Below, piece by piece: positions 1 to 64,000 of a stretch of DNA of 64,000 bases. The DNA is from Chloroflexota bacterium (GTDB lineage: Bacteria; Chloroflexota; Dehalococcoidia; Lucifugimonadales; Lucifugimonadaceae): NCBI GenBank assembly GCA_018650845.1, contig JABIFF010000002.1, forward strand, positions 62,001 to 126,000. The letters are read 5' to 3'. A program made the translations under genes and the position numbers. The notes below the pieces were generated by a model. The model searched no databases. It had not been told where the DNA came from and saw only the letters and a program-made list of their open reading frames with translations. How positions within the stretch are numbered: the stretch's first letter is position 1; each line of letters starts with the position of its first letter.

Positions 1-2
1 TC

Positions 3-290
3 GCTGATTTAGTGGATAGGTCGCAGCCACCCGGATTCAAGGGCGGCGATGGGCTTGCTGTGGGAGAGAACGGTTATCTCTATTGCGCCGTGGTGGGGCA
101 GGGCGATGTGACCGTGATCGACACAAACGGCGGTCTAGTCGAACGAATCCCGGTTGGTGGCGAGCAGCCTACAAACGTTGCGTTTGGTCCTAAGGGCAGC
201 GGAGATATCTACGTGACAGTCAAAGATACTGGCACGCTAGAACGACATCACGTTGGAGTCGAAGGACTCCCACTGCTGCCTTCCAAATAA
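3..290 (+). CDS. SMP-30/gluconolactonase-like protein, C-terminal fragment
   Basis: The reading frame is already open at the left edge, so this is the C-terminal end (about 95 residues) of a longer gene. The visible part has beta-propeller texture: G-D-G-L-A-V, then Y-L-Y-C-A-V-V-G-Q-G-D-V-T-V-I-D, then P-T-N-V-A-F-G-P. This resembles the last blades of SMP-30/gluconolactonase/LRE-like proteins, which hydrolyse sugar lactones or related esters. The metal ligands would lie mostly outside the window, so activity cannot be judged. It converges on the minus-strand gene at 307. Confidence 0.6.
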   Translation, partial: ADLVDRSQPPGFKGGDGLAVGENGYLYCAVVGQGDVTVIDTNGGLVERIPVGGEQPTNVAFGPKGSGDIYVTVKDTGTLERHHVGVEGLPLLPSK

Positions 291-306
291 TTACGGAACT
301 ACGCAG

Positions 307-906
307 CTACGCTTTGGGGTCGATAGGTTCCGGTTCTTCGAGGTCGGTTGATTCAGCACCTGAACCAGCAATGAACCAGTTAATCGCTGAAGCAGCAGCA
401 TCAGGATTATCTTTCGCAGGGAAGTTGCCACAGTTTTCCGGTTCGATTAGCGTCGAATGACGAAGTGAATCGTGCATGCGAACAGCATTCTCATGGCTTA
501 GAACAGTATTTTGGCGACCCCGCAAAATCAGCGTGGCTATCTCGTGCATTGCGCTGATCTGATCGTCAGCAAGCTCGCCGTCGCAGACGACTAATGAAGA
601 AATCGAGCCTGCCGCCATAGCAACCGTATCGCCAGCAATTCTGATCGCATCGTCACCTTGAGCAATAATCAGAACTGGCTCGCCAATCTCCCAGATAAAC
701 ATAAGTAGCTCAAGCGGAGATGAAACGCGCGGAAGCAACGGCGAGTGCGAGGGACTCAGGTACGAAACGAAATCGTCCCAGTCTCTAGGCGAGCTTTCAG
801 GTGCGAGTATGACGATGGGCTGAGCGTTGTCGCTTCCAGACCAAGAATGTACTTCGAGGTTAGTGCCTGATTGCAATGTCACTGTGACTTCTTCGAAGTC
901 GACCAT
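307..906 (-). CDS. alpha/beta-hydrolase-fold protein without catalytic triad
   Basis: A 199-residue protein with the strand/helix order of a small alpha/beta hydrolase: an IVILAP strand with an oxyanion-type turn, a VLIIAQGDDA elbow, a SSLVVCDG strand, a TLILRGRQN strand and a C-terminal NCGNFP motif. By eye alignment the nucleophile position of the elbow (usually G-x-S-x-G) is Gly. The acid position (usually W-G-x-x-D) is Asn, and the usual GH-F-P histidine is Asn. It is also shorter than typical hydrolases because the cap region is missing. A catalytically dead, binding or scaffolding role is inferred. It is divergent from the gene at 1133. Confidence 0.6.
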   Translation of the reverse strand: MVDFEEVTVTLQSGTNLEVHSWSGSDNAQPIVILAPESSPRDWDDFVSYLSPSHSPLLPRVSSPLELLMFIWEIGEPVLIIAQGDDAIRIAGDTVAMAAGSISSLVVCDGELADDQISAMHEIATLILRGRQNTVLSHENAVRMHDSLRHSTLIEPENCGNFPAKDNPDAAASAINWFIAGSGAESTDLEEPEPIDPKA

Positions 907-1132
907 GTCTTACTCGTTATCAAATCGCTTGAAAGGATCATCGGAAAAATGTTGAAAGGAATACTATCTCGCCGTTTCCAAATCAAGCTACCTAAAACCG
1001 ATGAATACGCCGCTAATGGGTGCGAGTAGGCTCTGGTGTAGGTATATTGGCTCCGCAACCGATAGGCGTTCAGATAGTTTTTTGTGCGCGATGAACATGT
1101 GAACGTATTTTCAGAGATAGAAGGAACCCAAC

Positions 1133-2284
1133 GTGACTACCAAAGACTGGGGAGCGATCTACAAGGAAATGGGCGCCAAGCCTGTTGTGAACGCCACTGG
1201 AAGCGTAACGCTGCTTGGTGGCTCGACACCGGTTGCGGAAGTAAAGGCTGCAATGGACGCAGCCGATTCGGCATACATCCCTCTAATCGAGCTTGAGCAG
1301 GTTGCTGGTGATCATATCGCTGAGATGCTCGGCGTTCCTGCTGCGTACGTTACTTCCGGCGCAGGATCGGCTCTAACGCTAGCTACCGCGGCATTCATGG
1401 CTGGTACAGACGATGACAAGGTTCAGCAGCTTCCCGACACGACGGGTATGCCCAATGAAATTCTTATTCAGAAGCGACAGCGTTACTGGTACGACCGATG
1501 TCTGGAACTTGCCGGTGCCAAGCTAGTCGAAATCGGTGACGAGAATGGCACGACCGAAGAAGATCTTCGAAACGCCATCAATGAGAACACTGCCGCTGTT
1601 CACTATGTTGTTTACGAACAGAAGCCAACCGATCCAAATGTCCTAACTCTCGAAAAAGTCATTGAGATCACGCACGAAATGGGCAAGCCGGTATCGGTCG
1701 ATGCTGCGGGGCAGGTCTACCCGCTTGAGAATTTCGGTAAGTACGTGAAGATGGGCGCTGACTTCCAGTGCATCGCCGCCAAGTACATGGGCGCACCTCA
1801 CTCCACCGGATTCGCTCTAGGTACTAAAGAAGTGATCGACGCTATTAGTCGTCATTCGTTCGTTGGTTACGAAGGCCGACGCATTCGTGGAATTGGCCGA
1901 CCACAGAAGATAGACCGTCAGGAAATCATGGGTGTGGTCGCTGCTGTGAAGCGGTGGCTAACACTGAACCACGAAGATCGTTTGTCTTTCGCAGAATCTC
2001 AGTCGCAAGCTATTTTGAAGCCGCTCAAAGGCATCCCTGGGGTTCGAGCAGAACTCAACACGAACATCATGGGACACCAGCCATTTGGAGCTATCGTGTC
2101 TCTTGATCCAGACATTGTCGGCTTTACCAACGATGATCTGGTCGAAAAACTTCGCGATGGCGACCCTTCGATTTGGGCTCGAGTTTCGCTCGATGCTCCA
2201 CAGCTCGAATTGCACGTATTTGGAATGGGTGAAGGCGAGCCTGAGCTCGTTGGGAACGCAATTGCAGCCCTCGTAAAGGGATAA
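1133..2284 (+). CDS. SelA/DgaE-like PLP-dependent enzyme
   Basis: A 383-residue fold-type I PLP enzyme related to selenocysteine synthase and D-glucosaminate-6-phosphate ammonia-lyase. The family N-terminal motif K-P-V-V-N-A-T-G is present at residues 17-24, followed by T-S-G-A-G-S-A for phosphate binding. S-V-D-A-A-G-Q (PLP-ring Asp) and C-I-A-A-K-Y-M-G-A-P (Schiff-base Lys) follow. It lacks the N-terminal domain of true SelA, which is encoded separately at 50534, so a metabolic lyase or racemase role is more likely than selenium transfer. The start is GTG with AGAAGGA 6-7 nt upstream. A strong hairpin terminator follows, and an oxidoreductase gene comes next on the same strand. Confidence 0.8.
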   Translation: MTTKDWGAIYKEMGAKPVVNATGSVTLLGGSTPVAEVKAAMDAADSAYIPLIELEQVAGDHIAEMLGVPAAYVTSGAGSALTLATAAFMAGTDDDKVQQLPDTTGMPNEILIQKRQRYWYDRCLELAGAKLVEIGDENGTTEEDLRNAINENTAAVHYVVYEQKPTDPNVLTLEKVIEITHEMGKPVSVDAAGQVYPLENFGKYVKMGADFQCIAAKYMGAPHSTGFALGTKEVIDAISRHSFVGYEGRRIRGIGRPQKIDRQEIMGVVAAVKRWLTLNHEDRLSFAESQSQAILKPLKGIPGVRAELNTNIMGHQPFGAIVSLDPDIVGFTNDDLVEKLRDGDPSIWARVSLDAPQLELHVFGMGEGEPELVGNAIAALVKG

Positions 2285-2321
2285 CAAGCGCAAAACGCTT
2301 ATCCATTCAGAATTGCAAATT

Positions 2322-2357
2322 AGAAACGCCCAGCCGGTAAAACGACTGGGCGTTTCT
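2322..2357. terminator. 12-bp stem hairpin terminator
   Basis: The arms AGAAACGCCCAG (2322-2333) and CTGGGCGTTTCT (2346-2357) are perfectly complementary around a 12-nt loop. A-rich and T-rich ends make it plausible in either direction. It separates the SelA-like gene from the following dehydrogenase. Confidence 0.7.
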
Positions 2358-2428
2358 GTATGTTCGAAGTGACAATACATCTGGCAAGCATCAGACTGTA
2401 TGTCATAAGAATTTTCAGGAGATATGTA

Positions 2429-3304
2429 TTGACGGTTGAGACTGTTGGCGTGATGAGTCCCGGTGACATGGGCAGCGGTGTCGGTGGAGTGCTGAAAAAG
2501 AACGGCCTACGGGTGATTACTGCACTCGATGGTCGCAGCGATGCTTCTAAGCAGCGCGCTTCTGAGCAAGGCTTTGATGATGTAGGTTCACTCGATGAAC
2601 TCGTTCGCCAAAGTGATCTAATTCTCTCGATTCTCGTGCCGTCCGAAGCGTTGTCATTTGCTCAGGATGTAGCCGAGGCGATAGTACGGACAGACTCGCA
2701 AGTAACTGTTGCCGATTGCAATGCTGTTTCTCCGGCCACTGGAAAAGAGATTGGCGAAGTTATCACCGCAGCTGGCGGTAAATTTATCGACGCTGGAATT
2801 ATTGGTGGATCTCCCCGCAGTGGCGCAACGCCACGTTTCTATGCATCGGGTGAACATGCACCGATCTTAGGTGAGCTCGATGGAAAAGGTATCGAGGTTC
2901 CCGTGATGTCGGGTCCTATCGGGCAGGCATCGGGTCTGAAGATGGTTTACGCAGCTCTCACCAAAGGCACCGCTGCTTTGTACGCATCGACGCTGATGAC
3001 TGCAAAATCACTTGGGTTGTATGAAGAACTGATTGAAGAAATGGAACTCAGCCAGGCTGGAACTCTTGCTGCAATGGATCGAGTGAAAACAGTCTCAGCG
3101 CAGGCTTTCCGTTGGATCGGCGAGATGGAAGAAATCGCCGCTACGTTCGCCGATGCTGGAACGAGCCCGGCAACACACACGGGCGCTGCTGAAACGTTCC
3201 AGAAGATAGCTGATTCTTCTATAGGGCACGAACGAGTCGACTCAGTCGACACGTCACGGTCTCTGGAAGATTCGATCGCCGCAATGCTTAAACGGGCCGA
3301 CTAG
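2429..3304 (+). CDS. NAD(P)-dependent 3-hydroxyisobutyrate dehydrogenase-like oxidoreductase
   Basis: A 291-residue member of the 6-phosphogluconate/3-hydroxyisobutyrate dehydrogenase superfamily. The N-terminal Rossmann motif reads V-G-V-M-S-P-G-D-M-G-S-G. The substrate motif region F-I-D-A-G-I-I-G-G-S-P and the G-x-x-x-G-x-K catalytic helix (SGLKMVYAALTKG, with the family Lys) are visible. The C-terminal half resembles the DUF1932 helical domain of this family. The TTG at 2429 is chosen as start because AGGAG (2417-2421) lies 7 nt upstream and the Rossmann strand begins immediately. The frame is open further upstream to 2360, but that part overlaps the terminator and looks non-coding. Confidence 0.8.
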   Translation: MTVETVGVMSPGDMGSGVGGVLKKNGLRVITALDGRSDASKQRASEQGFDDVGSLDELVRQSDLILSILVPSEALSFAQDVAEAIVRTDSQVTVADCNAVSPATGKEIGEVITAAGGKFIDAGIIGGSPRSGATPRFYASGEHAPILGELDGKGIEVPVMSGPIGQASGLKMVYAALTKGTAALYASTLMTAKSLGLYEELIEEMELSQAGTLAAMDRVKTVSAQAFRWIGEMEEIAATFADAGTSPATHTGAAETFQKIADSSIGHERVDSVDTSRSLEDSIAAMLKRAD

Positions 3305-3313
3305 GAGATCTCA

Positions 3314-4033
3314 TTGACGCCTCGCAAACTTGCACTTTCAATATTTTTCGCATCGGTTGCTATAAACGCAATTCTGGGAATAATCGCGCTTCTCGTCGGA
3401 GACTTTGGAGACATTCAGGGCAAAATCCTGATGACCTCGCTGAGCGTTTCGGCTGCGAGCGTTATGTCGCTAGCAATGTTCCCGGCTAGAGAGCGCGGAT
3501 TGCTTGGCATCATCCCAGATGCCGGAGTGGCGTTATCTGTTGCCGGATTCGGGCTACTCGTGATCCTCGTGTGGACCGAGTTCCGCGAGGATTCGTTTGC
3601 ACGGATCGTAGGTTCGACACTGACGTTCGCTGTCACAGCGGGCTACGCATCACTGATAGCACTGGCGACCGTTCGCCCCAAGTTCGATATCGTCGTCCGG
3701 GCTGCTTATGTGCTCGCAGCTGTGCTTTCTCTGTTCATCGTGTTCGCCATATGGGGCGAGCCATCAGAAAAATATTGGCTACGCATCATGGGCGTAATTT
3801 CGATCCTGTTAGCGGCAGCTACGGTTTCGATTCCGGTGCTACATCGACTCAGCCGTGCGGAAGAAGATGAGCTCGATGAATTGGCGGTCGAGTTGGAATA
3901 CGAGCACATCTACATGGATCGTGTGCCAACGATCTGCCTGAACTGTGGAGCGCCGGGGATTTCTCTAGCGGAAGATCAGACTTACGAATGCGAGACGTGC
4001 GAAGCGCGATTCAGGGTGGAAATTCCTGCGTAG
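3314..4033 (+). CDS. integral membrane protein with C-terminal zinc ribbon
   Basis: A 239-residue protein of unknown function. About six hydrophobic segments span residues 5-185. A charged linker rich in Glu/Asp follows, then a small cytosolic zinc ribbon with two Cys pairs, C-L-N-C-G and C-E-T-C. The TTG start is supported by AGGAG about 7 nt upstream. It begins 9 nt after the dehydrogenase stop, so the two are probably cotranscribed. The zinc ribbon suggests protein or nucleic-acid contact, but nothing identifies the partner. Confidence 0.75.
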   Translation: MTPRKLALSIFFASVAINAILGIIALLVGDFGDIQGKILMTSLSVSAASVMSLAMFPARERGLLGIIPDAGVALSVAGFGLLVILVWTEFREDSFARIVGSTLTFAVTAGYASLIALATVRPKFDIVVRAAYVLAAVLSLFIVFAIWGEPSEKYWLRIMGVISILLAAATVSIPVLHRLSRAEEDELDELAVELEYEHIYMDRVPTICLNCGAPGISLAEDQTYECETCEARFRVEIPA

Positions 4034-4072
4034 CTGGCGGCTAGTTCGTGAACTACCGCCCTCGCTACCGAA

Positions 4073-4888
4073 CTACGACTTGTTAGCTTCGATCTGAGCT
4101 TTCAGCGCGTCAGATATCGCACTGAATTCGCTACCTGCAAGATCAGACTCCAAAGCTGCTGGCTTCTGTGAGTTGGTGTAATCGGCGCTCATTGTTAGTG
4201 CTCCGAGGAATGGAATATCCATTTCCTCAGCTAGAGCCTTACCGCCACCCGTTCCGAAAACGCCGCCAGAAAGATTTTCGACAACGCCGAATACTTTCAG
4301 ATTCATTTTTTTGATCATATTGATCGAACGCTTAGCGTCGAGAACTGCAAGCTCGTGTGGAGTTGTGACGATCACAAAGCCGTCTAAGTTGAGCGTTTGC
4401 ATAACCGTTAGGGGAGCATCGGAAGTTCCCGGGGGAAGATCGACGATCATGTAGTCGGGGTCGCCCCACTCGGTTGAGTGAAGGAACTGATTGATGGCAT
4501 TGTGGATCATTGGTCCACGCCAAACGATCGCTTCGTCTTCGTTGTCCTGGAAGAAAGCCATCGACATCACCTTCACACCGAAGCGTGATGGCGGAACGAG
4601 TTTTTCGCCGTTCTGGATAGGGCCTTCTGTAATTCGCAAAACACGAGTTACGTTAGGACAATCGATGTCGCAATCGAAAAGCGAAACAGCGTTTTCCTCA
4701 GCAGCCAGTGTGACCGCTAGGTTAGTTGCAACAGTCGTTTTGCCGACTCCACCCTTACCCGAGTAGACACCGACCCGTACGCCAATGCCTTCGAGAGATT
4801 CGGAAACCTTTCGGCGTTCCTGAAAGTTCGCTCGAACCTGAGCGAGACGGGCTTCTTCTTGTGGGGTCAGTTTTCGAGGTGACGACAT
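4073..4888 (-). CDS. mrp: Mrp/ApbC-type Fe-S cluster carrier ATPase
   Basis: A P-loop NTPase of the Mrp/NBP35 family that carries or inserts Fe-S clusters. The deviant Walker A Y-S-G-K-G-G-V-G-K-T-T, Walker B-like D-Y-M-I-V-D-L-P-P-G-T-S-D and L-F-D-C-D-I-D are all present. The usual C-P-x-C cluster-binding motif after V-E-N-[ML]-S is missing: the protein goes directly from VVENLSGG to VFGTGGG. The ATG at 4888 begins MSSPRKL. An in-frame TTG at 4933 would add 15 residues, and neither has a clear ribosome site. It lies directly downstream of the SufT-like gene, an arrangement common for Fe-S assembly. Confidence 0.9.
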   Translation of the reverse strand: MSSPRKLTPQEEARLAQVRANFQERRKVSESLEGIGVRVGVYSGKGGVGKTTVATNLAVTLAAEENAVSLFDCDIDCPNVTRVLRITEGPIQNGEKLVPPSRFGVKVMSMAFFQDNEDEAIVWRGPMIHNAINQFLHSTEWGDPDYMIVDLPPGTSDAPLTVMQTLNLDGFVIVTTPHELAVLDAKRSINMIKKMNLKVFGVVENLSGGVFGTGGGKALAEEMDIPFLGALTMSADYTNSQKPAALESDLAGSEFSAISDALKAQIEANKS

Positions 4889-4959
4889 ATTTTTAGGCTG
4901 CTGGAACTTTTGGTAGCGGCGTTGAGCCGCCAATAGTAACTATGAAATATAGAAGTTGA

Positions 4960-5274
4960 TTAGTCGATACCGAGAAGGCGCTTGCCATCTTCGGTAATCA
5001 TGTCGGGAGTCCACGGCGGGTCGAACACAACGTCAACCTGAACGTCTTCCACATCGTCGATCTCAGCAATACGCCATTCGGCCTGCTGGGCGATGTAAGG
5101 GCCCATGCCGCAACCGGGAGCCGTGAGTGTCATCTCGACATGCACATCGCCGTCAGCGACTTCTACGGTGTAGATGAGCCCGAGGTCGACAACGTTGACC
5201 GGAATTTCCGGGTCGTAAACGTCTCGCAGCGCCTCGATAACAGTTCCTGATTCTAGTAATTCAGCTTCGGCCAT
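4960..5274 (-). CDS. MIP18/SufT-family (DUF59) Fe-S assembly protein
   Basis: A 104-residue DUF59 protein. It carries the family hallmark V-Y-D-P-E-I-P-V-N-V-V-D-L-G-L-I-Y near the N terminus and the T-A-P-G-C-G-M-G motif with the conserved Cys. The end reads V-F-D-P-P-W-T-P-D-M-I, as in SufT/PaaD-like proteins that help mature Fe-S proteins. It is followed, in the direction of transcription, by mrp, so the two form a small Fe-S maturation operon. Confidence 0.9.
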   Translation of the reverse strand: MAEAELLESGTVIEALRDVYDPEIPVNVVDLGLIYTVEVADGDVHVEMTLTAPGCGMGPYIAQQAEWRIAEIDDVEDVQVDVVFDPPWTPDMITEDGKRLLGID

Positions 5275-5414
5275 GTCGTCTCCGTGAACCGCTTCGAATC
5301 GTCTGTATGACGAATTATGCGGTCACCAATTCAAGTTCAAAAAGAAGATTCCATTAGTCTACCAGAGAGGTAAGGAATTGTTGCCTAATCTTTGCATGAG
5401 GAGATCAGGAATAT

Positions 5415-7505
<2,091 letters not shown>

Positions 7506-7584
7506 GGATGAATTCTACCGCGTGGATGAGGCAGGTTAAACGCTGAATGTCAGTCGTTGCCGAAACCTGCAGTTCGTCGCTCAG

Positions 7585-8235
7585 CTAGACCTCTTCCCAA
7601 TCACGAGGAATCTGCGGTAGCTTCCAGTTCGGGTCAGGCCGCCAAGTACCCCAAACACTATTGAACGGCTTGCGGTTTTCGGCAATTATCTGGAGCGCCT
7701 GAGCTGCAGCATCCCAAACGTTTTGTGCCTCTAGTTCCGAAAATATTCCAGCGTCGATTGCTTCTTGGAACTCATCTTCATCTTTGTATCGCCACGTCTT
7801 ACGATCGGGCTGCACGACAACGTCGAGGAACATGTCCCACGTATCGAAGCCAAGATGAGTCCGCTTGTAGGGTGCGTCGATGTTGATGTACCAACCCCGC
7901 ACCCCTGTCATTTCCGGTTCAAAGAAGACCCAAAGCGACCACATTGATCGAGGATTCTTAAGGCGTAGCGTTCCTGACGTATGCCAGTTTCTGGGCGCCA
8001 TGGTCCATTCTTTTGCCGCCATCGTTTCAGCGCTCAAATGCCCTTTCCCGCCATCGTTGGCTGCATTGGCGTCTGTGACTCCGTTAAGGATCGGAGTATC
8101 CATCGGGAGCCATGTGACGACCAATTCTGGTGTGTCGGTGACTACTATCGATGGGAATACCGTTTGCACGCGACCTTGGAACACGTTACGAAGCGTAATG
8201 TGATCGCCCGGCTCGAACCTTGTCGGCGGAATCAT
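7585..8235 (-). CDS. DUF402 family protein
   Basis: A 216-residue protein matching the DUF402 (FomD/NtdP-like) pattern: S-L-W-V-F-F, G-W-Y-I-N-I-D-A-P-Y-K-R, T-W-D-M-F-L-D-V-V-V and Y-K-D-E-D-E-F. The acidic residues in that core bind divalent metals in characterised relatives, which hydrolyse nucleotide phosphates or nucleotidyl-phosphonates. The substrate here is unknown. It lies 79 nt downstream of the uvrB start on the same strand and has its own T-rich leader. Confidence 0.75.
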   Translation of the reverse strand: MIPPTRFEPGDHITLRNVFQGRVQTVFPSIVVTDTPELVVTWLPMDTPILNGVTDANAANDGGKGHLSAETMAAKEWTMAPRNWHTSGTLRLKNPRSMWSLWVFFEPEMTGVRGWYINIDAPYKRTHLGFDTWDMFLDVVVQPDRKTWRYKDEDEFQEAIDAGIFSELEAQNVWDAAAQALQIIAENRKPFNSVWGTWRPDPNWKLPQIPRDWEEV

Positions 8236-8358
8236 GACTTTCCAATCATTTTTGCTTGCCGCTTTTTACTTGCCGCTTTTTTTACTCGAATGACCATTGG
8301 CGCATTATGCCTGTTGTGACAGTATTCGCACCTGCACAAAATTTAGCGGAGTTTAGAG

Positions 8359-9324
8359 ATGGCGAACTTGAAAGTTGTAATCGGAACCGACCACGTGGGC
8401 ACGCACTATGCTGACGAATTGATCGATTCGTTCCCTGAGATAGATTTCGTAGTTGCGTACGATCCTGCCGATCACGCCGAAGTGATTCGTGATGCCGACG
8501 CTTTCTTCGGTTGGCCAAGCGGCGATGCTTTCGCCGCAGCTGAACAACTGAAATGGATCGCATGTCCGGGCATGGGAATCGACAAGATAGTCGCCTACCA
8601 AAACATCGTCGACTCCGACGTTCCTATTACCAACGCCCCCGGCACTCACGTTACTTCGATGGGCGATCACGTTATTGGTGCGATGATCGGGCTAACTCAC
8701 CGTTTCCAAGAGGCTTTTGTAGATCGCCAGAACAAGACTTGGGATACAGAGAAATACGCTTCACGGATTACCGAGATTACCGGCACTAACGTGGGCATAT
8801 TTGGTCTGGGTGCGATTGGTCGAGCGGTGGCTGATCGGGTATCTGCTTTTGGCACGACTACTTACGCAATCGACCCTGCACCTTCCAACGTTCCAGCAAG
8901 TATCAAAGAGTGCTGGGATTTGGATCAGCTGGACGATCTGGCGAAGGTTTCTGATTTCTTAGTTATTGCAGCACCGGTTCTCGATACGACTCGGAATTCA
9001 ATCGATGCTCGACGAATCGCCATGATGCCAAAGGGCAGCTACATCATTGTCATTTCACGTGGCGAGATCGTCGATGAAGACGCACTGTGCGATGCGCTGG
9101 AATCGGGTCATTTGGCAGGCGCAGCGCTTGATGCGACAGCTGTTGAACCGCTGGCGGCAGATTCTCGATTGTGGACTCTAGACAATGTGATTCTGACACC
9201 GCACTCTTCGGCCCTGACTCCTGAGCTATACGAAATGCGGCGACAGGCGTTTACTGCGAACTTGAAGCGGTTTGCTGCTGGTGAAGAGCTCGACAACATC
9301 TGCAATAAGACTGCAGGGTTCTAG
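8359..9324 (+). CDS. D-2-hydroxyacid dehydrogenase (NAD)
   Basis: A 321-residue member of the D-isomer-specific 2-hydroxyacid dehydrogenase family, which interconverts 2-oxo acids and D-2-hydroxy acids. The NAD motif V-G-I-F-G-L-G-A-I-G is at about residue 145. The catalytic set is recognisable: Arg in I-S-R-G-E-I-V-D-E-D-A-L, Glu in A-V-E-P-L and His in L-T-P-H-S-S. The substrate cannot be told from sequence. It is divergent from the DUF402 gene, with a T-rich 120-nt spacer. Confidence 0.9.
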   Translation: MANLKVVIGTDHVGTHYADELIDSFPEIDFVVAYDPADHAEVIRDADAFFGWPSGDAFAAAEQLKWIACPGMGIDKIVAYQNIVDSDVPITNAPGTHVTSMGDHVIGAMIGLTHRFQEAFVDRQNKTWDTEKYASRITEITGTNVGIFGLGAIGRAVADRVSAFGTTTYAIDPAPSNVPASIKECWDLDQLDDLAKVSDFLVIAAPVLDTTRNSIDARRIAMMPKGSYIIVISRGEIVDEDALCDALESGHLAGAALDATAVEPLAADSRLWTLDNVILTPHSSALTPELYEMRRQAFTANLKRFAAGEELDNICNKTAGF

Positions 9325-9360
9325 AGAGTCGGGATTGTTGGACTGGGATTAAAGTAAAGG

Positions 9361-9525
9361 TTCCGGTACTCGACTTCTCGACCGCAGCAAAGCGGAGTGG
9401 AGAGACCTCGCGGAAAACGGCTCCCTGAGGTTGCTTTCAGATTTTGTTCTTAGTCGGTCGTTGTGTGACGCGAGATCCCTCGACTTCGAGGACTTCGCTC
9501 GGGAAATTGGATTGACCAAGTCGTT
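9361..9525. repeat. intergenic imperfect inverted-repeat element, copy 1
   Basis: The gap between the dehydrogenase and the methyltransferase holds two imperfectly complementary arms: about 9375-9412 (CGACCGCAGC..AGCGGAG) and 9469-9507 (CCTCGACTTC..CGCTCGGGAA). The right arm and overall plan recur at 12625-12737. The end GACCAAGTCGTT (9514-9525) recurs in the element at 57.8-58.3 kb. No gene is visible here. Confidence 0.6.
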
Positions 9526-9528
9526 GAT

Positions 9529-10302
9529 CTAACCCGAATGCCTAGCCAACACGACGATTTCATCGCTTTCTTCGTCGAGATCCCCACCTTCGAAATCGCC
9601 CCACATCTCGATCACCTGTAGACCCACTCGTTCGCACATAGTGATCACTTGCTCGGGATACAAAAATCGAACTACCACGTTAAGTTCCTGCCTACGCAGA
9701 ACCTCACCCGTGGGGCCGAGTTCCTCAGCAATCTGCGTGCCGTGATTCAACTGTGAATCGAGGTCGAAATGATTCTTCGCCGTGAGGACGTAACGACCGC
9801 CATCTGGCTTATCGACCACTTCCAAGAGGAATTCTTCGTCGGGATCATCGGCAAGCATTTCCGGGTCGGGATAGAACAGGTTGAACGCCATCGTTCCATC
9901 GTCTTCAAGATGCTGCACAGCTCGACAGAGTGTCTCGATCTGCTCTTCTTCAGTAGTCGCAAGCAGGAGCGTTCGCGCCGGAATCGTGACAACTGGAAAT
10001 TTTCGCTTTAAGTCAAAATCTCGCATATCGGCCTGAATAAGTTTCAAGCTGCCATCAAGCGGGGCGACGTCTAACGCCCGTTGCTGCGCAACCTTGAGCA
10101 TCGGCTCAAAAAGATCGATACCCACGATCTCCATGCCTTCTTTAGCTAGTGGCAGTGCGATGCGCCCTGTGCCCACACCGATCTCCAAAATCGGCCCACC
10201 GGAAGCACTGCAAAGACCGTGATAGAAATCTAGATCACCCGGGTCGGCGGCAGCATAGAAGATGTCGTACCACTCGGCCCACGCCACATAATCCATCGTC
10301 AT
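9529..10302 (-). CDS. class I SAM-dependent methyltransferase
   Basis: A 257-residue Rossmann-fold methyltransferase. Motif I is I-L-E-I-G-V-G-T-G-R-I-A-L, the acidic residue of motif II is in I-V-G-I-D-L-F-E-P-M-L, and motif III is L-I-Q-A-D-M-R-D-F-D. The N-terminal D-Y-V-A-W-A-E-W-Y-D-I-F-Y and the second-half R-F-L-Y-P-E-Q-V segment resemble small-molecule methyltransferases rather than RNA or DNA enzymes. The acceptor is unknown. It follows the aldolase gene by 15 nt on the same strand, so the two are probably cotranscribed. Confidence 0.85.
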   Translation of the reverse strand: MTMDYVAWAEWYDIFYAAADPGDLDFYHGLCSASGGPILEIGVGTGRIALPLAKEGMEIVGIDLFEPMLKVAQQRALDVAPLDGSLKLIQADMRDFDLKRKFPVVTIPARTLLLATTEEEQIETLCRAVQHLEDDGTMAFNLFYPDPEMLADDPDEEFLLEVVDKPDGGRYVLTAKNHFDLDSQLNHGTQIAEELGPTGEVLRRQELNVVVRFLYPEQVITMCERVGLQVIEMWGDFEGGDLDEESDEIVVLARHSG

Positions 10303-10317
10303 TAGGTTCAGTGTTCC

Positions 10318-11088
10318 CTAACTTCGTCCAACGGTTTTCATGAACTGTTTGCCGTATGTGCTCATGAAAGTTGGGATGTGGGTGTAGTGATACTGAATGC
10401 CAGCTTCGGTGTTCTTGATCGCCTGCTCGGCTGCGCTTGGAGTTCCTGAAGCGTGACCCGCAGCGTGGATTCGGTCGAAGGTTTCTTTGACGACTTTCTG
10501 CACGTCAGGGTGTCCGTTGTCGCCGGGGTGACCCATCGATTGCGCTAGATCGGTTGGCCCGATGAAGAACACGTCGATGTCTGGAACTGCCAGAATTTCG
10601 TCTAAGTTCTCAACCGCAACGATATCTTCGATCTGAACACACACCAACATCTCTCGATTGGCGTCCTTCACATATTCGGAAGCCGGCGAGCCCCAGCCAA
10701 AATCGGACATCCGCCCTCCGCCCATGCCTCGCATACCGCCGGGGTGGTAGAGACACGCTTCAACCACTGCCCGTGCCTCGTCGGCCGTGTTCACGTGAGG
10801 AACCTGTACGCCCATCGCACCGCGGTCGAGATATTTGTTTATGACGGCAGGGTCGTTCTTCTCGGGGCGAACTATCGGGGTGATGCCACAAAGCTCAGCC
10901 GCCATGATCATCGGACCAATGTTGTCGGGCGTTATCGAACCGTGTTCGGCATCGAGCATGACCCAATCGAAATCTAGCTCGCCGATCATCTCGACAACTT
11001 CGGCTGAAGGGAACTGAACGGATACCCCATAGGCGGGTTTTCCCGACTTAATAAGATTCTTCATCCGATTTTTTTGTAGATGAGCCAT
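10318..11088 (-). CDS. HpcH/HpaI family aldolase
   Basis: A 256-residue class II pyruvate aldolase-type TIM barrel. Members cleave 4-hydroxy-2-oxo acids, or related compounds, to pyruvate and an aldehyde using a divalent metal. Visible motifs are V-M-L-D-A-E-H-G (catalytic His), P-I-V-R-P (substrate Arg), G-A-M-G-V-Q-V-P-H-V-N-T, V-C-V-Q-I-E-D-I (metal Glu) and F-I-G-P-T-D-L-A (metal Asp). The physiological substrate is not determined by sequence. It is first in a two-gene unit with the methyltransferase. Confidence 0.9.
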   Translation of the reverse strand: MAHLQKNRMKNLIKSGKPAYGVSVQFPSAEVVEMIGELDFDWVMLDAEHGSITPDNIGPMIMAAELCGITPIVRPEKNDPAVINKYLDRGAMGVQVPHVNTADEARAVVEACLYHPGGMRGMGGGRMSDFGWGSPASEYVKDANREMLVCVQIEDIVAVENLDEILAVPDIDVFFIGPTDLAQSMGHPGDNGHPDVQKVVKETFDRIHAAGHASGTPSAAEQAIKNTEAGIQYHYTHIPTFMSTYGKQFMKTVGRS

Positions 11089-11339
11089 TGGGTTATCGAA
11101 CTCCTGTTTTCGTCAACTGAGTGATGAGATTTCGCTGAAACGACATGATGATCGTAAATAACGCCCTTCGCTAGCCCTGACATTGTCTCATCAGATGTTG
11201 ACATGCCAACGGCGCGAGAAGAAAATTTTCACCCTGTTGTGAATTTAAAAACAACCGAGGTCGACTTTTTAACAGCGATCATCGGAAGTTGAATTCATTT
11301 CTGCTCTCTCATCGACATAGTTGAATAGGCCGCTCCACA

Positions 11340-12503
11340 GTGACACAGCTCGCATCTCGACAGGCAAATCTGGGTACCGAAACCGCGTTCGAAACCCTCG
11401 CCAAGGCTAAGGAACTGGAACGACAGGGGAAATCAATCATTCACCTTGAAATTGGTGAACCTGATTTCGATACTCCTGAGCACATCCGCGACGCCGCCAA
11501 GAAGGCGCTCGATGACGGATTCACTCACTACGGCGCTTCGGCTGGCCAGCTCGAAACTCGAGAAGCCATCGCCAAGCACCAGACCGAGCGACAGGGCTAC
11601 GACGTCTCTCCCGATAGCGTAATCGTGACTCCCGGTGGTAAACCGGTGATGTTCTTCACGATCATGGCGTTGATCGAAGAGGGCGACGAGGTTATTTACC
11701 CGAACCCAGGATTCCCGATTTACGAATCGATGATCGAATACATGGGCGGCACTGCCGTTCCTATGCAGCTGAACGAAGAGACCGGTTACAACGCCGATAT
11801 CGAAAAGCTTCGATCGCTGATTACTCCTCGCACGAAGTTGATGATCGTCAACTCGCCAAACAATCCGTGCGGAAGTGTTATTCCTGAAGAAGATCTAGAG
11901 AAGATCGCTCAGATGGCTGTCGAAAATGACATCACTGTCATGGCCGACGAAATCTACAAAGACATGTACTACGGCGACGACGTAGAGCACGTTTCTATTA
12001 CAAAGTTCCCCGGCATGCGCGAACGTACAGTCATTCTTGACGGCTTCTCGAAGAGCTACGCAATGACTGGATGGCGCTTGGGCTACGGTGTGTTCCCTGA
12101 GTTCCTCGTGGAACCTGTGACCCGCCTAATGACCAACAGCGTGTCTTGCACATCAGTCCACACTCAAATGGCCGGTATTGCAGCACTTGAGGGTTCCCAG
12201 GAATCTGTGAAGGAAATGATGAAGGAATTCACTATTCGACGAGACATCATTGTCGAAGGTTTGAATTCTCTTCCTGGCGTTTCTTGCCCGACTCCAAAGG
12301 GAGCGTTCTACGCATTCCCGAATATCACGGGAACAGGGCTTAGTTCACAGGAATTTGCAGAGAAGGCGATGTACGAAGGTGGAGTTGCTCTGCTTTCAGG
12401 TACGGCCTTTGGTGTGTACGGCGACGGCTACGTTCGAGTGTCATTCGCAAACTCACGAGAGAACCTCAAAGAGGCTATCGAGCGACTCCGCAAGATTCTT
12501 TAG
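11340..12503 (+). CDS. class I/II pyridoxal-phosphate aminotransferase (AspC-like)
   Basis: A 387-residue fold-type I aminotransferase of the aspartate/aromatic type. Motifs are I-G-E-P-D-F-D-T-P, Y-G-A-S-A-G, N-S-P-N-N-P-C-G, an M-A-D-E-I-Y-K-D PLP Asp/Tyr region and the Schiff-base Lys in G-F-S-K-S-Y-A-M-T-G-W-R-L-G-Y. The C-terminal substrate Arg is in Y-V-R-V-S-F-A. It probably transfers amino groups between aspartate, or a similar donor, and a 2-oxo acid. The start is GTG with no strong ribosome site. A canonical terminator follows. Confidence 0.92.
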   Translation: MTQLASRQANLGTETAFETLAKAKELERQGKSIIHLEIGEPDFDTPEHIRDAAKKALDDGFTHYGASAGQLETREAIAKHQTERQGYDVSPDSVIVTPGGKPVMFFTIMALIEEGDEVIYPNPGFPIYESMIEYMGGTAVPMQLNEETGYNADIEKLRSLITPRTKLMIVNSPNNPCGSVIPEEDLEKIAQMAVENDITVMADEIYKDMYYGDDVEHVSITKFPGMRERTVILDGFSKSYAMTGWRLGYGVFPEFLVEPVTRLMTNSVSCTSVHTQMAGIAALEGSQESVKEMMKEFTIRRDIIVEGLNSLPGVSCPTPKGAFYAFPNITGTGLSSQEFAEKAMYEGGVALLSGTAFGVYGDGYVRVSFANSRENLKEAIERLRKIL

Positions 12504-12540
12504 GTTTTCGTTTGTAGTTCTTCCTAGAGCAATTATTTGT

Positions 12541-12572
12541 AACTCCGCCGGTAACGGCGGAGTTATATTTTT
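12541..12572 (+). terminator. Rho-independent terminator of the aminotransferase gene
   Basis: The stem AACTCCGCC (12541-12549) pairs with GGCGGAGTT (12556-12564) around a GGTAAC loop and is followed by ATATTTTTG. It lies about 40 nt after the aminotransferase stop. Confidence 0.88.
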
Positions 12573-12624
12573 GATGGCCTTATTCCCCCCTTATTCCCAA
12601 AGTGCAAGCTGGTGCTATCTCCTC

Positions 12625-12737
12625 TTCCCGACCGAAGCGATAGCGCAGCGGAGGGATCTTCGGTGGTTTTGTGCTGTGTGCGACTGGGAGCGTCCCCACA
12701 CCAGAACCCTCGACTCCGCAGACTCCGCTCGGGAAAT
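12625..12737. repeat. intergenic imperfect inverted-repeat element, copy 2
   Basis: The left arm 12625-12660 (TTCCCGACCGAAGCG..GCGGAGGGATCT) and right arm 12706-12737 (ACCCTCGACTCCGC..CTCCGCTCGGGAAAT) are imperfect inverted repeats. They match the arms of the element at 9361-9525. No coding potential is seen inside. Confidence 0.6.
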
Positions 12738-12767
12738 CTAAAGTAGGCGTTAGGGTGTTTGCCTTCT

Positions 12768-13481
12768 CTACTTCACTCGCTGAACGTCGACTTCACACGC
12801 CTTCATTAGATCGCGGGTGTTGGCACGTGCGATTGCTCGAAGAACATGCTGCGTAACCCGTTTGACCTGCTTCAGCGGAGCTTCGACAACGGCTTCCGAG
12901 TGTTCGTTTAGCAATCCCCATTGATCGGGGACTTCCGTTGTTCGGATCATTCGATGTGGAGCCATGATGTAGTGATAATCGGCACAACGGAGATACGCCG
13001 GATCGTGAAATTTAGTCGACAGCGTTTCGATTCGCTTTTTAGTTGAAGCTGACTTACTGGCTACCGCTTCTGCATCGGCTTCAGCGAGAGCTATTGCTTG
13101 CCCCGTATTAGCCGTCGCCGCGATTGCCTTCGCGTCAGATAAAACGCTCCGAGTAAGTTCCGTAGCCTCGTCTAGTGATTTGGCTTTCTTACGAAGTCGC
13201 TTCTTCGTGCGCTCGTTGTTGTCGTCTCGACTCAGATCAGCACGGCTCGACTTCACTTCGATAAGGAACACACGGTTCTCAGGCCCTAGCCCAACGACAT
13301 CGGCGATTCGTCCGAACGGCCCTTCTAGTCGAACTTCGTAACCGATCACTCGACATTCAGCCACCTCCCACAACCACTTCCAGGCCGCCCATTTCAAGGC
13401 GTAGGTCAGTTCTGTCTCATTACCGTTTTTGAAATTGGTGAAGGCAGCTGATTTGGCAGGAATTTCGATAGAAGTGGGCAT
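12768..13481 (-). CDS. MmcB-like PD-(D/E)XK nuclease domain protein
   Basis: A 237-residue protein with a PD-(D/E)XK core: R-I-A-D-V-V-G-L (Asp) followed by V-F-L-I-E-V-K-S-S-R-A-D-L (E-x-K). This matches the MmcB family of DNA-repair-associated nuclease-like proteins, including the later Y-L-R-C-A-D-Y-H-Y-I-M-A and G-L-L-N segment. Between the core (to residue about 85) and that segment lies an 80-residue Ala/Lys/Glu-rich helical insert not expected in MmcB. It is divergent from the FtsZ-like gene across a 16-bp inverted repeat. Whether it still cuts DNA is unknown. Confidence 0.65.
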   Translation of the reverse strand: MPTSIEIPAKSAAFTNFKNGNETELTYALKWAAWKWLWEVAECRVIGYEVRLEGPFGRIADVVGLGPENRVFLIEVKSSRADLSRDDNNERTKKRLRKKAKSLDEATELTRSVLSDAKAIAATANTGQAIALAEADAEAVASKSASTKKRIETLSTKFHDPAYLRCADYHYIMAPHRMIRTTEVPDQWGLLNEHSEAVVEAPLKQVKRVTQHVLRAIARANTRDLMKACEVDVQRVK

Positions 13482-13569
13482 GGGAAACTCGAATTAGGGT
13501 GAAATCAGATCATCGCCCAAACCCCAATTGAACTCGTAACCGAACTGTCATCTACCTGCAAACAGGTTG

Positions 13570-13634
13570 ATTAGCACGCTTGTTCCGAAAAAGTGTTCTA
13601 AATAGCTAGTAATTAATAGAACAGGCGTGCTAAT
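13570..13634. promoter_or_regulatory. 16-bp inverted repeat upstream of the FtsZ-like gene
   Basis: ATTAGCACGCTTGTTC (13570-13585) and GAACAGGCGTGCTAAT (13619-13634) are complementary at 15 of 16 positions, separated by a 33-nt AT-rich spacer that could hold a promoter. The site is centred in the divergent region between the MmcB-like and FtsZ-like genes. Paired operator sites or a cruciform are possible. The binding protein is unknown. Confidence 0.5.
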
Positions 13635-13696
13635 TTATGGTTCCGGTCGGGAATGAACACTGCGATTCATCCCCAAAACGCACAAGGCAGGAATCG

Positions 13697-14758
13697 ATGT
13701 TGAAGCTAACTGAAACCCACACCACAACGAACGTAGACGTCCGAGTAATCGGCGTCGGTGGAGCAGGCTGCTCCTCCCTGATTCGTCTTCAGGAGTGCGG
13801 CTCGTCGAGCCTAAGCATGCTGGGCATCGACACGGGCTCAGCGGCTCAGAATCTTCCCAACGATATCGAATCGATCACTATTGGAAACGGATTCGGTAGC
13901 GGTGGAAACTCTGAAACGGCGGTCGAACATTTTTCAGAGGCCGAGCTCGCAGTGGAAGATTTCGTTGAAGAAGCCGACGTTGTGATCATCCTCGCCGGTC
14001 TGGGGCGTGGCACCGGCTCTGGATTGTCGCCTCGCATCGCCGACATCGCTCGTCGTTCAGGTGCTTTGACCATAGCGGCCGTGAATATGCCATTCGAATT
14101 CGAAGGTCGTTTCCGCAACCAGTCTGCCGTACAAGCTCACTCAGCGCTCAAGAACGCAACTGATGCGGTGATCACGATGAACAACGATGACCTATCAAAG
14201 CTCAACTCTGCTAGCTCTTCGCTAAATGGAGCGTTCCAGCTGGCCGATCTGAATATCGCTAACGCTGTTCGTGCGATCACAACTGAGCTTGAATCTTCGC
14301 CCGAACGAAGAGCGGCTGTACTGCAATCGCTTGGCGATGCCGGAGATTCGGTAGTTCTAGCCGGATCGTCCGATGGCTTGCATGCTGGTCGCACCGCTGT
14401 GTCAGAGGCATTCGATTCAACTAGTAGTGAATTCAGCAGGGTCGCTTCAGTCGTTATTCATGTTGAAGGCGGAATTGGTCTGTCGTTGGGGCAGGTTGCT
14501 GAAGCGGTTACGGAATTACGAGTGAAGGTAGGGCGACGTGCTGATGTTCATGTTTCGAGTCAGCGACTTATAGGCATGGGGCAAGAGTTGAAAGTGACAC
14601 TTGTGCTTGCTGGGATTGAGCTTGTACGACAGGTGGAAGAGCAGCCTTCACGTCTCACCCGGGTGAAGGAACGACAGTCTGTTGTACCAACTGTTTCAGT
14701 ATTCGAGACAGAGGCTCCGAAGCGCACACGAGGTCCGGTACTGCTTCCAACCGGCTAG
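13697..14758 (+). CDS. divergent FtsZ/tubulin-like GTPase
   Basis: A 353-residue FtsZ-superfamily protein. The N-terminal T1 loop V-I-G-V-G-G-A-G-C-S-S, the tubulin signature variant A-G-L-G-R-G-T-G-S-G (FtsZ: GMGGGTGTG) and P-F-E-F-E-G-R follow FtsZ order. V-I-T-M-N-N-D-D-L stands where FtsZ has I-V-I-P-N-D-R-L. The T7 loop, N-x-D-F-A-D in FtsZ, is replaced by a stretch around LADLNIANAVRAIT that lacks the usual Asp pair, so GTP hydrolysis on polymerisation may be altered. The C-terminal tail lacks an obvious FtsZ conserved peptide. ATG 13697 has AGGA about 5 nt upstream; an in-frame ATG at 13637 overlaps the promoter region. It is probably a paralog beside a canonical ftsZ elsewhere. Confidence 0.8.
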   Translation: MLKLTETHTTTNVDVRVIGVGGAGCSSLIRLQECGSSSLSMLGIDTGSAAQNLPNDIESITIGNGFGSGGNSETAVEHFSEAELAVEDFVEEADVVIILAGLGRGTGSGLSPRIADIARRSGALTIAAVNMPFEFEGRFRNQSAVQAHSALKNATDAVITMNNDDLSKLNSASSSLNGAFQLADLNIANAVRAITTELESSPERRAAVLQSLGDAGDSVVLAGSSDGLHAGRTAVSEAFDSTSSEFSRVASVVIHVEGGIGLSLGQVAEAVTELRVKVGRRADVHVSSQRLIGMGQELKVTLVLAGIELVRQVEEQPSRLTRVKERQSVVPTVSVFETEAPKRTRGPVLLPTG

Positions 14759-14817
14759 TCGATTGTTCAGTTACGGGAATATTTTCTGGCGGACCCGGTC
14801 GTATGACCGGCAGGCGT

Positions 14818-14850
14818 AAACGCCGCACCAAACGCCTCGGTGCGGCGTTT
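14818..14850. terminator. bidirectional 12-bp hairpin terminator
   Basis: AAACGCCGCACC (14818-14829) pairs perfectly with GGTGCGGCGTTT (14839-14850) around a 9-nt loop, followed by TTCCTTTAAG. It lies between the convergent FtsZ-like and regulator genes. A and T tracts on both sides let it serve both strands. Confidence 0.85.
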
Positions 14851-14902
14851 TCCTTTAAGTCTTTATTTCTTTGGGATACCGTCGCCGGTCAAACCGAATC
14901 AG

Positions 14903-16090
14903 CTAGTCGGCGATTATTTGCGTGACAGAGTCGGCAGCCGGCGGGATGAACATGTATCCACTGCCTCTGACAGTTTTAATAAGCCCTTTGCCAGATGCAG
15001 TTTTATTGAGCTTCTTACGAAGACGAAATATCGCCACATCGACAGCGTTATCGGCGGGACGAGAATCCTTCGACCAGCATCGATCCATCAATTCAACGGC
15101 AGACACCGGCTGGTCGGGCGACGAGGCAAGCGTGTGCATCAGCATGAATTCCGTGGGGGAGAGAGATATAAGTGTGCCGTCCATCTCCATGCGTTCTGAT
15201 TCAGGGTTTAGTGCGAACCCTGACATTCGGATAGGAGAAGTGGTTTGACCCGCTGCATTCGTTGGTGCGACGATTTCAACTGCTCGGAATGGCTGACTCT
15301 GGGAAGATGAGTGCTCACGGCTAGCAATCAATCCGTCTAGCGATCCAAAACTAACCATCAGTTCAAGCTGCTCAATCTCTTTTAGTGTTGGCAGTTCAAG
15401 AGACTTGTTTAGGACATAAATGACGCCGATGGTGTCGAGTCCTCTGGTGATCGGCGCAACAATCCCTTGTCGGAAACCCGCCTGTTCAGCCCATGACGGC
15501 AAAGTCATCGCCCCGTCATCGCTATCGGAAATGACTATCGCAGAACCCTGGCGCGCCGCCGTCGCTCCGGGGTCGTCGCCACCAATTGGCTCGAACGAAT
15601 CTCGTATGTGACCGAGTTGGCCTTCGTAGCTCCAGTTCGATGGTGAAAGCACACCGTGAGCGTCACGCAAATTGAACACTACGGCCGCTGGATATTCTGT
15701 TGCCATACGTGCAGCCGAAGCAAGACGGGCGTCCTGACTGAGAACGTTGTTTCCTCGAAGAACTCGAATGCCACCGAGAATCCGACTAGCGCTCGCCTCG
15801 CTTGCTAGCTGCTGGTTTGCTTCGAATAACTCTTCCTGTAGAACCGTGTTTGCTGTGTGCGATCGAACATGAACGACGGAAGCGACGATTCCAAGCGCTA
15901 TTGCAAACGGGATCACAACCAATGATGTGCCGGTCGCTAGACCCACGGTAATTGCTACGGCTAGTCCGAAGCTGTTCGCCAGCGAGTATCCCGCTAGGTT
16001 GTCGAGAAGCGACTGTTTCCATCTGGGAGATTTGTTGGAATCTGAGAAATCGGTTGTGTCGGTTGGGTGCTCGGAAGAAATTAAAGTCAT
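14903..16090 (-). CDS. membrane-anchored GAF and winged-helix transcriptional regulator
   Basis: A 395-residue protein of unusual architecture. Residues 35-72 form one or two transmembrane helices. A short coiled region (about 80-100) precedes a GAF-like sensor domain (about 110-255, ending G-V-I-Y-V-L-N-K). The C terminus (about 290-390) is an OmpR/PhoB-type winged helix: L-S-P-T-E-F-M-L-M-H-T-L, A-V-D-V-A-I-F-R-L-R-K-K-L and I-K-T-V-R-G-S-G-Y-M-F. No receiver domain is present, so it looks like a one-component membrane regulator with sensor and DNA-binding domains both on the cytosolic side. The signal and targets are unknown. It is divergent from the helicase gene. Confidence 0.75.
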   Translation of the reverse strand: MTLISSEHPTDTTDFSDSNKSPRWKQSLLDNLAGYSLANSFGLAVAITVGLATGTSLVVIPFAIALGIVASVVHVRSHTANTVLQEELFEANQQLASEASASRILGGIRVLRGNNVLSQDARLASAARMATEYPAAVVFNLRDAHGVLSPSNWSYEGQLGHIRDSFEPIGGDDPGATAARQGSAIVISDSDDGAMTLPSWAEQAGFRQGIVAPITRGLDTIGVIYVLNKSLELPTLKEIEQLELMVSFGSLDGLIASREHSSSQSQPFRAVEIVAPTNAAGQTTSPIRMSGFALNPESERMEMDGTLISLSPTEFMLMHTLASSPDQPVSAVELMDRCWSKDSRPADNAVDVAIFRLRKKLNKTASGKGLIKTVRGSGYMFIPPAADSVTQIIAD

Positions 16091-16200
16091 GCTGGCAACG
16101 CTACTAAAAATGAGAGTCGGACTACCTGTTTACGGTTGAACGGAGTTTGATCGAAACGTTAGCCCGTGAATGTTGACTGTCGGAAGTGGGCAATGTGGAC

Positions 16201-16215
16201 GTACACTAGATGTAC
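16201..16215. promoter_or_regulatory. GTACA-N5-TGTAC inverted repeat upstream of the helicase
   Basis: A short dyad, GTACActagaTGTAC, lies in the divergent spacer between the membrane regulator and the helicase. It sits just before the helicase frame opens at 16219. Size and position suit an operator, possibly for the neighbouring regulator, but this is inference. Confidence 0.35.
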
Positions 16216-16269
16216 TAAATATCGAAACATTTTGAAAATTACTCCTACCCACAGAAGGGCACCAGAACA

Positions 16270-18351
16270 CTGGGCACTCTAGGCCGACTGAAAAGTCTGA
16301 TCGGTCGCGGCGATAACACCAGCGGAACATCTTCAGCTGGATCGCAATCACGAACTAAAAAGCGTAACGCCGCCAACCGCACTCCAAATTCCACCGATTC
16401 CACTAGCTCGCAATCTGCAAAATCGTCAGCCAATTCGGCTCCCGGACGATCCCGCAAGCGAAAACCTCGTTCAAATCAGAACTCCGAACAGCGTGAAGAC
16501 ACGCGTCGGTCTGATTCACGGCGAACTGACTCCCGACGAGACGATCGTGACGATCGACGGTCGGATTCACGTCGATCTGACTCAAGGCGCAACGATCGTA
16601 ACGACCAACGTTCCGATTCTCGTCGGTCCGACTCAGGTCGCAATGATCGTGACGATCGACGATCCGATTCACGTCGGCCTGACTCACGACGCAACGATAG
16701 AGATGATCGACGATCTGGCTCACGTAGAGCAGACCGACGACGTGCCGAGCGAATGCCTGAACCAAGAGGCGAATATCGAGATGAAGCCGGAGATCGTAAC
16801 AACGAAGACGGTAACCGAGAACGAACTCATCGCTCACGCAGAGAAGATCGAGACGATCGCAGCGACTCACGAGCTATAGGCCCACGCGACGGCAACCGTC
16901 AGCGTTCCCAGCGAGCCGATTCCGACCGCGGAGATCGACGTAATCGCAAGGACGATCGATCACCACGTGAAGACTTCCGCGACCGTCGAGACGACCGTCC
17001 TGCGAAGCGATCTCGTGATGAATCTTCAACACCGCGGCGTGAAAGCCGTTCAAGGAACGAAGATCGATATGAAAAGCATGAGTACCGCGAGACTCGAGAG
17101 CCGGTAGCGAAGAAAGATCGCACGCCGGTTCGAGGTCAGCCGACTCGTCGCCGAGACAAAGAAGAGCAGCGTCAGCCAGAGGCTGAAGCTCTGACGCAGG
17201 TTCGTACTGATCTGCAGGGAACTACCGATTGGGGTGGACTCAAACTCGAAAAGACCATCGTCAATTCGATTTTGAACATGGGTTACGAAAAACCGTCCGA
17301 TATTCAGGAAGCCTCGATTCCGTGGCAGCTTGAAGGTCGAGATGTTGTTGCTCAAGCGGTAACCGGATCCGGTAAAACTGCTTCATTCGGCATTCCGATG
17401 TGTAACTTAGTCGACCCTGATTCACGCGATGTACAAGGTCTGGTACTCGTTCCAACTCGTGAGCTTGCTCAACAGGTTCAACGCGAACTGTCTCTAATTG
17501 GACGAGATCGTGGAATCAGCGTTGTTGCTGTTTACGGTGGAGAGCCAATCGCTAAGCAGATTCGAGGACTCGAACAGGGTGCATCGATCGTAGTTGGTAC
17601 TCCAGGTCGACTAAAAGACCTGATGAACCGCCGAATTCTTGATCTTGGATATGTTCGAAACGCTGTTTTGGATGAAGCGGATGAGATGCTCGATATTGGC
17701 TTTGCCGATGACATGGAGTTCATTCTCAAACGTACTCCAAGCACTCGCCAAACCGCTCTATTCTCAGCGACTATCCCAGGATTCATCCGGGGTCTTATTC
17801 GTCGATACCTCGACGATCCGCGCTGGGTTCAGTTGGTGAACGACTCTAAGGGTCTTGAGACCGTTGATGAAGTCGATCAAATCTTCTACGACGTCGCTTC
17901 GCAGGACAAAGCAGACGGCATTATGGAGATTCTCGACGATATCGAAGAGGGTTCACAGATCCTGATCTTCAGGAAGATGCAGGTCGGTGTCGACCGTCTT
18001 TCGAAGGGTCTCGCTGGCGAAGGGTTTGCCATCAAGGGAATTCACGGTGGAATGTCGCAATCGGAACGAAACCGAGTAATGAACTCGTTCCGTGATGGCA
18101 GCCTGAGAATGCTTGTTGCTACCAACCTCGCAGCACGTGGTTTGGATATTCCGACCATCTCACACGTCATCAATTACGACATGCCTGAGAACATTGAAGA
18201 GTATGTTCACCGAATCGGTCGAACCGCTCGAATGGGCAAGCGTGGAACAGCTGTCAGCTTTATCGGTGAATGGGACTTCGAACTGCACGAGCAGATCGTT
18301 GCCAAGATCGGTGAAGACAAGATGATTCGCCGCAAGTTCGCCTTTTACTAG
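16270..18351 (+). CDS. DEAD-box RNA helicase with long R/S/D-repeat N-terminal tail
   Basis: An ATP-dependent RNA helicase with a complete core. Motif Q is G-Y-E-K-P-S-D-I-Q, motif I A-V-T-G-S-G-K-T, Ia P-T-R-E-L-A-Q-Q and Ib T-P-G-R. Motif II is D-E-A-D, III S-A-T, V R-G-L-D-I-P and VI H-R-I-G-R-T-A-R. The frame is open without stops from 16219. The first in-frame ATG (16753) falls inside the last of five tandem 51-bp repeats (17-residue unit like RRSDSRRSDSRRNDRND), so the true N terminus is upstream. No ATG, GTG or TTG exists there. CTG 16270, about 10 nt after AGAAGGG, is the best candidate, giving 693 residues with about 310 of disordered, Arg-rich tail. Roles in RNA folding, ribosome assembly or cold adaptation are inferred from family. 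Confidence 0.85.
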   Translation: MGTLGRLKSLIGRGDNTSGTSSAGSQSRTKKRNAANRTPNSTDSTSSQSAKSSANSAPGRSRKRKPRSNQNSEQREDTRRSDSRRTDSRRDDRDDRRSDSRRSDSRRNDRNDQRSDSRRSDSGRNDRDDRRSDSRRPDSRRNDRDDRRSGSRRADRRRAERMPEPRGEYRDEAGDRNNEDGNRERTHRSRREDRDDRSDSRAIGPRDGNRQRSQRADSDRGDRRNRKDDRSPREDFRDRRDDRPAKRSRDESSTPRRESRSRNEDRYEKHEYRETREPVAKKDRTPVRGQPTRRRDKEEQRQPEAEALTQVRTDLQGTTDWGGLKLEKTIVNSILNMGYEKPSDIQEASIPWQLEGRDVVAQAVTGSGKTASFGIPMCNLVDPDSRDVQGLVLVPTRELAQQVQRELSLIGRDRGISVVAVYGGEPIAKQIRGLEQGASIVVGTPGRLKDLMNRRILDLGYVRNAVLDEADEMLDIGFADDMEFILKRTPSTRQTALFSATIPGFIRGLIRRYLDDPRWVQLVNDSKGLETVDEVDQIFYDVASQDKADGIMEILDDIEEGSQILIFRKMQVGVDRLSKGLAGEGFAIKGIHGGMSQSERNRVMNSFRDGSLRMLVATNLAARGLDIPTISHVINYDMPENIEEYVHRIGRTARMGKRGTAVSFIGEWDFELHEQIVAKIGEDKMIRRKFAFY
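16504..16758 (+). repeat. five tandem 51-bp repeats coding a 17-residue R/S/D unit
   Basis: Unit starts at about 16504, 16555, 16606, 16657 and 16708 are spaced exactly 51 bp. Each unit codes R/Q-R-S-x-S-R-R-x-D-x-x-R then a charged run, with the first four well conserved and the fifth degenerate. The period is a multiple of three and synonymous changes are frequent, indicating selection on protein. It lies in the helicase tail. Confidence 0.85.
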
Positions 18352-18640
18352 GCGTTGGGTGCTAGTCGTTGGGCGCACTCGTCGTCGAACGACTCGGCTC
18401 CTAGCTGGAATCTCGTTATACCCCCATCGCTCTGCCGAAGCTGATGAGAACTCGCCCCGTTCATGGCGGTCACTCTGACCTTCAACAATCGTCAGGCATG
18501 CTCAGGCTCTAGATGCAGATGAGGCCATTGATACTATGGATTCCATCACGAATCTGGGTGATGGGTCTTTCGGCAGGCTGTAGCGTTTGATTTGACTTCC
18601 TGCCCCTCGGCAGCACTGACATATTTCACAAGGGGCAAAC
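18352..18640. other. intergenic gap without recognisable gene
   Basis: About 290 nt between the helicase and the phosphotransferase. It contains a 7-bp dyad AGTCGTT (18364-18370) / AACGACT (18388-18394) just after the helicase stop, which lacks a T-run. Nothing else stands out apart from the GGGG-containing ribosome site of the next gene. Confidence 0.4.
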
Positions 18641-19705
18641 ATGGTTGGAATTTCGCAACACCACGACGAGCAAATGGATGCCATACCGGCCACGCAACTT
18701 CTGAACTTCCTGGGCGAAGTCTACGGTGAGGCCGACCTCGAATATCTTGACCCGCCGAAACGAATCCTCGGTGGCGCCGAGGCTGAAATATTCGGGTTCA
18801 ATGTTTCAACAAGGACGAAGGAACTAAGCGGTTCTCTGGTACTGCGGCTCTTTTCGGAGGGTCGTGCGGTTCTTCAAGCACGCAAGGAAACTGCTTTACA
18901 AAATGCACTGGCGGGACTTGGCTATCCTGTTCCAAGGGTTGTAGTGCACGGCAACACCGAAATAAGTGGGCGACCATTTACGATCATGGACAGAGTTCCG
19001 GGGGAAACCATGCTCTCCGGGATTACATTTGATGAATCTGGAATTAGTAACGCCTCCGAACGGCTAGCCACCGTCCATGCAGCATTACATCGAATCCCAT
19101 CCAAACCCGTTGTGAAGCTCGTTGAGAAAGCTGGAATTCCAGCCAGTGCATTCTCCTTGAGCAATTGGTTTCGAATGGTAGAGGGTTATTTCAAGGATGG
19201 CTGGTTCGATGATCTCAGACCGGGATTCAATTGGCTCAATAGTAATAAGCCATCGGAACGGGAAACTCTTTCGGTCTGCCATGGCGATTTCCATCCCGGC
19301 AACATCATGATTCATCAGGATGAAGTAAGCGGTGTTTTGGATTGGCCGGGTGCGGCGTTCGCCGAGCCGGAGTTCGATGTTGCGATCACACTCGTGCTTA
19401 TGAAGATCGCTGGCGCTGAGCTATTTTCTGGGGCAGGTTCGGTCATGCGCAGGTTTGGTGACTCCTATTTGTCTAATTACCAGCAGCTGAACGGTTTGGA
19501 CTTGGAAAAGGTTCGATACTACGAGGCATTCAGGTGTTTCCGTGCTTTCACACGAGGTATGGCATCGCATACTCCGGGCACCCATCCAGACCTCGTACCG
19601 CATGACGCTTATGCGTGGGCAAGCCCACAACGGATGAAGGGAATAGCGTCTAGGTTCACCGAAATTACCGGGATTGATTTACCTCTTCCAAAATCGCTGG
19701 AATGA
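18641..19705 (+). CDS. aminoglycoside-phosphotransferase-fold (APH) kinase-like protein
   Basis: A 354-residue protein of the APH/choline-kinase fold. The catalytic loop is C-H-G-D-F-H-P-G-N-I-M, with its Asp and Asn, and the metal Asp is in G-V-L-D-W-P-G-A (usual form I-D-W). The N-lobe shows a nucleotide-binding beta sheet (L-V-L-R-L-F, then F-T-I-M-D-R-V-P-G-E-T-M). Such proteins phosphorylate small molecules or act on macrolides and choline. The substrate is unknown and resistance should not be assumed. The start ATG has AAGGGG about 6 nt upstream. Confidence 0.8.
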   Translation: MVGISQHHDEQMDAIPATQLLNFLGEVYGEADLEYLDPPKRILGGAEAEIFGFNVSTRTKELSGSLVLRLFSEGRAVLQARKETALQNALAGLGYPVPRVVVHGNTEISGRPFTIMDRVPGETMLSGITFDESGISNASERLATVHAALHRIPSKPVVKLVEKAGIPASAFSLSNWFRMVEGYFKDGWFDDLRPGFNWLNSNKPSERETLSVCHGDFHPGNIMIHQDEVSGVLDWPGAAFAEPEFDVAITLVLMKIAGAELFSGAGSVMRRFGDSYLSNYQQLNGLDLEKVRYYEAFRCFRAFTRGMASHTPGTHPDLVPHDAYAWASPQRMKGIASRFTEITGIDLPLPKSLE

Positions 19706-19867
19706 GATCGCAAACCTCACCCAAATAGCCGATGCTCTAGGGCGACCCCAAAATCGGAGCCGCCCAGCATCTCGTCTACGGTCGAGGCGTTTTGTGTCTG
19801 CCGTTCCTTCCAGGCCAATTCACGAGTTGTTTATCCATTTATTCGGCGGGGCACGGATTTACTTATC

Positions 19868-19938
19868 GGGCAATGAATATGAGTCGAACGGGGGGAGTTG
19901 AAGTTAAATTCAGCACCCCTCCATTCGTATTCACTGCC
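19868..19938. repeat. imperfect 70-nt hairpin in intergenic space
   Basis: GGGCAATGAATATGAG... (from 19868) is imperfectly complementary to ...CGTATTCACTGCC (to 19938), with a GGGGGG/CCCCTCC core and GTTAAA loop region. It may be a terminator or an element end. There is no T-run. Confidence 0.45.
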
Positions 19939-19958
19939 AATCCACCAGCATAGAATGC

Positions 19959-20203
19959 CGTGACTTGGTCGCAGCTGCAATCTACCCATCCGCTAACCCC
20001 TTCCCGAAGGAAGGGGGACCGATGTTGGTGCGGGCGGGTTTGTTGCTAGCTGCAGATATCCCAGCGAATCACGCGTCATCCTGAACTTGATTCAGGATCT
20101 AGGACCAGCATGCAGTAGCTGTCCGGATATTCATTACCAGCTTCGTACGATAGTGCGACGCTACCCCACCGCACCAGATCCCTGGGCTTTCGCTCGGGAC
20201 GCG
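19959..20203. repeat. mosaic intergenic repeat region
   Basis: This non-coding stretch is built from modules found elsewhere in the window. CGTGACTTGGTCGC.. (19959-19990) matches 57869-57900. A perfect 8-bp hairpin CCCCTTCC-CGAA-GGAAGGGG spans 19997-20016. The ATCCTGAA/TTCAGGAT palindrome module (20074-20122) recurs at 32.2 and 58.0 kb. AGATCCCTGGG..CGCTCGGGAC (20176-20200) resembles the right arm of the elements at 9.5 and 12.7 kb. No open frame of interest is seen. Confidence 0.65.
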
Positions 20204-20227
20204 TAATATCGAAATCGGCTAACTCCT

Positions 20228-21142
20228 CTAAATGCCTACCTTGCCGCCCCGTACGTCAGAACCCGCACCAGTTATTAACTGGGCGATTTCTTTCGCATAG
20301 GTGATCTCGGTATCGTCCTCTGGCTGGTAGTCGAGATACTTGCGAGCTGTCTCCAGCGACCAGAAGCGTCGAGTATTGTCGCTACAGCCGTAGGCCACCA
20401 CGAACGGCACTCCGTGCTCATTCTCAATATTCGGAGCTTCCACAGCCTTCGTGAACAACTGTGTGATGTCACGAGGGCTAATTCGGGCACCAAGATTTCG
20501 CTTGAACTCAGCGAGTCCGCCAGCCGTTTGCTCAGACATCGAATCGCTAGATGTGTAATCCGAAACCACAATCGGGCGAGTAAAACCAATTCGAAGCATC
20601 ACAGTCTCAAGCTTCCGACCAAAAATGCCGCAAGCGTACGGGTAAGCAAGAAGCTCGTAAGCAGCCTTAGCCCAACCGTAAAAATTATCTGAAATCGGGA
20701 AGTCGGTAGGGCGAACCATATCCATCTTGCGATCATGAATCAGCGAATGTTCATACCAATCGGCAGCATGGTTTGAGCTGGCTATGGCGAGTCGGCGCAC
20801 ACCCGCATCGTATGCCGAACGATAAATATTATTCGCCATCTGCACGTTTTCATGCTCGTTATCGAAGCGATCGATCGGAGCTTTTTCTGAAACCTCACCA
20901 CGGGTCACGTGTGGCTTGAACGCAAGGTGAATAACCGCATCCACACCCTCGAATAGATGAGCGTACTTCGATCGATCAGTATCGATGAAATTCGCTATGT
21001 GAATGCCTTCGATCTTGTTGCCGTCACGGTCGGTATCGGAAACATCGGCAAGAACCATGTCGAAGCGATCCCGCAGCGTAGGCAACATCAGAGAGGCGAT
21101 ATAGCCGCTCGCACCAGTCATTAGAACTTTTCGTTTTGCCAT
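20228..21142 (-). CDS. NAD-dependent epimerase/dehydratase, uronate-dehydrogenase-like
   Basis: A 304-residue extended short-chain dehydrogenase. The NAD motif is M-T-G-A-S-G-Y-I-A near the N terminus, and the catalytic Y-x-x-x-K is in N-F-Y-G-W-A-K. The segment A-S-S-N-H-A-A-D-W-Y recalls uronate dehydrogenases (S-S-N-H-x-x-G), so oxidation of a sugar acid is a reasonable guess. Sugar-nucleotide epimerisation is the alternative. A GGGAG ribosome site lies about 8 nt before the ATG. It is divergent from the PHP gene. Confidence 0.8.
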   Translation of the reverse strand: MAKRKVLMTGASGYIASLMLPTLRDRFDMVLADVSDTDRDGNKIEGIHIANFIDTDRSKYAHLFEGVDAVIHLAFKPHVTRGEVSEKAPIDRFDNEHENVQMANNIYRSAYDAGVRRLAIASSNHAADWYEHSLIHDRKMDMVRPTDFPISDNFYGWAKAAYELLAYPYACGIFGRKLETVMLRIGFTRPIVVSDYTSSDSMSEQTAGGLAEFKRNLGARISPRDITQLFTKAVEAPNIENEHGVPFVVAYGCSDNTRRFWSLETARKYLDYQPEDDTEITYAKEIAQLITGAGSDVRGGKVGI

Positions 21143-21271
21143 ATCCGCTACTCCCTGAATTGATCGATAAACCGTGATGCTTCCGATATCGGCGGAGTCT
21201 CTCGCCGTGAATCGTCTATGTCAACGACAAACATAGAGTCGTGCATGGCAAATGAACTGTAATATCTGCCT

Positions 21272-22204
21272 ATGACTACAAAAACTTGGCTTAAAGGCAA
21301 CCTCCACACTCACACGACCAACAGCGATGGTGACGAATCGCCCGAGCACGTGGCCGAGTGGTATCACGAGCAAGGTTATGACTGGCTGTGTCTATCCGAT
21401 CACAACCACCTGACCATCCTCGAAGGCACCGACGCAGAAAAGGCCAAGTGGCCGTTGCTGGTATCTGGTGAAGAAGTTACCTCACGTAATGCCGATGGCC
21501 CGGTTCATATCAATGGCTATGGCGTGACTGAAGTAGTCGAGGCGTCTGATTCAACCGATATCGTCACCGCAATGCGTGAGAACGTCGAACGAATCATCGC
21601 AGCTGGTGGAATGGCGTCGATCAACCACCCGAACTTCCGCTGGGCGTTCGATGATGGCGCGATGATGCAGGTTGAGGGCTACAAGTTCATGGAGGTCTTC
21701 AACGGCCATCCTGAGACTCACAACGCCGGTGGTGGTGGTAAGGCAAGCACTGACGGCATTTGGGATCGTTTGCTTTCGAACGGTCGGCGTGTGTGGGGCA
21801 TCGCAGTAGACGATTCACATCACTACACCGGCGAATTCAATGCCAACCGCTCTAATCCCGGACGGGGTTGGGTGCAGGTCAAAGCCGACAAGCTGAACCA
21901 GCAAGATATTTACGAATCGATGTCGGACGGCGATTTCTACGCTTCGACTGGTGTGACTATAGGTGACATGGTTTCGACTCAGCGCGAGATTCAGATCGAT
22001 ATTGATCCTGAGACTTATGCTGCCGATGGATTTCAGGCCAAGTACACGACGAAGTTCACTGGCTCAGGCGGTCGACTCTTGCACGAATCGACGAGCAACT
22101 CACCGTCGTATCGACCAACGAGGCTCGATGACTACGTTAGGGCAACGGTCTACTCTTCACGAGGCACTCGGGCGTGGACCCAGCCGGTATTCATCGACAA
22201 ATAG
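21272..22204 (+). CDS. PHP-domain metal-dependent phosphoesterase
   Basis: A 310-residue PHP-superfamily protein resembling the CehA/McbA branch. Metal-binding motifs are in order: L-H-T-H-T-T-N-S-D-G, L-S-D-H-N-H, the E-E-V-T acidic segment, I-N-H-P-N-F and A-V-D-D-S-H-H. The family hydrolyses phosphoesters or related bonds with a trinuclear metal site. There is no signal peptide. The substrate is unknown; the sugar-acid-type epimerase next door hints at carbohydrate metabolism but does not prove it. Confidence 0.85.
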   Translation: MTTKTWLKGNLHTHTTNSDGDESPEHVAEWYHEQGYDWLCLSDHNHLTILEGTDAEKAKWPLLVSGEEVTSRNADGPVHINGYGVTEVVEASDSTDIVTAMRENVERIIAAGGMASINHPNFRWAFDDGAMMQVEGYKFMEVFNGHPETHNAGGGGKASTDGIWDRLLSNGRRVWGIAVDDSHHYTGEFNANRSNPGRGWVQVKADKLNQQDIYESMSDGDFYASTGVTIGDMVSTQREIQIDIDPETYAADGFQAKYTTKFTGSGGRLLHESTSNSPSYRPTRLDDYVRATVYSSRGTRAWTQPVFIDK

Positions 22205-22318
22205 TTTTCTCTACCCGGACGTATGTACGAGCATTAGTTGGGCAAGAATCTCGGTTGGGTGCGTGCGATAATTTCCTGAAGAAATTTTTCGATCTTCGGC
22301 AGTTTTTGGGGGCAGTGA

Positions 22319-23827
22319 TTGGCGACGCGATACGAGGGCACTATTCACGCTCCTCAGTTTCCGACGGGACTTGAGTGGTTCAACACTGAATCACCGCTGA
22401 CTTGGGACGACCTAAGCGGCCGCCTGGTCATTCTTCATTTTTGGACCTACTGCTGAATTAACTGCATGCATGTACTTCCGCAGTTGCGGAAGCTGGAAGA
22501 AAAGTACGCCGACATTTTGACTGTGATCGGTGTGCACTCGGCAAAGTTCACTTCTGAAAAATCTTCGGAAAATGTTCGAGAAGCAGTTCGCCGATATGGA
22601 ATTGGACATCCTGTAGTTAACGATGCCGAGTTCGAGATTTGGCAGTCGTATGCAGCGCGTGCGTGGCCGACTCTGATGTTTATCGATCCTGCTGCCAAAG
22701 TGATCGGGCGCCATGAGGGCGAATTCCCTGTCGATGCTCTAGACGAAGTCATCGCGGGCATGATCGAAGAGCACGAGCCGTCTGGATTGTTCAAACGTGG
22801 CAAGCTTGATCTCCAGCCCGAAACGAACGTCGATTCCGTACTTTCGTATCCCGGCAAGGTTACTGCAGATGCTGAACGTGAACTTCTGGTTATCTCAGAT
22901 TCCAACAACCATCGTTTGATAGTTACTGACCTTGAAGGAAAAGTCGAAGGAGTTATCGGCAACGGTGAATCGCCGTTAACGACTGGCGATCTTAGCGGTG
23001 TTTACGAATCGCTCGAATTTGATCAACCACTTTTCGACAACCCTCAAGGAGTCGTTATCGATGGCGACACGCTTTACGTCGCCGATGCGGGAACACACAC
23101 GATAGTCAAGGTGAGCATGGTCGCTGGCACTGCTGAAACTATCGCAGGCAACGGTGAGCAATCGCTGTACCGCCACAAGGGTGGCAGTGCACTGAAGGTT
23201 CCGCTCAATTCGCCTTACGATCTTTCTTTGAACGATGGCAGCCTATACATCGCCATGGCTGGGTTCCACCAGCTTTGGTCGATGGATCTGACTGCACAAG
23301 AGGTCGCCCCTTTCGCGGGTGACGGCGGCGAAGACATTGTTGACGATCTAAAAGATTCGGCTCGGCTAGCTCAACCGTACGGAATCGAAGTATCTAACAA
23401 CGCTGTGTTCTTCATCGATAGCGAAACCAGCTCGCTGCGAGTATCTGCCATTGCTGACGAGGGCAGGGTAGTGACTCTGGTCGGAAAGGGCTTGTTCGAT
23501 TTTGGCGATTACGATGGTGTAGGAAAAGAGGCCTTGTTCCAGCATCCGCAAGGGTTAGCTGTGAGCAAGGACACTATCTATATCGCCGATTCGTACAACA
23601 ACAAAATCAAGTCAGTTGCGATCGGTTCACTGCAGGTAAAAACCGTTGCAGGCTCAGGTAAATCAGGCGATATGAACGGTTTCACAACCATCGCTCAATT
23701 CAACGAACCAGCTGGCGTAGCGGTGGCCGGTGATCGCATCTACGTTGCCGATACGAATAATCACAAAATCAAAATTATCGAACTAGACTCCGGCGAGGTT
23801 TACCCGCTTGAGCTAACGGGTCTATAA
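22319..23827 (+). CDS. thioredoxin-like/NHL-repeat protein (NHLRC2-type), probable selenoprotein
   Basis: Read through an in-frame TGA (22454-22456) this is a 502-residue NHLRC2-like protein. Residues 1-160 are a thioredoxin-like domain: P-x-F-P-x-G-L-E-W-F-N-T, then H-F-W-T-Y-C-U-I-N-C-M-H-V-L-P, then the cis-Pro motif A-W-P-T-L-M-F-I-D. About six NHL blades follow (motifs such as I-S-D-S-N-N-H-R-L and V-A-D-T-N-N-H-K-I). U46 replaces the first cysteine of C-I-N-C. The TTG start has GGGGG 6 nt upstream. Relatives with Y-C-C-I-N-C have Cys there, so selenocysteine fits better than a stop. Without readthrough only an N-terminal 45-mer or an ATG 22466 fragment lacking the redox residue would be made. 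No signal peptide, so probably cytosolic. A DUF255 thioredoxin-fold gene follows. Confidence 0.85.
22454..22456 (+). other. in-frame TGA, predicted selenocysteine codon
   Basis: This TGA interrupts an otherwise continuous frame exactly where thioredoxin-like NHLRC2 proteins have the first redox cysteine. Conserved coding sequence flanks it on both sides (H-F-W-T-Y-C before, I-N-C-M-H-V-L-P after). A selA gene in the window shows that the organism can make selenocysteyl-tRNA. Confidence 0.85.
22475..22492 (+). promoter_or_regulatory. candidate bacterial SECIS hairpin
   Basis: CTTCCGC (22475-22481) pairs perfectly with GCGGAAG (22486-22492) around a 4-nt AGTT loop that starts 26 nt after the TGA. 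The 7-bp stem, the small apical loop with G at its second position, and the spacing all agree with known bacterial SECIS rules for SelB binding. The hairpin lies inside coding sequence. Confidence 0.75.
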
Positions 23828-23946
23828 GCCTGAATCTGTAGATCACGCCGGCGCATCAAACTGCCCGTAATCCTCCCGGGAAATCGACACAACCCACTGA
23901 ACCCAAATCGCCTCCGATTGGCCGGCGAACTATTAATCAGGAAAAT

Positions 23947-26007
23947 ATGGCTAACCGACTGGCGAACGAAACAAGTCCGTACCTTCTGCAGCACAAAGAC
24001 AATCCTGTCGATTGGTACCCGTGGGGCGACGAAGCGCTATCCGCTGCTCGATTGCTCGATAAGCCGATACTGCTCTCAATCGGATATTCATCGTGTCACT
24101 GGTGTCATGTCATGGCGCACGAATCGTTCGAAAACGAGTCGATTGCTTCGTTAATGAACTCAAGTTTCATCAACATCAAAGTCGACCGAGAAGAACTACC
24201 CGACGTCGATTCGATCTACATGACAGCCGTGCAGGCAATGACCGGCTCGGGTGGCTGGCCCCTGACCGTATTTATCACCCCTGACGGACAACCGTTCTTT
24301 GGCGGTACGTACTTCCCCCCTGAAGATCGACCCAACATGGCGGGCTTCCCGCGGCTACTAACCGCTGTCGCTGATGCCTACGCAACAAAGCGCACCGACC
24401 TGCTGGAGAACTCACAGCAAGTGGTCGATGCCATTCGGGAGCAGTCGACGCCAAAGAAGAACGATGGCACGGTAGACGATTCGTTGATTTTCGGCGCATT
24501 CACTCATCTTGTTGGAGCTGCTGATTCCGAAAATGGCGGAACACAGGGCGCACCAAAATTTCCGCAGCCAATGGTTTACGAGTTGATGCTCAGATATTGG
24601 AAACGCACCGGCAGCTCGCAGGTGCTCGATATCGTGAATCTAACGCTTGAAAAAATGGCTCACGGCGGCATTTACGATCAGATCGGTGGCGGCTTCGCGC
24701 GTTACTCCGTAGACGAAGTATGGCTTGTTCCACACTTCGAAAAAATGCTCTACGACAACGCTCAGTTAGTCTCGCTCTACCTACACGCCTACCAGGCAAC
24801 GAAAAAGCCGTTGTACAGGCGAATTGTTGAAGAGACGCTGGAATACGTGACCCGGGAGATGACTCACGCGGCCGGCGGGTTCTACTCGGCGTCAGATGCC
24901 GATTCCGAGGGCGTCGAGGGTAAATTCTTCGTATGGACCTCAGAGGAAATCGATGCAGTGCTCGAACCTTCTGATGCCGAGCTAGCCAAGGCTTACTGGG
25001 GCGTTTCTGAAGAAGGTAATTTCGAAGGCTCGAACATTCTTCATCTGCCAATGTCGCAAGCAGATTTCCTTTCCCGCACTGGTCAGGAACCGCTCGAATT
25101 GTTGGCCGACATCGAACGGGTTCGCGACCTGCTGTACGAAGCACGATCAAAACGCATCGCACCCGGAATCGACGACAAAATCTTGGTTTCGTGGAATGCG
25201 TTGATGCTCAAGGCGTTCGCTGAAGCCGGAGCCGTATTCGAAAATTCTGAATGGATCGCCACAGCTGAGAAGAACGCACGACTGCTGATTGATCAGCTCA
25301 AGGACGAAGAAGGCAGGTTGCTCCACACATGGAAGGCGACCAGCGAGACAGAGGGCGACGCTCGCATACTGGGCTACCTCGACGACCACGCTTACCTGAT
25401 CGACGCTCTGCTAACGCTGTACGAAGCAACGTTCGACTATTCGTACGTGGATGAAGCTCAAGCTCTGGCGAATCAAATGGTGGAACGATTCTGGGATAAG
25501 GACTGGGAAGTTTTCTACGACACTTCGATGGAGCATTCGAAATTGCTCGTAAGGCCTCGTGATGTGCTCGACAACGCACTGCCTTCTGGAGGTGCAATCG
25601 CAGCTCTGGCATTGCAGCGACTCGGCGTTATTACTGGTGAAGCTGACTACGCAGTGAAGGCAGAAGCTTCGATGAGCGCATTGATTCCTCATATGGAACA
25701 AGCGCCTTCTGCGGTTACGTCGTGGCTGGCGGCAGTGGACTTCTTGCGGTCGAACTCACAGGAAGTTGTGCTAATCGGGGACGCTAGCGATCCTGTGATG
25801 GCCGACATGAAGCGTGAACTACGAAAATCGTTCGCTCCGAATACGGTCCTAGCCGGATCATCTGGTACTTCGAGTGACGAATTGGCGTCACCTTTGCTGA
25901 AATCGAGAGATCAGGTGAACGGCAAGGCGACTGCGTACGTTTGCGAAAATTATGCCTGCAAGCTGCCGGTGACCAGCGTTGCCGAAATGGCAGAACTGCT
26001 CAGTTAG
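23947..26007 (+). CDS. DUF255 thioredoxin-domain protein (YyaL/SPATA20 family)
   Basis: A 686-residue protein of the YyaL/spermatogenesis-associated-20 family. The N-terminal thioredoxin-fold domain (about 1-165) has the opening [14 protein letters not shown], the redox motif S-S-C-H-W-C-H-V-M and the [10 protein letters not shown] and G-G-W-P-L-T-V-F segments. The rest is an (alpha/alpha)6-type barrel resembling N-acylglucosamine epimerases, with [11 protein letters not shown] and [10 protein letters not shown]. The biochemical role is not settled. AGGA lies about 5 nt before the ATG. It sits 119 nt after the Sec-type thioredoxin gene, so a shared thiol-redox function is possible. Confidence 0.93.
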
Positions 26008-26198
26008 TCAGAATCGCTTGAGTCGGAAGATCGAGAATCTTCGGTGTCGATAGCTTCTTGCTCTTCGGCAGCCTCTTTGGCCGCTCGTGAGTCTGCTCGA
26101 CGGTCGAGACGCTCACGGACTACAGCGAGTCCAACACCAGCCGCGGTTCCTGCAAGACCCATCATTGCAAGTAGCGGTCCGGCGGTACTTCTACACAT
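26004..26198 (-). CDS. small membrane-anchored protein, hypothetical
   Basis: A 64-residue frame overlapping the end of the DUF255 gene by four bases. It has one hydrophobic helix ([21 protein letters not shown]), a basic stretch (R-E-R-L-D-R-R) and an acidic Ser/Asp-rich tail, a plausible single-span topology with the tail in the cytosol. An internal ATG pair near 26165 could be the real start. No family is recognised. The coding evidence is only the composition, so it may be spurious. Confidence 0.4.
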
Positions 26199-26226
26199 CT
26201 GGTTCTCGCATCCGATCTATCCCAAT

Positions 26227-26263
26227 AAAAAAGCGGCAATACAATCTAAAAATTGTACTGCCG
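26227..26263 (-). terminator. terminator after yebC, minus strand
   Basis: On the minus strand GCGGCAGTACAAT pairs with ATTGTATTGCCGC (one mismatch) around TTTTAG and is followed by TTTTTTATTGGG. It lies about 50 nt after the yebC stop. Confidence 0.8.
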
Positions 26264-26309
26264 CCTGAATTCTTACGAAACTAAATTATCTCGCCTGTCG
26301 AACCTGAAA

Positions 26310-27068
26310 TTAGTCGCTGGCGTACTTTTCGAGGACTTCATCAGAGAAGTCACCGTTTGAGTAGACCTTTGATACATCATCAAGTTCTTCGAGCTGATCG
26401 AGTAGGCGAAGCGTTTGCATTGCGGCTTTATCGTCTAGCGGTACAAGCGTTGTTGGTACTAACGCCACATCACCGCTTTCGACGGTGATTCCTGCCAGAG
26501 CTTCCACGTTAGTTTTCACCTCAGCGAAATCCTCGTAAGGAGCTGTGACCTGAACAGTTGTGCCATCGACTTCAACATCTTCGGCACCAGCGTCAACGAT
26601 TTCAAGGGCGATATCTTCAGGATCACCTTCGTTTACCTCGACGGTGATGAGGCCTTTGTTTTCAAAGTTCCATGCAACAGCGTTTGAACCAGCAAGACTG
26701 CCACCACCTCGGGTGAATTTTGCTCGAACTTCAGCAGCGGTACGGTTCTTGTTATCGGTGAGAGTCTGAACGATGATGCCAGCTCCACCGGGTCCGTACG
26801 CCTCGTAGCTGATTTCTTCGAGTATTACAGCGTCGTCGCCGACACCTGATCCACGGGCAACAGCACGGTCGATATTGTCTTTCGGCATGTTCTGCGACTT
26901 AGCGTTGTCGACCGCAAGTCGAAGGCGAAAGTTCATCTCTGGATTGGGATCACCGCTCTTAGCAGCAACCATGATTTCTCGAGCAAGCTTAGTAAATAAC
27001 GCACCACGCTTAGCGTCGGCAGCGCCCTTTTTGTGCTTGATCGTGCTCCATTTAGAGTGACCTGACAT
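26310..27068 (-). CDS. yebC: YebC/PmpR family translation-associated protein
   Basis: A 252-residue full-length member of the YebC/PmpR/TACO1 family. It starts M-S-G-H-S-K-W-S-T-I-K-H-K-K and contains M-P-K-D-N-I-D-R-A, the G-P-G-G-A-G-I-I-V segment and N-R-T-A-A-E-V-R. Family members were annotated as transcription regulators, but mitochondrial and bacterial work points to a role in translation of difficult peptide stretches. The location downstream of rimM and rpsP suits a translation role. A terminator follows. Confidence 0.95.
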   Translation of the reverse strand: MSGHSKWSTIKHKKGAADAKRGALFTKLAREIMVAAKSGDPNPEMNFRLRLAVDNAKSQNMPKDNIDRAVARGSGVGDDAVILEEISYEAYGPGGAGIIVQTLTDNKNRTAAEVRAKFTRGGGSLAGSNAVAWNFENKGLITVEVNEGDPEDIALEIVDAGAEDVEVDGTTVQVTAPYEDFAEVKTNVEALAGITVESGDVALVPTTLVPLDDKAAMQTLRLLDQLEELDDVSKVYSNGDFSDEVLEKYASD

Positions 27069-27172
27069 TCAGATATTTCCTATTGCCTGTGCGTTGTCGA
27101 GAACCGATCTGGACGACGACCATAAAACCTGTCGCCCAATCTGAGGAACCCAGTTTACCGAAAACTGAGTGG

Positions 27173-27730
27173 TTAGAGAATCCCGTCGGGGGGATCGATC
27201 TCCATCGTGTTGTTCTCTTTGTCGACATTGACGATTACGCCGTCGAGAACTGGGATGAGAATTTCGGCAGGTTTCTTCTTGTCTGCTTCCGATTCCGGAG
27301 TGATGATCAGGACATCGTTACTGCCGGTTTCGAGTATCTCTGTGAGAGTTCCCAGCTGTTGCCCATCGATAGTCGAGACAGCATTGCCGATGATCTCGTA
27401 GTGGTAGTACACGCCGGGTGGGTTCTCTGGAAGATCTTCGGCAGGAACCGAAAGTTCGAGATCTCGAAGCGGATCGGCTTTTTCGATTGAATCAATCGAT
27501 GCGAAGGTGAGTTTGGCAGAATCGCCAGATTTGCCAGTTGCGACAATCTCGTATTCTTTGCCACCAGCGATTACGACATCGCCTGCAACGAATCGATCTG
27601 GGATGCCTGAGTAGACCTCGACCAGCACTGCGCCTTTGATGCCAGTGGGACGGCGGACGCGACCTACCACGACCAAATTCTCGTCCTTCTTATCGGGCGA
27701 GTTGTCGGATAGGTTTTTTGAACCGATCAT
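27173..27730 (-). CDS. rimM: 16S rRNA processing/30S maturation protein RimM
   Basis: A 185-residue RimM, which binds ribosomal protein S19 and assists maturation of the 30S head. The N-terminal domain has V-V-G-R-V-R-R-P-T-G-I-K-G-A-V-L-V. The C-terminal PRC-barrel domain shows Y-Y-H-Y-E-I-I-G, L-G-T-L-T-E-I-L-E-T-G-S-N-D-V-L and L-I-P-V-L-D-G-V-I. ATG 27730 is preferred because a TTG at 27745 has almost no room for a ribosome site. It belongs to the rpsP-khpA-rimM unit. Confidence 0.95.
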   Translation of the reverse strand: MIGSKNLSDNSPDKKDENLVVVGRVRRPTGIKGAVLVEVYSGIPDRFVAGDVVIAGGKEYEIVATGKSGDSAKLTFASIDSIEKADPLRDLELSVPAEDLPENPPGVYYHYEIIGNAVSTIDGQQLGTLTEILETGSNDVLIITPESEADKKKPAEILIPVLDGVIVNVDKENNTMEIDPPDGIL

Positions 27731-27754
27731 CGTGGTAAATACCAACCTGTAAGG

Positions 27755-28042
27755 CTAGTCGATTTCGAGGCTGACACGAGTGTCGGCCTTTACTGCGGCA
27801 ACCCTGAGTAGGGAGCGCATCGACTGGGCAACTCGACCGTCACGGCCGATTACTTTGCCCTTGTCCTGATCGTCGACGGACAGGTGTAGGAAGATACGTT
27901 CGCCGTCGTCCTCTTCTGTTACCGAAACTGCTTCCGGGTTAGAGGCAAGCGCACGGGCGATGTATTCAATCATCTCCCGCATGGAGTCGATCGGCGACAG
28001 GTCGTCACCGTCGACCATGACTTCGTCGTCATGCTCAGCCAC
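27755..28042 (-). CDS. khpA: KH-domain RNA-binding protein KhpA
   Basis: A 95-residue single KH-domain protein. The RNA-binding loop G-R-D-G lies in [19 protein letters not shown], preceded by the beta strands around F-L-H-L-S-V. The family (YlqC/KhpA) works with KhpB in RNA regulation and cell-envelope control. Its start overlaps the rpsP stop by eight bases, as expected for translational coupling. The acidic N terminus (residues 1-20) is longer than in Bacillus KhpA. Confidence 0.93.
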
Positions 28043-28298
28043 TTGTAGCAGCTGCCTTAGGAAGGATTCCTGCAGTCTTTAGAAGAGATGCAACAGATTC
28101 GGAAGGCTGTGCGCCGTCCTTGATCCACTTGTTGACCTTTTCTTCGTCAATTTTGATCTCAGGTGGATCTGGGAAGGGATCGTACGTGCCGATCTGTTCG
28201 ATGAAAGAACCATCTCGGGCTGCACGCTGATCAGCGACAACTACTCGGTAGAACGGGTGCTTCTTCGCACCAACACGCTTAAGTCGGATTCGAACCAT
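28035..28298 (-). CDS. rpsP: 30S ribosomal protein S16
   Basis: An 87-residue S16 starting [23 protein letters not shown], with [14 protein letters not shown]. The upstream in-frame GTG at 28310 would add four residues, but the family begins at MVRIRL and GGAG lies about 11 nt before that ATG. First gene of the rpsP-khpA-rimM unit. Confidence 0.97.
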
Positions 28299-28502
28299 TC
28301 GTGAAATCACTCCATGCCGTAATTAGGATGCGGCGGGAAAAGGAAGTAGTCAGACTCTAGCCATGTGCCAGAGTTCAACATAATCGACCTAAAATTGTAT
28401 TGCCCATTACGTTCAAGGTCAAAGGGCTATGGAAGCAGATTACGCATTGAACGTCGATCTACTTATGAACTTGCTGCTTAGAAACTGATTTCAAACGGCA
28501 TA

Positions 28503-29183
28503 TTACGAGTCGATAGAAGCCTTTGGAAAACTGCCTAGTGCATAGGGCAAATCCGTACCAGCTGTGAAATTTGGCGCTGGGATAGGGTCGCCGATTCCCG
28601 TAACGATTGGGAACACGCCAGCCCAGATATCGAGATCGATATCCTCTTCATCGTCACCGGGTGCAGCGTCTCGGGTCTTTACAGAAGCATCGGCAATCGA
28701 AATTTTGTAGACCGCTGTTTGGCGCAGCTCCACGTCGTTTGGCTTTCGCGCTTCAGCCCAGCGTCCGGGCAGGCAATTTTCGGTGATTACTTCTAAGCCG
28801 AAGTTGATTTCTTCGGGATCGGTCACTCGTTCGGGCTTACCGATGGCGACTACCGATCGATAGTTCATTGAGTGGTGAAACAGCGAACGAGCGAGAACGA
28901 ATCCATCGACATGCGTCACGGTGAGGCTAACTTCGACGTCTGTCTTGGCTCGACGAAACATCCCCGCTGCGGGTGAACCGTGGAAGTAGACGAAATCTTC
29001 GCTACGACCGTAAAGAGTAGGCAGAACTACAGGACCGCTGTCTGATTCGTACCCAACGTGGCACAGATATCCATCATCGAACGTCTTGTAGATCGTTTCG
29101 CGGTCGTACGCACCTCGCTCGGGAACTCGAACTACCTTCATTCTTTCGTTCGTCGGCTGCGTTTGCCTTGTTTCCTTTGGCAT
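28503..29183 (-). CDS. pyridoxamine 5'-phosphate oxidase-related flavin-binding protein
   Basis: A 226-residue split-barrel flavoprotein of the Pyridox_ox_2/NimA-like group. Visible segments are D-D-G-Y-L-C-H-V-G-Y, P-T-L-Y-G-R-S-E-D-F-V-Y-F-H-G-S (flavin phosphate region), V-S-L-T-V-T-H-V-D-G-F-V-L-A-R and the H-S-M-N-Y-R-S-V-V-A-I-G motif typical of this family. Proteins of this type bind FMN or F420-like cofactors, but their substrates are mostly unknown. It appears monocistronic. Confidence 0.85.
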   Translation of the reverse strand: MPKETRQTQPTNERMKVVRVPERGAYDRETIYKTFDDGYLCHVGYESDSGPVVLPTLYGRSEDFVYFHGSPAAGMFRRAKTDVEVSLTVTHVDGFVLARSLFHHSMNYRSVVAIGKPERVTDPEEINFGLEVITENCLPGRWAEARKPNDVELRQTAVYKISIADASVKTRDAAPGDDEEDIDLDIWAGVFPIVTGIGDPIPAPNFTAGTDLPYALGSFPKASIDS

Positions 29184-29355
29184 TAGTTCTCCTAATTGGT
29201 TGCGATCTCAAGATTAGCGACTACGGAATCTTCGTGTGCCAGATCGACTGCCCAAAACCTCACTACTTCTAGTGACACGAGTTGTACCCGATTGCACCTG
29301 TTCGGCAGTAACCTGAATCTCAATATTTGAGTACCCACCAGTTCCCGAAGCTATC

Positions 29356-30093
29356 TTGACCAACAACGATCAACAAATAGAAGTGCTGTTCTTTGCCGTT
29401 TTGCACGAGCGGGCTGGTACTCGCAGTGTGAAAATCGATGCGACAGAAGGCATGACCGTTGACGATGCGGTGATTGCCGCACGATCGGCAGCACCGAGTG
29501 ATCCCAAGCCGGGGACAAGCGTGATGCTGGCGTTGAACGGCGAATACGTAAAGGGTGATCAACCAGTGAACGCTGGCGATGAGATTGCTCTGATTCCACC
29601 GGTTAGTGGCGGTTCAGGCGATATCAAAAACGACACCGACTGGGTGTTTGTTACTCCTGAAGAACTGGATGCTGCGCCACTTACCGAGTTCGTAACTACC
29701 GGGGCTGACGGTGCCGTGGTTACGTTTTTGGGAAATACCCGTGATAACAATCAGGGCAGGGTGGTCGACTACCTCACATACGAGGCGTATCAGCCGATGG
29801 CTGAGAACAAGATCGCCGAGATTATTGGCGAGATGCGTTCGAAATGGGATTTGGGAAAGATTGCCATTGCCCATCGAACCGGCCGTGTAGATATCGGCGC
29901 AACGAGCATGATCGTCGCTGTTGGATCTGCGCACAGGCGTCCAGCGTTCGAATCAGCTCTCTATTTTGTAGATCGGCTCAAAGAGATCGTTCCAATATGG
30001 AAGAAAGAGATCTTTGAGGGCGGGGAAGTGTGGATCGGTGAAACTCCGGGTGCGAACAACGAAACTCCACCGCCAGCGAATTCTGGCGACTAA
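29356..30093 (+). CDS. MoaD-MoaE fusion, molybdopterin synthase
   Basis: A 245-residue fusion of the two molybdopterin synthase subunits. Residues 1-90 are MoaD (V-L-F-F-A-V-L-H-E-R-A-G, ending I-P-P-V-S-G-G). From residue about 97 comes MoaE with F-L-G-N-T-R-D-N-N, L-T-Y-E-A-Y-Q-P-M-A, I-A-H-R-T-G-R-V-D-I-G, H-R-R-P-A-F and the catalytic Lys in P-I-W-K-K-E. The MoaD Gly-Gly, which must be a free C terminus to carry sulfur, is internal here and followed by S-G-D-I-K-N, so cleavage after it is likely. TTG start. An exporter operon follows. Confidence 0.93.
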   Translation: MTNNDQQIEVLFFAVLHERAGTRSVKIDATEGMTVDDAVIAARSAAPSDPKPGTSVMLALNGEYVKGDQPVNAGDEIALIPPVSGGSGDIKNDTDWVFVTPEELDAAPLTEFVTTGADGAVVTFLGNTRDNNQGRVVDYLTYEAYQPMAENKIAEIIGEMRSKWDLGKIAIAHRTGRVDIGATSMIVAVGSAHRRPAFESALYFVDRLKEIVPIWKKEIFEGGEVWIGETPGANNETPPPANSGD

Positions 30094-30160
30094 CCCTGAA
30101 TGGTTTCAGCCTGCGACCATCCGCTTTTGTATGGCGGGAATGCAGACGTAACGAGGCAAA

Positions 30161-31129
30161 TTGACCAACGAATCTCAAACGAAAAATGATGCCGTTCGTA
30201 ACTTGAATGGCTCTGTAATTCAAGCCGAAAAGATCCGTAAGCTCTACGGCGATTTTGCCGCGGTCGACGGAATTTCATTCAACGTCGAACCAGGCGAAAC
30301 ATATGGATTGCTAGGACCGAACGGTGCTGGTAAGACGACCACAATGCGCATGTTGAGTGGTTTATCGCCTGCGAATTCTGGCGAGATCAATGTCGCAGGA
30401 ATCGACGTCGTAAAAGACAACAGGGCTGTTCGAGAAGTTATGGGAGTCGTTACCCAGCACGATGGTCTCGACGGCGGTTTGACCGTATTTCAAAACCTCT
30501 TCCTTCACGGATTCCTAGCGGGTCTTTCGAGAAAAGCTTCCAAAAATAGGGCACATGAAGTGCTTGAGTTCTTTGGTCTGCGAGATCGCTCGAAGGCGAA
30601 CGTATACGAACTATCAGGCGGAATGAAACGCCGTCTGGCGATCGCACGTTCGATGATGACTAGCCCGACCGTTATCGTCATGGACGAACCATCGACGGGT
30701 CTCGATCCTCAAAGCAGGAACCGGGTTTGGGAAGAACTTGCAGTGTTGAAAGATGCTGGCGTTACGGTACTGCTTTCTACTCACTATATGGAAGAAGCGA
30801 CGATTCTTTGTGATCGCCTCTCGATCATGGACCACGGCAAAATTCTCGATGAGGGCAGTCCCGATCAGATGATCGAACGCCATGCTCCTAAAGAAGTTGC
30901 CCAGCTTCGAGTCACCCCGGCTTCACTCCGCACCGTCAGGGATTATTTGAACGAACGAGCCATAACCTTCCGAGAAGTTGGTGCGCTTGTGAGCGTTACC
31001 GGCGTGAATGGCGACCGTCCCGACTTGTCGGGACTGGAATCGGTAGAAGGCGTAAGAACTTCTTACCGTGCTGGAAACCTTGAAGACGTATTCCTCTCGA
31101 TCACAGGTCGAGAATTGAGAGACGAATAA
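30161..31129 (+). CDS. ABC transporter ATP-binding protein (DrrA type)
   Basis: A 322-residue ATPase. Walker A is G-P-N-G-A-G-K-T-T, signature L-S-G-G-M-K-R-R-L, Walker B V-I-V-M-D-E-P-S-T-G-L-D-P, and the switch His is in S-T-H-Y-M-E-E-A. The C-terminal extension (about 240-322) is as in DrrA/daunorubicin-type exporters. The TTG start has GAGG about 6 nt upstream. The stop overlaps the permease start by one base. The exported substrate is unknown. Confidence 0.93.
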   Translation: MTNESQTKNDAVRNLNGSVIQAEKIRKLYGDFAAVDGISFNVEPGETYGLLGPNGAGKTTTMRMLSGLSPANSGEINVAGIDVVKDNRAVREVMGVVTQHDGLDGGLTVFQNLFLHGFLAGLSRKASKNRAHEVLEFFGLRDRSKANVYELSGGMKRRLAIARSMMTSPTVIVMDEPSTGLDPQSRNRVWEELAVLKDAGVTVLLSTHYMEEATILCDRLSIMDHGKILDEGSPDQMIERHAPKEVAQLRVTPASLRTVRDYLNERAITFREVGALVSVTGVNGDRPDLSGLESVEGVRTSYRAGNLEDVFLSITGRELRDE

Positions 31130-31914
31130 TGAACCTCGCAATCCCAACTCCCGGCATACGTCGAAGAAGCGTCACTGGCCTCTGGCTTCGTCACGCGGTC
31201 TCGTTCGTGCGTTACTGGAAGTTCGTAATAACGTGGGTGCTGATCGAGCCAGTGATCATTCTGGTTGCGGTTGGATTTGGCGTTGGAAAACTTGTCGGAT
31301 CGATTGAAGACGGCGTTTCGTACGCTGAATTCGTCACGCCGGGTTTGATCATCGGTAACGCGATGTTCCACGCGCTATTCGAAACTTCGTGGAACGCCTA
31401 CAACCGCATAGACAACGACGTCTATGAAACCGCATTAACGACGCCCATAACGATTACTGAGATAACGATGGGCGACATATTGTGGGCAGTCACAAGATCA
31501 ATCATGACTGTTGTTGGCACTTCTATAGTGGCTGCAATGTTCGGCTGGTTGACCGGTTGGGAAGCACTCGGGATATTGATTCCGGCCATCATGGTGGGAA
31601 TTACGTTCGGTGCGTTGGGCTTCTTATTCTCGGCTGTTGCGCCGCACACCACGTTCCTAACTCTGGTGTTCACGCTAGTTGCTTCGCCAATGTTTTTCTT
31701 CTCGGGATCATTCTTCCCAATAGAGATTCTCCCTGATTGGGTAGAGCCGGTTGCGTGGGTAATGCCGCTAACTTCGGCTGTTCATATCGCCCGAGGATTC
31801 GCGTTGGGTAGTCTCGATATGTCGCATTTGTGGGCGGCGGTGTACATGGTCGCGATCACAGCGGTTATCTGGCCCTTGGCGATCTTCTTGCTCAGGCGGC
31901 GGTTGATCAAATAA
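31129..31914 (+). CDS. ABC-2 type transporter permease (DrrB/NodJ type)
   Basis: A 261-residue integral membrane protein with about six hydrophobic segments of the ABC-2 fold. They include L-I-E-P-V-I-I-L-V-A-V-G-F-G-V-G and the late P-M-F-F-F-S-G-S-F-F-P-I motif of DrrB/NodJ-like permeases. It is translationally coupled to the ATPase before it, and the two form an exporter. Confidence 0.92.
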   Translation: MNLAIPTPGIRRRSVTGLWLRHAVSFVRYWKFVITWVLIEPVIILVAVGFGVGKLVGSIEDGVSYAEFVTPGLIIGNAMFHALFETSWNAYNRIDNDVYETALTTPITITEITMGDILWAVTRSIMTVVGTSIVAAMFGWLTGWEALGILIPAIMVGITFGALGFLFSAVAPHTTFLTLVFTLVASPMFFFSGSFFPIEILPDWVEPVAWVMPLTSAVHIARGFALGSLDMSHLWAAVYMVAITAVIWPLAIFLLRRRLIK

Positions 31915-32026
31915 TAGGGTCATTGGCCTGAGCGGTGCGAAAACCTTCAAGATTCATGCAGAACTCCTTTGCTGATGTGGGAGTGTGAAGTTATATTTAG
32001 AAGGTTCGCACTGGCACATCTTCCGC

Positions 32027-32116
32027 GGAGGGTTCGCATAGTGGCCTAGTGCGCCCGCCTGCTAAGCGGGTTGGGGGTGTTGAGCCTCCTCGCGGGTTCG
32101 AATCCCGCACCCTCCG
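32027..32116 (+). tRNA. tRNA-Ser (anticodon GCU)
   Basis: A 90-nt tRNA with acceptor stem GGAGGGT/ACCCTCC. The anticodon stem is CCCGC/GCGGG with loop CTGCTAA, anticodon GCT at 32061-32063. A long variable arm (a class II feature) and a T-arm CGGGTTCGAATCCCG follow. The discriminator is G and CCA is encoded at 32117-32119. A T-run follows. It reads AGC/AGU serine codons. Confidence 0.97.
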
Positions 32117-32210
32117 CCACTTTTTTGAAGATGTGCTGTAGTTGTGCCCTGTCTCCCTGTGGATAGGATGAAATCTGACGCTGCTTCCTGCTTTGACGCG
32201 TAAATAGCGA

Positions 32211-32259
32211 ACAGCTACTTCGTGCTGGTTTGAGATCCTGAATCCAGTTCAGGATGACG
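32211..32259 (-). repeat. dispersed 50-nt palindromic module, inverted copy
   Basis: This stretch contains ATCCTGAA/TTCAGGAT arms and the adjoining AGCTACTTCGTGCT. It is the inverted counterpart of the copies at 20074-20122 and 57960-58007. It lies in the 166-nt non-coding space after tRNA-Ser. Confidence 0.7.
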
Positions 32260-32282
32260 GGTACGGCTAAACGCCAGGAGCC

Positions 32283-33134
32283 TTAAGTCCCGATGCGCAG
32301 GCCAGGTTCGCAGATTGATCGAAGCGTTTCGATCGCTGCCAGCACCGCTAAGAAACTCGTCTTAGGATTCGTTTCGTGCGGCATATTCTCGAATCTGAAC
32401 GAAAATTTTCCGGCTTTACTAACAGCGTTGATCTCGTGGACGTTGCCGGGTGAGTCAGGATCAGCCACAACCCGAACCTTCGTAGCATCAGGGCCAATAC
32501 CGGCCATGCTTACCGTCGCCGCAACGTTTACGTTCGCTGGAAATAGCCCAACAGCTTCAGTAGCTGAACCTTCATAAATAACAGTTGCCTCGGTGATCTC
32601 TTTGTCTTCCCATTCAGCAAATCCCGGTGCGCCCGTAAGCGAAATCGGCTTCTTGGTCGAGACGATTGTCACTTCTTCCAGCAGAGCTTTCGAAGCCCGG
32701 AGAGCGTCGATTCCGCCAACCGCTCCTGAAGGAATGTAAATAGATGCGCCAGACTTTTCAGCCAGCGCAGACACCGTTCGCATGAAGTCGGGATCGATCA
32801 TCGCCCCTGAACTCATCACTAGCATCGATTTACCTGCCGCCAATATAGTTTCAGCGTGGGCAACTACAGCTACCTGCGACGCACACTCAACCACCAGATC
32901 GAGATCGGGTAGATTTACTAGATCAGAAACAGTCTCGGACTCGGTTGGCGCGGTTCCGCCGCCGGCGCCCAACTCTTTCGCAAGTGCTGCACGTCCAGGC
33001 TGATATTCATCGAACAAGCCAACGATTCTTGCCGATCCAGCCTCGCCCCTCTGAACGGCACGAGCCAATTCAGAGCCCATCGATCCACACCCGATCAGTC
33101 CGACGTTCACTTGCTCAGCCACAGTTTTCCGCAC
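32283..33134 (-). CDS. L-aspartate dehydrogenase (NadX-like)
   Basis: A 283-residue NAD(P)-dependent aspartate dehydrogenase, supplying iminoaspartate for quinolinate synthesis in place of NadB. N-terminal Rossmann motif V-G-L-I-G-C-G-S-M-G, V-E-C-A-S-Q and the family core Y-I-P-S-G-A-V-G-G-I-D-A-L are present. P-A-N-V-N-V-A-A-T-V-S-M-A-G-I-G and the H-E-I-N end segment follow. The start is uncertain: GTG 33134 is too close to GGA, and GTG 33122 has better spacing. It is divergent from miaB-nadA-nadC, which carries the next two NAD steps. Confidence 0.88.
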   Translation of the reverse strand: MRKTVAEQVNVGLIGCGSMGSELARAVQRGEAGSARIVGLFDEYQPGRAALAKELGAGGGTAPTESETVSDLVNLPDLDLVVECASQVAVVAHAETILAAGKSMLVMSSGAMIDPDFMRTVSALAEKSGASIYIPSGAVGGIDALRASKALLEEVTIVSTKKPISLTGAPGFAEWEDKEITEATVIYEGSATEAVGLFPANVNVAATVSMAGIGPDATKVRVVADPDSPGNVHEINAVSKAGKFSFRFENMPHETNPKTSFLAVLAAIETLRSICEPGLRIGT

Positions 33135-33336
33135 TCCGCTTACTGGTAAATCACGGCTAAAAGCGTGATTTGATTCGAATTCGCCGGTAGATGATAACTG
33201 CCGCAGCGATATTTACGCGCCAAATATGGTGCGCGGTCGCCAGTAGAGATATCCTTATTCGTTAATTATTGGATAGATATTTCACAACATTGAGTTCGGG
33301 CTGGCGATGATTCGTTGAATCCAGTCTTGGGCTCGG

Positions 33337-34683
33337 GTGATCAAACCACAAAAATTGCCTAGTTATCACGTTTGGACCGTCGGCTGTCAGATGAACGAAT
33401 CTGATTCTGAACGCTTGTCCAGCGGCTTCACAAACATGGGGTTCGACGCAACCGACGATATGGCAACCGCCGATGTCGTTGTGATGAATACCTGCGTAGT
33501 TCGCCAATCGGCTGAAGATACCGCCACCGGAGTACTTGGTCGTCTCGGTAAGCGGATGAAGGGCAATCCCAATCGAATGATTGCTGTGATGGGCTGCATG
33601 GTTGGGCCAGAGCAGACAGAGCTAAAACGCCGATTCCCATATGTTGATGTATGGGCACGGCCCCAAGAATTTGATCCTATTCTGGAAACAGCCGGTCTGA
33701 AGCACGGGCTCGATCCTGAAGGCTGTCTCGTTGGCGCCGTATCTGAAAACCCCAACGTGGCGTCTTTTATCCCGATCGTCCACGGCTGCGACAAGTTCTG
33801 TACGTTCTGCATCATCCCGTATCGACGAGGTCGAGAGAACAGCCGTCCTGCACTCGAGATTGTCCACGAAGCTGAAGTGATGGTCGCTCGAGGGGTGAAA
33901 GACATCACACTTCTTGGCCAGAACGTCGATTCGTATGGTCACGATATTCGCCCTCGTGTTGATCTCGCCGATCTGATGGAACAGGTTCACGAAATCCCCG
34001 GACTCGACCGAATTCGATTCCTAACTTCGCACCCAAACGATATGTCGGTACGGATTATCGAAGCGATCAGGGATCTGCCAAAAGTCTGCGAGATGATCAA
34101 CCTACCGTTCCAGGCAGGCGATGACACGATTCTTGCCAACATGCGGCGTGGCTACACACGTGGCCAGTTCATGGACAAGATCTACCAGATCAAAAAGATG
34201 ATCCCAAACGTCACGCTAACTACAGATTTGATCGTTGGATTCTCAGGTGAGACCGACGCACAATTTGAGAGATCGATGGAAATACTTCGAGAAGTAGAAT
34301 TCTCGAAAGTGCACACATCGGAATACTCGTACCGAGAAGGAACATTCGCTTCTCGCAAAATGACAGACGATGTTTCCCGAGCAGTCAAGAAGGCTCGAAA
34401 AGTTGCTGTTGATGAGTTTCAGGCTGAAATTCAGTCTAAAAACAATGCAACTCTAGTAGGAACGAATCTCGACGTTCTAGTTGAAGGTCGTAAGAGAGGT
34501 AGACTGCACGGCCGGAGTAGAGGGGATAAACTTATCTACTTAAACGTGCCAGTCGGAACTGGAGCGGTTGAACCGCAACCGGGTCAGACTGTTCAAGTTG
34601 AGATAAAAGCAAGTTCACCGTGGTCGCTCGAAGCCGAGCCAATTGAAGCCAAGGTGCAAAAGGAAAAGGTACCGGTCGTATGA
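33337..34683 (+). CDS. miaB: tRNA methylthiotransferase MiaB
   Basis: A 448-residue radical-SAM methylthiotransferase that converts i6A37 to ms2i6A37 in tRNAs reading U-starting codons. Three N-terminal cluster cysteines occur in V-G-C-Q-M-N, M-N-T-C-V-V-R and V-M-G-C-M. The radical SAM motif is G-C-D-K-F-C-T-F-C-I-I-P-Y-R-R-G. A C-terminal TRAM domain (about 375-440) is present. The GTG start and the 4-base ATGA overlap with nadA show an operon with the NAD genes; both MiaB and NadA are 4Fe-4S enzymes. Confidence 0.96.
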   Translation: MIKPQKLPSYHVWTVGCQMNESDSERLSSGFTNMGFDATDDMATADVVVMNTCVVRQSAEDTATGVLGRLGKRMKGNPNRMIAVMGCMVGPEQTELKRRFPYVDVWARPQEFDPILETAGLKHGLDPEGCLVGAVSENPNVASFIPIVHGCDKFCTFCIIPYRRGRENSRPALEIVHEAEVMVARGVKDITLLGQNVDSYGHDIRPRVDLADLMEQVHEIPGLDRIRFLTSHPNDMSVRIIEAIRDLPKVCEMINLPFQAGDDTILANMRRGYTRGQFMDKIYQIKKMIPNVTLTTDLIVGFSGETDAQFERSMEILREVEFSKVHTSEYSYREGTFASRKMTDDVSRAVKKARKVAVDEFQAEIQSKNNATLVGTNLDVLVEGRKRGRLHGRSRGDKLIYLNVPVGTGAVEPQPGQTVQVEIKASSPWSLEAEPIEAKVQKEKVPVV

Positions 34684-35894
34684 CGACTGCGTTCACAAAG
34701 CAGACAACAATTCCGATAACGGAGCTGGAACAGTCGGCTTTCTGCCAAACTGATGGCAACCTGCGAACCAAAACTCTCGAAGAAGAGTTCGCTGCTGGCG
34801 TGCGGTGGCAAAAAGTGCCAACCCGCTATCTCAAACTGACCCCTGAAGAAATCTCAGAGGGAATTGAATTCGCTCGAAACGAGATCGGCAGCAAGGCTGT
34901 TCTTCTCGGTCACCACTACCAGCGTGACGACGTGATTCAGTACGCCGATTTCACTGGCGATTCGTACAAGCTGTCGAAGATGGCTGCCGAGACGAAGGAC
35001 GCCAAGTGGATCATCTTCTGCGGTGTTCACTTCATGGCTGAAACTGCCGACATCCTCACTTCTCCCGATCAGAACGTGCTTCTGCCGAACATGGCAGCTG
35101 GTTGCTCGATGGCCGATATGGCTACCGCAACCGATGTGACCGATTGCTGGAACGACATTGAGTCGGTTCTAGGCTCCACAGAAGACATTATTCCGATCAC
35201 TTATATGAATTCTGCAGCGGCTATCAAAGCTCACTGTGGCAAAAACGGTGGACTCGTCTGCACATCGTCTAACGCTGACAAAGCCTTCGACTGGGCGCTA
35301 GAGCGCGGTGAGAAGATACTTTTCCTTCCCGACCAGCACTTGGGACGAAACACTGCAATAGCCAAGGGTATTTCTGAAGACGAAATGGTTCTTTGGAATC
35401 CCTTCCTGCCGATGGGTGGACTATCGGAAGAAGAGATCAAGGACGCGAAAGTAATTCTCTGGCAGGGTCACTGTTCTGTTCACACCCGCTTTACTGTCGA
35501 TCAGATCGAAGCAGCTCGAGAGAAGAATTCTGAAACTACTATCATCGTTCACCCCGAGTGCACGCAGGAAGTAGTCGCGGCAGCTGACATGTATGGCTCG
35601 ACCGAACTGATTCTCGAGACTATCGCGAACGCTCCGGCTGGAACGTCGTGGGGTGTTGGTACTGAAATCAGCATGGTCCGTAGGCTTGCTGCCGAGAATC
35701 CTGACAAAGATATTTTCTGTCTCGATCCCGTCGTATGTCCTTGTGCCACGATGTACCGAATCCACCCTGCATACGTGCTGTGGGTTCTTGAAGGCATCAT
35801 GGCTGGGCTGGCGATCAATCGAATCGAAGTTGAACCTGAAACCCAGCGCAATGCACTGGTCGCTCTTCAGCGAATGCTCGAAATCGCCGGTTAG
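34680..35894 (+). CDS. nadA: quinolinate synthase A
   Basis: A 404-residue long-type NadA, condensing iminoaspartate with dihydroxyacetone phosphate to quinolinate. The domain begins A-V-L-L-G-H-H-Y-Q-R-D-D-V. The three cluster cysteines lie in I-F-C-G-V-H-F-M-A-E, H-P-E-C-T-Q-E-V and the C-P-C-A-T-M-Y motif. The extra N-terminal 60 residues and the insert around 200-290 are as in the longer NadA group. It is coupled to miaB upstream and followed by nadC. Confidence 0.96.
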   Translation: MTTAFTKQTTIPITELEQSAFCQTDGNLRTKTLEEEFAAGVRWQKVPTRYLKLTPEEISEGIEFARNEIGSKAVLLGHHYQRDDVIQYADFTGDSYKLSKMAAETKDAKWIIFCGVHFMAETADILTSPDQNVLLPNMAAGCSMADMATATDVTDCWNDIESVLGSTEDIIPITYMNSAAAIKAHCGKNGGLVCTSSNADKAFDWALERGEKILFLPDQHLGRNTAIAKGISEDEMVLWNPFLPMGGLSEEEIKDAKVILWQGHCSVHTRFTVDQIEAAREKNSETTIIVHPECTQEVVAAADMYGSTELILETIANAPAGTSWGVGTEISMVRRLAAENPDKDIFCLDPVVCPCATMYRIHPAYVLWVLEGIMAGLAINRIEVEPETQRNALVALQRMLEIAG

Positions 35895-35943
35895 CAAACT
35901 AACTAACCGATTTCCGAACCCCCGAAAAATCCTGAGAACATAA

Positions 35944-36804
35944 ATGTTTTTAACTCCTCGTGAACTCGATATTTTTATTGATCGTGCGTTGGAGGAAGAT
36001 TCAGTCGGTGCAGATGTCACCACTTCGTCGCTAATCCCGCCTCATCTCGAAGCGCGAGCGTCATTGATCCCGAAAGAAGCAGGAATACTTGCTGGGCTAG
36101 ACGTGGCAGCTGCGTCGTTTCGTCGAGTGAACCCTGATCTGGTCTTCACGCAAAAGCTGCTTGATGGAGACCGAGTAGAAGGCGGCGAAGTAGTCGCTAC
36201 TATCTCTGGTTCGATGGCATCGATTCTTACCGCCGAACGCACAGCGCTCAATTTTCTTCAACGAATGAGCGGTATCGCCACTCTCACTGATCGATACGTT
36301 CAGGCTGTTGATGGCACAATCGCTTCTGTCACCGACACCCGCAAGACCGTTCCCGGCCTACGACTGTTGGACAAGTACGCCGTGGGCATTGGTGGCGGTC
36401 GCAATCACCGTATGAACCTTGCCGATGGTGTGCTGATCAAGGACAACCATCTTGCTGCGTTGCAGGGCGAGGGAATCGATCTTGGACAGGCGATTAAGCG
36501 AGCCCGAGCACGTGCACCCCACACGGTGAAGATCGAAGTTGAGGTTGAATCGATTGAAGCGGCTCTCGCCGCCGTCGCAGCCGGAGCCGACATCGTGATG
36601 CTCGACAATATGTCTCCAGATGACATGCGGACGGCCGTCGATCAAATCGCCGCCGATTGCATTGTTGAAGCTTCAGGCAACATCACGCTCGCCAACATCG
36701 CAGAAGTTGCGCAAACAGGCGTCGACATCATCTCGATTGGTGCGCTAACGCACTCGGTCAGTGCTCTAGATATCTCTCTCGATTACGAGACCAAGCGCGC
36801 TTAG
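35944..36804 (+). CDS. nadC: nicotinate-nucleotide pyrophosphorylase (carboxylating)
   Basis: A 286-residue NadC that turns quinolinate plus PRPP into nicotinate mononucleotide and CO2. Motifs are E-D-S-V-G-A-D-V-T-T, E-R-T-A-L-N-F-L-Q-R-M-S-G-I-A-T, D-T-R-K-T-V-P-G-L-R, G-G-G-R-N-H-R-M-N-L-A-D-G-V-L-I-K-D-N-H and V-E-A-S-G-N-I. It follows nadA by 49 nt, completing aspartate to NaMN together with nadX. Confidence 0.97.
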   Translation: MFLTPRELDIFIDRALEEDSVGADVTTSSLIPPHLEARASLIPKEAGILAGLDVAAASFRRVNPDLVFTQKLLDGDRVEGGEVVATISGSMASILTAERTALNFLQRMSGIATLTDRYVQAVDGTIASVTDTRKTVPGLRLLDKYAVGIGGGRNHRMNLADGVLIKDNHLAALQGEGIDLGQAIKRARARAPHTVKIEVEVESIEAALAAVAAGADIVMLDNMSPDDMRTAVDQIAADCIVEASGNITLANIAEVAQTGVDIISIGALTHSVSALDISLDYETKRA

Positions 36805-36825
36805 TTCTGGCAGTGCGGCGAAGGG

Positions 36826-37299
36826 CTAACCCTTGCGGGGCGTGTTGCGTTCTTCTGAATCGAGGATGATCGTAACAGGGCCGGCGTTCTCGATATCTAC
36901 GGTCATCGAAGCCCCGAATACGCCTGTTTGCACCCTTAGCCCGCTGTTCATGCGGAAAGAGTCCACAAGTTCGTTGAACATCGGCTCTGCCTGCTCTGGA
37001 CGTGCCGCATCAGTGAATCCCGGACGACGTCCCTTGCGAGTCGAGGCGTAGAGAGTGAACTGGCTAACAAGAAGTAAGCCGCCCTCTATATCGATCACTG
37101 ATTGATCAAAGCCTGAATCCCCAGATTCCTCAGGGAATATTCGCATGTTCAGTGTTTTGTCGACGATGTACTTGAGGTCGTCGGCAGTATCTTCGTGAGT
37201 GATGCCGATCAGCAAGCAAAGACCGCGATCGATCGAACCAGTGATCTCGCCAGAGACGCTAACTGAAGCACGGTTGACTCGCTGAATTACGGCACGCAT
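36826..37299 (-). CDS. dtd: D-aminoacyl-tRNA deacylase
   Basis: A 157-residue Dtd that removes D-amino acids, or misloaded glycine, from tRNA. It begins M-R-A-V-I-Q-R-V-N-R-A-S-V-S-V and contains the active-site motif S-Q-F-T-L-Y-A and the G-P-V-T loop (N-A-G-P-V-T) that enforces chirality. Convergent with nadC. It starts 14 nt after the fmdB-like stop. Confidence 0.96.
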   Translation of the reverse strand: MRAVIQRVNRASVSVSGEITGSIDRGLCLLIGITHEDTADDLKYIVDKTLNMRIFPEESGDSGFDQSVIDIEGGLLLVSQFTLYASTRKGRRPGFTDAARPEQAEPMFNELVDSFRMNSGLRVQTGVFGASMTVDIENAGPVTIILDSEERNTPRKG

Positions 37300-37313
37300 G
37301 GGAGTTCGGAACT

Positions 37314-37691
37314 CTAGTGAGTGTGGCTGCCAGCACCGTGCGAGTGACTTGCGCCACCGTGCGAATGCGAGCTGCCGCCGCTGCTATCCGAAGAAGATGA
37401 AGAACCCGAGGAATCGGAAGATGATGAACTCGATGAAGAGCCAGAATCCGAATCCGACGAACCGCTGTTGCTGCTCGAAGAACTACTGTTCGGCTTTGTT
37501 CCTGGTGACGATCCTGAACCGTAGTCAGTCGTGTAGAAGCCTGAACCTTTGTAGATAACAGTCGGCGCAGTAATTTGGCGCTTCGATGCGCTGCCGCAAG
37601 TGGGGCAGTCGGCACCTGGTTCATCGCTGAACTTCTGGATTATCTCGAAAATGTGGGCGTTATCGGCGCACTTGTAAACGTAAGTTGGCAT
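37314..37691 (-). CDS. FmdB-type zinc-ribbon protein with Ser-rich linker and His-rich tail
   Basis: A 125-residue protein. The first 60 residues follow the FmdB pattern (M-P-T-Y-V-Y-K-C, F-E-I-I-Q-K-F-S-D, C-P-T-C-G, G-S-G-F-Y-T-T-D-Y). Where FmdB has C-x-x-C-G near residue 8 only one Cys remains, so the zinc site may be incomplete. Residues about 65-105 are nearly all Ser/Gly/Asp, and the end carries repeated S-H-S-H-G units, a likely metal-binding tail. It is probably cotranscribed with dtd. Confidence 0.8.
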   Translation of the reverse strand: MPTYVYKCADNAHIFEIIQKFSDEPGADCPTCGSASKRQITAPTVIYKGSGFYTTDYGSGSSPGTKPNSSSSSSNSGSSDSDSGSSSSSSSSDSSGSSSSSDSSGGSSHSHGGASHSHGAGSHTH

Positions 37692-37720
37692 CTTTATGAA
37701 CGGTTGGGAACCACACGCAA

Positions 37721-37744
37721 ACGCGAGTGCCGAAGCACTCGCGT
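37721..37744 (-). terminator. 10-bp hairpin with UUCG tetraloop
   Basis: On the minus strand ACGCGAGTGC and GCACTCGCGT pair perfectly around TTCG, a c(UUCG)g tetraloop of known high stability. It lies between the HAD gene and the fmdB-like gene and is followed by TTTGCG. It may be a terminator or an RNA stability element. Confidence 0.6.
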
Positions 37745-37774
37745 AAATATCTGTAACTGATCTATCTTCTGATT

Positions 37775-38635
37775 TTATACGAGTGAAGCAAGAATGTACC
37801 GAGGAGTTAGCTCATCAGCGACATCTTCGAACTCATCTGGCGATATTCGTCGACTGATACCGGTTGTTACCACGGCGGAATCTATGCCGACTCGATTGGC
37901 GCCAAGAATATCGGTTTCAAGCTGATCACCGATCATCACGGCGTGATTGGTGCCGGCTCGTTCGACTGCCGCAGCGAATATCGGCTCATATGGCTTACCT
38001 AGCTTGGTTGCGAGCAGTGATTCGTGTGATCCATGTAGTCGTTCGAGAGCCTGTTCAAGCAAGTTCACAAACGCAGCTGCACCGAATCCGAAATTACCGG
38101 GACCGTTTGGGTAGATGAAATCGGGATTGGGTAGAACAAGTCGAACCGGGTTGTTTTGCTGGAATCGTCGACTGAACAGTTCAAGAAGCTTTTCGAGAGT
38201 TGATTCCCAATCGTGCGGGCCACTGTGCCCCACGACAACGACATCTGGCTCTTCAGTGCCACCCAGCTCAATAAGTCGACCACCCGCTGTTGTGGTGTAA
38301 TCCATGGCATCTTGAGTGCCTAGAACAACGGTAGGAGCGTCTTGTACTTTGTTTTCCGTGAAGTAGCCGGTTATCTGCGAGCCAGAGTTGATGATTCGAT
38401 CCTGTGGAATATCGAAACCCTTCGAAGCAAACGTCTTTACACGAGATTCAAGTGACACAGACGCGTCGTTAGTCACCACGAAGTAATTCGTGCCTTCATC
38501 GTTCATTCGAGTGATGAGATCGACTGCGCCGGGAAGAGCGTCCACTCCATCTATCAACACGCCGAACGAATCGAAAAACAGAGCGCTGTACTGATCGATC
38601 AGCGTCGAGACATTTGTTTGAGTCGGTACTGCCAA
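37775..38635 (-). CDS. HAD-superfamily class IIA hydrolase
   Basis: A 286-residue HAD-IIA (NagD-like) protein. Motif I is F-F-D-S-F-G-V-L-I-D-G with nucleophile Asp, but the second catalytic Asp is replaced by Phe, as in some subfamilies that have an aromatic residue there. Motif II is V-V-T-N-D-A. Motif III Lys is in L-G-K-P-Y-E-P-I, and motif IV is M-I-G-D-Q-L-E-T-D-I-L-G-A. It probably acts on sugar or nucleotide phosphates, activity uncertain. The TTG start lies 3 nt after the purL stop. Confidence 0.85.
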   Translation of the reverse strand: MAVPTQTNVSTLIDQYSALFFDSFGVLIDGVDALPGAVDLITRMNDEGTNYFVVTNDASVSLESRVKTFASKGFDIPQDRIINSGSQITGYFTENKVQDAPTVVLGTQDAMDYTTTAGGRLIELGGTEEPDVVVVGHSGPHDWESTLEKLLELFSRRFQQNNPVRLVLPNPDFIYPNGPGNFGFGAAAFVNLLEQALERLHGSHESLLATKLGKPYEPIFAAAVERAGTNHAVMIGDQLETDILGANRVGIDSAVVTTGISRRISPDEFEDVADELTPRYILASLV

Positions 38636-38638
38636 AGC

Positions 38639-40849
38639 CTAGTCAGCTGTCGCTCGACTGAAGCCGTTCTTCCAGGCATCGTCAGCGTCTGCAAGCGGTA
38701 GTGAGATCGAATCGCCAAACGTCAACGAATCTCCTCCAACCGTTCCGATAGCGATCATCGGTACATTGGCGGTTTTCGTTAGCTCTTCGATCTTGCTCAG
38801 GTTTTCAGCTGGAACGCTGATGATGATGCGTGACTGTGTTTCACCGAACATCGCGGCGTCCCAGCGGTCGGCAGGACTGGCTGTGATCGAAGCACCAATT
38901 TCACCGATGACTGCGCTTTCGGTGATGGCTACCGCAAGACCACCGTCAGAAACATCGTGTCCAGATGCGACAAGACCTTTCTCGATAGCGTCTCTGCACA
39001 CTGCCTGTGTTCGAATTTCGAGATCGATATCGAGCTTAGGCTGACCTTCGACCTTGCTGTGAATCAAATCAAGATATTCACTACCTGCGAGACCATCGAT
39101 GTCATCCCATGCGGCGTCGGTGCCAAGTAGAACGATAACGTCACCTTCGGATTTGAATCCTGCGGTGACGTGCTTCTCAACGTCTTCGAGCAAGCCAAGC
39201 GAGCCGATGATCGGGGTAGGGAAGATGTCCGTGCCTTGCGACTGGTTGTAGAGACTAGCGTTTCCGCTGACGATTGGGATTTCAAAAGCATCGGCCGCTC
39301 GACCCATACCGGCGATCGACTCTGTGAGCTGGAACTGCACGTCGGGTGTCTCTGGATTACCGAAATTCAGCCCGTCAGTGAGTGCGACAGGTAGAGCACC
39401 GGTAACCGAGAGGTTTCGGCATGCTTCTGCAACAGCAATGGCTGTGCCGACTTCTGGGTCGAGGTAGCAAATTCGACCGTTGCAGTCGGTTGAAACAGCG
39501 ATTCCTCGCTTCGATCCTTTAAGACGAAGTACAGCAGCGTCGCCACCCGGTTCAACTACCGTGTTGGTCTGAACGTGGTAGTCGTACTGTCGGTAAATCG
39601 GGAACCGTGATGCGATATTTGGCGATGCCAACATCTTGAGCAGAATTTCGACAGGTGATTCCGAGGGGAGCGGATTTGCTGAAAGATCGGCATTTTGCAG
39701 ATCGGTTAGCCACTGAGGCTTCACGCCGGTGAACTTATATTCAGGAGCATCGGTAAGAGTGATAACTGGGGTAGAACTGACTTCTTCGCCCTCGTCGTAG
39801 ATTCGAACGTTTTCGCCAAGCTCAAATTCACCGATAACGGTGGCGTCGAGATCCCACTTTTCGAATAGGTCGAATACTGGACCTTCCATGCCAGGAGTCA
39901 CCGCAAGAAGCATTCGTTCCTGAGATTCAGAAAGCATGACCTCGTATGGAGTCATTCCTTCTTCACGTCGTGGAACTTGGTCGATTATGAGCTTGAGTCC
40001 CATGCCCGAGCGTTCAGCCATCTCGATGGCTGCTGACGTTATACCGGCGGCTCCACAGTCTTGCAGACCGACCACGCCCGGAAGATCGAGTGATTCGATA
40101 CATGCTTCGATCAGCACTTTTTCCAAGAAGGGGTTGCCAACCTGAACAGCCGACCGCATCTCGGCTTGCTCTTCGAATGATCGAGAAGCGAGACCAGACG
40201 CACCGTGAATGCCGTCACGTCCGGTGTCGGCTCCAACAAGCATCAGCAGGTCGCCCGGCTCTTTGGCCGAAGCGCTTGCCATCTTGCCGTCTTCGATAAG
40301 TCCAACGCACATGGCGTTCACAAGAGGATTGCCCTTGTAGGTGTCTGAGAAAAATATTTCACCACCGACATCTGGGATACCGATGCAGTTGCCGTAGGAC
40401 GAAATTCCGCCGATCACACCATTGAGTAGGTAACGGGTTCGGGCGTCGTCGGGCTGGCCGAAGCGAAGCGAGTTGAGGAGGGCGATAGGTCGAGCGCCCA
40501 TTGCGAAGATGTCTCGGATGATTCCGCCAACGCCTGTGGCTGCGCCTTCAAAGGGTTCGACAGCCGAGGGGTGGTTGTGAGATTCGATCTTGAAACAGAC
40601 TGCCAGCCCGTCACCGAGATCGACTACACCGGCGTTTTCTGCGCCTGGAGCGACTAGAAGACGTTCGGAAGCGGAAGGAAGGGTGCGAAGAAGCGCTTTG
40701 GTGTGCTTGTATCCGCAGTGCTCTGACCATAGGGCGCCGAACAGGCCAAGCTCGAGTGGCTCTGGTTCACGACCTAGTCGATCGATAATTGCTTCGTATT
40801 CATCACGACTCAGGGCGATTTCGTCGAGTGTTTCCTGGGTTACTGGCAT
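38639..40849 (-). CDS. purL: phosphoribosylformylglycinamidine synthase subunit PurL
   Basis: A 736-residue small-type PurL, the ATP-dependent FGAM-forming subunit of the fourth purine step, which needs PurQ (glutaminase) and PurS. Motifs are L-W-S-E-H-C-G-Y-K-H-T-K, K-I-E-S-H-N-H-P-S-A-V-E-P, G-G-I-I-R-D-I, D-C-G-A-A-G-I-T-S and H-D-V-S-D-G-G-L. It lies 50 nt after purQ. No purS is seen next to it. Confidence 0.97.
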   Translation of the reverse strand: MPVTQETLDEIALSRDEYEAIIDRLGREPEPLELGLFGALWSEHCGYKHTKALLRTLPSASERLLVAPGAENAGVVDLGDGLAVCFKIESHNHPSAVEPFEGAATGVGGIIRDIFAMGARPIALLNSLRFGQPDDARTRYLLNGVIGGISSYGNCIGIPDVGGEIFFSDTYKGNPLVNAMCVGLIEDGKMASASAKEPGDLLMLVGADTGRDGIHGASGLASRSFEEQAEMRSAVQVGNPFLEKVLIEACIESLDLPGVVGLQDCGAAGITSAAIEMAERSGMGLKLIIDQVPRREEGMTPYEVMLSESQERMLLAVTPGMEGPVFDLFEKWDLDATVIGEFELGENVRIYDEGEEVSSTPVITLTDAPEYKFTGVKPQWLTDLQNADLSANPLPSESPVEILLKMLASPNIASRFPIYRQYDYHVQTNTVVEPGGDAAVLRLKGSKRGIAVSTDCNGRICYLDPEVGTAIAVAEACRNLSVTGALPVALTDGLNFGNPETPDVQFQLTESIAGMGRAADAFEIPIVSGNASLYNQSQGTDIFPTPIIGSLGLLEDVEKHVTAGFKSEGDVIVLLGTDAAWDDIDGLAGSEYLDLIHSKVEGQPKLDIDLEIRTQAVCRDAIEKGLVASGHDVSDGGLAVAITESAVIGEIGASITASPADRWDAAMFGETQSRIIISVPAENLSKIEELTKTANVPMIAIGTVGGDSLTFGDSISLPLADADDAWKNGFSRATAD

Positions 40850-40899
40850 GTTGCTGAATGTTTCCGTGTTTTAGAAAGCTGGTGAAAATTGATTCTTGG

Positions 40900-41601
40900 C
40901 TAAGCCAGTGTTGCGACGATATTTTCGATCATAGAACTGAAAATAACGTTTCCGTCGTCGCCGCCGATAAGCTTTTCTGAAGCCTTTTCGGGGTGAGGCA
41001 TCATTCCCATAACGTTGCCACGTTCGTTGATGATTCCGGCGATGTTGTTGATCGAGCCGTTGGGATTGATTTCAGGAGTTACGTTCCCGGCAGCGTCGGC
41101 GTATCGGAACACGACCTGCCCGTTTCCTTCGAGCTGCTCGATAGTTGCTTCGTCGGCTTGGTAATTGCCTTCACCGTGCGACATAGGAATGTGGAGGGTT
41201 TGGCCCTTAGTGGCTGTCGATGTGAACATTGTGTCGGCGTTTTCGACCTTGAGATCGGTCCAGATGCAACGGAATTCCAAATGGTCGTTCTGCATTAGTA
41301 CGCCGGGGAGAAGTCCAGATTCACAAAGGACTTGGAATCCGTTGCAGATGCCCACAACAGGGCCACCCTTGTTGGCGAATTCGCGCACTGCTTCCATTAC
41401 TGGTGAGAAGCTGGCGATTGCTCCGCATCGCAGGAAGTCGCCATAGGAGAATCCGCCGGGGAGCACGATAGCGTCGTACTTGTCGAGGGTTTCATCACCG
41501 TGCCAAACGTACTCAGCGTCCTGCCCAAGCACGCCATTGACAGCGTGATGGGTGTCTTTTTCGCTCCAAGTACCGGGGAAAACAACAATCCCGAACTTCA
41601 A
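40900..41601 (-). CDS. purQ: phosphoribosylformylglycinamidine synthase subunit PurQ
   Basis: A 233-residue class I glutamine amidotransferase. The nucleophile Cys is in G-I-C-N-G-F-Q, and the His and Glu are in M-M-P-H-P-E. F-P-G-T-W-S-E-K-D and L-P-G-G-F-S-Y-G-D are typical of PurQ. The TTG start (K-F-G-I-V-V) has GGGAG about 7 nt upstream. Upstream is rpsU, not purS. Confidence 0.96.
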   Translation of the reverse strand: MKFGIVVFPGTWSEKDTHHAVNGVLGQDAEYVWHGDETLDKYDAIVLPGGFSYGDFLRCGAIASFSPVMEAVREFANKGGPVVGICNGFQVLCESGLLPGVLMQNDHLEFRCIWTDLKVENADTMFTSTATKGQTLHIPMSHGEGNYQADEATIEQLEGNGQVVFRYADAAGNVTPEINPNGSINNIAGIINERGNVMGMMPHPEKASEKLIGGDDGNVIFSSMIENIVATLA

Positions 41602-41770
41602 TATATTTCTCCCTTGGGGGACATGAGCTATTTTGGTTGGTCAAAACGCTCGCTGCGCGAGTAGCGATTATATTGTCGCCTCTCCCGAGCACAAAATCAC
41701 GGAGCTGAGGGGGCTTTTTGTTAACCCGTTGTGAAATATCTGTGGAACAGCGCAAAAAGATCCCAGACAA

Positions 41771-41799
41771 ACAAAAACACCCCGATCAATTCGGGGTGC
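41771..41799 (-). terminator. rpsU terminator
   Basis: On the minus strand CACCCCGA pairs with TCGGGGTG around ATTGA and is followed by TTTTTG. It sits about 45 nt after the rpsU stop, between rpsU and purQ. Confidence 0.85.
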
Positions 41800-41841
41800 T
41801 ATCGCAATCGAACCGGGACTAATAAAAATCCCGGTAGGTGA

Positions 41842-42036
41842 TTACATGTTCTTTAGTGTTGCCTTAACGCTCTTGCGGCGCTTTGCGGCAGCAGTCTTCT
41901 TCCGAGTGATGGAAGGTGGCTCGAAGTGCTGACGTCGTCGAGCCTCAGAAATGATCGATTCCTGTTGTACACGCTTGGTGAAGCGTCGGAGAAAGCCTTC
42001 AAAGCTCTCGCCTTCGTTGATTCGTAGTTCTACCAA
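41842..42036 (-). CDS. rpsU: 30S ribosomal protein S21
   Basis: A 64-residue S21: V-E-L-R-I-N-E-G-E-S-F-E-G-F-L-R-R-F-T-K-R-V, R-R-R-Q-H-F-E-P-P-S, with a basic tail. The TTG at 42036 is the start, because AGGAA lies 5-6 nt upstream and the family begins M-V-E-L-R. The frame is open 13 residues further up but has no ribosome site. Confidence 0.95.
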   Translation of the reverse strand: MVELRINEGESFEGFLRRFTKRVQQESIISEARRRQHFEPPSITRKKTAAAKRRKSVKATLKNM

Positions 42037-42168
42037 CGGTGTTCCTGATTCATAATTGAGTTGCCAAATAAGCAACCGGTCGGAAATTCATCTGAAATGC
42101 AGATGCGCTACCTACAAGTATAGGTAGTAGCCCAACGCAAGGTCAACGGAATTTTTTAATTCAATCTG

Positions 42169-43680
42169 CTACTCGGCAGAAGATTGTGCAGCTGAACGCA
42201 GAATGCCGATGGCTTTCTCGATACGTTCCACACAACGATCCTGACCAATAGCAGCCATGGTGTCGAACAACGGAGGAGCGAACGATTTACCTGTTGTTGC
42301 AACTCGAATAGGCGAGAAAAGCTGTCCCGGCTTCATCTCGATTTTCTCTGCCAAAGCACGATATTCAGCTTCAAGATCCTCTGGCTCAAACGATGTAACC
42401 GTCTTGCAGAGTTCGAGCGCAGCCACGAGTGCACGCTCGGTCATTTCTGCGTCCATTTTTCGACCCGGAAGGTCTTCGGCGGCAGGGTTAACGTTGTCGG
42501 CAAAGAAGAAATCGAGAGTATCGGTTCCCTCGGTTAGCAGTTTTAGTCGCTCGTGGACGAGCGGAATGACCTGCTTGAAGTAGTCACGATCGATTGGACG
42601 TTCTACGGAATCAGGCAAGCCACCTTCGGCTTCAGGTCGTTCCATAAACGGCAGAAGCTCGGTTATAAGCTGATCTTCCGACATGTTGCGAATGTAGACG
42701 CCGTTCATCCACTCCAGCTTCTCGGAATCGAATGTTGCGGGCGAATCATTGATTCGATCGATACTGAATCTTCGAACGATCTCTTCGCGTGGCATCACTT
42801 CGGTATCGTCACCGGGCGACCAACCGAGTAGGCACATGAAGTTGAACACTGCGTCGGGCAAGAAGCCGAGATCGCGGTACTCAAGAGCAGATGTTGCACC
42901 ATGACGCTTACTGAGCTTTGCCTTGTCCTTGCCGAGAATCAGTGGGACGTGAACGTACTCAGGCGGCTCAATTCCGAGCGCCTGATGAATCAGCAGGTGC
43001 CGTGGAGTGCTGGAAATCCATTCATCACCACGAATGATGTGAGTGATTCCCATCGCCTTATCGTCGAGAATATGGGCTAGGTGGTAGGTCGGCATGTTGT
43101 CCGACTTCAAAATAACGAAGTCATCAAGCTCTTTAAGCTCAAACGTGATCTTTCCGCGAACTGCGTCTACAAACGAAACCGATCCATGGTCGGGAACCTT
43201 TAGTCGAACCGTAATAGGAAGCCCAGCCTTGCGAGATTCTTCGATCTCTTCAGGGCTTCGGTGTCGACCACGTCCGTCATAACGAGGCGGCTGTTTTGCG
43301 GCGCGCTGTCGTTCGCGTAGAGCATGTAGCTGATCAGGGGTAGTGTCGTCGAAGTAGGCGTGACCTGATTCAATCAAACGGTGCGCTGCGTCGATGTACG
43401 TCTGCTGTCGTTCTGACTGTACGTATGGGCCAAAATCTCCACCCTTGCAAGGTCCTTCGTCTAGCCCGAGTCCTAACCACTCCAGTGATTCGAAAATCGC
43501 CTTTTCGGCATCAGCATCGTATCGGCTACGGTCGGTATCTTCGATACGAACGATGAACTGACCTTCGGTTTGCTGAGCAAGAACCCAGCAGAAGAGGGCA
43601 GTACGGATGTTTCCGATGTGTGGGATGCCGGTTGGGCTGGGTGCGTAGCGAACTCGAACGGGAGAGGTTGGGTTAGTCAT
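42169..43680 (-). CDS. gltX: glutamyl-tRNA synthetase
   Basis: A 503-residue class I synthetase. The HIGH motif is in S-P-T-G-I-P-H-I-G-N-I-R-T-A-L, the KMSKS counterpart is K-L-S-K-R-H-G-A, and V-R-I-E-D-T-D-R-S-R and H-I-I-R-G-D-E-W are present. The C-terminal anticodon-binding domain is complete. Discriminating and non-discriminating forms cannot be told apart by eye. It is third after lspA and rluD in the same direction. Confidence 0.97.
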   Translation of the reverse strand: MTNPTSPVRVRYAPSPTGIPHIGNIRTALFCWVLAQQTEGQFIVRIEDTDRSRYDADAEKAIFESLEWLGLGLDEGPCKGGDFGPYVQSERQQTYIDAAHRLIESGHAYFDDTTPDQLHALRERQRAAKQPPRYDGRGRHRSPEEIEESRKAGLPITVRLKVPDHGSVSFVDAVRGKITFELKELDDFVILKSDNMPTYHLAHILDDKAMGITHIIRGDEWISSTPRHLLIHQALGIEPPEYVHVPLILGKDKAKLSKRHGATSALEYRDLGFLPDAVFNFMCLLGWSPGDDTEVMPREEIVRRFSIDRINDSPATFDSEKLEWMNGVYIRNMSEDQLITELLPFMERPEAEGGLPDSVERPIDRDYFKQVIPLVHERLKLLTEGTDTLDFFFADNVNPAAEDLPGRKMDAEMTERALVAALELCKTVTSFEPEDLEAEYRALAEKIEMKPGQLFSPIRVATTGKSFAPPLFDTMAAIGQDRCVERIEKAIGILRSAAQSSAE

Positions 43681-43749
43681 GCAAAAAACTTTAGCAGCGT
43701 AGAGGGCGAGAATAAATAATTCGAGATACGGGTCAAGCGGAACTGTTGG

Positions 43750-44658
43750 CTAATTTAGTGTTTCGAGCGCTCGCTTGAGGTCATCGGGAAGTTCGGACGA
43801 AACAGACATGCGTTTGCCAGTCACAGGGTGATCGAATTCCATCCTTGAAGAGTGCAGGAACTGCCGATTCAAGTTTGGAAGATTCTTTCTTCGACCGTAG
43901 GTTTGGTCGCCAATTATCGGATGGCCAATGGCATCCATGTGAACTCTAATCTGGTGCATGCGCCCGGTTTCGAGTCGGATTTCCATAAATGCAAAATCGC
44001 CGAGTTCGTAGTCGACTCGGTAGTGCGTGCGGGAAGGCAAGCCACTTTCGCTCACCGCTTGGCGTTTGCGGCTGTGACGACTGCGACCAATCGGCGCGTC
44101 GACCACGCCCTTAGGTGACTTTGGAATGCCGTGAACTAACGCACTGTAAATACGGTCGATCTCACGCTTATGGATCATTTCTTGGAGCTTCACGTACGCA
44201 CGTTCGCTCAGTGCAATGATCATCACTCCGCTGGTGTCTTTATCGAGCCGGTGCACGATGCCGGGACGATCCGGTTCCCCGATTCCAACAATATGCGGCC
44301 AGCGATGAACCGCAGCGTTCGCTAGCGTGTCGTCGGTGTGTCCTGCAGCGGGATGAACCGTCATGCCAACAGGCTTGTTTATTACGGCAATATCCTCATC
44401 TTCGTAGGCGACATCTAGCGGAATGTTGCTGCTGATAATCGCTGGAGAATCAGAGTTGTCACTAGCCGTGATCTCTACCTTCTGGCCTTCGCTGATCTTT
44501 AGCGAGACGCGCACGGCGGATTTGCCGTTCACCGTTACTTCGCCAGCTTTAATTGCTCGCTGAACGTTTGAGCGAGATTCCGACTGCTCCCAGTTCTCTG
44601 TGAGAAAAACGTCGAGGCGTTGACCGACTTGATCGCCAGTGACTATTAGTTCAATCAA
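43750..44658 (-). CDS. rluD: 23S rRNA pseudouridine synthase, RluD family
   Basis: A 302-residue RluA/RluD-type synthase. It has an N-terminal S4 domain (G-Q-R-L-D-V-F-L-T-E, A-I-K-A-G-E-V-T-V-N-G). The catalytic motif is G-I-V-H-R-L-D-K-D-T-S-G, with Asp as nucleophile. R-L-E-T-G-R-M-H-Q-I-R-V-H and G-D-Q-T-Y-G-R close the fold. It sits 17 nt after lspA, a common bacterial pairing. Confidence 0.95.
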   Translation of the reverse strand: MIELIVTGDQVGQRLDVFLTENWEQSESRSNVQRAIKAGEVTVNGKSAVRVSLKISEGQKVEITASDNSDSPAIISSNIPLDVAYEDEDIAVINKPVGMTVHPAAGHTDDTLANAAVHRWPHIVGIGEPDRPGIVHRLDKDTSGVMIIALSERAYVKLQEMIHKREIDRIYSALVHGIPKSPKGVVDAPIGRSRHSRKRQAVSESGLPSRTHYRVDYELGDFAFMEIRLETGRMHQIRVHMDAIGHPIIGDQTYGRRKNLPNLNRQFLHSSRMEFDHPVTGKRMSVSSELPDDLKRALETLN

Positions 44659-44675
44659 TTTGAAATTACCGGTGA

Positions 44676-45314
44676 CTATTCTGGTGAATCGACCGAGGTC
44701 GTTGCTGTGGCGGGTTCGGCGATATCGTTCGATTCGACAGTTGAAACATCTTCTTCGTCTTTAGCATCTGTTTTCTGGCCTTCATCGAGGAACCAGAAGT
44801 AGAAGACCATCAACGCTATTCCGATGACAATCGAGGAATCGGCGATGTTGAAGATTGGCCACCAGCCGACGTCTAAGAAGTCGGTCACATGCCCCAACCG
44901 AATTCGATCGATGATATTTCCAATTGCACCACCGAACTGCATTCCGAACGCAACCCGAAGCACCCATGGTGGATCGTCAATTGATCGATAAATGAAGGTG
45001 AGAACAACGACGGCAGCGAGCGATACCCACGTCAGAATATCGCCCTGACCCTGGAACAAGGAAAATGCTGTACCCGTATTCCAAGCGTGAGTGAATCGAA
45101 AGAATCCCTCGGCTGGCCACGATTCGCCAACAGCGAGATTTTCGATGGTCAACCATTTGGTGAGTTGGTCTAACCCAAGCGCGAGCAACATCATGATCCA
45201 CGGCAACGGATCAGTAAGCTTTGAACGCTTCTCTCGAGTAGTTGAATTTGGTAATTCTGAGGTCAATATCGTCGTTTCTCTGAAAATATCTTTGGGCTTC
45301 AGAGGCGAATTCAT
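44676..45314 (-). CDS. lspA: lipoprotein signal peptidase (SPase II)
   Basis: A 212-residue integral membrane aspartic protease that cleaves prolipoproteins. Four hydrophobic segments lie between residues 35 and 185. The catalytic Asp pair is in G-N-I-I-D-R-I-R-L-G-H-V-T-D-F-L and F-N-I-A-D-S-S-I. Both the 35-residue N-terminal and 35-residue acidic C-terminal extensions exceed the usual 160-residue family length. GGGGGAA lies about 8 nt before the ATG. Confidence 0.96.
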   Translation of the reverse strand: MNSPLKPKDIFRETTILTSELPNSTTREKRSKLTDPLPWIMMLLALGLDQLTKWLTIENLAVGESWPAEGFFRFTHAWNTGTAFSLFQGQGDILTWVSLAAVVVLTFIYRSIDDPPWVLRVAFGMQFGGAIGNIIDRIRLGHVTDFLDVGWWPIFNIADSSIVIGIALMVFYFWFLDEGQKTDAKDEEDVSTVESNDIAEPATATTSVDSPE

Positions 45315-45391
45315 TGATGGTTCCCCCGGAAAGTCCTATTCGAGTATACGTTCGGACCGTATGCGTGGAGTCATCTCGCGGATAGAATCTG

Positions 45392-45413
45392 CGTTCGATA
45401 TCGATATCGAACG
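45392..45413. promoter_or_regulatory. perfect 22-bp palindrome upstream of threonine aldolase
   Basis: The half-site CGTTCGATATC is followed directly by its reverse complement, a spacer-free 22-bp perfect palindrome 61 nt before the aldolase ATG. The length and symmetry suit binding of a dimeric repressor. Confidence 0.5.
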
Positions 45414-45474
45414 AGACACAGCCAGATGCTGCTAATTGGCGAACTGCCTAACGAAGCGTTGGAGAACTTACGAC

Positions 45475-46509
45475 ATGATCCGAGTCGACCTACGAAGTGA
45501 CACCGTCACGCACCCAAGCCCTGAAATGCGAAGGGCAATGTACGAGGCCGAGCTCGGCGATGATGTTTACGGAGACGATCCGACCGTAAATAAACTTCAA
45601 GATATGGCTGCCGAGAGACTCGGAAAAGAAGCTGGGTTATTTGTTTCTTCAGGGACGCAGGGAAACCTCGTTTCGGTGCTTGCTCAGGCACAGCGTGGCG
45701 ATGAGGTTCTGGTAGGCGATCAGTGTCACATCATGAACGCCGAAGCCGGTGGCACGATGGTGCTGGGTAGTGTTGTTTTGTACCCAATCAAGACCGACGA
45801 TTTTGGTTTCCTTGAGCCAGAACTCATTCAGGCAGCCGTGAAGCCACGTGACTACCACAAGCCTCCCACTCGATTGCTGACAATCGAGAACACTCACAAC
45901 GGTTCAAGTGGCAGGGCGCTGACTCCCGACCAGATGAAGTTGATGGCTGATGCCGCTCACGACAAAGGTCTGAACGTTCATCTTGATGGCGCACGAATAT
46001 TCAACGCTGCAGTTGCACTCGGCGTAGAAGCGTCGGCACTTACTGAGAATGTCGATACGGCTACTTTCTGTCTGTCTAAGGGGCTTGCCTGCCCAATCGG
46101 ATCTGTCGTCGTTGGCTCGAAGGATTTCATCGAAGAGGCTGATCGATGGCGCAAGATGCTCGGATCGGGCATGCGTCAGGTAGGAATCGTCGCCGCAGCC
46201 GGATTGGTAGCTCTCGATTCAATGGTCGAACGGATGCAGGAAGACCACGACCACGCTCGCCACATCGCCTCACGAATGGCCGAAATGCCTGGCATCTCGG
46301 TCGATCCTGAGCACATCCAAACCAATATCATCAGGTTCGAAGTTCCAGCGCACACCGGCGACCAGATTGCTGCACGGATGAAGGAAGAGGGCGTCTACAT
46401 CAACGGTGGAGACTCCGATCTGCGAATTGTTACTCACTACGGCGTATCGGCTGAAGATTACGAATTCACCATTTCGGCACTCAACAAAGTGATGAAAGAA
46501 ATCGCCTAG
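45475..46509 (+). CDS. low-specificity L-threonine aldolase family
   Basis: A 344-residue PLP enzyme splitting L-threonine or allo-threonine to glycine and acetaldehyde. Motifs are I-R-V-D-L-R-S-D-T-V-T-H-P-S-P-E-M-R, G-D-D-V-Y-G-D-D-P-T, F-V-S-S-G-T-Q-G-N and V-H-L-D-G-A-R-I-F-N-A. The Schiff-base Lys is in C-L-S-K-G-L. ATG 45475 has GGAG about 11 nt upstream and matches the family start. An upstream frame extension to 45436 is not supported. A 22-bp palindrome precedes it. Confidence 0.93.
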   Translation: MIRVDLRSDTVTHPSPEMRRAMYEAELGDDVYGDDPTVNKLQDMAAERLGKEAGLFVSSGTQGNLVSVLAQAQRGDEVLVGDQCHIMNAEAGGTMVLGSVVLYPIKTDDFGFLEPELIQAAVKPRDYHKPPTRLLTIENTHNGSSGRALTPDQMKLMADAAHDKGLNVHLDGARIFNAAVALGVEASALTENVDTATFCLSKGLACPIGSVVVGSKDFIEEADRWRKMLGSGMRQVGIVAAAGLVALDSMVERMQEDHDHARHIASRMAEMPGISVDPEHIQTNIIRFEVPAHTGDQIAARMKEEGVYINGGDSDLRIVTHYGVSAEDYEFTISALNKVMKEIA

Positions 46510-46558
46510 CTTCGACCGTCTTGAGAGTTCTAAGTAACTTTCTACTGGAGTCAACGAA

Positions 46559-47464
46559 TTGACCTATGCTCTCGAAATCGACGGGTTAACAAAACGTTTC
46601 GGCGACAAAACAGTGGTCGACGACGTTTCGTTTTCTGTTCAAAACGGTGAGGTATTCGGATTTCTTGGACCAAACGGTTCAGGCAAAACGACCACGATTC
46701 GAACTGCTCTTGGAATTCTTCACCAAGATGCGGGAGAAATTCGACTTCTCGACGGCCTAACAGCCTCACAGGCAATGCCGCGTGTCGGATATCTGCCTGA
46801 AGAGCGTGGTCTACTTCGCAAGGAAAAAGTTTCGAACATTCTTCGGTACTTGGGTCGTCTTCGAGGGCTCGAAAAGGCCGAGGCATACGATCGTGGTCTC
46901 GAATTACTGCATCGGGTAGGTCTATACGAACACCGCGACAAGAAGGTCGAAGGGCTTTCTCGGGGAATGACCCAGCTAGTTCAGTTCGTTGCGTCGCTCA
47001 TTCATCACCCTGAGCTAATCATTCTCGATGAGCCGTTCTCAGGACTCGACCCGCTCAATGTGCAGTTGATGAAAGAGATGCTCGCTGCCGAGCAAAAGCG
47101 CGGTGCAACCATCATATTCAGCACGCACGTGATGTCAGATGTCGAAGAAATGTGCGAACAAGTTGCACTGATCGCCGATAGTCGATTACTGCTATTCGGA
47201 GAGCTTGCGGAGATTCGACGCTCCCGTGGGGCCAACGCTGTGGTGGTCGAAGCACCTGAACATCCCAATACGCTTCCTGCTGCTCAAAAACACGCAGGCA
47301 AAGGTGGGCAAGTTGAATATCGCCTTAGCGACGAACTCAAGCCGGAAATGATTCTTGACGCCTATTCTTCGGCAGGGATAGTTCTCACGAGATTTGAACA
47401 AGTGATGCCGTCATTGAACGACATCTTTATCGAGGAGGTGAGCAATGTTCGGCAAAACCGATGA
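46559..47464 (+). CDS. ABC transporter ATP-binding protein (NatA-like)
   Basis: A 301-residue ATPase. Walker A is G-P-N-G-S-G-K-T-T, the signature is the variant L-S-R-G-M-T-Q, Walker B L-I-I-L-D-E-P-F-S-G-L-D-P, and the switch His is in S-T-H-V-M. The C-terminal extension (about 220-301) resembles NatA/YhaQ proteins. The TTG start has TGGAG about 7 nt upstream. It overlaps the permease gene by 20 nt, so the two form one transporter. Confidence 0.93.
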   Translation: MTYALEIDGLTKRFGDKTVVDDVSFSVQNGEVFGFLGPNGSGKTTTIRTALGILHQDAGEIRLLDGLTASQAMPRVGYLPEERGLLRKEKVSNILRYLGRLRGLEKAEAYDRGLELLHRVGLYEHRDKKVEGLSRGMTQLVQFVASLIHHPELIILDEPFSGLDPLNVQLMKEMLAAEQKRGATIIFSTHVMSDVEEMCEQVALIADSRLLLFGELAEIRRSRGANAVVVEAPEHPNTLPAAQKHAGKGGQVEYRLSDELKPEMILDAYSSAGIVLTRFEQVMPSLNDIFIEEVSNVRQNR

Positions 47465-48683
47465 TGCTCGAATAATCTTCGAAGAAGAGTTCAGCCGGCA
47501 GCTGCGACGAACGAGTTGGCGTGTGTTCACGTTTGGTGTGCCGATCATCATGCTGTTGGTCACGTATGTCTTACCTCTCGTAATCGATAATTTTTCTGAT
47601 GATGAATCAACGCCAAAGATCGAATCGATTGGTTACGTCGATCACTCAGGCGTGACTGATTCGCTTGCTGAAATCCCTGGCCTGCTCCGTATGAGCGGAC
47701 TAGATATTGGCACTCAAGCACTGGCCGATGACGAGATAAAAGCCTTCTTCGTGATACCTGAGGACTATGTCGCAACAGGAAATGTCGATTGGTATCGACG
47801 CGGCTCGGGTTTAGCTGCTGAAGATAGTTCCGGCGACGCATTTTTCAACGTGCTTCGAATGGCAGTTGCCGATGGCGGCCTATCTGAAACTGAAGTGGCG
47901 CGGATATTACAGCCAGCAACTTATTCGTTGTTCAAGGTCGACGAACTCGGTCGACCCGATTCGTCGGGCTCAGTTAAGGACGAAATCGCTCAGGCTGCAC
48001 CGGCGTTTGTATTCGCACTTTTGCTGTTGTTCTCGATTTTCGTTGGTTCGGGTTCGTTGTTGCAAAGCGTTACTGAAGAAAAAGAAAACAGAATGATCGA
48101 AATGCTGGTCACATCGGCCTCATCGATGTCGATCATGCTTGGCAAAATCCTTGGACTCGGCGCAGCAGGACTTCTGCAGATCGCTATTTGGCTATCGGTC
48201 GCTGCCTTTGCCATTCCGCAAATTAGCCAACAGTTCAACGGCTTGGCTTCGCTCACACTCGACCCACTGTTGATGGTATTGCTCGTTGCCTACTACTTTG
48301 CTGGGTATTTTGTTTTCGCAGCGTTTATGGCATCGATTGGTGCTGCTTCGACCAGCGTCCGTGAAGCCAGCCAGATTTCAGCGATAGTGATGATTCCGGG
48401 CGTGGTGCCGATTTACCTATCGGCGGTAATCATTCCGAGCCCCGACGGTGGACTTGCTAGAGCATTGACCTTCTTTCCGCTTACATCTTCAACCGCATCA
48501 ATGATGAGAATTGCTGGCGGTACTGAAATGACTTACGAGATATTTCTCGGTTTAGCCACTACGGCGCTGGCAGGTGTGGGATTGCTTTGGCTTAGTGCGA
48601 GGGTGTTCCGAGCAGGGCTGCTTCTATACGGCCAACGAATGGGAATTCGAACGGTTTGGCAGGCTCTTCGCTACGCCGACTAG
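47445..48683 (+). CDS. ABC-2 transporter permease (NatB-like)
   Basis: A 412-residue permease. The first membrane helix (about 25-48) is followed by a large external domain (50-180), then five to six membrane helices. T-E-E-K-E-N-R-M-I-E-M-L-V-T-S is the coupling motif typical of NatB/YhaP, exporting Na+ or small molecules in characterised cases. The substrate here is unknown. Coupled to the ATPase by overlap. Confidence 0.9.
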   Translation: MFGKTDDARIIFEEEFSRQLRRTSWRVFTFGVPIIMLLVTYVLPLVIDNFSDDESTPKIESIGYVDHSGVTDSLAEIPGLLRMSGLDIGTQALADDEIKAFFVIPEDYVATGNVDWYRRGSGLAAEDSSGDAFFNVLRMAVADGGLSETEVARILQPATYSLFKVDELGRPDSSGSVKDEIAQAAPAFVFALLLLFSIFVGSGSLLQSVTEEKENRMIEMLVTSASSMSIMLGKILGLGAAGLLQIAIWLSVAAFAIPQISQQFNGLASLTLDPLLMVLLVAYYFAGYFVFAAFMASIGAASTSVREASQISAIVMIPGVVPIYLSAVIIPSPDGGLARALTFFPLTSSTASMMRIAGGTEMTYEIFLGLATTALAGVGLLWLSARVFRAGLLLYGQRMGIRTVWQALRYAD

Positions 48684-48689
48684 ACGACC

Positions 48690-50030
48690 CTAGTCTTCGT
48701 CGGGTTTTCCATAGCGTTCGCCCCACCAGTTCATCAGGCGGTTTCGTATCGCTTGTTCGCTACCCAGATCACCCGGCTCGTAGAACCGTTCGTTCTTGAT
48801 CGCTTCAGGCAAATTGTCGGTTTGCGAAAAATGCCCAGGCTGGTCGTGAGCGTACTCGTACCCTTCGCCGTACCCCAGATCTTTCATCAGGCGGGTAGGG
48901 GCGTTGCGTAGGTGCTGTGGCACTGGTGCGTCTCGTGAACCTCGTACAAGCTCCAGAGCTTTATCTATTGCCTTATAGGCGGAATTCGATTTAGGAGCTG
49001 TGGCGAGATAAATCGTGGCTTCTGCCAAAGGAATCCTTCCTTCTGGCATTCCCACGAAACTCACTGCTTGCTGAGCAGCCATTGCCACGGCTAGACCGTT
49101 CGGATTGGCGAGACCAATATCTTCAGCAGCCGAGATAACCAATCGCCGAGCTATGAACACAGGATCTTCGCCAGCATCGATCATTCGCGCTAGGTAATAC
49201 AAGGCAGCGTCGGGATCAGAAGCACGAATCGTCTTGATGAAAGCCGAAATCGTGTCGTAGTGCATATCGCCGAGTCGGTCGTAGCGAGATTGCCTCTGCA
49301 CCGATTCTTCCATGGTCTGCACTTCAACAGAGATGTTTCCCGATTTATCCCGTTCAGTCGATTCGACCGCCAATTCGAGAGTGTTCAAGGCTGAACGTGC
49401 ATCGCCGTTTGCTACTCGTAAAAGGAAGTGCATAGATTCTTCAGAAAGCGATACGCCGTCACGGCCAAGCCCGTGATCTTCGTTGGTTATTGCCCGCTCG
49501 ACGATCTCTGAAATATCTTCGTCTTTGAGTGGTTCGAGCGTGTAGACCCGCGTTCGTGAAAGCAGTGGCGAAATTACTTCAAACGATGGGTTTTCAGTCG
49601 TGGCTCCAACGAGAGTCACTGTGCCATCTTCGACGTGCGGAAGAAGAGCATCTTGTTGCGACTTCGAGAAGCGATGAATTTCGTCGATGAAAAGAATGGT
49701 GCGCCGACCATTTTGACCAAGTCGTTCACCCGCCAATGCCATAACGGCTCGAACGTCTTTCACACCTGAAGTGACTGCACTGAGTTGTACGAAGTGCGAA
49801 TCGGTTTCGCCAGCGATAAGACGGGCTAGAGTAGTTTTTCCGCTACCGGGAGGTCCCCATAAAATCATCGACGGCAAGCGGTCTTCATCGATAGCGCGCC
49901 GAAGCACTTTTCCTGGAGTCAGGATGTGTTTTTGCCCCACATATTCATCGAGGTTCTGTGGACGCATGCGGGTTGCAAGGGGCGCAATCCGATCTTGAAG
50001 TTCTTGTTTTCGGCGGTCGAACAGAGTCAT
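48690..50030 (-). CDS. rarA: replication-associated recombination protein A (RarA/MgsA)
   Basis: A 446-residue AAA+ clamp-loader-like ATPase acting at stalled replication forks. It shows [16 protein letters not shown], Walker [11 protein letters not shown], Walker [10 protein letters not shown] and sensor [10 protein letters not shown]. The C-terminal tetramer/MgsA domain has [10 protein letters not shown] and [12 protein letters not shown]. The start is ATG 50030 (M-T-L-F-D-R-R). The frame stays open upstream but that part is not family-like. Confidence 0.95.
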
Positions 50031-50144
50031 TTTTCTACTTAGTCGGTGCGGCGAGTAAATCAAGCCCTTTGCACAGGTTACGCCACACCTGAACAAAGCG
50101 GACGGACCGCATGGCAATCCCGGCGCACAATTGTTTGCCTAGTT

Positions 50145-50537
50145 CTACTTGCGGGGAAGAGCCTTCGGGACGATCGAATTGTTGGCTCGTCGGTTATACG
50201 CCTTGCCACCGCCATAATCGAGTTCGGCAATGGTTACGCCGTCACCGCCATCGCCGTATGAGCCGGGATAGTGGCGAGCGACTAGATCACTTTTCGTGAG
50301 AATGTCGCGAGCCAGCTGCTTGAGCACGCCCGATCCGTGACCGTGAATAACTTTGACGATGTGAAGTCGAGAGTTGTAACAGTGCTGGAGATGAATTTTG
50401 ATCTGCGTATCGGCTTCGTGCGCTCGCATACCGTGCAGATCGATCTCGATATCTGGAGCATCGATTCCACCTTGTGAGGATGGTGCCCAACCTTGCTCTG
50501 ATGTCGGCTTTGGCCGTCGTCGTTTTTTAGGACTCAT
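50145..50537 (-). CDS. Smr-domain protein
   Basis: A 130-residue protein that is mostly a stand-alone Smr domain: I-E-I-D-L-H-G-M-R-A-H-E-A, V-K-V-I-H-G-H-G-S-G-V-L-K and the Gly-rich end. Smr domains occur at the C terminus of MutS2 and are nucleases or nucleic-acid binders. A basic N-terminal stretch (K-K-R-R-R-P-K) may contact nucleic acid. ATGA overlap with selA shows cotranscription, but no functional link is known. Confidence 0.88.
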   Translation of the reverse strand: MSPKKRRRPKPTSEQGWAPSSQGGIDAPDIEIDLHGMRAHEADTQIKIHLQHCYNSRLHIVKVIHGHGSGVLKQLARDILTKSDLVARHYPGSYGDGGDGVTIAELDYGGGKAYNRRANNSIVPKALPRK

Positions 50538-51925
50538 TGTGAATCCTGCGATATAGCGAGTTTGATAGCTTCGATCACGGCTTGATCTTGATCGGTCATA
50601 ACCGTTCTAGGATCGAGAAGCACTCGTTCGTTCTCAATTCGGGCAACTACCGCCACCGGGCTTCGTCGCAAGCAAGCCGCAAAATTATCGACGCTGCCTT
50701 GAGGTTCTATCGCTAAGACCGATGTTGGGATGGTTTGACCCGGAAGAGAGCCGCCACCGACCGCAGACCGAGCACCCTCGACCACGCCAGTTCCAGCTTC
50801 CGCTCGCCATCGCTCCGCCGTGGCAGCAATAGCCGATTCATCCTTCGAGATGGAATTCCAGATCGGGATTTCTTCCTCGTGATCGCCCTTCAAATATGAG
50901 ACTAGAGTTGCTGCAATTGCTGAAAGCGTCATCTTGTCGATTCGCACCGCTCTGGCGAGTGGGTGTTTCGAAACGAGATCGACCCAGCTCTTCTCCCCAG
51001 CGATTAGCCCTGCCTGTGGCCCCCCGAGTAGTTTGTCGCCCGAGAAGAGGGTTAGTGCTGCGCCGTCGGAAATTGAATCCTGAACCTGTGGTTCTTGATC
51101 AAGCCCGTACTTGCGAGTATCAATCAAGCAGCCTGAGCCGAGATCGTTGATAACCGGAACTCCGTGTTTTTTGCCCACGGCTACCATGTCGGCAAGCTCC
51201 GGAACGTGGGTAAAACCTTCGACAATGAAATTGCTCGGGTGAACCTTCAATATTGCAGCGGTGCGAGGTGTGATCGCTGCTTCGTAGTCGGCAGCATAAG
51301 TGCGATTCGTAGTGCCAACCTCTATCAATGTGGCGCCGGATTGCCGCATGACGTCGGGAACTCGGAACCCACCACCGATCTCGACAGCTTCACCGCGAGA
51401 AACGATCACTTCGGTTTTGTTTGGATCGGCAGCTACAACAGCAGCGAGAGTGAGCAACACTCCTGAAGCGTTGTTGTTCACTGCGATTCCAGCTTCTGCA
51501 CCGCTGACCTGCGAAAGCAGATCGGAGATATGTGCGTTTCGAGAACCGCGCTTTCCTGAATCGAGATTGAACTCAAGATCAGAGTAGATCGATGCCGAAT
51601 CGGAAGCCGCTTTGGCAACCTTACTGCTTAGAGGAGCACGCCCAAGGTTGGTGTGGAGCACGACGCCTGTCGCGTTGACGACTGGTTTCGGCCACGAACC
51701 CCAAGCTCGATCAGCTCGTTTAGCGATCTCAGCGATCATTTCTTCAACAGCCGGCGATTCGCCAGTGGCTTTGATTTTCGTCCGAGCTTTTCCCAGAACA
51801 TCCCGTGCCAACGTCGTGACAGCATCGTGGGAAAAATTGCGCACGAGTTCTGCGACTTCTTCCGATTGGAGAAGTGCGTCGACCGAAGGTAGTGATCGAT
51901 ATGCAGACTCTGGCATCTCTGGCAA
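50534..51925 (-). CDS. selA: L-seryl-tRNA(Sec) selenium transferase
   Basis: A 463-residue SelA that converts Ser-tRNA(Sec) to Sec-tRNA(Sec) with selenophosphate. It has the full N-terminal domain (Y-R-S-L-P-S-V-D-A-L-L), the core K-P-V-V-N-A-T-G-V-V-L-H-T-N-L-G-R-A-P-L, the phosphate loop V-N-N-N-A-S, D-L-G-S-G and the catalytic Lys in F-S-G-D-K-L-L-G-G-P-Q-A-G. The TTG start has AGGAG 7 nt upstream. selB, selD and selC are not in this window. It supports recoding of the TGA at 22454. Confidence 0.96.
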   Translation of the reverse strand: MPEMPESAYRSLPSVDALLQSEEVAELVRNFSHDAVTTLARDVLGKARTKIKATGESPAVEEMIAEIAKRADRAWGSWPKPVVNATGVVLHTNLGRAPLSSKVAKAASDSASIYSDLEFNLDSGKRGSRNAHISDLLSQVSGAEAGIAVNNNASGVLLTLAAVVAADPNKTEVIVSRGEAVEIGGGFRVPDVMRQSGATLIEVGTTNRTYAADYEAAITPRTAAILKVHPSNFIVEGFTHVPELADMVAVGKKHGVPVINDLGSGCLIDTRKYGLDQEPQVQDSISDGAALTLFSGDKLLGGPQAGLIAGEKSWVDLVSKHPLARAVRIDKMTLSAIAATLVSYLKGDHEEEIPIWNSISKDESAIAATAERWRAEAGTGVVEGARSAVGGGSLPGQTIPTSVLAIEPQGSVDNFAACLRRSPVAVVARIENERVLLDPRTVMTDQDQAVIEAIKLAISQDSQ

Positions 51926-52134
51926 TAGAACTCTCCTGAACCAATCTAGAACGGCTATGCGATAGCTGGAAATCGGATCACTAATGCCAAGTAATTACTT
52001 TTAGGCACAAGTAGGTACAAAAGTTTACTACTGCTGAACTCAAATCTAGTTAGGAAAAATACAGCAGTGTGGAACGCGCGGGCGTAAGATTACTCGGTTC
52101 GCCACTTTCGTAACCGGCGCAAGAGGGATCACGA

Positions 52135-52737
52135 GTGATAGTTATCGGCCTTACCGGCGGCATTGGAACCGGCAAAACCGAGGTTACACACGTCCTTCGT
52201 GAACTGGGTGCAGTGGTGTTCGAATCGGACAAGCTAGCGCATTCGTCCTACGAGCCTGGAACCGAGGCTCATAGGCAAATCGTTCGTAGTTTCGGTGAAG
52301 AAGTCCTGAGTGATTCTGGTTTTATAGATCGGAAAGCCTTGGGGAAAATCGTCTTTGCTGATCCAGCCCGACGTCTGGAGCTTGAGGAGATTGTTTGGCC
52401 AGCGACGCGGAAGCTGACACTGGCTTCTTTGAAAGATGAGGAGAACCGCGGAACGGAAATTGTTGTAGTCGAAGTCCCAAAATTATTCGAATCAGGATGG
52501 GACAAACTCGCTGACGCTATATGGACCGTTGAATCACCTACGGGTGAAATCGACAAGCGAGTAAAAGATCGATCAGGGCTAAGTAAGTCGGAAGTTGATG
52601 CGAGAGTAGCTGCTCAGCTAACTCGGGAACAACGAATCGACAAAGCAGATGTCCAAATCGTGAACGACGGAACACTAGAAGATCTACGGGCTCAAATATT
52701 GAGAATCTGGGAATCTATCCCCAAGACCCAAAAGTAA
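52135..52737 (+). CDS. coaE: dephospho-CoA kinase
   Basis: A 200-residue CoaE, the last step of coenzyme A synthesis. The P-loop is I-G-L-T-G-G-I-G-T-G-K-T-E-V. A-V-V-F-E-S-D-K-L-A-H stands where most homologs have an I-D-A-D-x-x-A-H-type segment, and V-V-E-V-P-K-L-F-E-S-G-W replaces the more usual D-I-P-L-L-F-E. R-E-Q-R-I-D-K-A-D is also seen. The start is GTG with GAGGGA about 8 nt upstream. It is divergent from selA across about 210 nt that hold no recognisable gene. Confidence 0.92.
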   Translation: MIVIGLTGGIGTGKTEVTHVLRELGAVVFESDKLAHSSYEPGTEAHRQIVRSFGEEVLSDSGFIDRKALGKIVFADPARRLELEEIVWPATRKLTLASLKDEENRGTEIVVVEVPKLFESGWDKLADAIWTVESPTGEIDKRVKDRSGLSKSEVDARVAAQLTREQRIDKADVQIVNDGTLEDLRAQILRIWESIPKTQK

Positions 52738-52809
52738 ATGCAAGCGGATGTGAATCCGAATTAGTTCACCGCAAATCGGTGAGGAAATGCCTTCAAGGCG
52801 CGAGTACTA

Positions 52810-53694
52810 ATGGCAACAGAACAGAAATACAACGAGCGGAACATCGAAGAGTATTACGTAGCGGATGAGCCGTTTTACGTGCCGACCTCTGATGAGATCG
52901 AAATTTTTGAATCAGCCTACCGCCAGCGAGTGCCTATCCTCCTGAAGGGCCCGACCGGTACTGGTAAGACTCGTTTCGTCGAGCACATGGCTTGGCGCTT
53001 GAGCGAAGGTCTGACTGCTCGAAACCCCGGCGACAAAGCATTGAACGGCGCTGGCGAAAAGCTTCCGCTAATCACTGTCGCATGTCACGAAGACCTGACT
53101 GCCAGTGACCTTGTTGGTCGATACCTGCTTGATGCTGATGGCACACGCTGGATCGATGGACCACTAACCCGTGCTGTAAAAGCCGGTGGTATTTGCTACC
53201 TCGACGAAATCGTTGAAGCTCGAAAAGACACCACTGTCATCATTCACCCGCTTACCGACCACCGTCGTTCACTAACGATCGACAAGCTCGGTTCGACTAT
53301 CGATGCTGCAGAAGGCTTCTTGCTGGTTGTTTCGTACAACCCTGGTTACCAGAACGCATTGAAAGACTTGAAGCACTCGACTCGACAGCGATTCGTTGCG
53401 CTTGAGTTCGACTTCCCAGAAGAAGAACGTGAAGCACAGATTATTGCTCACGAATCCGGTTGTGATTCCGACACCGCAGAGCGATTGGCTCGACTTGGTG
53501 TGAAGATTCGAAACCTTCGTGAACATGGCCTTGAAGAAGGTGCCAGCACTCGAATGCTTATCTACGCAGGTCGCCTGATCAAAGAAGGCGTATCGCAGCG
53601 ACGAGCATGTCAGGTGTCTGTAACTTGGGGTATCACCGACGATCCTCAGGTTCAGCGCAGCATCGACGAGGTTGTAACTTCGATCTTCGCGTAG
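52810..53694 (+). CDS. CbbQ/NirQ/NorQ-type MoxR AAA+ ATPase
   Basis: A 294-residue AAA+ protein. Walker A is K-G-P-T-G-T-G-K-T-R, Walker B G-G-I-C-Y-L-D-E-I-V-E-A-R, and the family segment D-L-V-G-R-Y-L-L-D-A-D-G-T-R-W-I-D-G-P-L is characteristic of CbbQ/NorQ. S-Y-N-P-G-Y-Q and R-Q-R-F-V provide sensor and arginine-finger regions. These ATPases pair with a VWA partner (CbbO/NorD) to activate metalloenzymes such as RuBisCO or nitric oxide reductase. Neither client is present, so the target is unknown. Confidence 0.93.
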   Translation: MATEQKYNERNIEEYYVADEPFYVPTSDEIEIFESAYRQRVPILLKGPTGTGKTRFVEHMAWRLSEGLTARNPGDKALNGAGEKLPLITVACHEDLTASDLVGRYLLDADGTRWIDGPLTRAVKAGGICYLDEIVEARKDTTVIIHPLTDHRRSLTIDKLGSTIDAAEGFLLVVSYNPGYQNALKDLKHSTRQRFVALEFDFPEEEREAQIIAHESGCDSDTAERLARLGVKIRNLREHGLEEGASTRMLIYAGRLIKEGVSQRRACQVSVTWGITDDPQVQRSIDEVVTSIFA

Positions 53695-53702
53695 ACAGCA
53701 CC

Positions 53703-54296
53703 GTGAATACCATCGGGAACACCAAAGGGCTTACGATCAACCGGCTCGAGACTACTCTGAGATCTTACTCAGGTAAGAAGCATGAAGCAGAAGGTAGTAG
53801 TCCTCCCGCGGCCGTAAGCGTTTTGTTCAACATCAGCAATGGTGAACCGTGCGTAGTGATGATCAAACGTGCGGAAACGCTCAGGCACCACAGTGGCCAA
53901 TGGGCGTTTCCGGGCGGGATGATCGAAGATTCTGATGATTCAGCTATGCACGCCGCCTTGCGTGAGACCAACGAAGAGCTTGGGATTAGTGCCAGCGATA
54001 TCGATATCTGGTGCCAGATTCCACCAGTAGATACTTCGTCCGGATTCGAGATTTGGCCATATGCAGGCCGAGTTACCGATGGCGTGAAGCTGACGCCTGA
54101 AGAAGCCGAAGTTGCTGAAGTTGTCAACGTTCCGGTTCGAGTGTTCGTTGAAGAGATTTCGAAACGAACGATTACGGTGGTTCGAGATGGCACGACTCGA
54201 AAGCTAACCGCATATGCATATGAAGATCGAATTATCTGGGGAGCATCAGCCCGGATCATTGCGAGCACTATCGAAATAGTGATGAACGCAGCGTGA
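53703..54296 (+). CDS. Nudix hydrolase, CoA-pyrophosphatase-like
   Basis: A 197-residue Nudix protein lying between the CbbQ and CbbO partners. The pre-box R-H-H-S-G-Q-W-A-F-P-G-G and the Nudix box variant ending A-L-R-E-T-N-E-E-L-G-I match the NudL/NUDT7/8 CoA-pyrophosphatase pattern, where the usual first Glu is Asp. It likely cleaves CoA or acyl-CoA to phosphopantetheine and ADP. The GTG start 9 nt after the CbbQ stop is inferred from spacing; the open frame extends into CbbQ. Confidence 0.83.
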   Translation: MNTIGNTKGLTINRLETTLRSYSGKKHEAEGSSPPAAVSVLFNISNGEPCVVMIKRAETLRHHSGQWAFPGGMIEDSDDSAMHAALRETNEELGISASDIDIWCQIPPVDTSSGFEIWPYAGRVTDGVKLTPEEAEVAEVVNVPVRVFVEEISKRTITVVRDGTTRKLTAYAYEDRIIWGASARIIASTIEIVMNAA

Positions 54297-54341
54297 TAAT
54301 TCTGACAAGAGCCATTTATGGCCAAAAGGGAATGACCAGAG

Positions 54342-57300
54342 TTGACTAGTTCTGACGACCCAAAACAAAACGCCTCAAACGCTATTGAAGAAACCCGCAA
54401 GGAACTCGAACAGTTCCCTGCGCCAGTACTTGAACGGTACGAAGTTGCGCTTGAGAAGCTAGCCGGCCGGCTTGCCGACGAGACATGCCAGCAATGGGCA
54501 ACTGAAGGCCTGGAGATCGCTCGTAAGACCGTGAGGTCATGGGAGGCTGCTGCAGAGTTCTTCGATGCGTCTGTTGCAGTACAGCGACAACTTCCTTCAG
54601 GTCAATTCCTAAAATGGGCCAAGACTGGAACATCGCTCTGTGAAGATTCTCCTTCACTTGCTGTTGCTTATTTCAAATCGTCACCAAAGGCGATGCTGAG
54701 GCTACGACCTCGATACATCGACGATTGGGCGAACGTGTGTCGTGCGCTCTACCGCGGCACTTGGAAGTCATCTGCTCTGGCATGTCGCTTGTTCGAATCT
54801 ACACCTGATCTTCTAGAGACTCTTTCGTTTGAAGAGTATTGCCACTTCGGTGAATTCCTCGAAATTCTTTCTCGCCGATCGTACGATCAGGCAGGCGACG
54901 CATTGAACGCTGGTATTGATCTATTCCCGAAGATCACAGGCGATGTCGACCGATTTATTAATCTTGCTCAAATCGTCGCCGAAAAGTCGTGGCGCGAAAC
55001 TGCTGTGTTGTTCGATTCAGCCACAGCTTCATTAGTCGAGCTTGGTGCTAATCACCGCGCACCGCTTATTTCTCTAGCACGCCGACTTGTCATCACTGGA
55101 GTCAGCGACGCCGCTGGCGTACTTAGAGATGGCGCCAACACCGTAAACCGTGTTCCGGCAGATACCCGAGACCGGTTGCTTGAAATGACCGACAGCATCG
55201 CAGCTGTATCGGCTCCCGCTGCTCCCGAATTTCTGAAGATCGTTCCCGACGTGCTTGAGCGCGTGACGTTCGATCAGATGGGGCAGTGGCAGTCGGAAGG
55301 CATTCGCACAGCTCGTGAGAGCGACGAAGCAGCCGTGACTTACTTCAAGCTCGAATCACCAGCATCACAAGAGATGCTCGATTCGCTGTCGTCCTCAATC
55401 GAGCTTTCGCGGGTTCGAGACGTGATTCAGATGTACTGTCTTGCTTTGACGGGGCACACCATCGATGTTCAGGCAGCGCAGCAACTTGCCGAGAAGAACA
55501 TCGGTTGGTTCCAGGGCGAACTCCCGACAACTGAAGGCACGACTATCTATATGCCATCGGTGATCAATCGATACACCACCAAAGAAGAAAACTTTGGCTT
55601 CTTCAAGGTGATTTCAACTCACCAGATTGGTCATATCGAATTCGGATCATTTGCCTTCGATTTCAATGTTCCATCGACTCTGTTCGAAGACCTGCGCCCA
55701 CGACTTCCAGGTGCCTCAGAACTTAAAGCTGCAAAGGCAGCGGAAGAGGCACAGAAGAAGGCCGCAGCCGAAAAGCCACAGGTAGTTGTCTTCGGACACG
55801 AAACTCCTGAATCGGCAGTTTCTACACCTACAACTCCTGAACCCGAAACGGCAGCGACGCCTGAGTTCCTTACCGACATGAGTCGATTCTTCGACCTGTT
55901 CCAGGAACGCCGAGTGGCGCTGGACGTATTCACCGTTATCGAGAGTTCTCGAATCGACGGGTATGTTGCAGAACTTTACCCCGGCATCATGGATATGTAC
56001 GGAGTTGTACGAGAAGCCGCACTTGAGTCACGCCCTGATGTAACCGATCTTCCAGCACAGGAAGCACTTGTCGAATTCATGATCCGAGTTAGCCTCGGAC
56101 AAGTCGACGAAATGCTGGTGCCTTCAGAGCACGTCGATGCCGCTCGAAAACTTCGCCGTTTGCTCCGTAAAATCACAAGCGTCGAAGCACTTGTTGAAGA
56201 TGCTGCTGAGGCAACTATTCGTGCCTACTCAATTCTGATCGATATCAAGAACGAAGAAGTTGATGACGACGACTTCGAACAGCTCGAACCTGAAGAAGAA
56301 GAGGACGATTCAGATTCCGATGAGGATGAAGACGTTGTCGACCCTGAAGAGGTAATTCAGCAGTTCATGGGCATGTCTGCTCCTGAGGGAGAGGGTGAGT
56401 CCGACGAGACTGAAGAGGGCGAAGGCGAGCAGGAATTCGAAGGTGGAGGCGAAGAGGAAGATTACTCATCGCCACAGGAGGTCGACTACCGAGGCGAATT
56501 CAAGCCTGAGCTATCCCAGCTGCTATCCCAGATGCAGATGATGGAAAACGGTGAGATGGCTGAGGGCGGCGAGATGGATCCGATCACCCAAGAACAGCTC
56601 GAAGAGATGATGAAAAACGCTCCTGAAATGGAGATGGAGCAGACCGAAGGCGAAGAGGCCGGCGATCAGGATCAACAGGTTTCGGAAATGATCGAAAACC
56701 TGATGAAAGAGCTGCAAAAGCGTGATCCGGAAAATCAGCAGTTCCAGCCTGGTCCATCGCAGCACGTCGATGAAGATGGCGGTCCGCTTACTGCTACCGA
56801 GCCTGACACATTTACTTACCCAGAGTGGGACTTCAGAGCGAACGAGTACAAGCCAAACTGGTGCATGGTTCACGAGAAAATCATGACCGATGGCGAGCCG
56901 AATTTCTTCCGCGAGACTCTCGCTGAAAATTCCGGCCTAGTTGCCCAGATTAAACGACAGTTTGAACTGGTCATCCCCGAGATGTACCGCAAGCAGAAGC
57001 GACTTGAAGACGGTGAAGAATATGATCTCGACTCCGTTTTGGAAGCTCTGATCGATCTACGAATTGGTGTCTCGCCAGAAGAAAAACTCTACTGGCGTAG
57101 GAACAAGAACGAACGCTCAGTTGCGGTTGCGTTCTTGCTCGACCTATCAGCATCGACTGCTGAAGCAATCGACGAAGCTAAGAAGCCGTCCGACGATTGG
57201 GGAGCACCCGACGATCCTGTTGAATACATGGTCTGGTTGCGCTCACGCCGCTCAGAGGGGCTTCGCCGCACATACAAGCGCATTGTGGACGTTGAGAAGG

Positions 57301-57803
57301 AAGGGATCACTCTCCTAGTCAACTCACTCGAAACGCTTGGCGATATGTACGGTATTTACGGTTTCTCTGGCTACGGTCGAGAAAACGTCGAGTTTTACAC
57401 GATCAAGGACATCGATGAGAATTTCTCTGACATGGTGCCGCGCAGAATCGATCGAATTGCTCCGCTTCATGCCACGCGCATGGGGCCTGCGATACGTCAC
57501 ACTGCCGCAAAACTTGCAGAGGCTGAGGCACGTTCCAAGTTCCTGTTCTTGATCTCTGATGGTCGACCACAGGACCGTGGTTACTCACGTGAGGGCGTCG
57601 AGAAGGAATACGCAGTGCACGACACTCGTCAGTCCTTGATCGAGGCACGCGACATGGGTATCACGCCGTTCTGTCTAACTGTCGACAAGGCTGGGCACGA
57701 TTACATGAAGACGATGATGGAAGACTTCAGTTACGAAGTTCTCCCTGACATCAGCCTTCTGCCTAAGCGTTTGCCGCAGTTGTACCGCAACTTGACTACG
57801 TAG
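54342..57803 (+). CDS. CbbO/NorD-type von Willebrand factor A protein, extra long
   Basis: A 1153-residue protein. The N-terminal two thirds are helical, possibly repeat-like. Residues about 638-715 form an extremely acidic low-complexity stretch (E-E-E-E-D-D-S-D). From about 820 the CbbO/NorD C-terminal region leads to a VWA domain with MIDAS D-L-S-A-S-T (about 927) and later G-R-P-Q-D-R-G-Y. It is the partner of the CbbQ ATPase and is much longer than typical relatives of roughly 600-780 residues. TTG start. Its stop is followed by the mosaic repeat element. Confidence 0.9.
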   Translation: MTSSDDPKQNASNAIEETRKELEQFPAPVLERYEVALEKLAGRLADETCQQWATEGLEIARKTVRSWEAAAEFFDASVAVQRQLPSGQFLKWAKTGTSLCEDSPSLAVAYFKSSPKAMLRLRPRYIDDWANVCRALYRGTWKSSALACRLFESTPDLLETLSFEEYCHFGEFLEILSRRSYDQAGDALNAGIDLFPKITGDVDRFINLAQIVAEKSWRETAVLFDSATASLVELGANHRAPLISLARRLVITGVSDAAGVLRDGANTVNRVPADTRDRLLEMTDSIAAVSAPAAPEFLKIVPDVLERVTFDQMGQWQSEGIRTARESDEAAVTYFKLESPASQEMLDSLSSSIELSRVRDVIQMYCLALTGHTIDVQAAQQLAEKNIGWFQGELPTTEGTTIYMPSVINRYTTKEENFGFFKVISTHQIGHIEFGSFAFDFNVPSTLFEDLRPRLPGASELKAAKAAEEAQKKAAAEKPQVVVFGHETPESAVSTPTTPEPETAATPEFLTDMSRFFDLFQERRVALDVFTVIESSRIDGYVAELYPGIMDMYGVVREAALESRPDVTDLPAQEALVEFMIRVSLGQVDEMLVPSEHVDAARKLRRLLRKITSVEALVEDAAEATIRAYSILIDIKNEEVDDDDFEQLEPEEEEDDSDSDEDEDVVDPEEVIQQFMGMSAPEGEGESDETEEGEGEQEFEGGGEEEDYSSPQEVDYRGEFKPELSQLLSQMQMMENGEMAEGGEMDPITQEQLEEMMKNAPEMEMEQTEGEEAGDQDQQVSEMIENLMKELQKRDPENQQFQPGPSQHVDEDGGPLTATEPDTFTYPEWDFRANEYKPNWCMVHEKIMTDGEPNFFRETLAENSGLVAQIKRQFELVIPEMYRKQKRLEDGEEYDLDSVLEALIDLRIGVSPEEKLYWRRNKNERSVAVAFLLDLSASTAEAIDEAKKPSDDWGAPDDPVEYMVWLRSRRSEGLRRTYKRIVDVEKEGITLLVNSLETLGDMYGIYGFSGYGRENVEFYTIKDIDENFSDMVPRRIDRIAPLHATRMGPAIRHTAAKLAEAEARSKFLFLISDGRPQDRGYSREGVEKEYAVHDTRQSLIEARDMGITPFCLTVDKAGHDYMKTMMEDFSYEVLPDISLLPKRLPQLYRNLTT

Positions 57804-57842
57804 CGTTAGTCGCTCTCGTCATCGGACTCCGCGTCGCATTCT

Positions 57843-58300
57843 GGCGTTATAGCTCCGGGCGTCACTGGCGTGACTTGGTCGCCGTCGCAATCAACCTATC
57901 CCCTAAGGGGGGCTGACGCGTGTTGTTGGTGAATTTGCTGTTCTGATTCACTGGTGCCTCGTCATCCTGAACTCGATTCAGGATATCGAACGAGCACGAA
58001 GTAGCTCTTCGTCAATGCCGGCATCGCACCGTTTGTATTTGTGAAGACAGGGCAAGCGGGAGAAAGATCCTGAAAATGAATTCAGGATGACATTGCTGGT
58101 GACAGTAGATTAGTCCTAGCTGCCGAGTCTGTATCCAACGCAGAGGACACTCACAGCGAACGCCGCTGCCCGTCCTCACTCCAAAAGTCGCTCATATGCC
58201 AACAACCCGTCCTCCCCCGGATCGGGGGAGTTAGAGGGGGAGACTGCGCGACGCCGCGACCAAGTCGTTAGACGACGCCCGGAGCTACACGCATAACGCC
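57843..58300. repeat. 458-bp intergenic element with terminal inverted repeats
   Basis: GGCGTTATAGCTCCGGGCGTC... (57843-57891) is matched by its inverted copy at about 58251-58300 (revcomp GGCGTTATGCGTGTAGCTCC...). Inside are ATCCTGAA/TTCAGGAT palindromes at 57960-58007 and 58066-58091, and the hairpins CCCC-TAA-GGGG (57900-57910) and CTCCCCC/GGGGGAG (58212-58230). No transposase or gene is visible. It fills almost all the space between the convergent CbbO and DUF4340 genes. Confidence 0.7.
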
Positions 58301-59310
58301 TAATTGGCGCTAAGTTCGTCGCCAAAGAAGAGTTCGAGAACTCGATCAGCCCACTCTTTGTTGACCTTGATGATGTCGGACGTCTCATTGGCAACAGCAT
58401 ATCGAGCCGTACCACCGTCGGTCTCGTCACCGATAGTCATTGTCAGCCGAGTAACCTCGATGACATTGTTCACAGGGTTACGGTTCTCGATTTGAACTGC
58501 AATGTAAGGCGATTCGACCACGGTGCCGAATGGCTCGAACAGTGTGTCCTCGACCAGGTTCAGTTCAACAGCACCGATAATTTCGGGACTACCAAAGTGT
58601 TCCAATTCGGCTTCAAGAGCAGCACCATCGGCAAGCCGTGTACCCGTGCAAGGGTCGGTCAACAGAGGGATGTCGCAGATAGACCAAATCCCGGTTGCAC
58701 GATCCCAACCGTAAGCTCTGAGCACTTCATTGTTGTTGAACAAAATGACTTCTCGGGGCTGCCCATCGAGGGTGTAATACCACTCAGGGTAAGGCGGCTC
58801 GTCAACGAGTCGTTCCAGAACTCTTCCCCAAGAAGAGTCGACTAATACAAGCTGTGGGAATCCTTCGACTCTGGCGTAGTTGTTAACACCGTCTGGTGTC
58901 AGATCACCCAGTAGCAGCGTAACGATTGAGTCATCTCGCAAAGTAACTGCAAACGTGGCGCTTGGGTCATCGAGACCGTAGAGCGATACATCATCAATTT
59001 CTTGAGCTAGAACTCGCTGTGTGCGAGGTCCACCCAACAGTTGGGTGATACCACCCCAGCGGAACAAATCAGCAGGAACATCGTTGAGATCGTCGAAATA
59101 CCAACGGCTCAGATTTTCACGAAGCGACCAGCTGGTCACTTTTTCGCCAGTGTTGATACTGATGTTCCTGAGATCTTCAGGCGCAAGAGTGTAGAAGAAT
59201 GGTGGGTCTGGCTCAACGATTTCTTCAGCCGGGTTCGTGATGAACCAAGTCGCACCAATTGCGACGTAAGCGAGGATCGTGACCAGAACTAGTAGTAGAC
59301 GCAGATTCAT
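58300..59310 (-). CDS. DUF4340 domain protein of the Gld-type operon
   Basis: A 336-residue protein with one N-terminal membrane helix (LLLVLVTILAYVAIGATWF) and an extracytoplasmic beta-rich domain of the DUF4340 type: W-S-L-R-E-N-L-S-R-W-Y-F, Y-G-L-D-D-P-S-A-T-F and V-T-L-L-L-G. It is last in the gldA-gldF-gldG order, with 3 nt between genes. DUF4340 proteins commonly accompany such transporters. The function of the complex outside gliding bacteria is unknown. Confidence 0.88.
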   Translation of the reverse strand: MNLRLLLVLVTILAYVAIGATWFITNPAEEIVEPDPPFFYTLAPEDLRNISINTGEKVTSWSLRENLSRWYFDDLNDVPADLFRWGGITQLLGGPRTQRVLAQEIDDVSLYGLDDPSATFAVTLRDDSIVTLLLGDLTPDGVNNYARVEGFPQLVLVDSSWGRVLERLVDEPPYPEWYYTLDGQPREVILFNNNEVLRAYGWDRATGIWSICDIPLLTDPCTGTRLADGAALEAELEHFGSPEIIGAVELNLVEDTLFEPFGTVVESPYIAVQIENRNPVNNVIEVTRLTMTIGDETDGGTARYAVANETSDIIKVNKEWADRVLELFFGDELSAN

Positions 59311-59313
59311 TGC

Positions 59314-61089
59314 TTAGCGCCTTCTCCACCAGGTCCAGAACCCAAAGAGACTGATCAGGGAAGGCATCAAGAGCCATCCTGACCATCGAACAAAGTCACG
59401 TTCGTTCTTTGTGAGGAACAATTGTCGGTTTGCGTCGGTCTTCTCTCGGATCGAGATCAATTCAAAATCTTGAGCCAAGTAGTTGATCGAATTTACGAAT
59501 AAGTCAGAGTTGTTTGCAGAACCAAAGTAGTTGTTGGTCGCAAAATCAGTGTCGCCAATCACAATCATGTCGAGAGTGACAAGTTGCTCACCATCGGCAT
59601 AAATACCTCCGGCAAGCTCACCAACGGCCTCAACAACAACCGCAACAGGAAGTGGTCCTGCGATTTCGTTGTCGATGTCGAACTCCAAAGAGTCAGGGTC
59701 AGTCTCAGACCAACTGTTAAGAGTCGTTGAAGCGAGAATTCCTTGCTTCACGAGAGGAGTGTTGTCCTCAATAAGCGGAACTGAAAGTGGATCGACTGCC
59801 CATGCAAGGTGAGTTGTACCCGGCATGTAGAGAACTTCAAATCCATCCGTCACAGGGTGCGGTGGGATCTGACCGTTGCTCTTCTTGATTTGTACAAACG
59901 TTGGGTTTGGAGCAACGAAGCTCGCAACGTCGGCGGCTTCACCTTCTCCAATAGCCACACCGTAGCGTGACAGGAACTGTTTGAAACTATCGGGAGCCGA
60001 GTTTGGCTCGAACATGAACAAAATGCTTCCGCCGAGACGAGCGTAGTTCAGCAGAGCCTGCTGATCGATCGGAAGTAGATCCTGTGTAGGTGCAGCGAAA
60101 ACGATTGCCGCAGGAAGTTCCTGTGGGTCGCCGTTTGCCATACGAGTTCCGAGTTCCTGAAGTGTCTCGTTCAACACCACGTAGTTCTCACGGTTGAGTG
60201 CCCGACCTGCCAGACCAATGTTTGTGGTCGAAGCAACGTCGGTAACGTCTCGTTCGGAGTGACCGGTAACAAATACGATCTTCTTCTGAGCGATCTGGTT
60301 GATAACCAGCAGACCTGTAACGACCTGCTGCTCACTGAATACGTTTGGTCCCTCGTTAGGATTCGTTCCAATGACGATCTCGGTTCGGCGACTTTCAACA
60401 CCTTCGATTGCTAGAGCAGGGAACTGGGATACACCGAGGCCTGTCGCAACGTTCGGGTTGAGTTCAGGGTCGACAACTTCGTAAGTAAGTTCGAAATCAC
60501 CTGAACGGCGTCGGAACTCGCTAAGCATGTCTTCCGTGTTTCGCCATGCGGCTGCATCGGCTGCGGTGTCCTGAGAAAAGAATGCGGTGATCTTCACCGG
60601 CTCTTTCAGGTTCTCAAGCGTGTTCACTACTTGTTCTTCAAGAAGGAACTGCTTGGTAGCTGTCGTATCGACACGGAGCCAGCCTTCAGGGTTTGGTCGA
60701 TCGGTTGCCCAGTGAAGCGTGAAGTTGACCGCTACTGCGATGGCTAAGAACACAATAAACACGATTGCCGTGTTGAGTCCGTAGCGTCCACGTCGGCCAA
60801 AAATTGCCTCTCGCACAGTCGCCAGCGAAATGACCGCGTCGACTATGAGAAGTGCGAAACCTACACCTGCAACAATGAAAGCTGGGCCTTCAAGTCCACG
60901 CAGGAAAATCCAAATCAAAACACCGAAAACGACTGCACCAACACCCACTAACGCGAGTGCTTGCCTAATCGATTTCGTGTTGTTTTTCAGACTTCGGAAA
61001 ATCGAAGTTTTTTCACGAACAGAATCGGGTGAAGGCCGACTCTCGGGTATGTTCTGCTGATCTGTTGACATCTGCTGGCCTAGCGCCAT
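59314..61089 (-). CDS. GldG-like ABC auxiliary membrane protein
   Basis: A 591-residue protein with about three N-terminal membrane helices (residues 40-140), a large external domain and a C-terminal membrane helix (L-L-M-P-S-L-I-S-L-F-G-F-W). The external part has V-K-I-T-A-F-F-S, I-V-F-V-T-G-H-S-E-R-D, D-L-L-P-I-D-Q-Q-A-L-L-N-Y and L-F-M-F-E-P, as in the GldG / ABC_transp_aux family. A second start at 61071 is possible. It overlaps gldF by 10 nt. Confidence 0.9.
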   Translation of the reverse strand: MALGQQMSTDQQNIPESRPSPDSVREKTSIFRSLKNNTKSIRQALALVGVGAVVFGVLIWIFLRGLEGPAFIVAGVGFALLIVDAVISLATVREAIFGRRGRYGLNTAIVFIVFLAIAVAVNFTLHWATDRPNPEGWLRVDTTATKQFLLEEQVVNTLENLKEPVKITAFFSQDTAADAAAWRNTEDMLSEFRRRSGDFELTYEVVDPELNPNVATGLGVSQFPALAIEGVESRRTEIVIGTNPNEGPNVFSEQQVVTGLLVINQIAQKKIVFVTGHSERDVTDVASTTNIGLAGRALNRENYVVLNETLQELGTRMANGDPQELPAAIVFAAPTQDLLPIDQQALLNYARLGGSILFMFEPNSAPDSFKQFLSRYGVAIGEGEAADVASFVAPNPTFVQIKKSNGQIPPHPVTDGFEVLYMPGTTHLAWAVDPLSVPLIEDNTPLVKQGILASTTLNSWSETDPDSLEFDIDNEIAGPLPVAVVVEAVGELAGGIYADGEQLVTLDMIVIGDTDFATNNYFGSANNSDLFVNSINYLAQDFELISIREKTDANRQLFLTKNERDFVRWSGWLLMPSLISLFGFWTWWRRR

Positions 61090-61841
61090 CGCCTTGCTTC
61101 AAGCACAAGAACTGTGAGAAGCAAGAACACTGCTGTTATTGATGAGTAGTAGGCAATATCTGTCAGAGAGATAATGCCGCGTGCGAAATCTGCGAAATGA
61201 CCACCCTCGGCTACACCGAAGCTGTCGAGATCGAAGACTGAGAATGATGCCCCGAGCTGGAAAGCATCCAGTACTTCGGAAACAACACCGGTGAGTCGCT
61301 CGCTCACAAAGTCGATGATCGTCAGGGCTGTGAGAATTCCTGAGCCGACAACCAGACCAACGATCTGGTTACTGCTGAGCGATGAGGCGAATAGCCCCAC
61401 TGCCAGAGTTGCGGCTGCGTAAAGCGATAGTCCCAACAAACCACTTAGGAGTGGTCCAACGTCAGGATCGCCGTACACGAATAGTACGATCACGAAGTAC
61501 AGCGACAACACGATCATTACGAAAGTGGTGACGAATGCTGCTATGAACTTCCCGAATACGATTTCAAATTCTCGTAACGGGGAAGTTAGTAGTAGTTCTA
61601 AAGTGCCAAGTTTTTGCTCTTCAGCGATGAGCCGCATGGTTAGTGCTGGCGACATGAAAATCATGAAGAAAATCGCACCTGCAAGGTAACCACGAATGCT
61701 CGCTTCGGCGAACGCATCAGAAACTGATGCGACGAAGAAGAAGCCTGTGATAGCCAAGAACGCTGCCGAGACCACGTAGGCCATCGGGGAGGCGAAGTAT
61801 GTGCGAATCTCTTTGATCGCTATGACGGATATGAAACGCAA
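61080..61841 (-). CDS. ABC-2 permease (GldF-like)
   Basis: A 253-residue permease with six hydrophobic segments. The coupling region is R-L-I-A-E-E-Q-K-L-G-T-L-E-L-L-L-T-S-P, conserved in the GldF/ABC2_membrane_3 group. TTG start with AGGA upstream, 3 nt after the gldA stop. With gldA and gldG it forms an ABC-type complex. Confidence 0.92.
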   Translation of the reverse strand: MRFISVIAIKEIRTYFASPMAYVVSAAFLAITGFFFVASVSDAFAEASIRGYLAGAIFFMIFMSPALTMRLIAEEQKLGTLELLLTSPLREFEIVFGKFIAAFVTTFVMIVLSLYFVIVLFVYGDPDVGPLLSGLLGLSLYAAATLAVGLFASSLSSNQIVGLVVGSGILTALTIIDFVSERLTGVVSEVLDAFQLGASFSVFDLDSFGVAEGGHFADFARGIISLTDIAYYSSITAVFLLLTVLVLEARRWR

Positions 61842-61844
61842 TTC

Positions 61845-62816
61845 CTACTCGCCTAAATTCTCTTCGGTTGTAAGTTCAAGGAAGATTTCTTCGAGAGTCA
61901 TTGGCAGTGGAGTCAGGTTAGTGAGTCCCCAGCCGTTCTCGATGATGGTCTTTGCAATCTGTTCCGACGCCTGAACGTTAGGACGGGCGTCGACGATAAA
62001 TGGTGAGAAGTCTTCTCGTTCTGCTCGCTGTACGATCGAAACCCGTTGGTCAGATCGAGCATCGACAACATCGCTGATGTCTCGCATGGCGTTGATGAAC
62101 GCTGGTGCTTCTGCACCACGAACGCTGATCTCGATTCGTTCAGCGTGCTGAAGCTTCTCGGATAGGTCATCTGGCTTGTCGTCAGCGACGATTCGACCGT
62201 CGTTGATTACCAGCACTCGTTTACATATGGCGCTTACCTCAGGGAGTATGTGTGAACTGAGCAGCATTGTGTGCTCTTCACCGAGGTTAGAAATAAGCTC
62301 TCGAGTTTCAACAACCTGAATAGGGTCAATACCGATAGTCGGTTCGTCCATGACGAGCACATCAGGCTCGTGGAGAATCGCCTGAGCGATTCCGGTTCGT
62401 TGTCGGTAACCCTTCGAAAGTCGGCCAACCAGCGTGTTCCGGTACTCACCGAGGCGAACCATGTCGATGACCTTGGGAAGGCGTTCCTTTACCCAAGATT
62501 TGTTCATCCCACGGATTTCACCCATGTATGTAAGGTAGTCCGTAACTGTCATATCGAGGTACAGCGGGACTGATTCTGGGAGGTATCCGATGTGTCGGCG
62601 AACATCGAGAGAGTGGGATACAACGTTGTATCCGCCTACGGTCACCTCGCCATGGGTAGGCGGTGTGAACCCCGTAACAACTCTCATGGTCGTCGTCTTT
62701 CCAGCACCGTTTGGTCCTAGGAATCCGACGATTTCGCCCTTGAGCACTTCGAATGAGATGTCGATTACGGCCGGGTAGGGCCCGTAACTTTTCGACATGT
62801 GCTCAATCTTGATCAA
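61845..62816 (-). CDS. ABC transporter ATP-binding protein (GldA-like)
   Basis: A 323-residue ATPase. Walker A is G-P-N-G-A-G-K-T-T-T, the signature is the variant L-S-K-G-Y-R-Q-R, Walker B V-L-V-M-D-E-P-T-I-G-I-D-P, and the switch His is in S-S-H-I-L. The C-terminal extension is of the GldA kind. TTG start with GGAG about 8 nt upstream. First gene of the four-gene operon. Confidence 0.93.
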   Translation of the reverse strand: MIKIEHMSKSYGPYPAVIDISFEVLKGEIVGFLGPNGAGKTTTMRVVTGFTPPTHGEVTVGGYNVVSHSLDVRRHIGYLPESVPLYLDMTVTDYLTYMGEIRGMNKSWVKERLPKVIDMVRLGEYRNTLVGRLSKGYRQRTGIAQAILHEPDVLVMDEPTIGIDPIQVVETRELISNLGEEHTMLLSSHILPEVSAICKRVLVINDGRIVADDKPDDLSEKLQHAERIEISVRGAEAPAFINAMRDISDVVDARSDQRVSIVQRAEREDFSPFIVDARPNVQASEQIAKTIIENGWGLTNLTPLPMTLEEIFLELTTEENLGE

Positions 62817-63025
62817 CTATTCACTCCGGTTTTCGGTTGGAAGGCACCTATTTGCGCCACAACGGAACTATTCTGCCAAAATTAAATGCGCCGTGGGGTC
62901 ACGGCACAGATATACGGCGATTCTTATTACACGGATTTCAAATCCGGAATATCTTATCCAAGCACAACTTCCACGGCTACACGGATTCGATGTGCACAGC
63001 CTCACTTATCGTAAATACTTGAACA
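62817..63025. other. divergent intergenic region with hairpins
   Basis: Between gldA and the cysteine desulfurase. It holds a 6-bp hairpin GCCGTG-GGGT-CACGGC (62890-62905) and CGGA-TTTCAAA-TCCG (62933-62947). Promoters for both genes should lie here. No gene is seen. Confidence 0.4.
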
Positions 63026-64000
63026 ATGCCATTGAGTGAAGACCGAATTAACTACCTCGACCACGCTGCTACCACGCCGGTGCGACCTGAGGTGCTCGAA
63101 AAAATGCTGCCGTATTTCACTGAGAAATTCGGTAACCCGTCTAGTCTTTATTCGATAGCGGGCGAGGCGCGGTACGGCGTCGATGAGGCTCGCGAGTTAG
63201 TGGCAGCGGCGTTAGGTTCACGATCAAACGAGATCGTATTTACGGGTGGCGGGTCGGAATCGAACAATCTGGCGATCAAGGGCTTGGCTGCCCTTCGCAC
63301 ACCCGCTTCCGGGCATATCGTGACGACTGCTATTGAACACCACGCCGTTATTCACCCCGTCGAACAGCTCGAAAAGTTGGGATACGAGGCTACATACGTT
63401 GGGGTAGACAGCACCGGGCGTGTTGATCCAGACAAATTTGCTGCCGCCATTCGACCGGATACGTTTCTCGCGAGTGTGATGCTCGTGAACAACGAGGTGG
63501 GCACGATTCAAGATGTTGCCGAAATTTCCCGGAAAGCCAAAGCCGCTTCCGAAAAATTAGGTGGGAAAATCTTTGTTCACACCGATGCGGTTCAAGGTGC
63601 GGGAAAGGTTTCACTGAACGTTGATGAACTTGGCGTCGACTTGATGAGCCTGTCCGGACACAAGATTTACGGACCTAAAGGAACTGGCATTCTCTACGTG
63701 CGACGTGGAGTAGTACTGGAACCGTTGATCGCCGGTGGGGGGCAAGAACGCCAGCGTAGATCTGGAACTGAGAACGTGGCGAGCATCGTCGGAATTGGAG
63801 AGGCTCTCACGCTCGCCGAGGCCGAACGGGTTGCTTCCCGAGATCATTTCCATGCCCTTTCGACCAGGCTTATTGAAGGAATCGCCGAAACAATTCCTGA
63901 ATCTTCTTTTAACGGCAACGGGAATCAGACCTCCCGAGTGCCAGAGATAGCCAATTTTTCTTTCCCCGGTGTCGAGGGAGAACCAATCTTGTTGGGACTC
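63026..64000 (+). CDS. cysteine desulfurase (IscS/NifS family), right-truncated
   Basis: The first 325 residues of a class V aminotransferase-fold desulfurase; the frame runs off the window. It begins I-N-Y-L-D-H-A-A-T-T-P-V-R-P-E-V and contains T-G-G-G-S-E-S-N-N and I-E-H-H-A-V. V-N-N-E-V-G-T-I-Q, H-T-D-A-V-Q and the Schiff-base Lys in S-G-H-K-I-Y-G-P-K-G follow. The active-site cysteine loop lies beyond the edge. It supplies sulfur for Fe-S clusters or tRNA thiolation, and could in principle feed selenium metabolism. Confidence 0.95.
   Translation, partial: MPLSEDRINYLDHAATTPVRPEVLEKMLPYFTEKFGNPSSLYSIAGEARYGVDEARELVAAALGSRSNEIVFTGGGSESNNLAIKGLAALRTPASGHIVTTAIEHHAVIHPVEQLEKLGYEATYVGVDSTGRVDPDKFAAAIRPDTFLASVMLVNNEVGTIQDVAEISRKAKAASEKLGGKIFVHTDAVQGAGKVSLNVDELGVDLMSLSGHKIYGPKGTGILYVRRGVVLEPLIAGGGQERQRRSGTENVASIVGIGEALTLAEAERVASRDHFHALSTRLIEGIAETIPESSFNGNGNQTSRVPEIANFSFPGVEGEPILLGL

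Follow-up and report, generated by a model that had tools for sequence, protein, structure and literature searches.

The gene at positions 22319-23827 of the window, by which we mean the whole 64,000-nucleotide stretch of DNA analysed here, is best read as encoding a selenoprotein of the NHLRC2/SOQ1 family that carries a C-U-I-N-C motif, with the UGA at 22454 read by SelB and Sec-tRNA under the guidance of a hairpin, a reading to which we assign a probability of about 0.93. The UGA is conserved, the hairpin covaries and the genome holds Sec machinery, and together these observations argue for actual selenocysteine insertion at this codon. The original prediction had proposed recoding, and that proposal is now supported by the pairing of TGA with Cys codons among relatives, by a hairpin that accompanies TGA and is mostly missing from Cys forms, by selA, selB, selD and tRNA-Sec, and by membership of the protein in the NHLRC2 family. 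The predicted product is very probably a thioredoxin (Trx)/NHL-propeller oxidoreductase. Coordinates of all features are collected in Table 1.

Table 1. Features of the selenoprotein locus and associated genes in the window.
Feature	Position	Strand	Basis
Putative selenoprotein gene of 502 residues starting at TTG; Trx-like domain and NHL propeller	22319..23827	+	Translation, Pfam, model, same-genus starts
GGGGG, putative ribosome-binding site, 6 bases 5' of TTG	22308..22312	+	Position
Trx-like domain, residues 1-155	22319..22783	+	Pfam Thioredoxin_8 at residues 34-127; model
Cys-45, adjoining Sec, equivalent to human Cys-89	22451..22453	+	C 161, G 18, A 8 of 187 Sec forms
TGA, probably read as selenocysteine, residue 46, pairs with human Cys-90	22454..22456	+	Sec reading from the combined evidence
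Cys-49, putative resolving Cys, equivalent to human Cys-93	22463..22465	+	Cys in 187/187 Sec and 55/55 Cys forms
SECIS-like hairpin CTTCCGC-AGTT-GCGGAAG, loop 22482-22485, 18 bases 3' of TGA	22475..22492	+	Pairing and covariation in relatives
NHL beta-propeller, residues 173-502	22835..23824	+	Pfam NHL; model; match to 6gc1/7djk
DUF255/Thioredox_DsbH gene, next downstream of the Sec gene	23947..26007	+	Also a neighbour in other genera of the family
selA, L-seryl-tRNA(Sec) selenium transferase	50534..51925	-	TIGR00474, 516.8 bits, cut-off 267.9

Translation confirmed that a frame opening at TTG 22319 runs to a terminal stop at 23825-23827 with the TGA as its sole internal stop, as had been claimed, and the GGGGG ribosome site expected ahead of the TTG was found. 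Across the TGA the translation reads HFWTYC-U-INCMHVLP, and in alignment the TGA falls at the exact place of the second Cys of CCINC in human NHLRC2 and plant SOQ1, in agreement with the earlier claim that it replaces the first Cys of a C-I-N-C pair; the CC(I/V)NC motif is present in the window protein with Sec for its second Cys. The TTG is the earliest possible start because the codon preceding it is an in-frame TGA, and the start codon lies at this same position in all 14 same-genus loci checked (TTG in 9, ATG in 4 and GTG in 1); we regard the TTG start as credible. The window holds 52 TGA-joined frames with at least 40 codons before and at least 60 after the TGA, and inspection by eye recognised a redox motif only in 22319-23827.

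Mechanical ORF calling returns 22466-23827 only, a 453-residue product from ATG 22466 in which the active site is lost, just as the original prediction had expected of conventional gene calling. That listing is what speaks for taking the UGA as a true stop, with a working product that begins at ATG 22466 and dispenses with the first half of the Trx domain, an arrangement we judge extremely unlikely given that the codons 5' of the UGA are conserved as protein, that Cys forms run continuously through the site, and that a start at residue 50 drops modelled strands 19-21 and 36-42. Mean identity to the window protein, taken over all 281 full-length loci before removal of duplicates, is 0.57 across residues 10-45, ahead of the TGA, and 0.60 across residues 58-140, behind it.

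The codon at residue 46 was followed through relatives at several taxonomic depths. A search of 250 genomes of the window's order, 242 of them with some match at E<=0.001, supplied 136 loci (L001 and L022-L156) with TGA in 122, TGC in 11, TGT in 1 and the site uncovered in 2; nearly all of the full-length matches listed have exactly one TGA. Adding 14 loci of the class brings the set to 150, with TGA in 130, TGC in 17, TGT in 1 and two fragments in which the site is uncovered. Removal of duplicates from the 281 full-length loci, which comprise order and class loci, phylum samples and pattern matches, left 242 relatives in which residue 46 is encoded by TGA in 187, TGC in 48, TGT in 7 and no other codon, a ratio that overstates Sec use since the pattern matches were picked for TGA. 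The TGA/Cys pairing at a single codon that had been proposed as a check is thus seen in both the 150-locus and the 242-relative sets. In an even sample of 301 genomes from the phylum, the window's own genome among them, 56 have a match at E<=1e-60; 43 of these have one internal TGA, 11 have none and 2 are fragments that fail to reach the site, and all 11 TGA-free orthologues carry a Cys codon at residue 46. Both forms also occur in two further phylum samples: matches number 13 among 200 genomes of the phylum to which a Gemmatimonadetes record belongs (TGA 6, Cys 7), and 19 among 296 for the phylum of an Actinomycetota record (TGA 2, Cys 17).

These relatives bear directly on the suggestion that the TGA is a misread TGC or TGT, or a true nonsense mutation in a decaying pseudogene. 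The assemblies are drafts in many contigs and the Cys codons lie one base away from TGA, but 130 of 150 loci share this TGA, both of its flanks are conserved, and the frames are otherwise open, with a further stop (TAG, in L090) in only 1 of the 242 full-length relatives. We regard this explanation as refuted by the relatives, with a negligible residual probability, and the pattern that the original prediction had set against recoding, relatives with decayed frames and no selB/selC, did not appear.

Selenocysteine insertion at the UGA would be guided by the hairpin that begins 18 bases downstream. All seven stem pairs are present in 161 of 186 Sec forms (one of the 187 sequences, with an N in the stretch, was removed) as against 1 of 55 Cys forms, and 25 Sec forms fall short of all seven; counted by stem cells, 94.8% are paired in Sec forms and 40.3% in Cys forms. 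The AGTT loop begins 25 bases past the UGA in the window, and the distance and loop size agree with those of bacterial SECIS elements. The loop codon is TTG in 177 of 186 Sec forms, a codon that accounts for 12% of Leu codons in the remainder of these genes. The outermost stem pair is mostly C-G or T-A, and its two ends covary (p=2.6e-26 by Fisher's test, with related sequences each counted). Where codon 12 is AAA or AAG, C stands with G in 58 sequences, T with A in 73, T with G in 13 and C with A in 1; there, a change between Leu and Phe at one end of the stem is matched at the other by a synonymous change of Lys codon.

In a covariation test on 60 distinct rows, out of 94 candidates, 87.9% of cells were paired and the covariation score was 0.315, neither of which was reached by any of 500 shuffles, and slid versions of the stem were all lower on both pairing and covariation in the same rows. 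Further pair types numbered 11, a count reached by 6 of 500 shuffles, and pairs with changes on both sides numbered 4, which is not above the shuffles (185 of 500 reach it). Taken alone, the window hairpin shows no unusual stability (z -1.18, equalled or bettered by 22 of 200 shuffles), RNAalifold on a diverse set gave a weak structure of 5 pairs at -0.56 kcal/mol, and an Rfam search matched no SECIS model, its single match being PYLIS_4 far under cut-off at E 4.1.

Divergent Sec forms vary the element. The stem is bulged on its 3' side in L145, L203 and L263, where the bulged base resembles the bulged U of the E. coli SECIS, and it has a different sequence or position in L178, L193, L196 and L240; the hairpins of L178 and L145 clearly beat shuffles (matched by 5 and 6 of 200), while those of L203, L263 and L240 do not. 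Folding found no comparable hairpin in L187 and none clear in L222. L187 (4457-4504), with TGA at residue 46 and nested among Cys forms, may be an error, a case of decay or an unusual case.

The hairpin also helps to weigh the idea that the UGA is read through by a near-cognate or suppressor tRNA that inserts Cys, Trp or some other residue. Cys does occupy the site in relatives, and the residue here is assigned from the codon; against this, unguided read-through would not require a hairpin, yet the hairpin persists alongside TGA and is mostly missing where Cys is encoded, and the genome has selA, selB, selD and tRNA-Sec. We consider such read-through highly unlikely. The selA that the original prediction had noticed in the window is well above its model's cut-off (Table 1). 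Elsewhere in the genome are selB (350.2 bits including neighbours, cut-off 242.25), selD (368.3 bits) and a tRNA-SeC with anticodon tca, found at the ends of two contigs; the selD has an in-frame TGA of its own, in TCAG-U-GKLS (L171:1480-1640). A second tRNA-Sec candidate, in the window itself (RF01852, 52.3 bits against a cut-off of 47), proved to be a tRNA-Ser(gct) at 32027-32119, and a serine tRNA that passes the Rfam tRNA-Sec cut-off is a trap for automatic selC calls.

At the scale of the order, selB is found in 213 of 250 genomes at E<=1e-60, 209 of them above cut-off. Among the 134 genomes with a readable codon it accompanies 113 of 122 Sec and 9 of 12 Cys forms (Fisher p=0.076), which shows no clear link; no selB match was found in three Cys genomes of the order (G245, G150 and G012), nor in nine Sec genomes. 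A rule by which the Cys form would mean absence of selB fails on these figures and on those of the class, where selB occurs in 45 of the 56 genomes that carry an orthologue of either form (44 above cut-off). In the genomes behind the pattern matches, whose records carry the labels of other phyla or other Chloroflexi groups or, in one case, just 'bacterium', selB is above cut-off in 20 of 23 and three have lower-scoring matches only.

Sequence and fold both place the window protein in the NHLRC2 family, as the original prediction had held. All 57 aligned members match both Pfam families, Trx_8 followed by NHL, and an AlphaFold2 model built with 57 sequences (mean pLDDT 95.9, pTM 0.93) places residue 46 just ahead of a helix spanning 47-62. 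Foldseek matches covering both domains include human NHLRC2 (6gc1, TM 0.91-0.92 by query, 37% identity) and SOQ1 (7djk, TM 0.93). By eye the protein has no obvious signal peptide, and none of the NCBIfam models listed at E<=0.001 reaches its cut-off. Human NHLRC2 has the Trx-like domain and NHL propeller in one chain and in the same arrangement, and by alignment Sec-46, Cys-49, Cys-45 and Asp-102 correspond to its Cys-90, Cys-93, Cys-89 and Asp-148, the last being the residue of FINCA disease (human numbers counted from CCINC 89-93 as given in the available text of PMC6107167); Asp-102 is invariant in the 57 aligned sequences. The window protein differs in having Sec for Cys-90 and in lacking the C-terminal third domain. 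Plant SOQ1 (7djj, 7djk; E 3.9e-101) shares the Trx and NHL domains and the CCINC motif, but is membrane-bound, includes a HAD domain and one more region at its C-terminus, and carries Cys instead of Sec.

This architecture is compatible with a mechanism in which the modelled Trx-like domain and NHL propeller would lie side by side, as in NHLRC2, with a probable cleft between them by match to 6gc1 and with Sec-46 placed just before the active-site helix that bears Cys-49. The Sec-46 selenolate could attack an oxidised sulphur of a propeller-bound partner, be it a disulphide, sulphenate or peroxide; Cys-49 would then resolve the selenenyl-sulphide, and a general thiol donor could restore the reduced state. 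We would assign attack to Sec-46 and resolution to Cys-49, with Cys-45 optional, because Cys-49 is invariant (187/187 and 55/55) and residue 45 may be C, G or A. The propeller as a partner-binding face is taken from the NHLRC2 paper (PMC6107167), the accessible part of which likewise describes Cys residues in the reduced state and a cleft of negative charge, and holds that the change in SOQ1's likely target is not thiol-disulphide exchange, which counts against the simplest, disulphide version of the mechanism. In the parts available of a 2023 paper on SOQ1, redox activity first 'remains to be determined' and later work is then cited for reducing power passed to the target; on these sources the redox activity of the NHLRC2/SOQ1 family is not settled in the literature.

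Recoding in this family appears to be new as far as the literature searched extends. No published Sec form of NHLRC2/SOQ1 was found among titles and abstract openings, and the sections available of a 2026 inventory of 119 prokaryotic selenoprotein families and subfamilies (PMC13188914) name none as NHL or NHLRC2, which upholds the earlier remark that the family was not an established Sec user. The window family shares with the UxxC Trx-fold bacterial selenoproteins in the accessible part of that inventory (thioredoxin, thiol-disulfide isomerase-like, redoxin) the use of Sec for the N-terminal Cys of CxxC, and differs from them in its fusion to an NHL propeller and in the Cys right before Sec in 161 of 187 forms. 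A reading that bears on novelty rather than on recoding would make the protein a selenoprotein in a subgroup of a catalogued generic family, either the inventory's 'Redoxin family protein' (PF08534 UxxC, representative HEU0032618.1) or the 'Trx-like 1' or 'Prx-like 3' group of the GOS survey. The window protein does narrowly pass the Pfam Redoxin cut-off (28.2 against 26.6 bits), and the generic Trx-like and Prx-like groups described in the available text of PMC2398784, among them 321 'Trx-like 1' and 68 'Prx-like 3' UxxC sequences, could include reads or fragments of the NHLRC2-type Sec form; on the other side, no entry in the accessible inventory, compared by description, names an NHL propeller or NHLRC2/SOQ1 (PMC13188914). 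We consider this assignment unlikely and treat the Sec form of NHLRC2/SOQ1 as a new selenoprotein family of a known kind.

By record label, the Sec form extends to phyla other than the window's. Full-length Sec forms come from records labelled Chloroflexi, NC10/Methylomirabilota, Rokuibacteriota, Gemmatimonadetes, Actinomycetota, Thermoleophilia, Acidobacteria, Bacillota and Proteobacteria, and partial ones from records labelled Coriobacteriia and Egibacteraceae; nearly all of these records are metagenome bins, so single phylum labels may be wrong. The available text of PMC5649159 reports selA and selB in most sponge-symbiont bins. A FastTree phylogeny of the 242 relatives with the motif region masked calls for at least 14 Sec/Cys changes, with several weak inner branches and a direction that is not readable. 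A pattern scan returned at least 119 stretches, and among the matches listed 116 have the TGA within the frame of a Trx-like protein and at the expected residue, the other three (L241, L267 and L270) being judged chance; among these listed matches the 116 divide into 71 of the Trx-NHL type, 38 short Trx-only and 7 cut or short, one of those scored as Trx-only (L213) being a contig-end fragment of the full-length type.

The short proteins make up a group of their own. Among the matches listed, 37 DipZ/ResA-like Trx proteins with TGA (L234, L205, L209, L218 and 33 others of L176-L294) mostly have the motif W-T-[FY]-G-U-I-N-C, and 30 of the 37 listed are from records labelled as Chloroflexi groups, NC10/Methylomirabilis or Rokubacteria. 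They share with the window protein the W-T-x-x-U-x-N-C motif and the Thioredoxin_8/Redoxin domains, and differ in having no propeller (in five that were scanned) and, in several, N-termini that look by eye like export signals. No NCBIfam model listed for the five scanned reaches its cut-off, and the group may be the inventory's 'Redoxin family protein'. The window's own contig also encodes a lipoprotein-like paralogue of DipZ type that has only Cys in its motif (CVNC) and a Thioredoxin_10 domain at its C-terminus (L002:1234-2490).

The gene next downstream encodes a DUF255/Thioredox_DsbH protein, which we take to be SPATA20-like. Of the 29 loci L022-L050, 22 have a homologue, which follows immediately on the Sec gene in 20 and lies about 1 kb off in two (L030 and L033), several loci being cut by the end of the contig or stretch; none was found in the 19 loci L295-L313, nor in six loci of one genus of the family (L036-L040 and L046). 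Among the matches listed, 9 of the 71 full-type pattern loci have this neighbour, six directly behind, two at about 1 kb (L225 and L242) and one at about 1.6 kb (L198), and some of these nine are the same genomes as in the L022-L050 count. For comparison, the accessible part of PMC6107167 reports no conserved neighbours in 7 bacterial genomes. It is tentatively possible, though doubtful, that the Sec form is the widespread bacterial version of NHLRC2/SOQ1 (by label in Chloroflexi, Rokubacteria/NC10, Gemmatimonadetes, Actinobacteria, Acidobacteria and others) and that, with the adjoining DUF255 thioredoxin protein in the window's family, it forms a Sec-dependent thiol repair pair, while Cys versions persist in animals and plants.

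Gene callers that take TGA as a stop would truncate this protein, and within the order the TGA is present in 122 of 136 loci. Mice cannot do without NHLRC2, and FINCA, a fatal disease of humans, involves mutations in it, as reported in the available text of PMC6107167, and the pattern of substitution suggests that in the human protein Cys-90 would be the attacker and Cys-93 the resolver, with Cys-89 probably dispensable. That Sec and Cys replace each other at just one of the three CCINC positions provides evidence for selenol/thiol redox chemistry in a poorly understood family.
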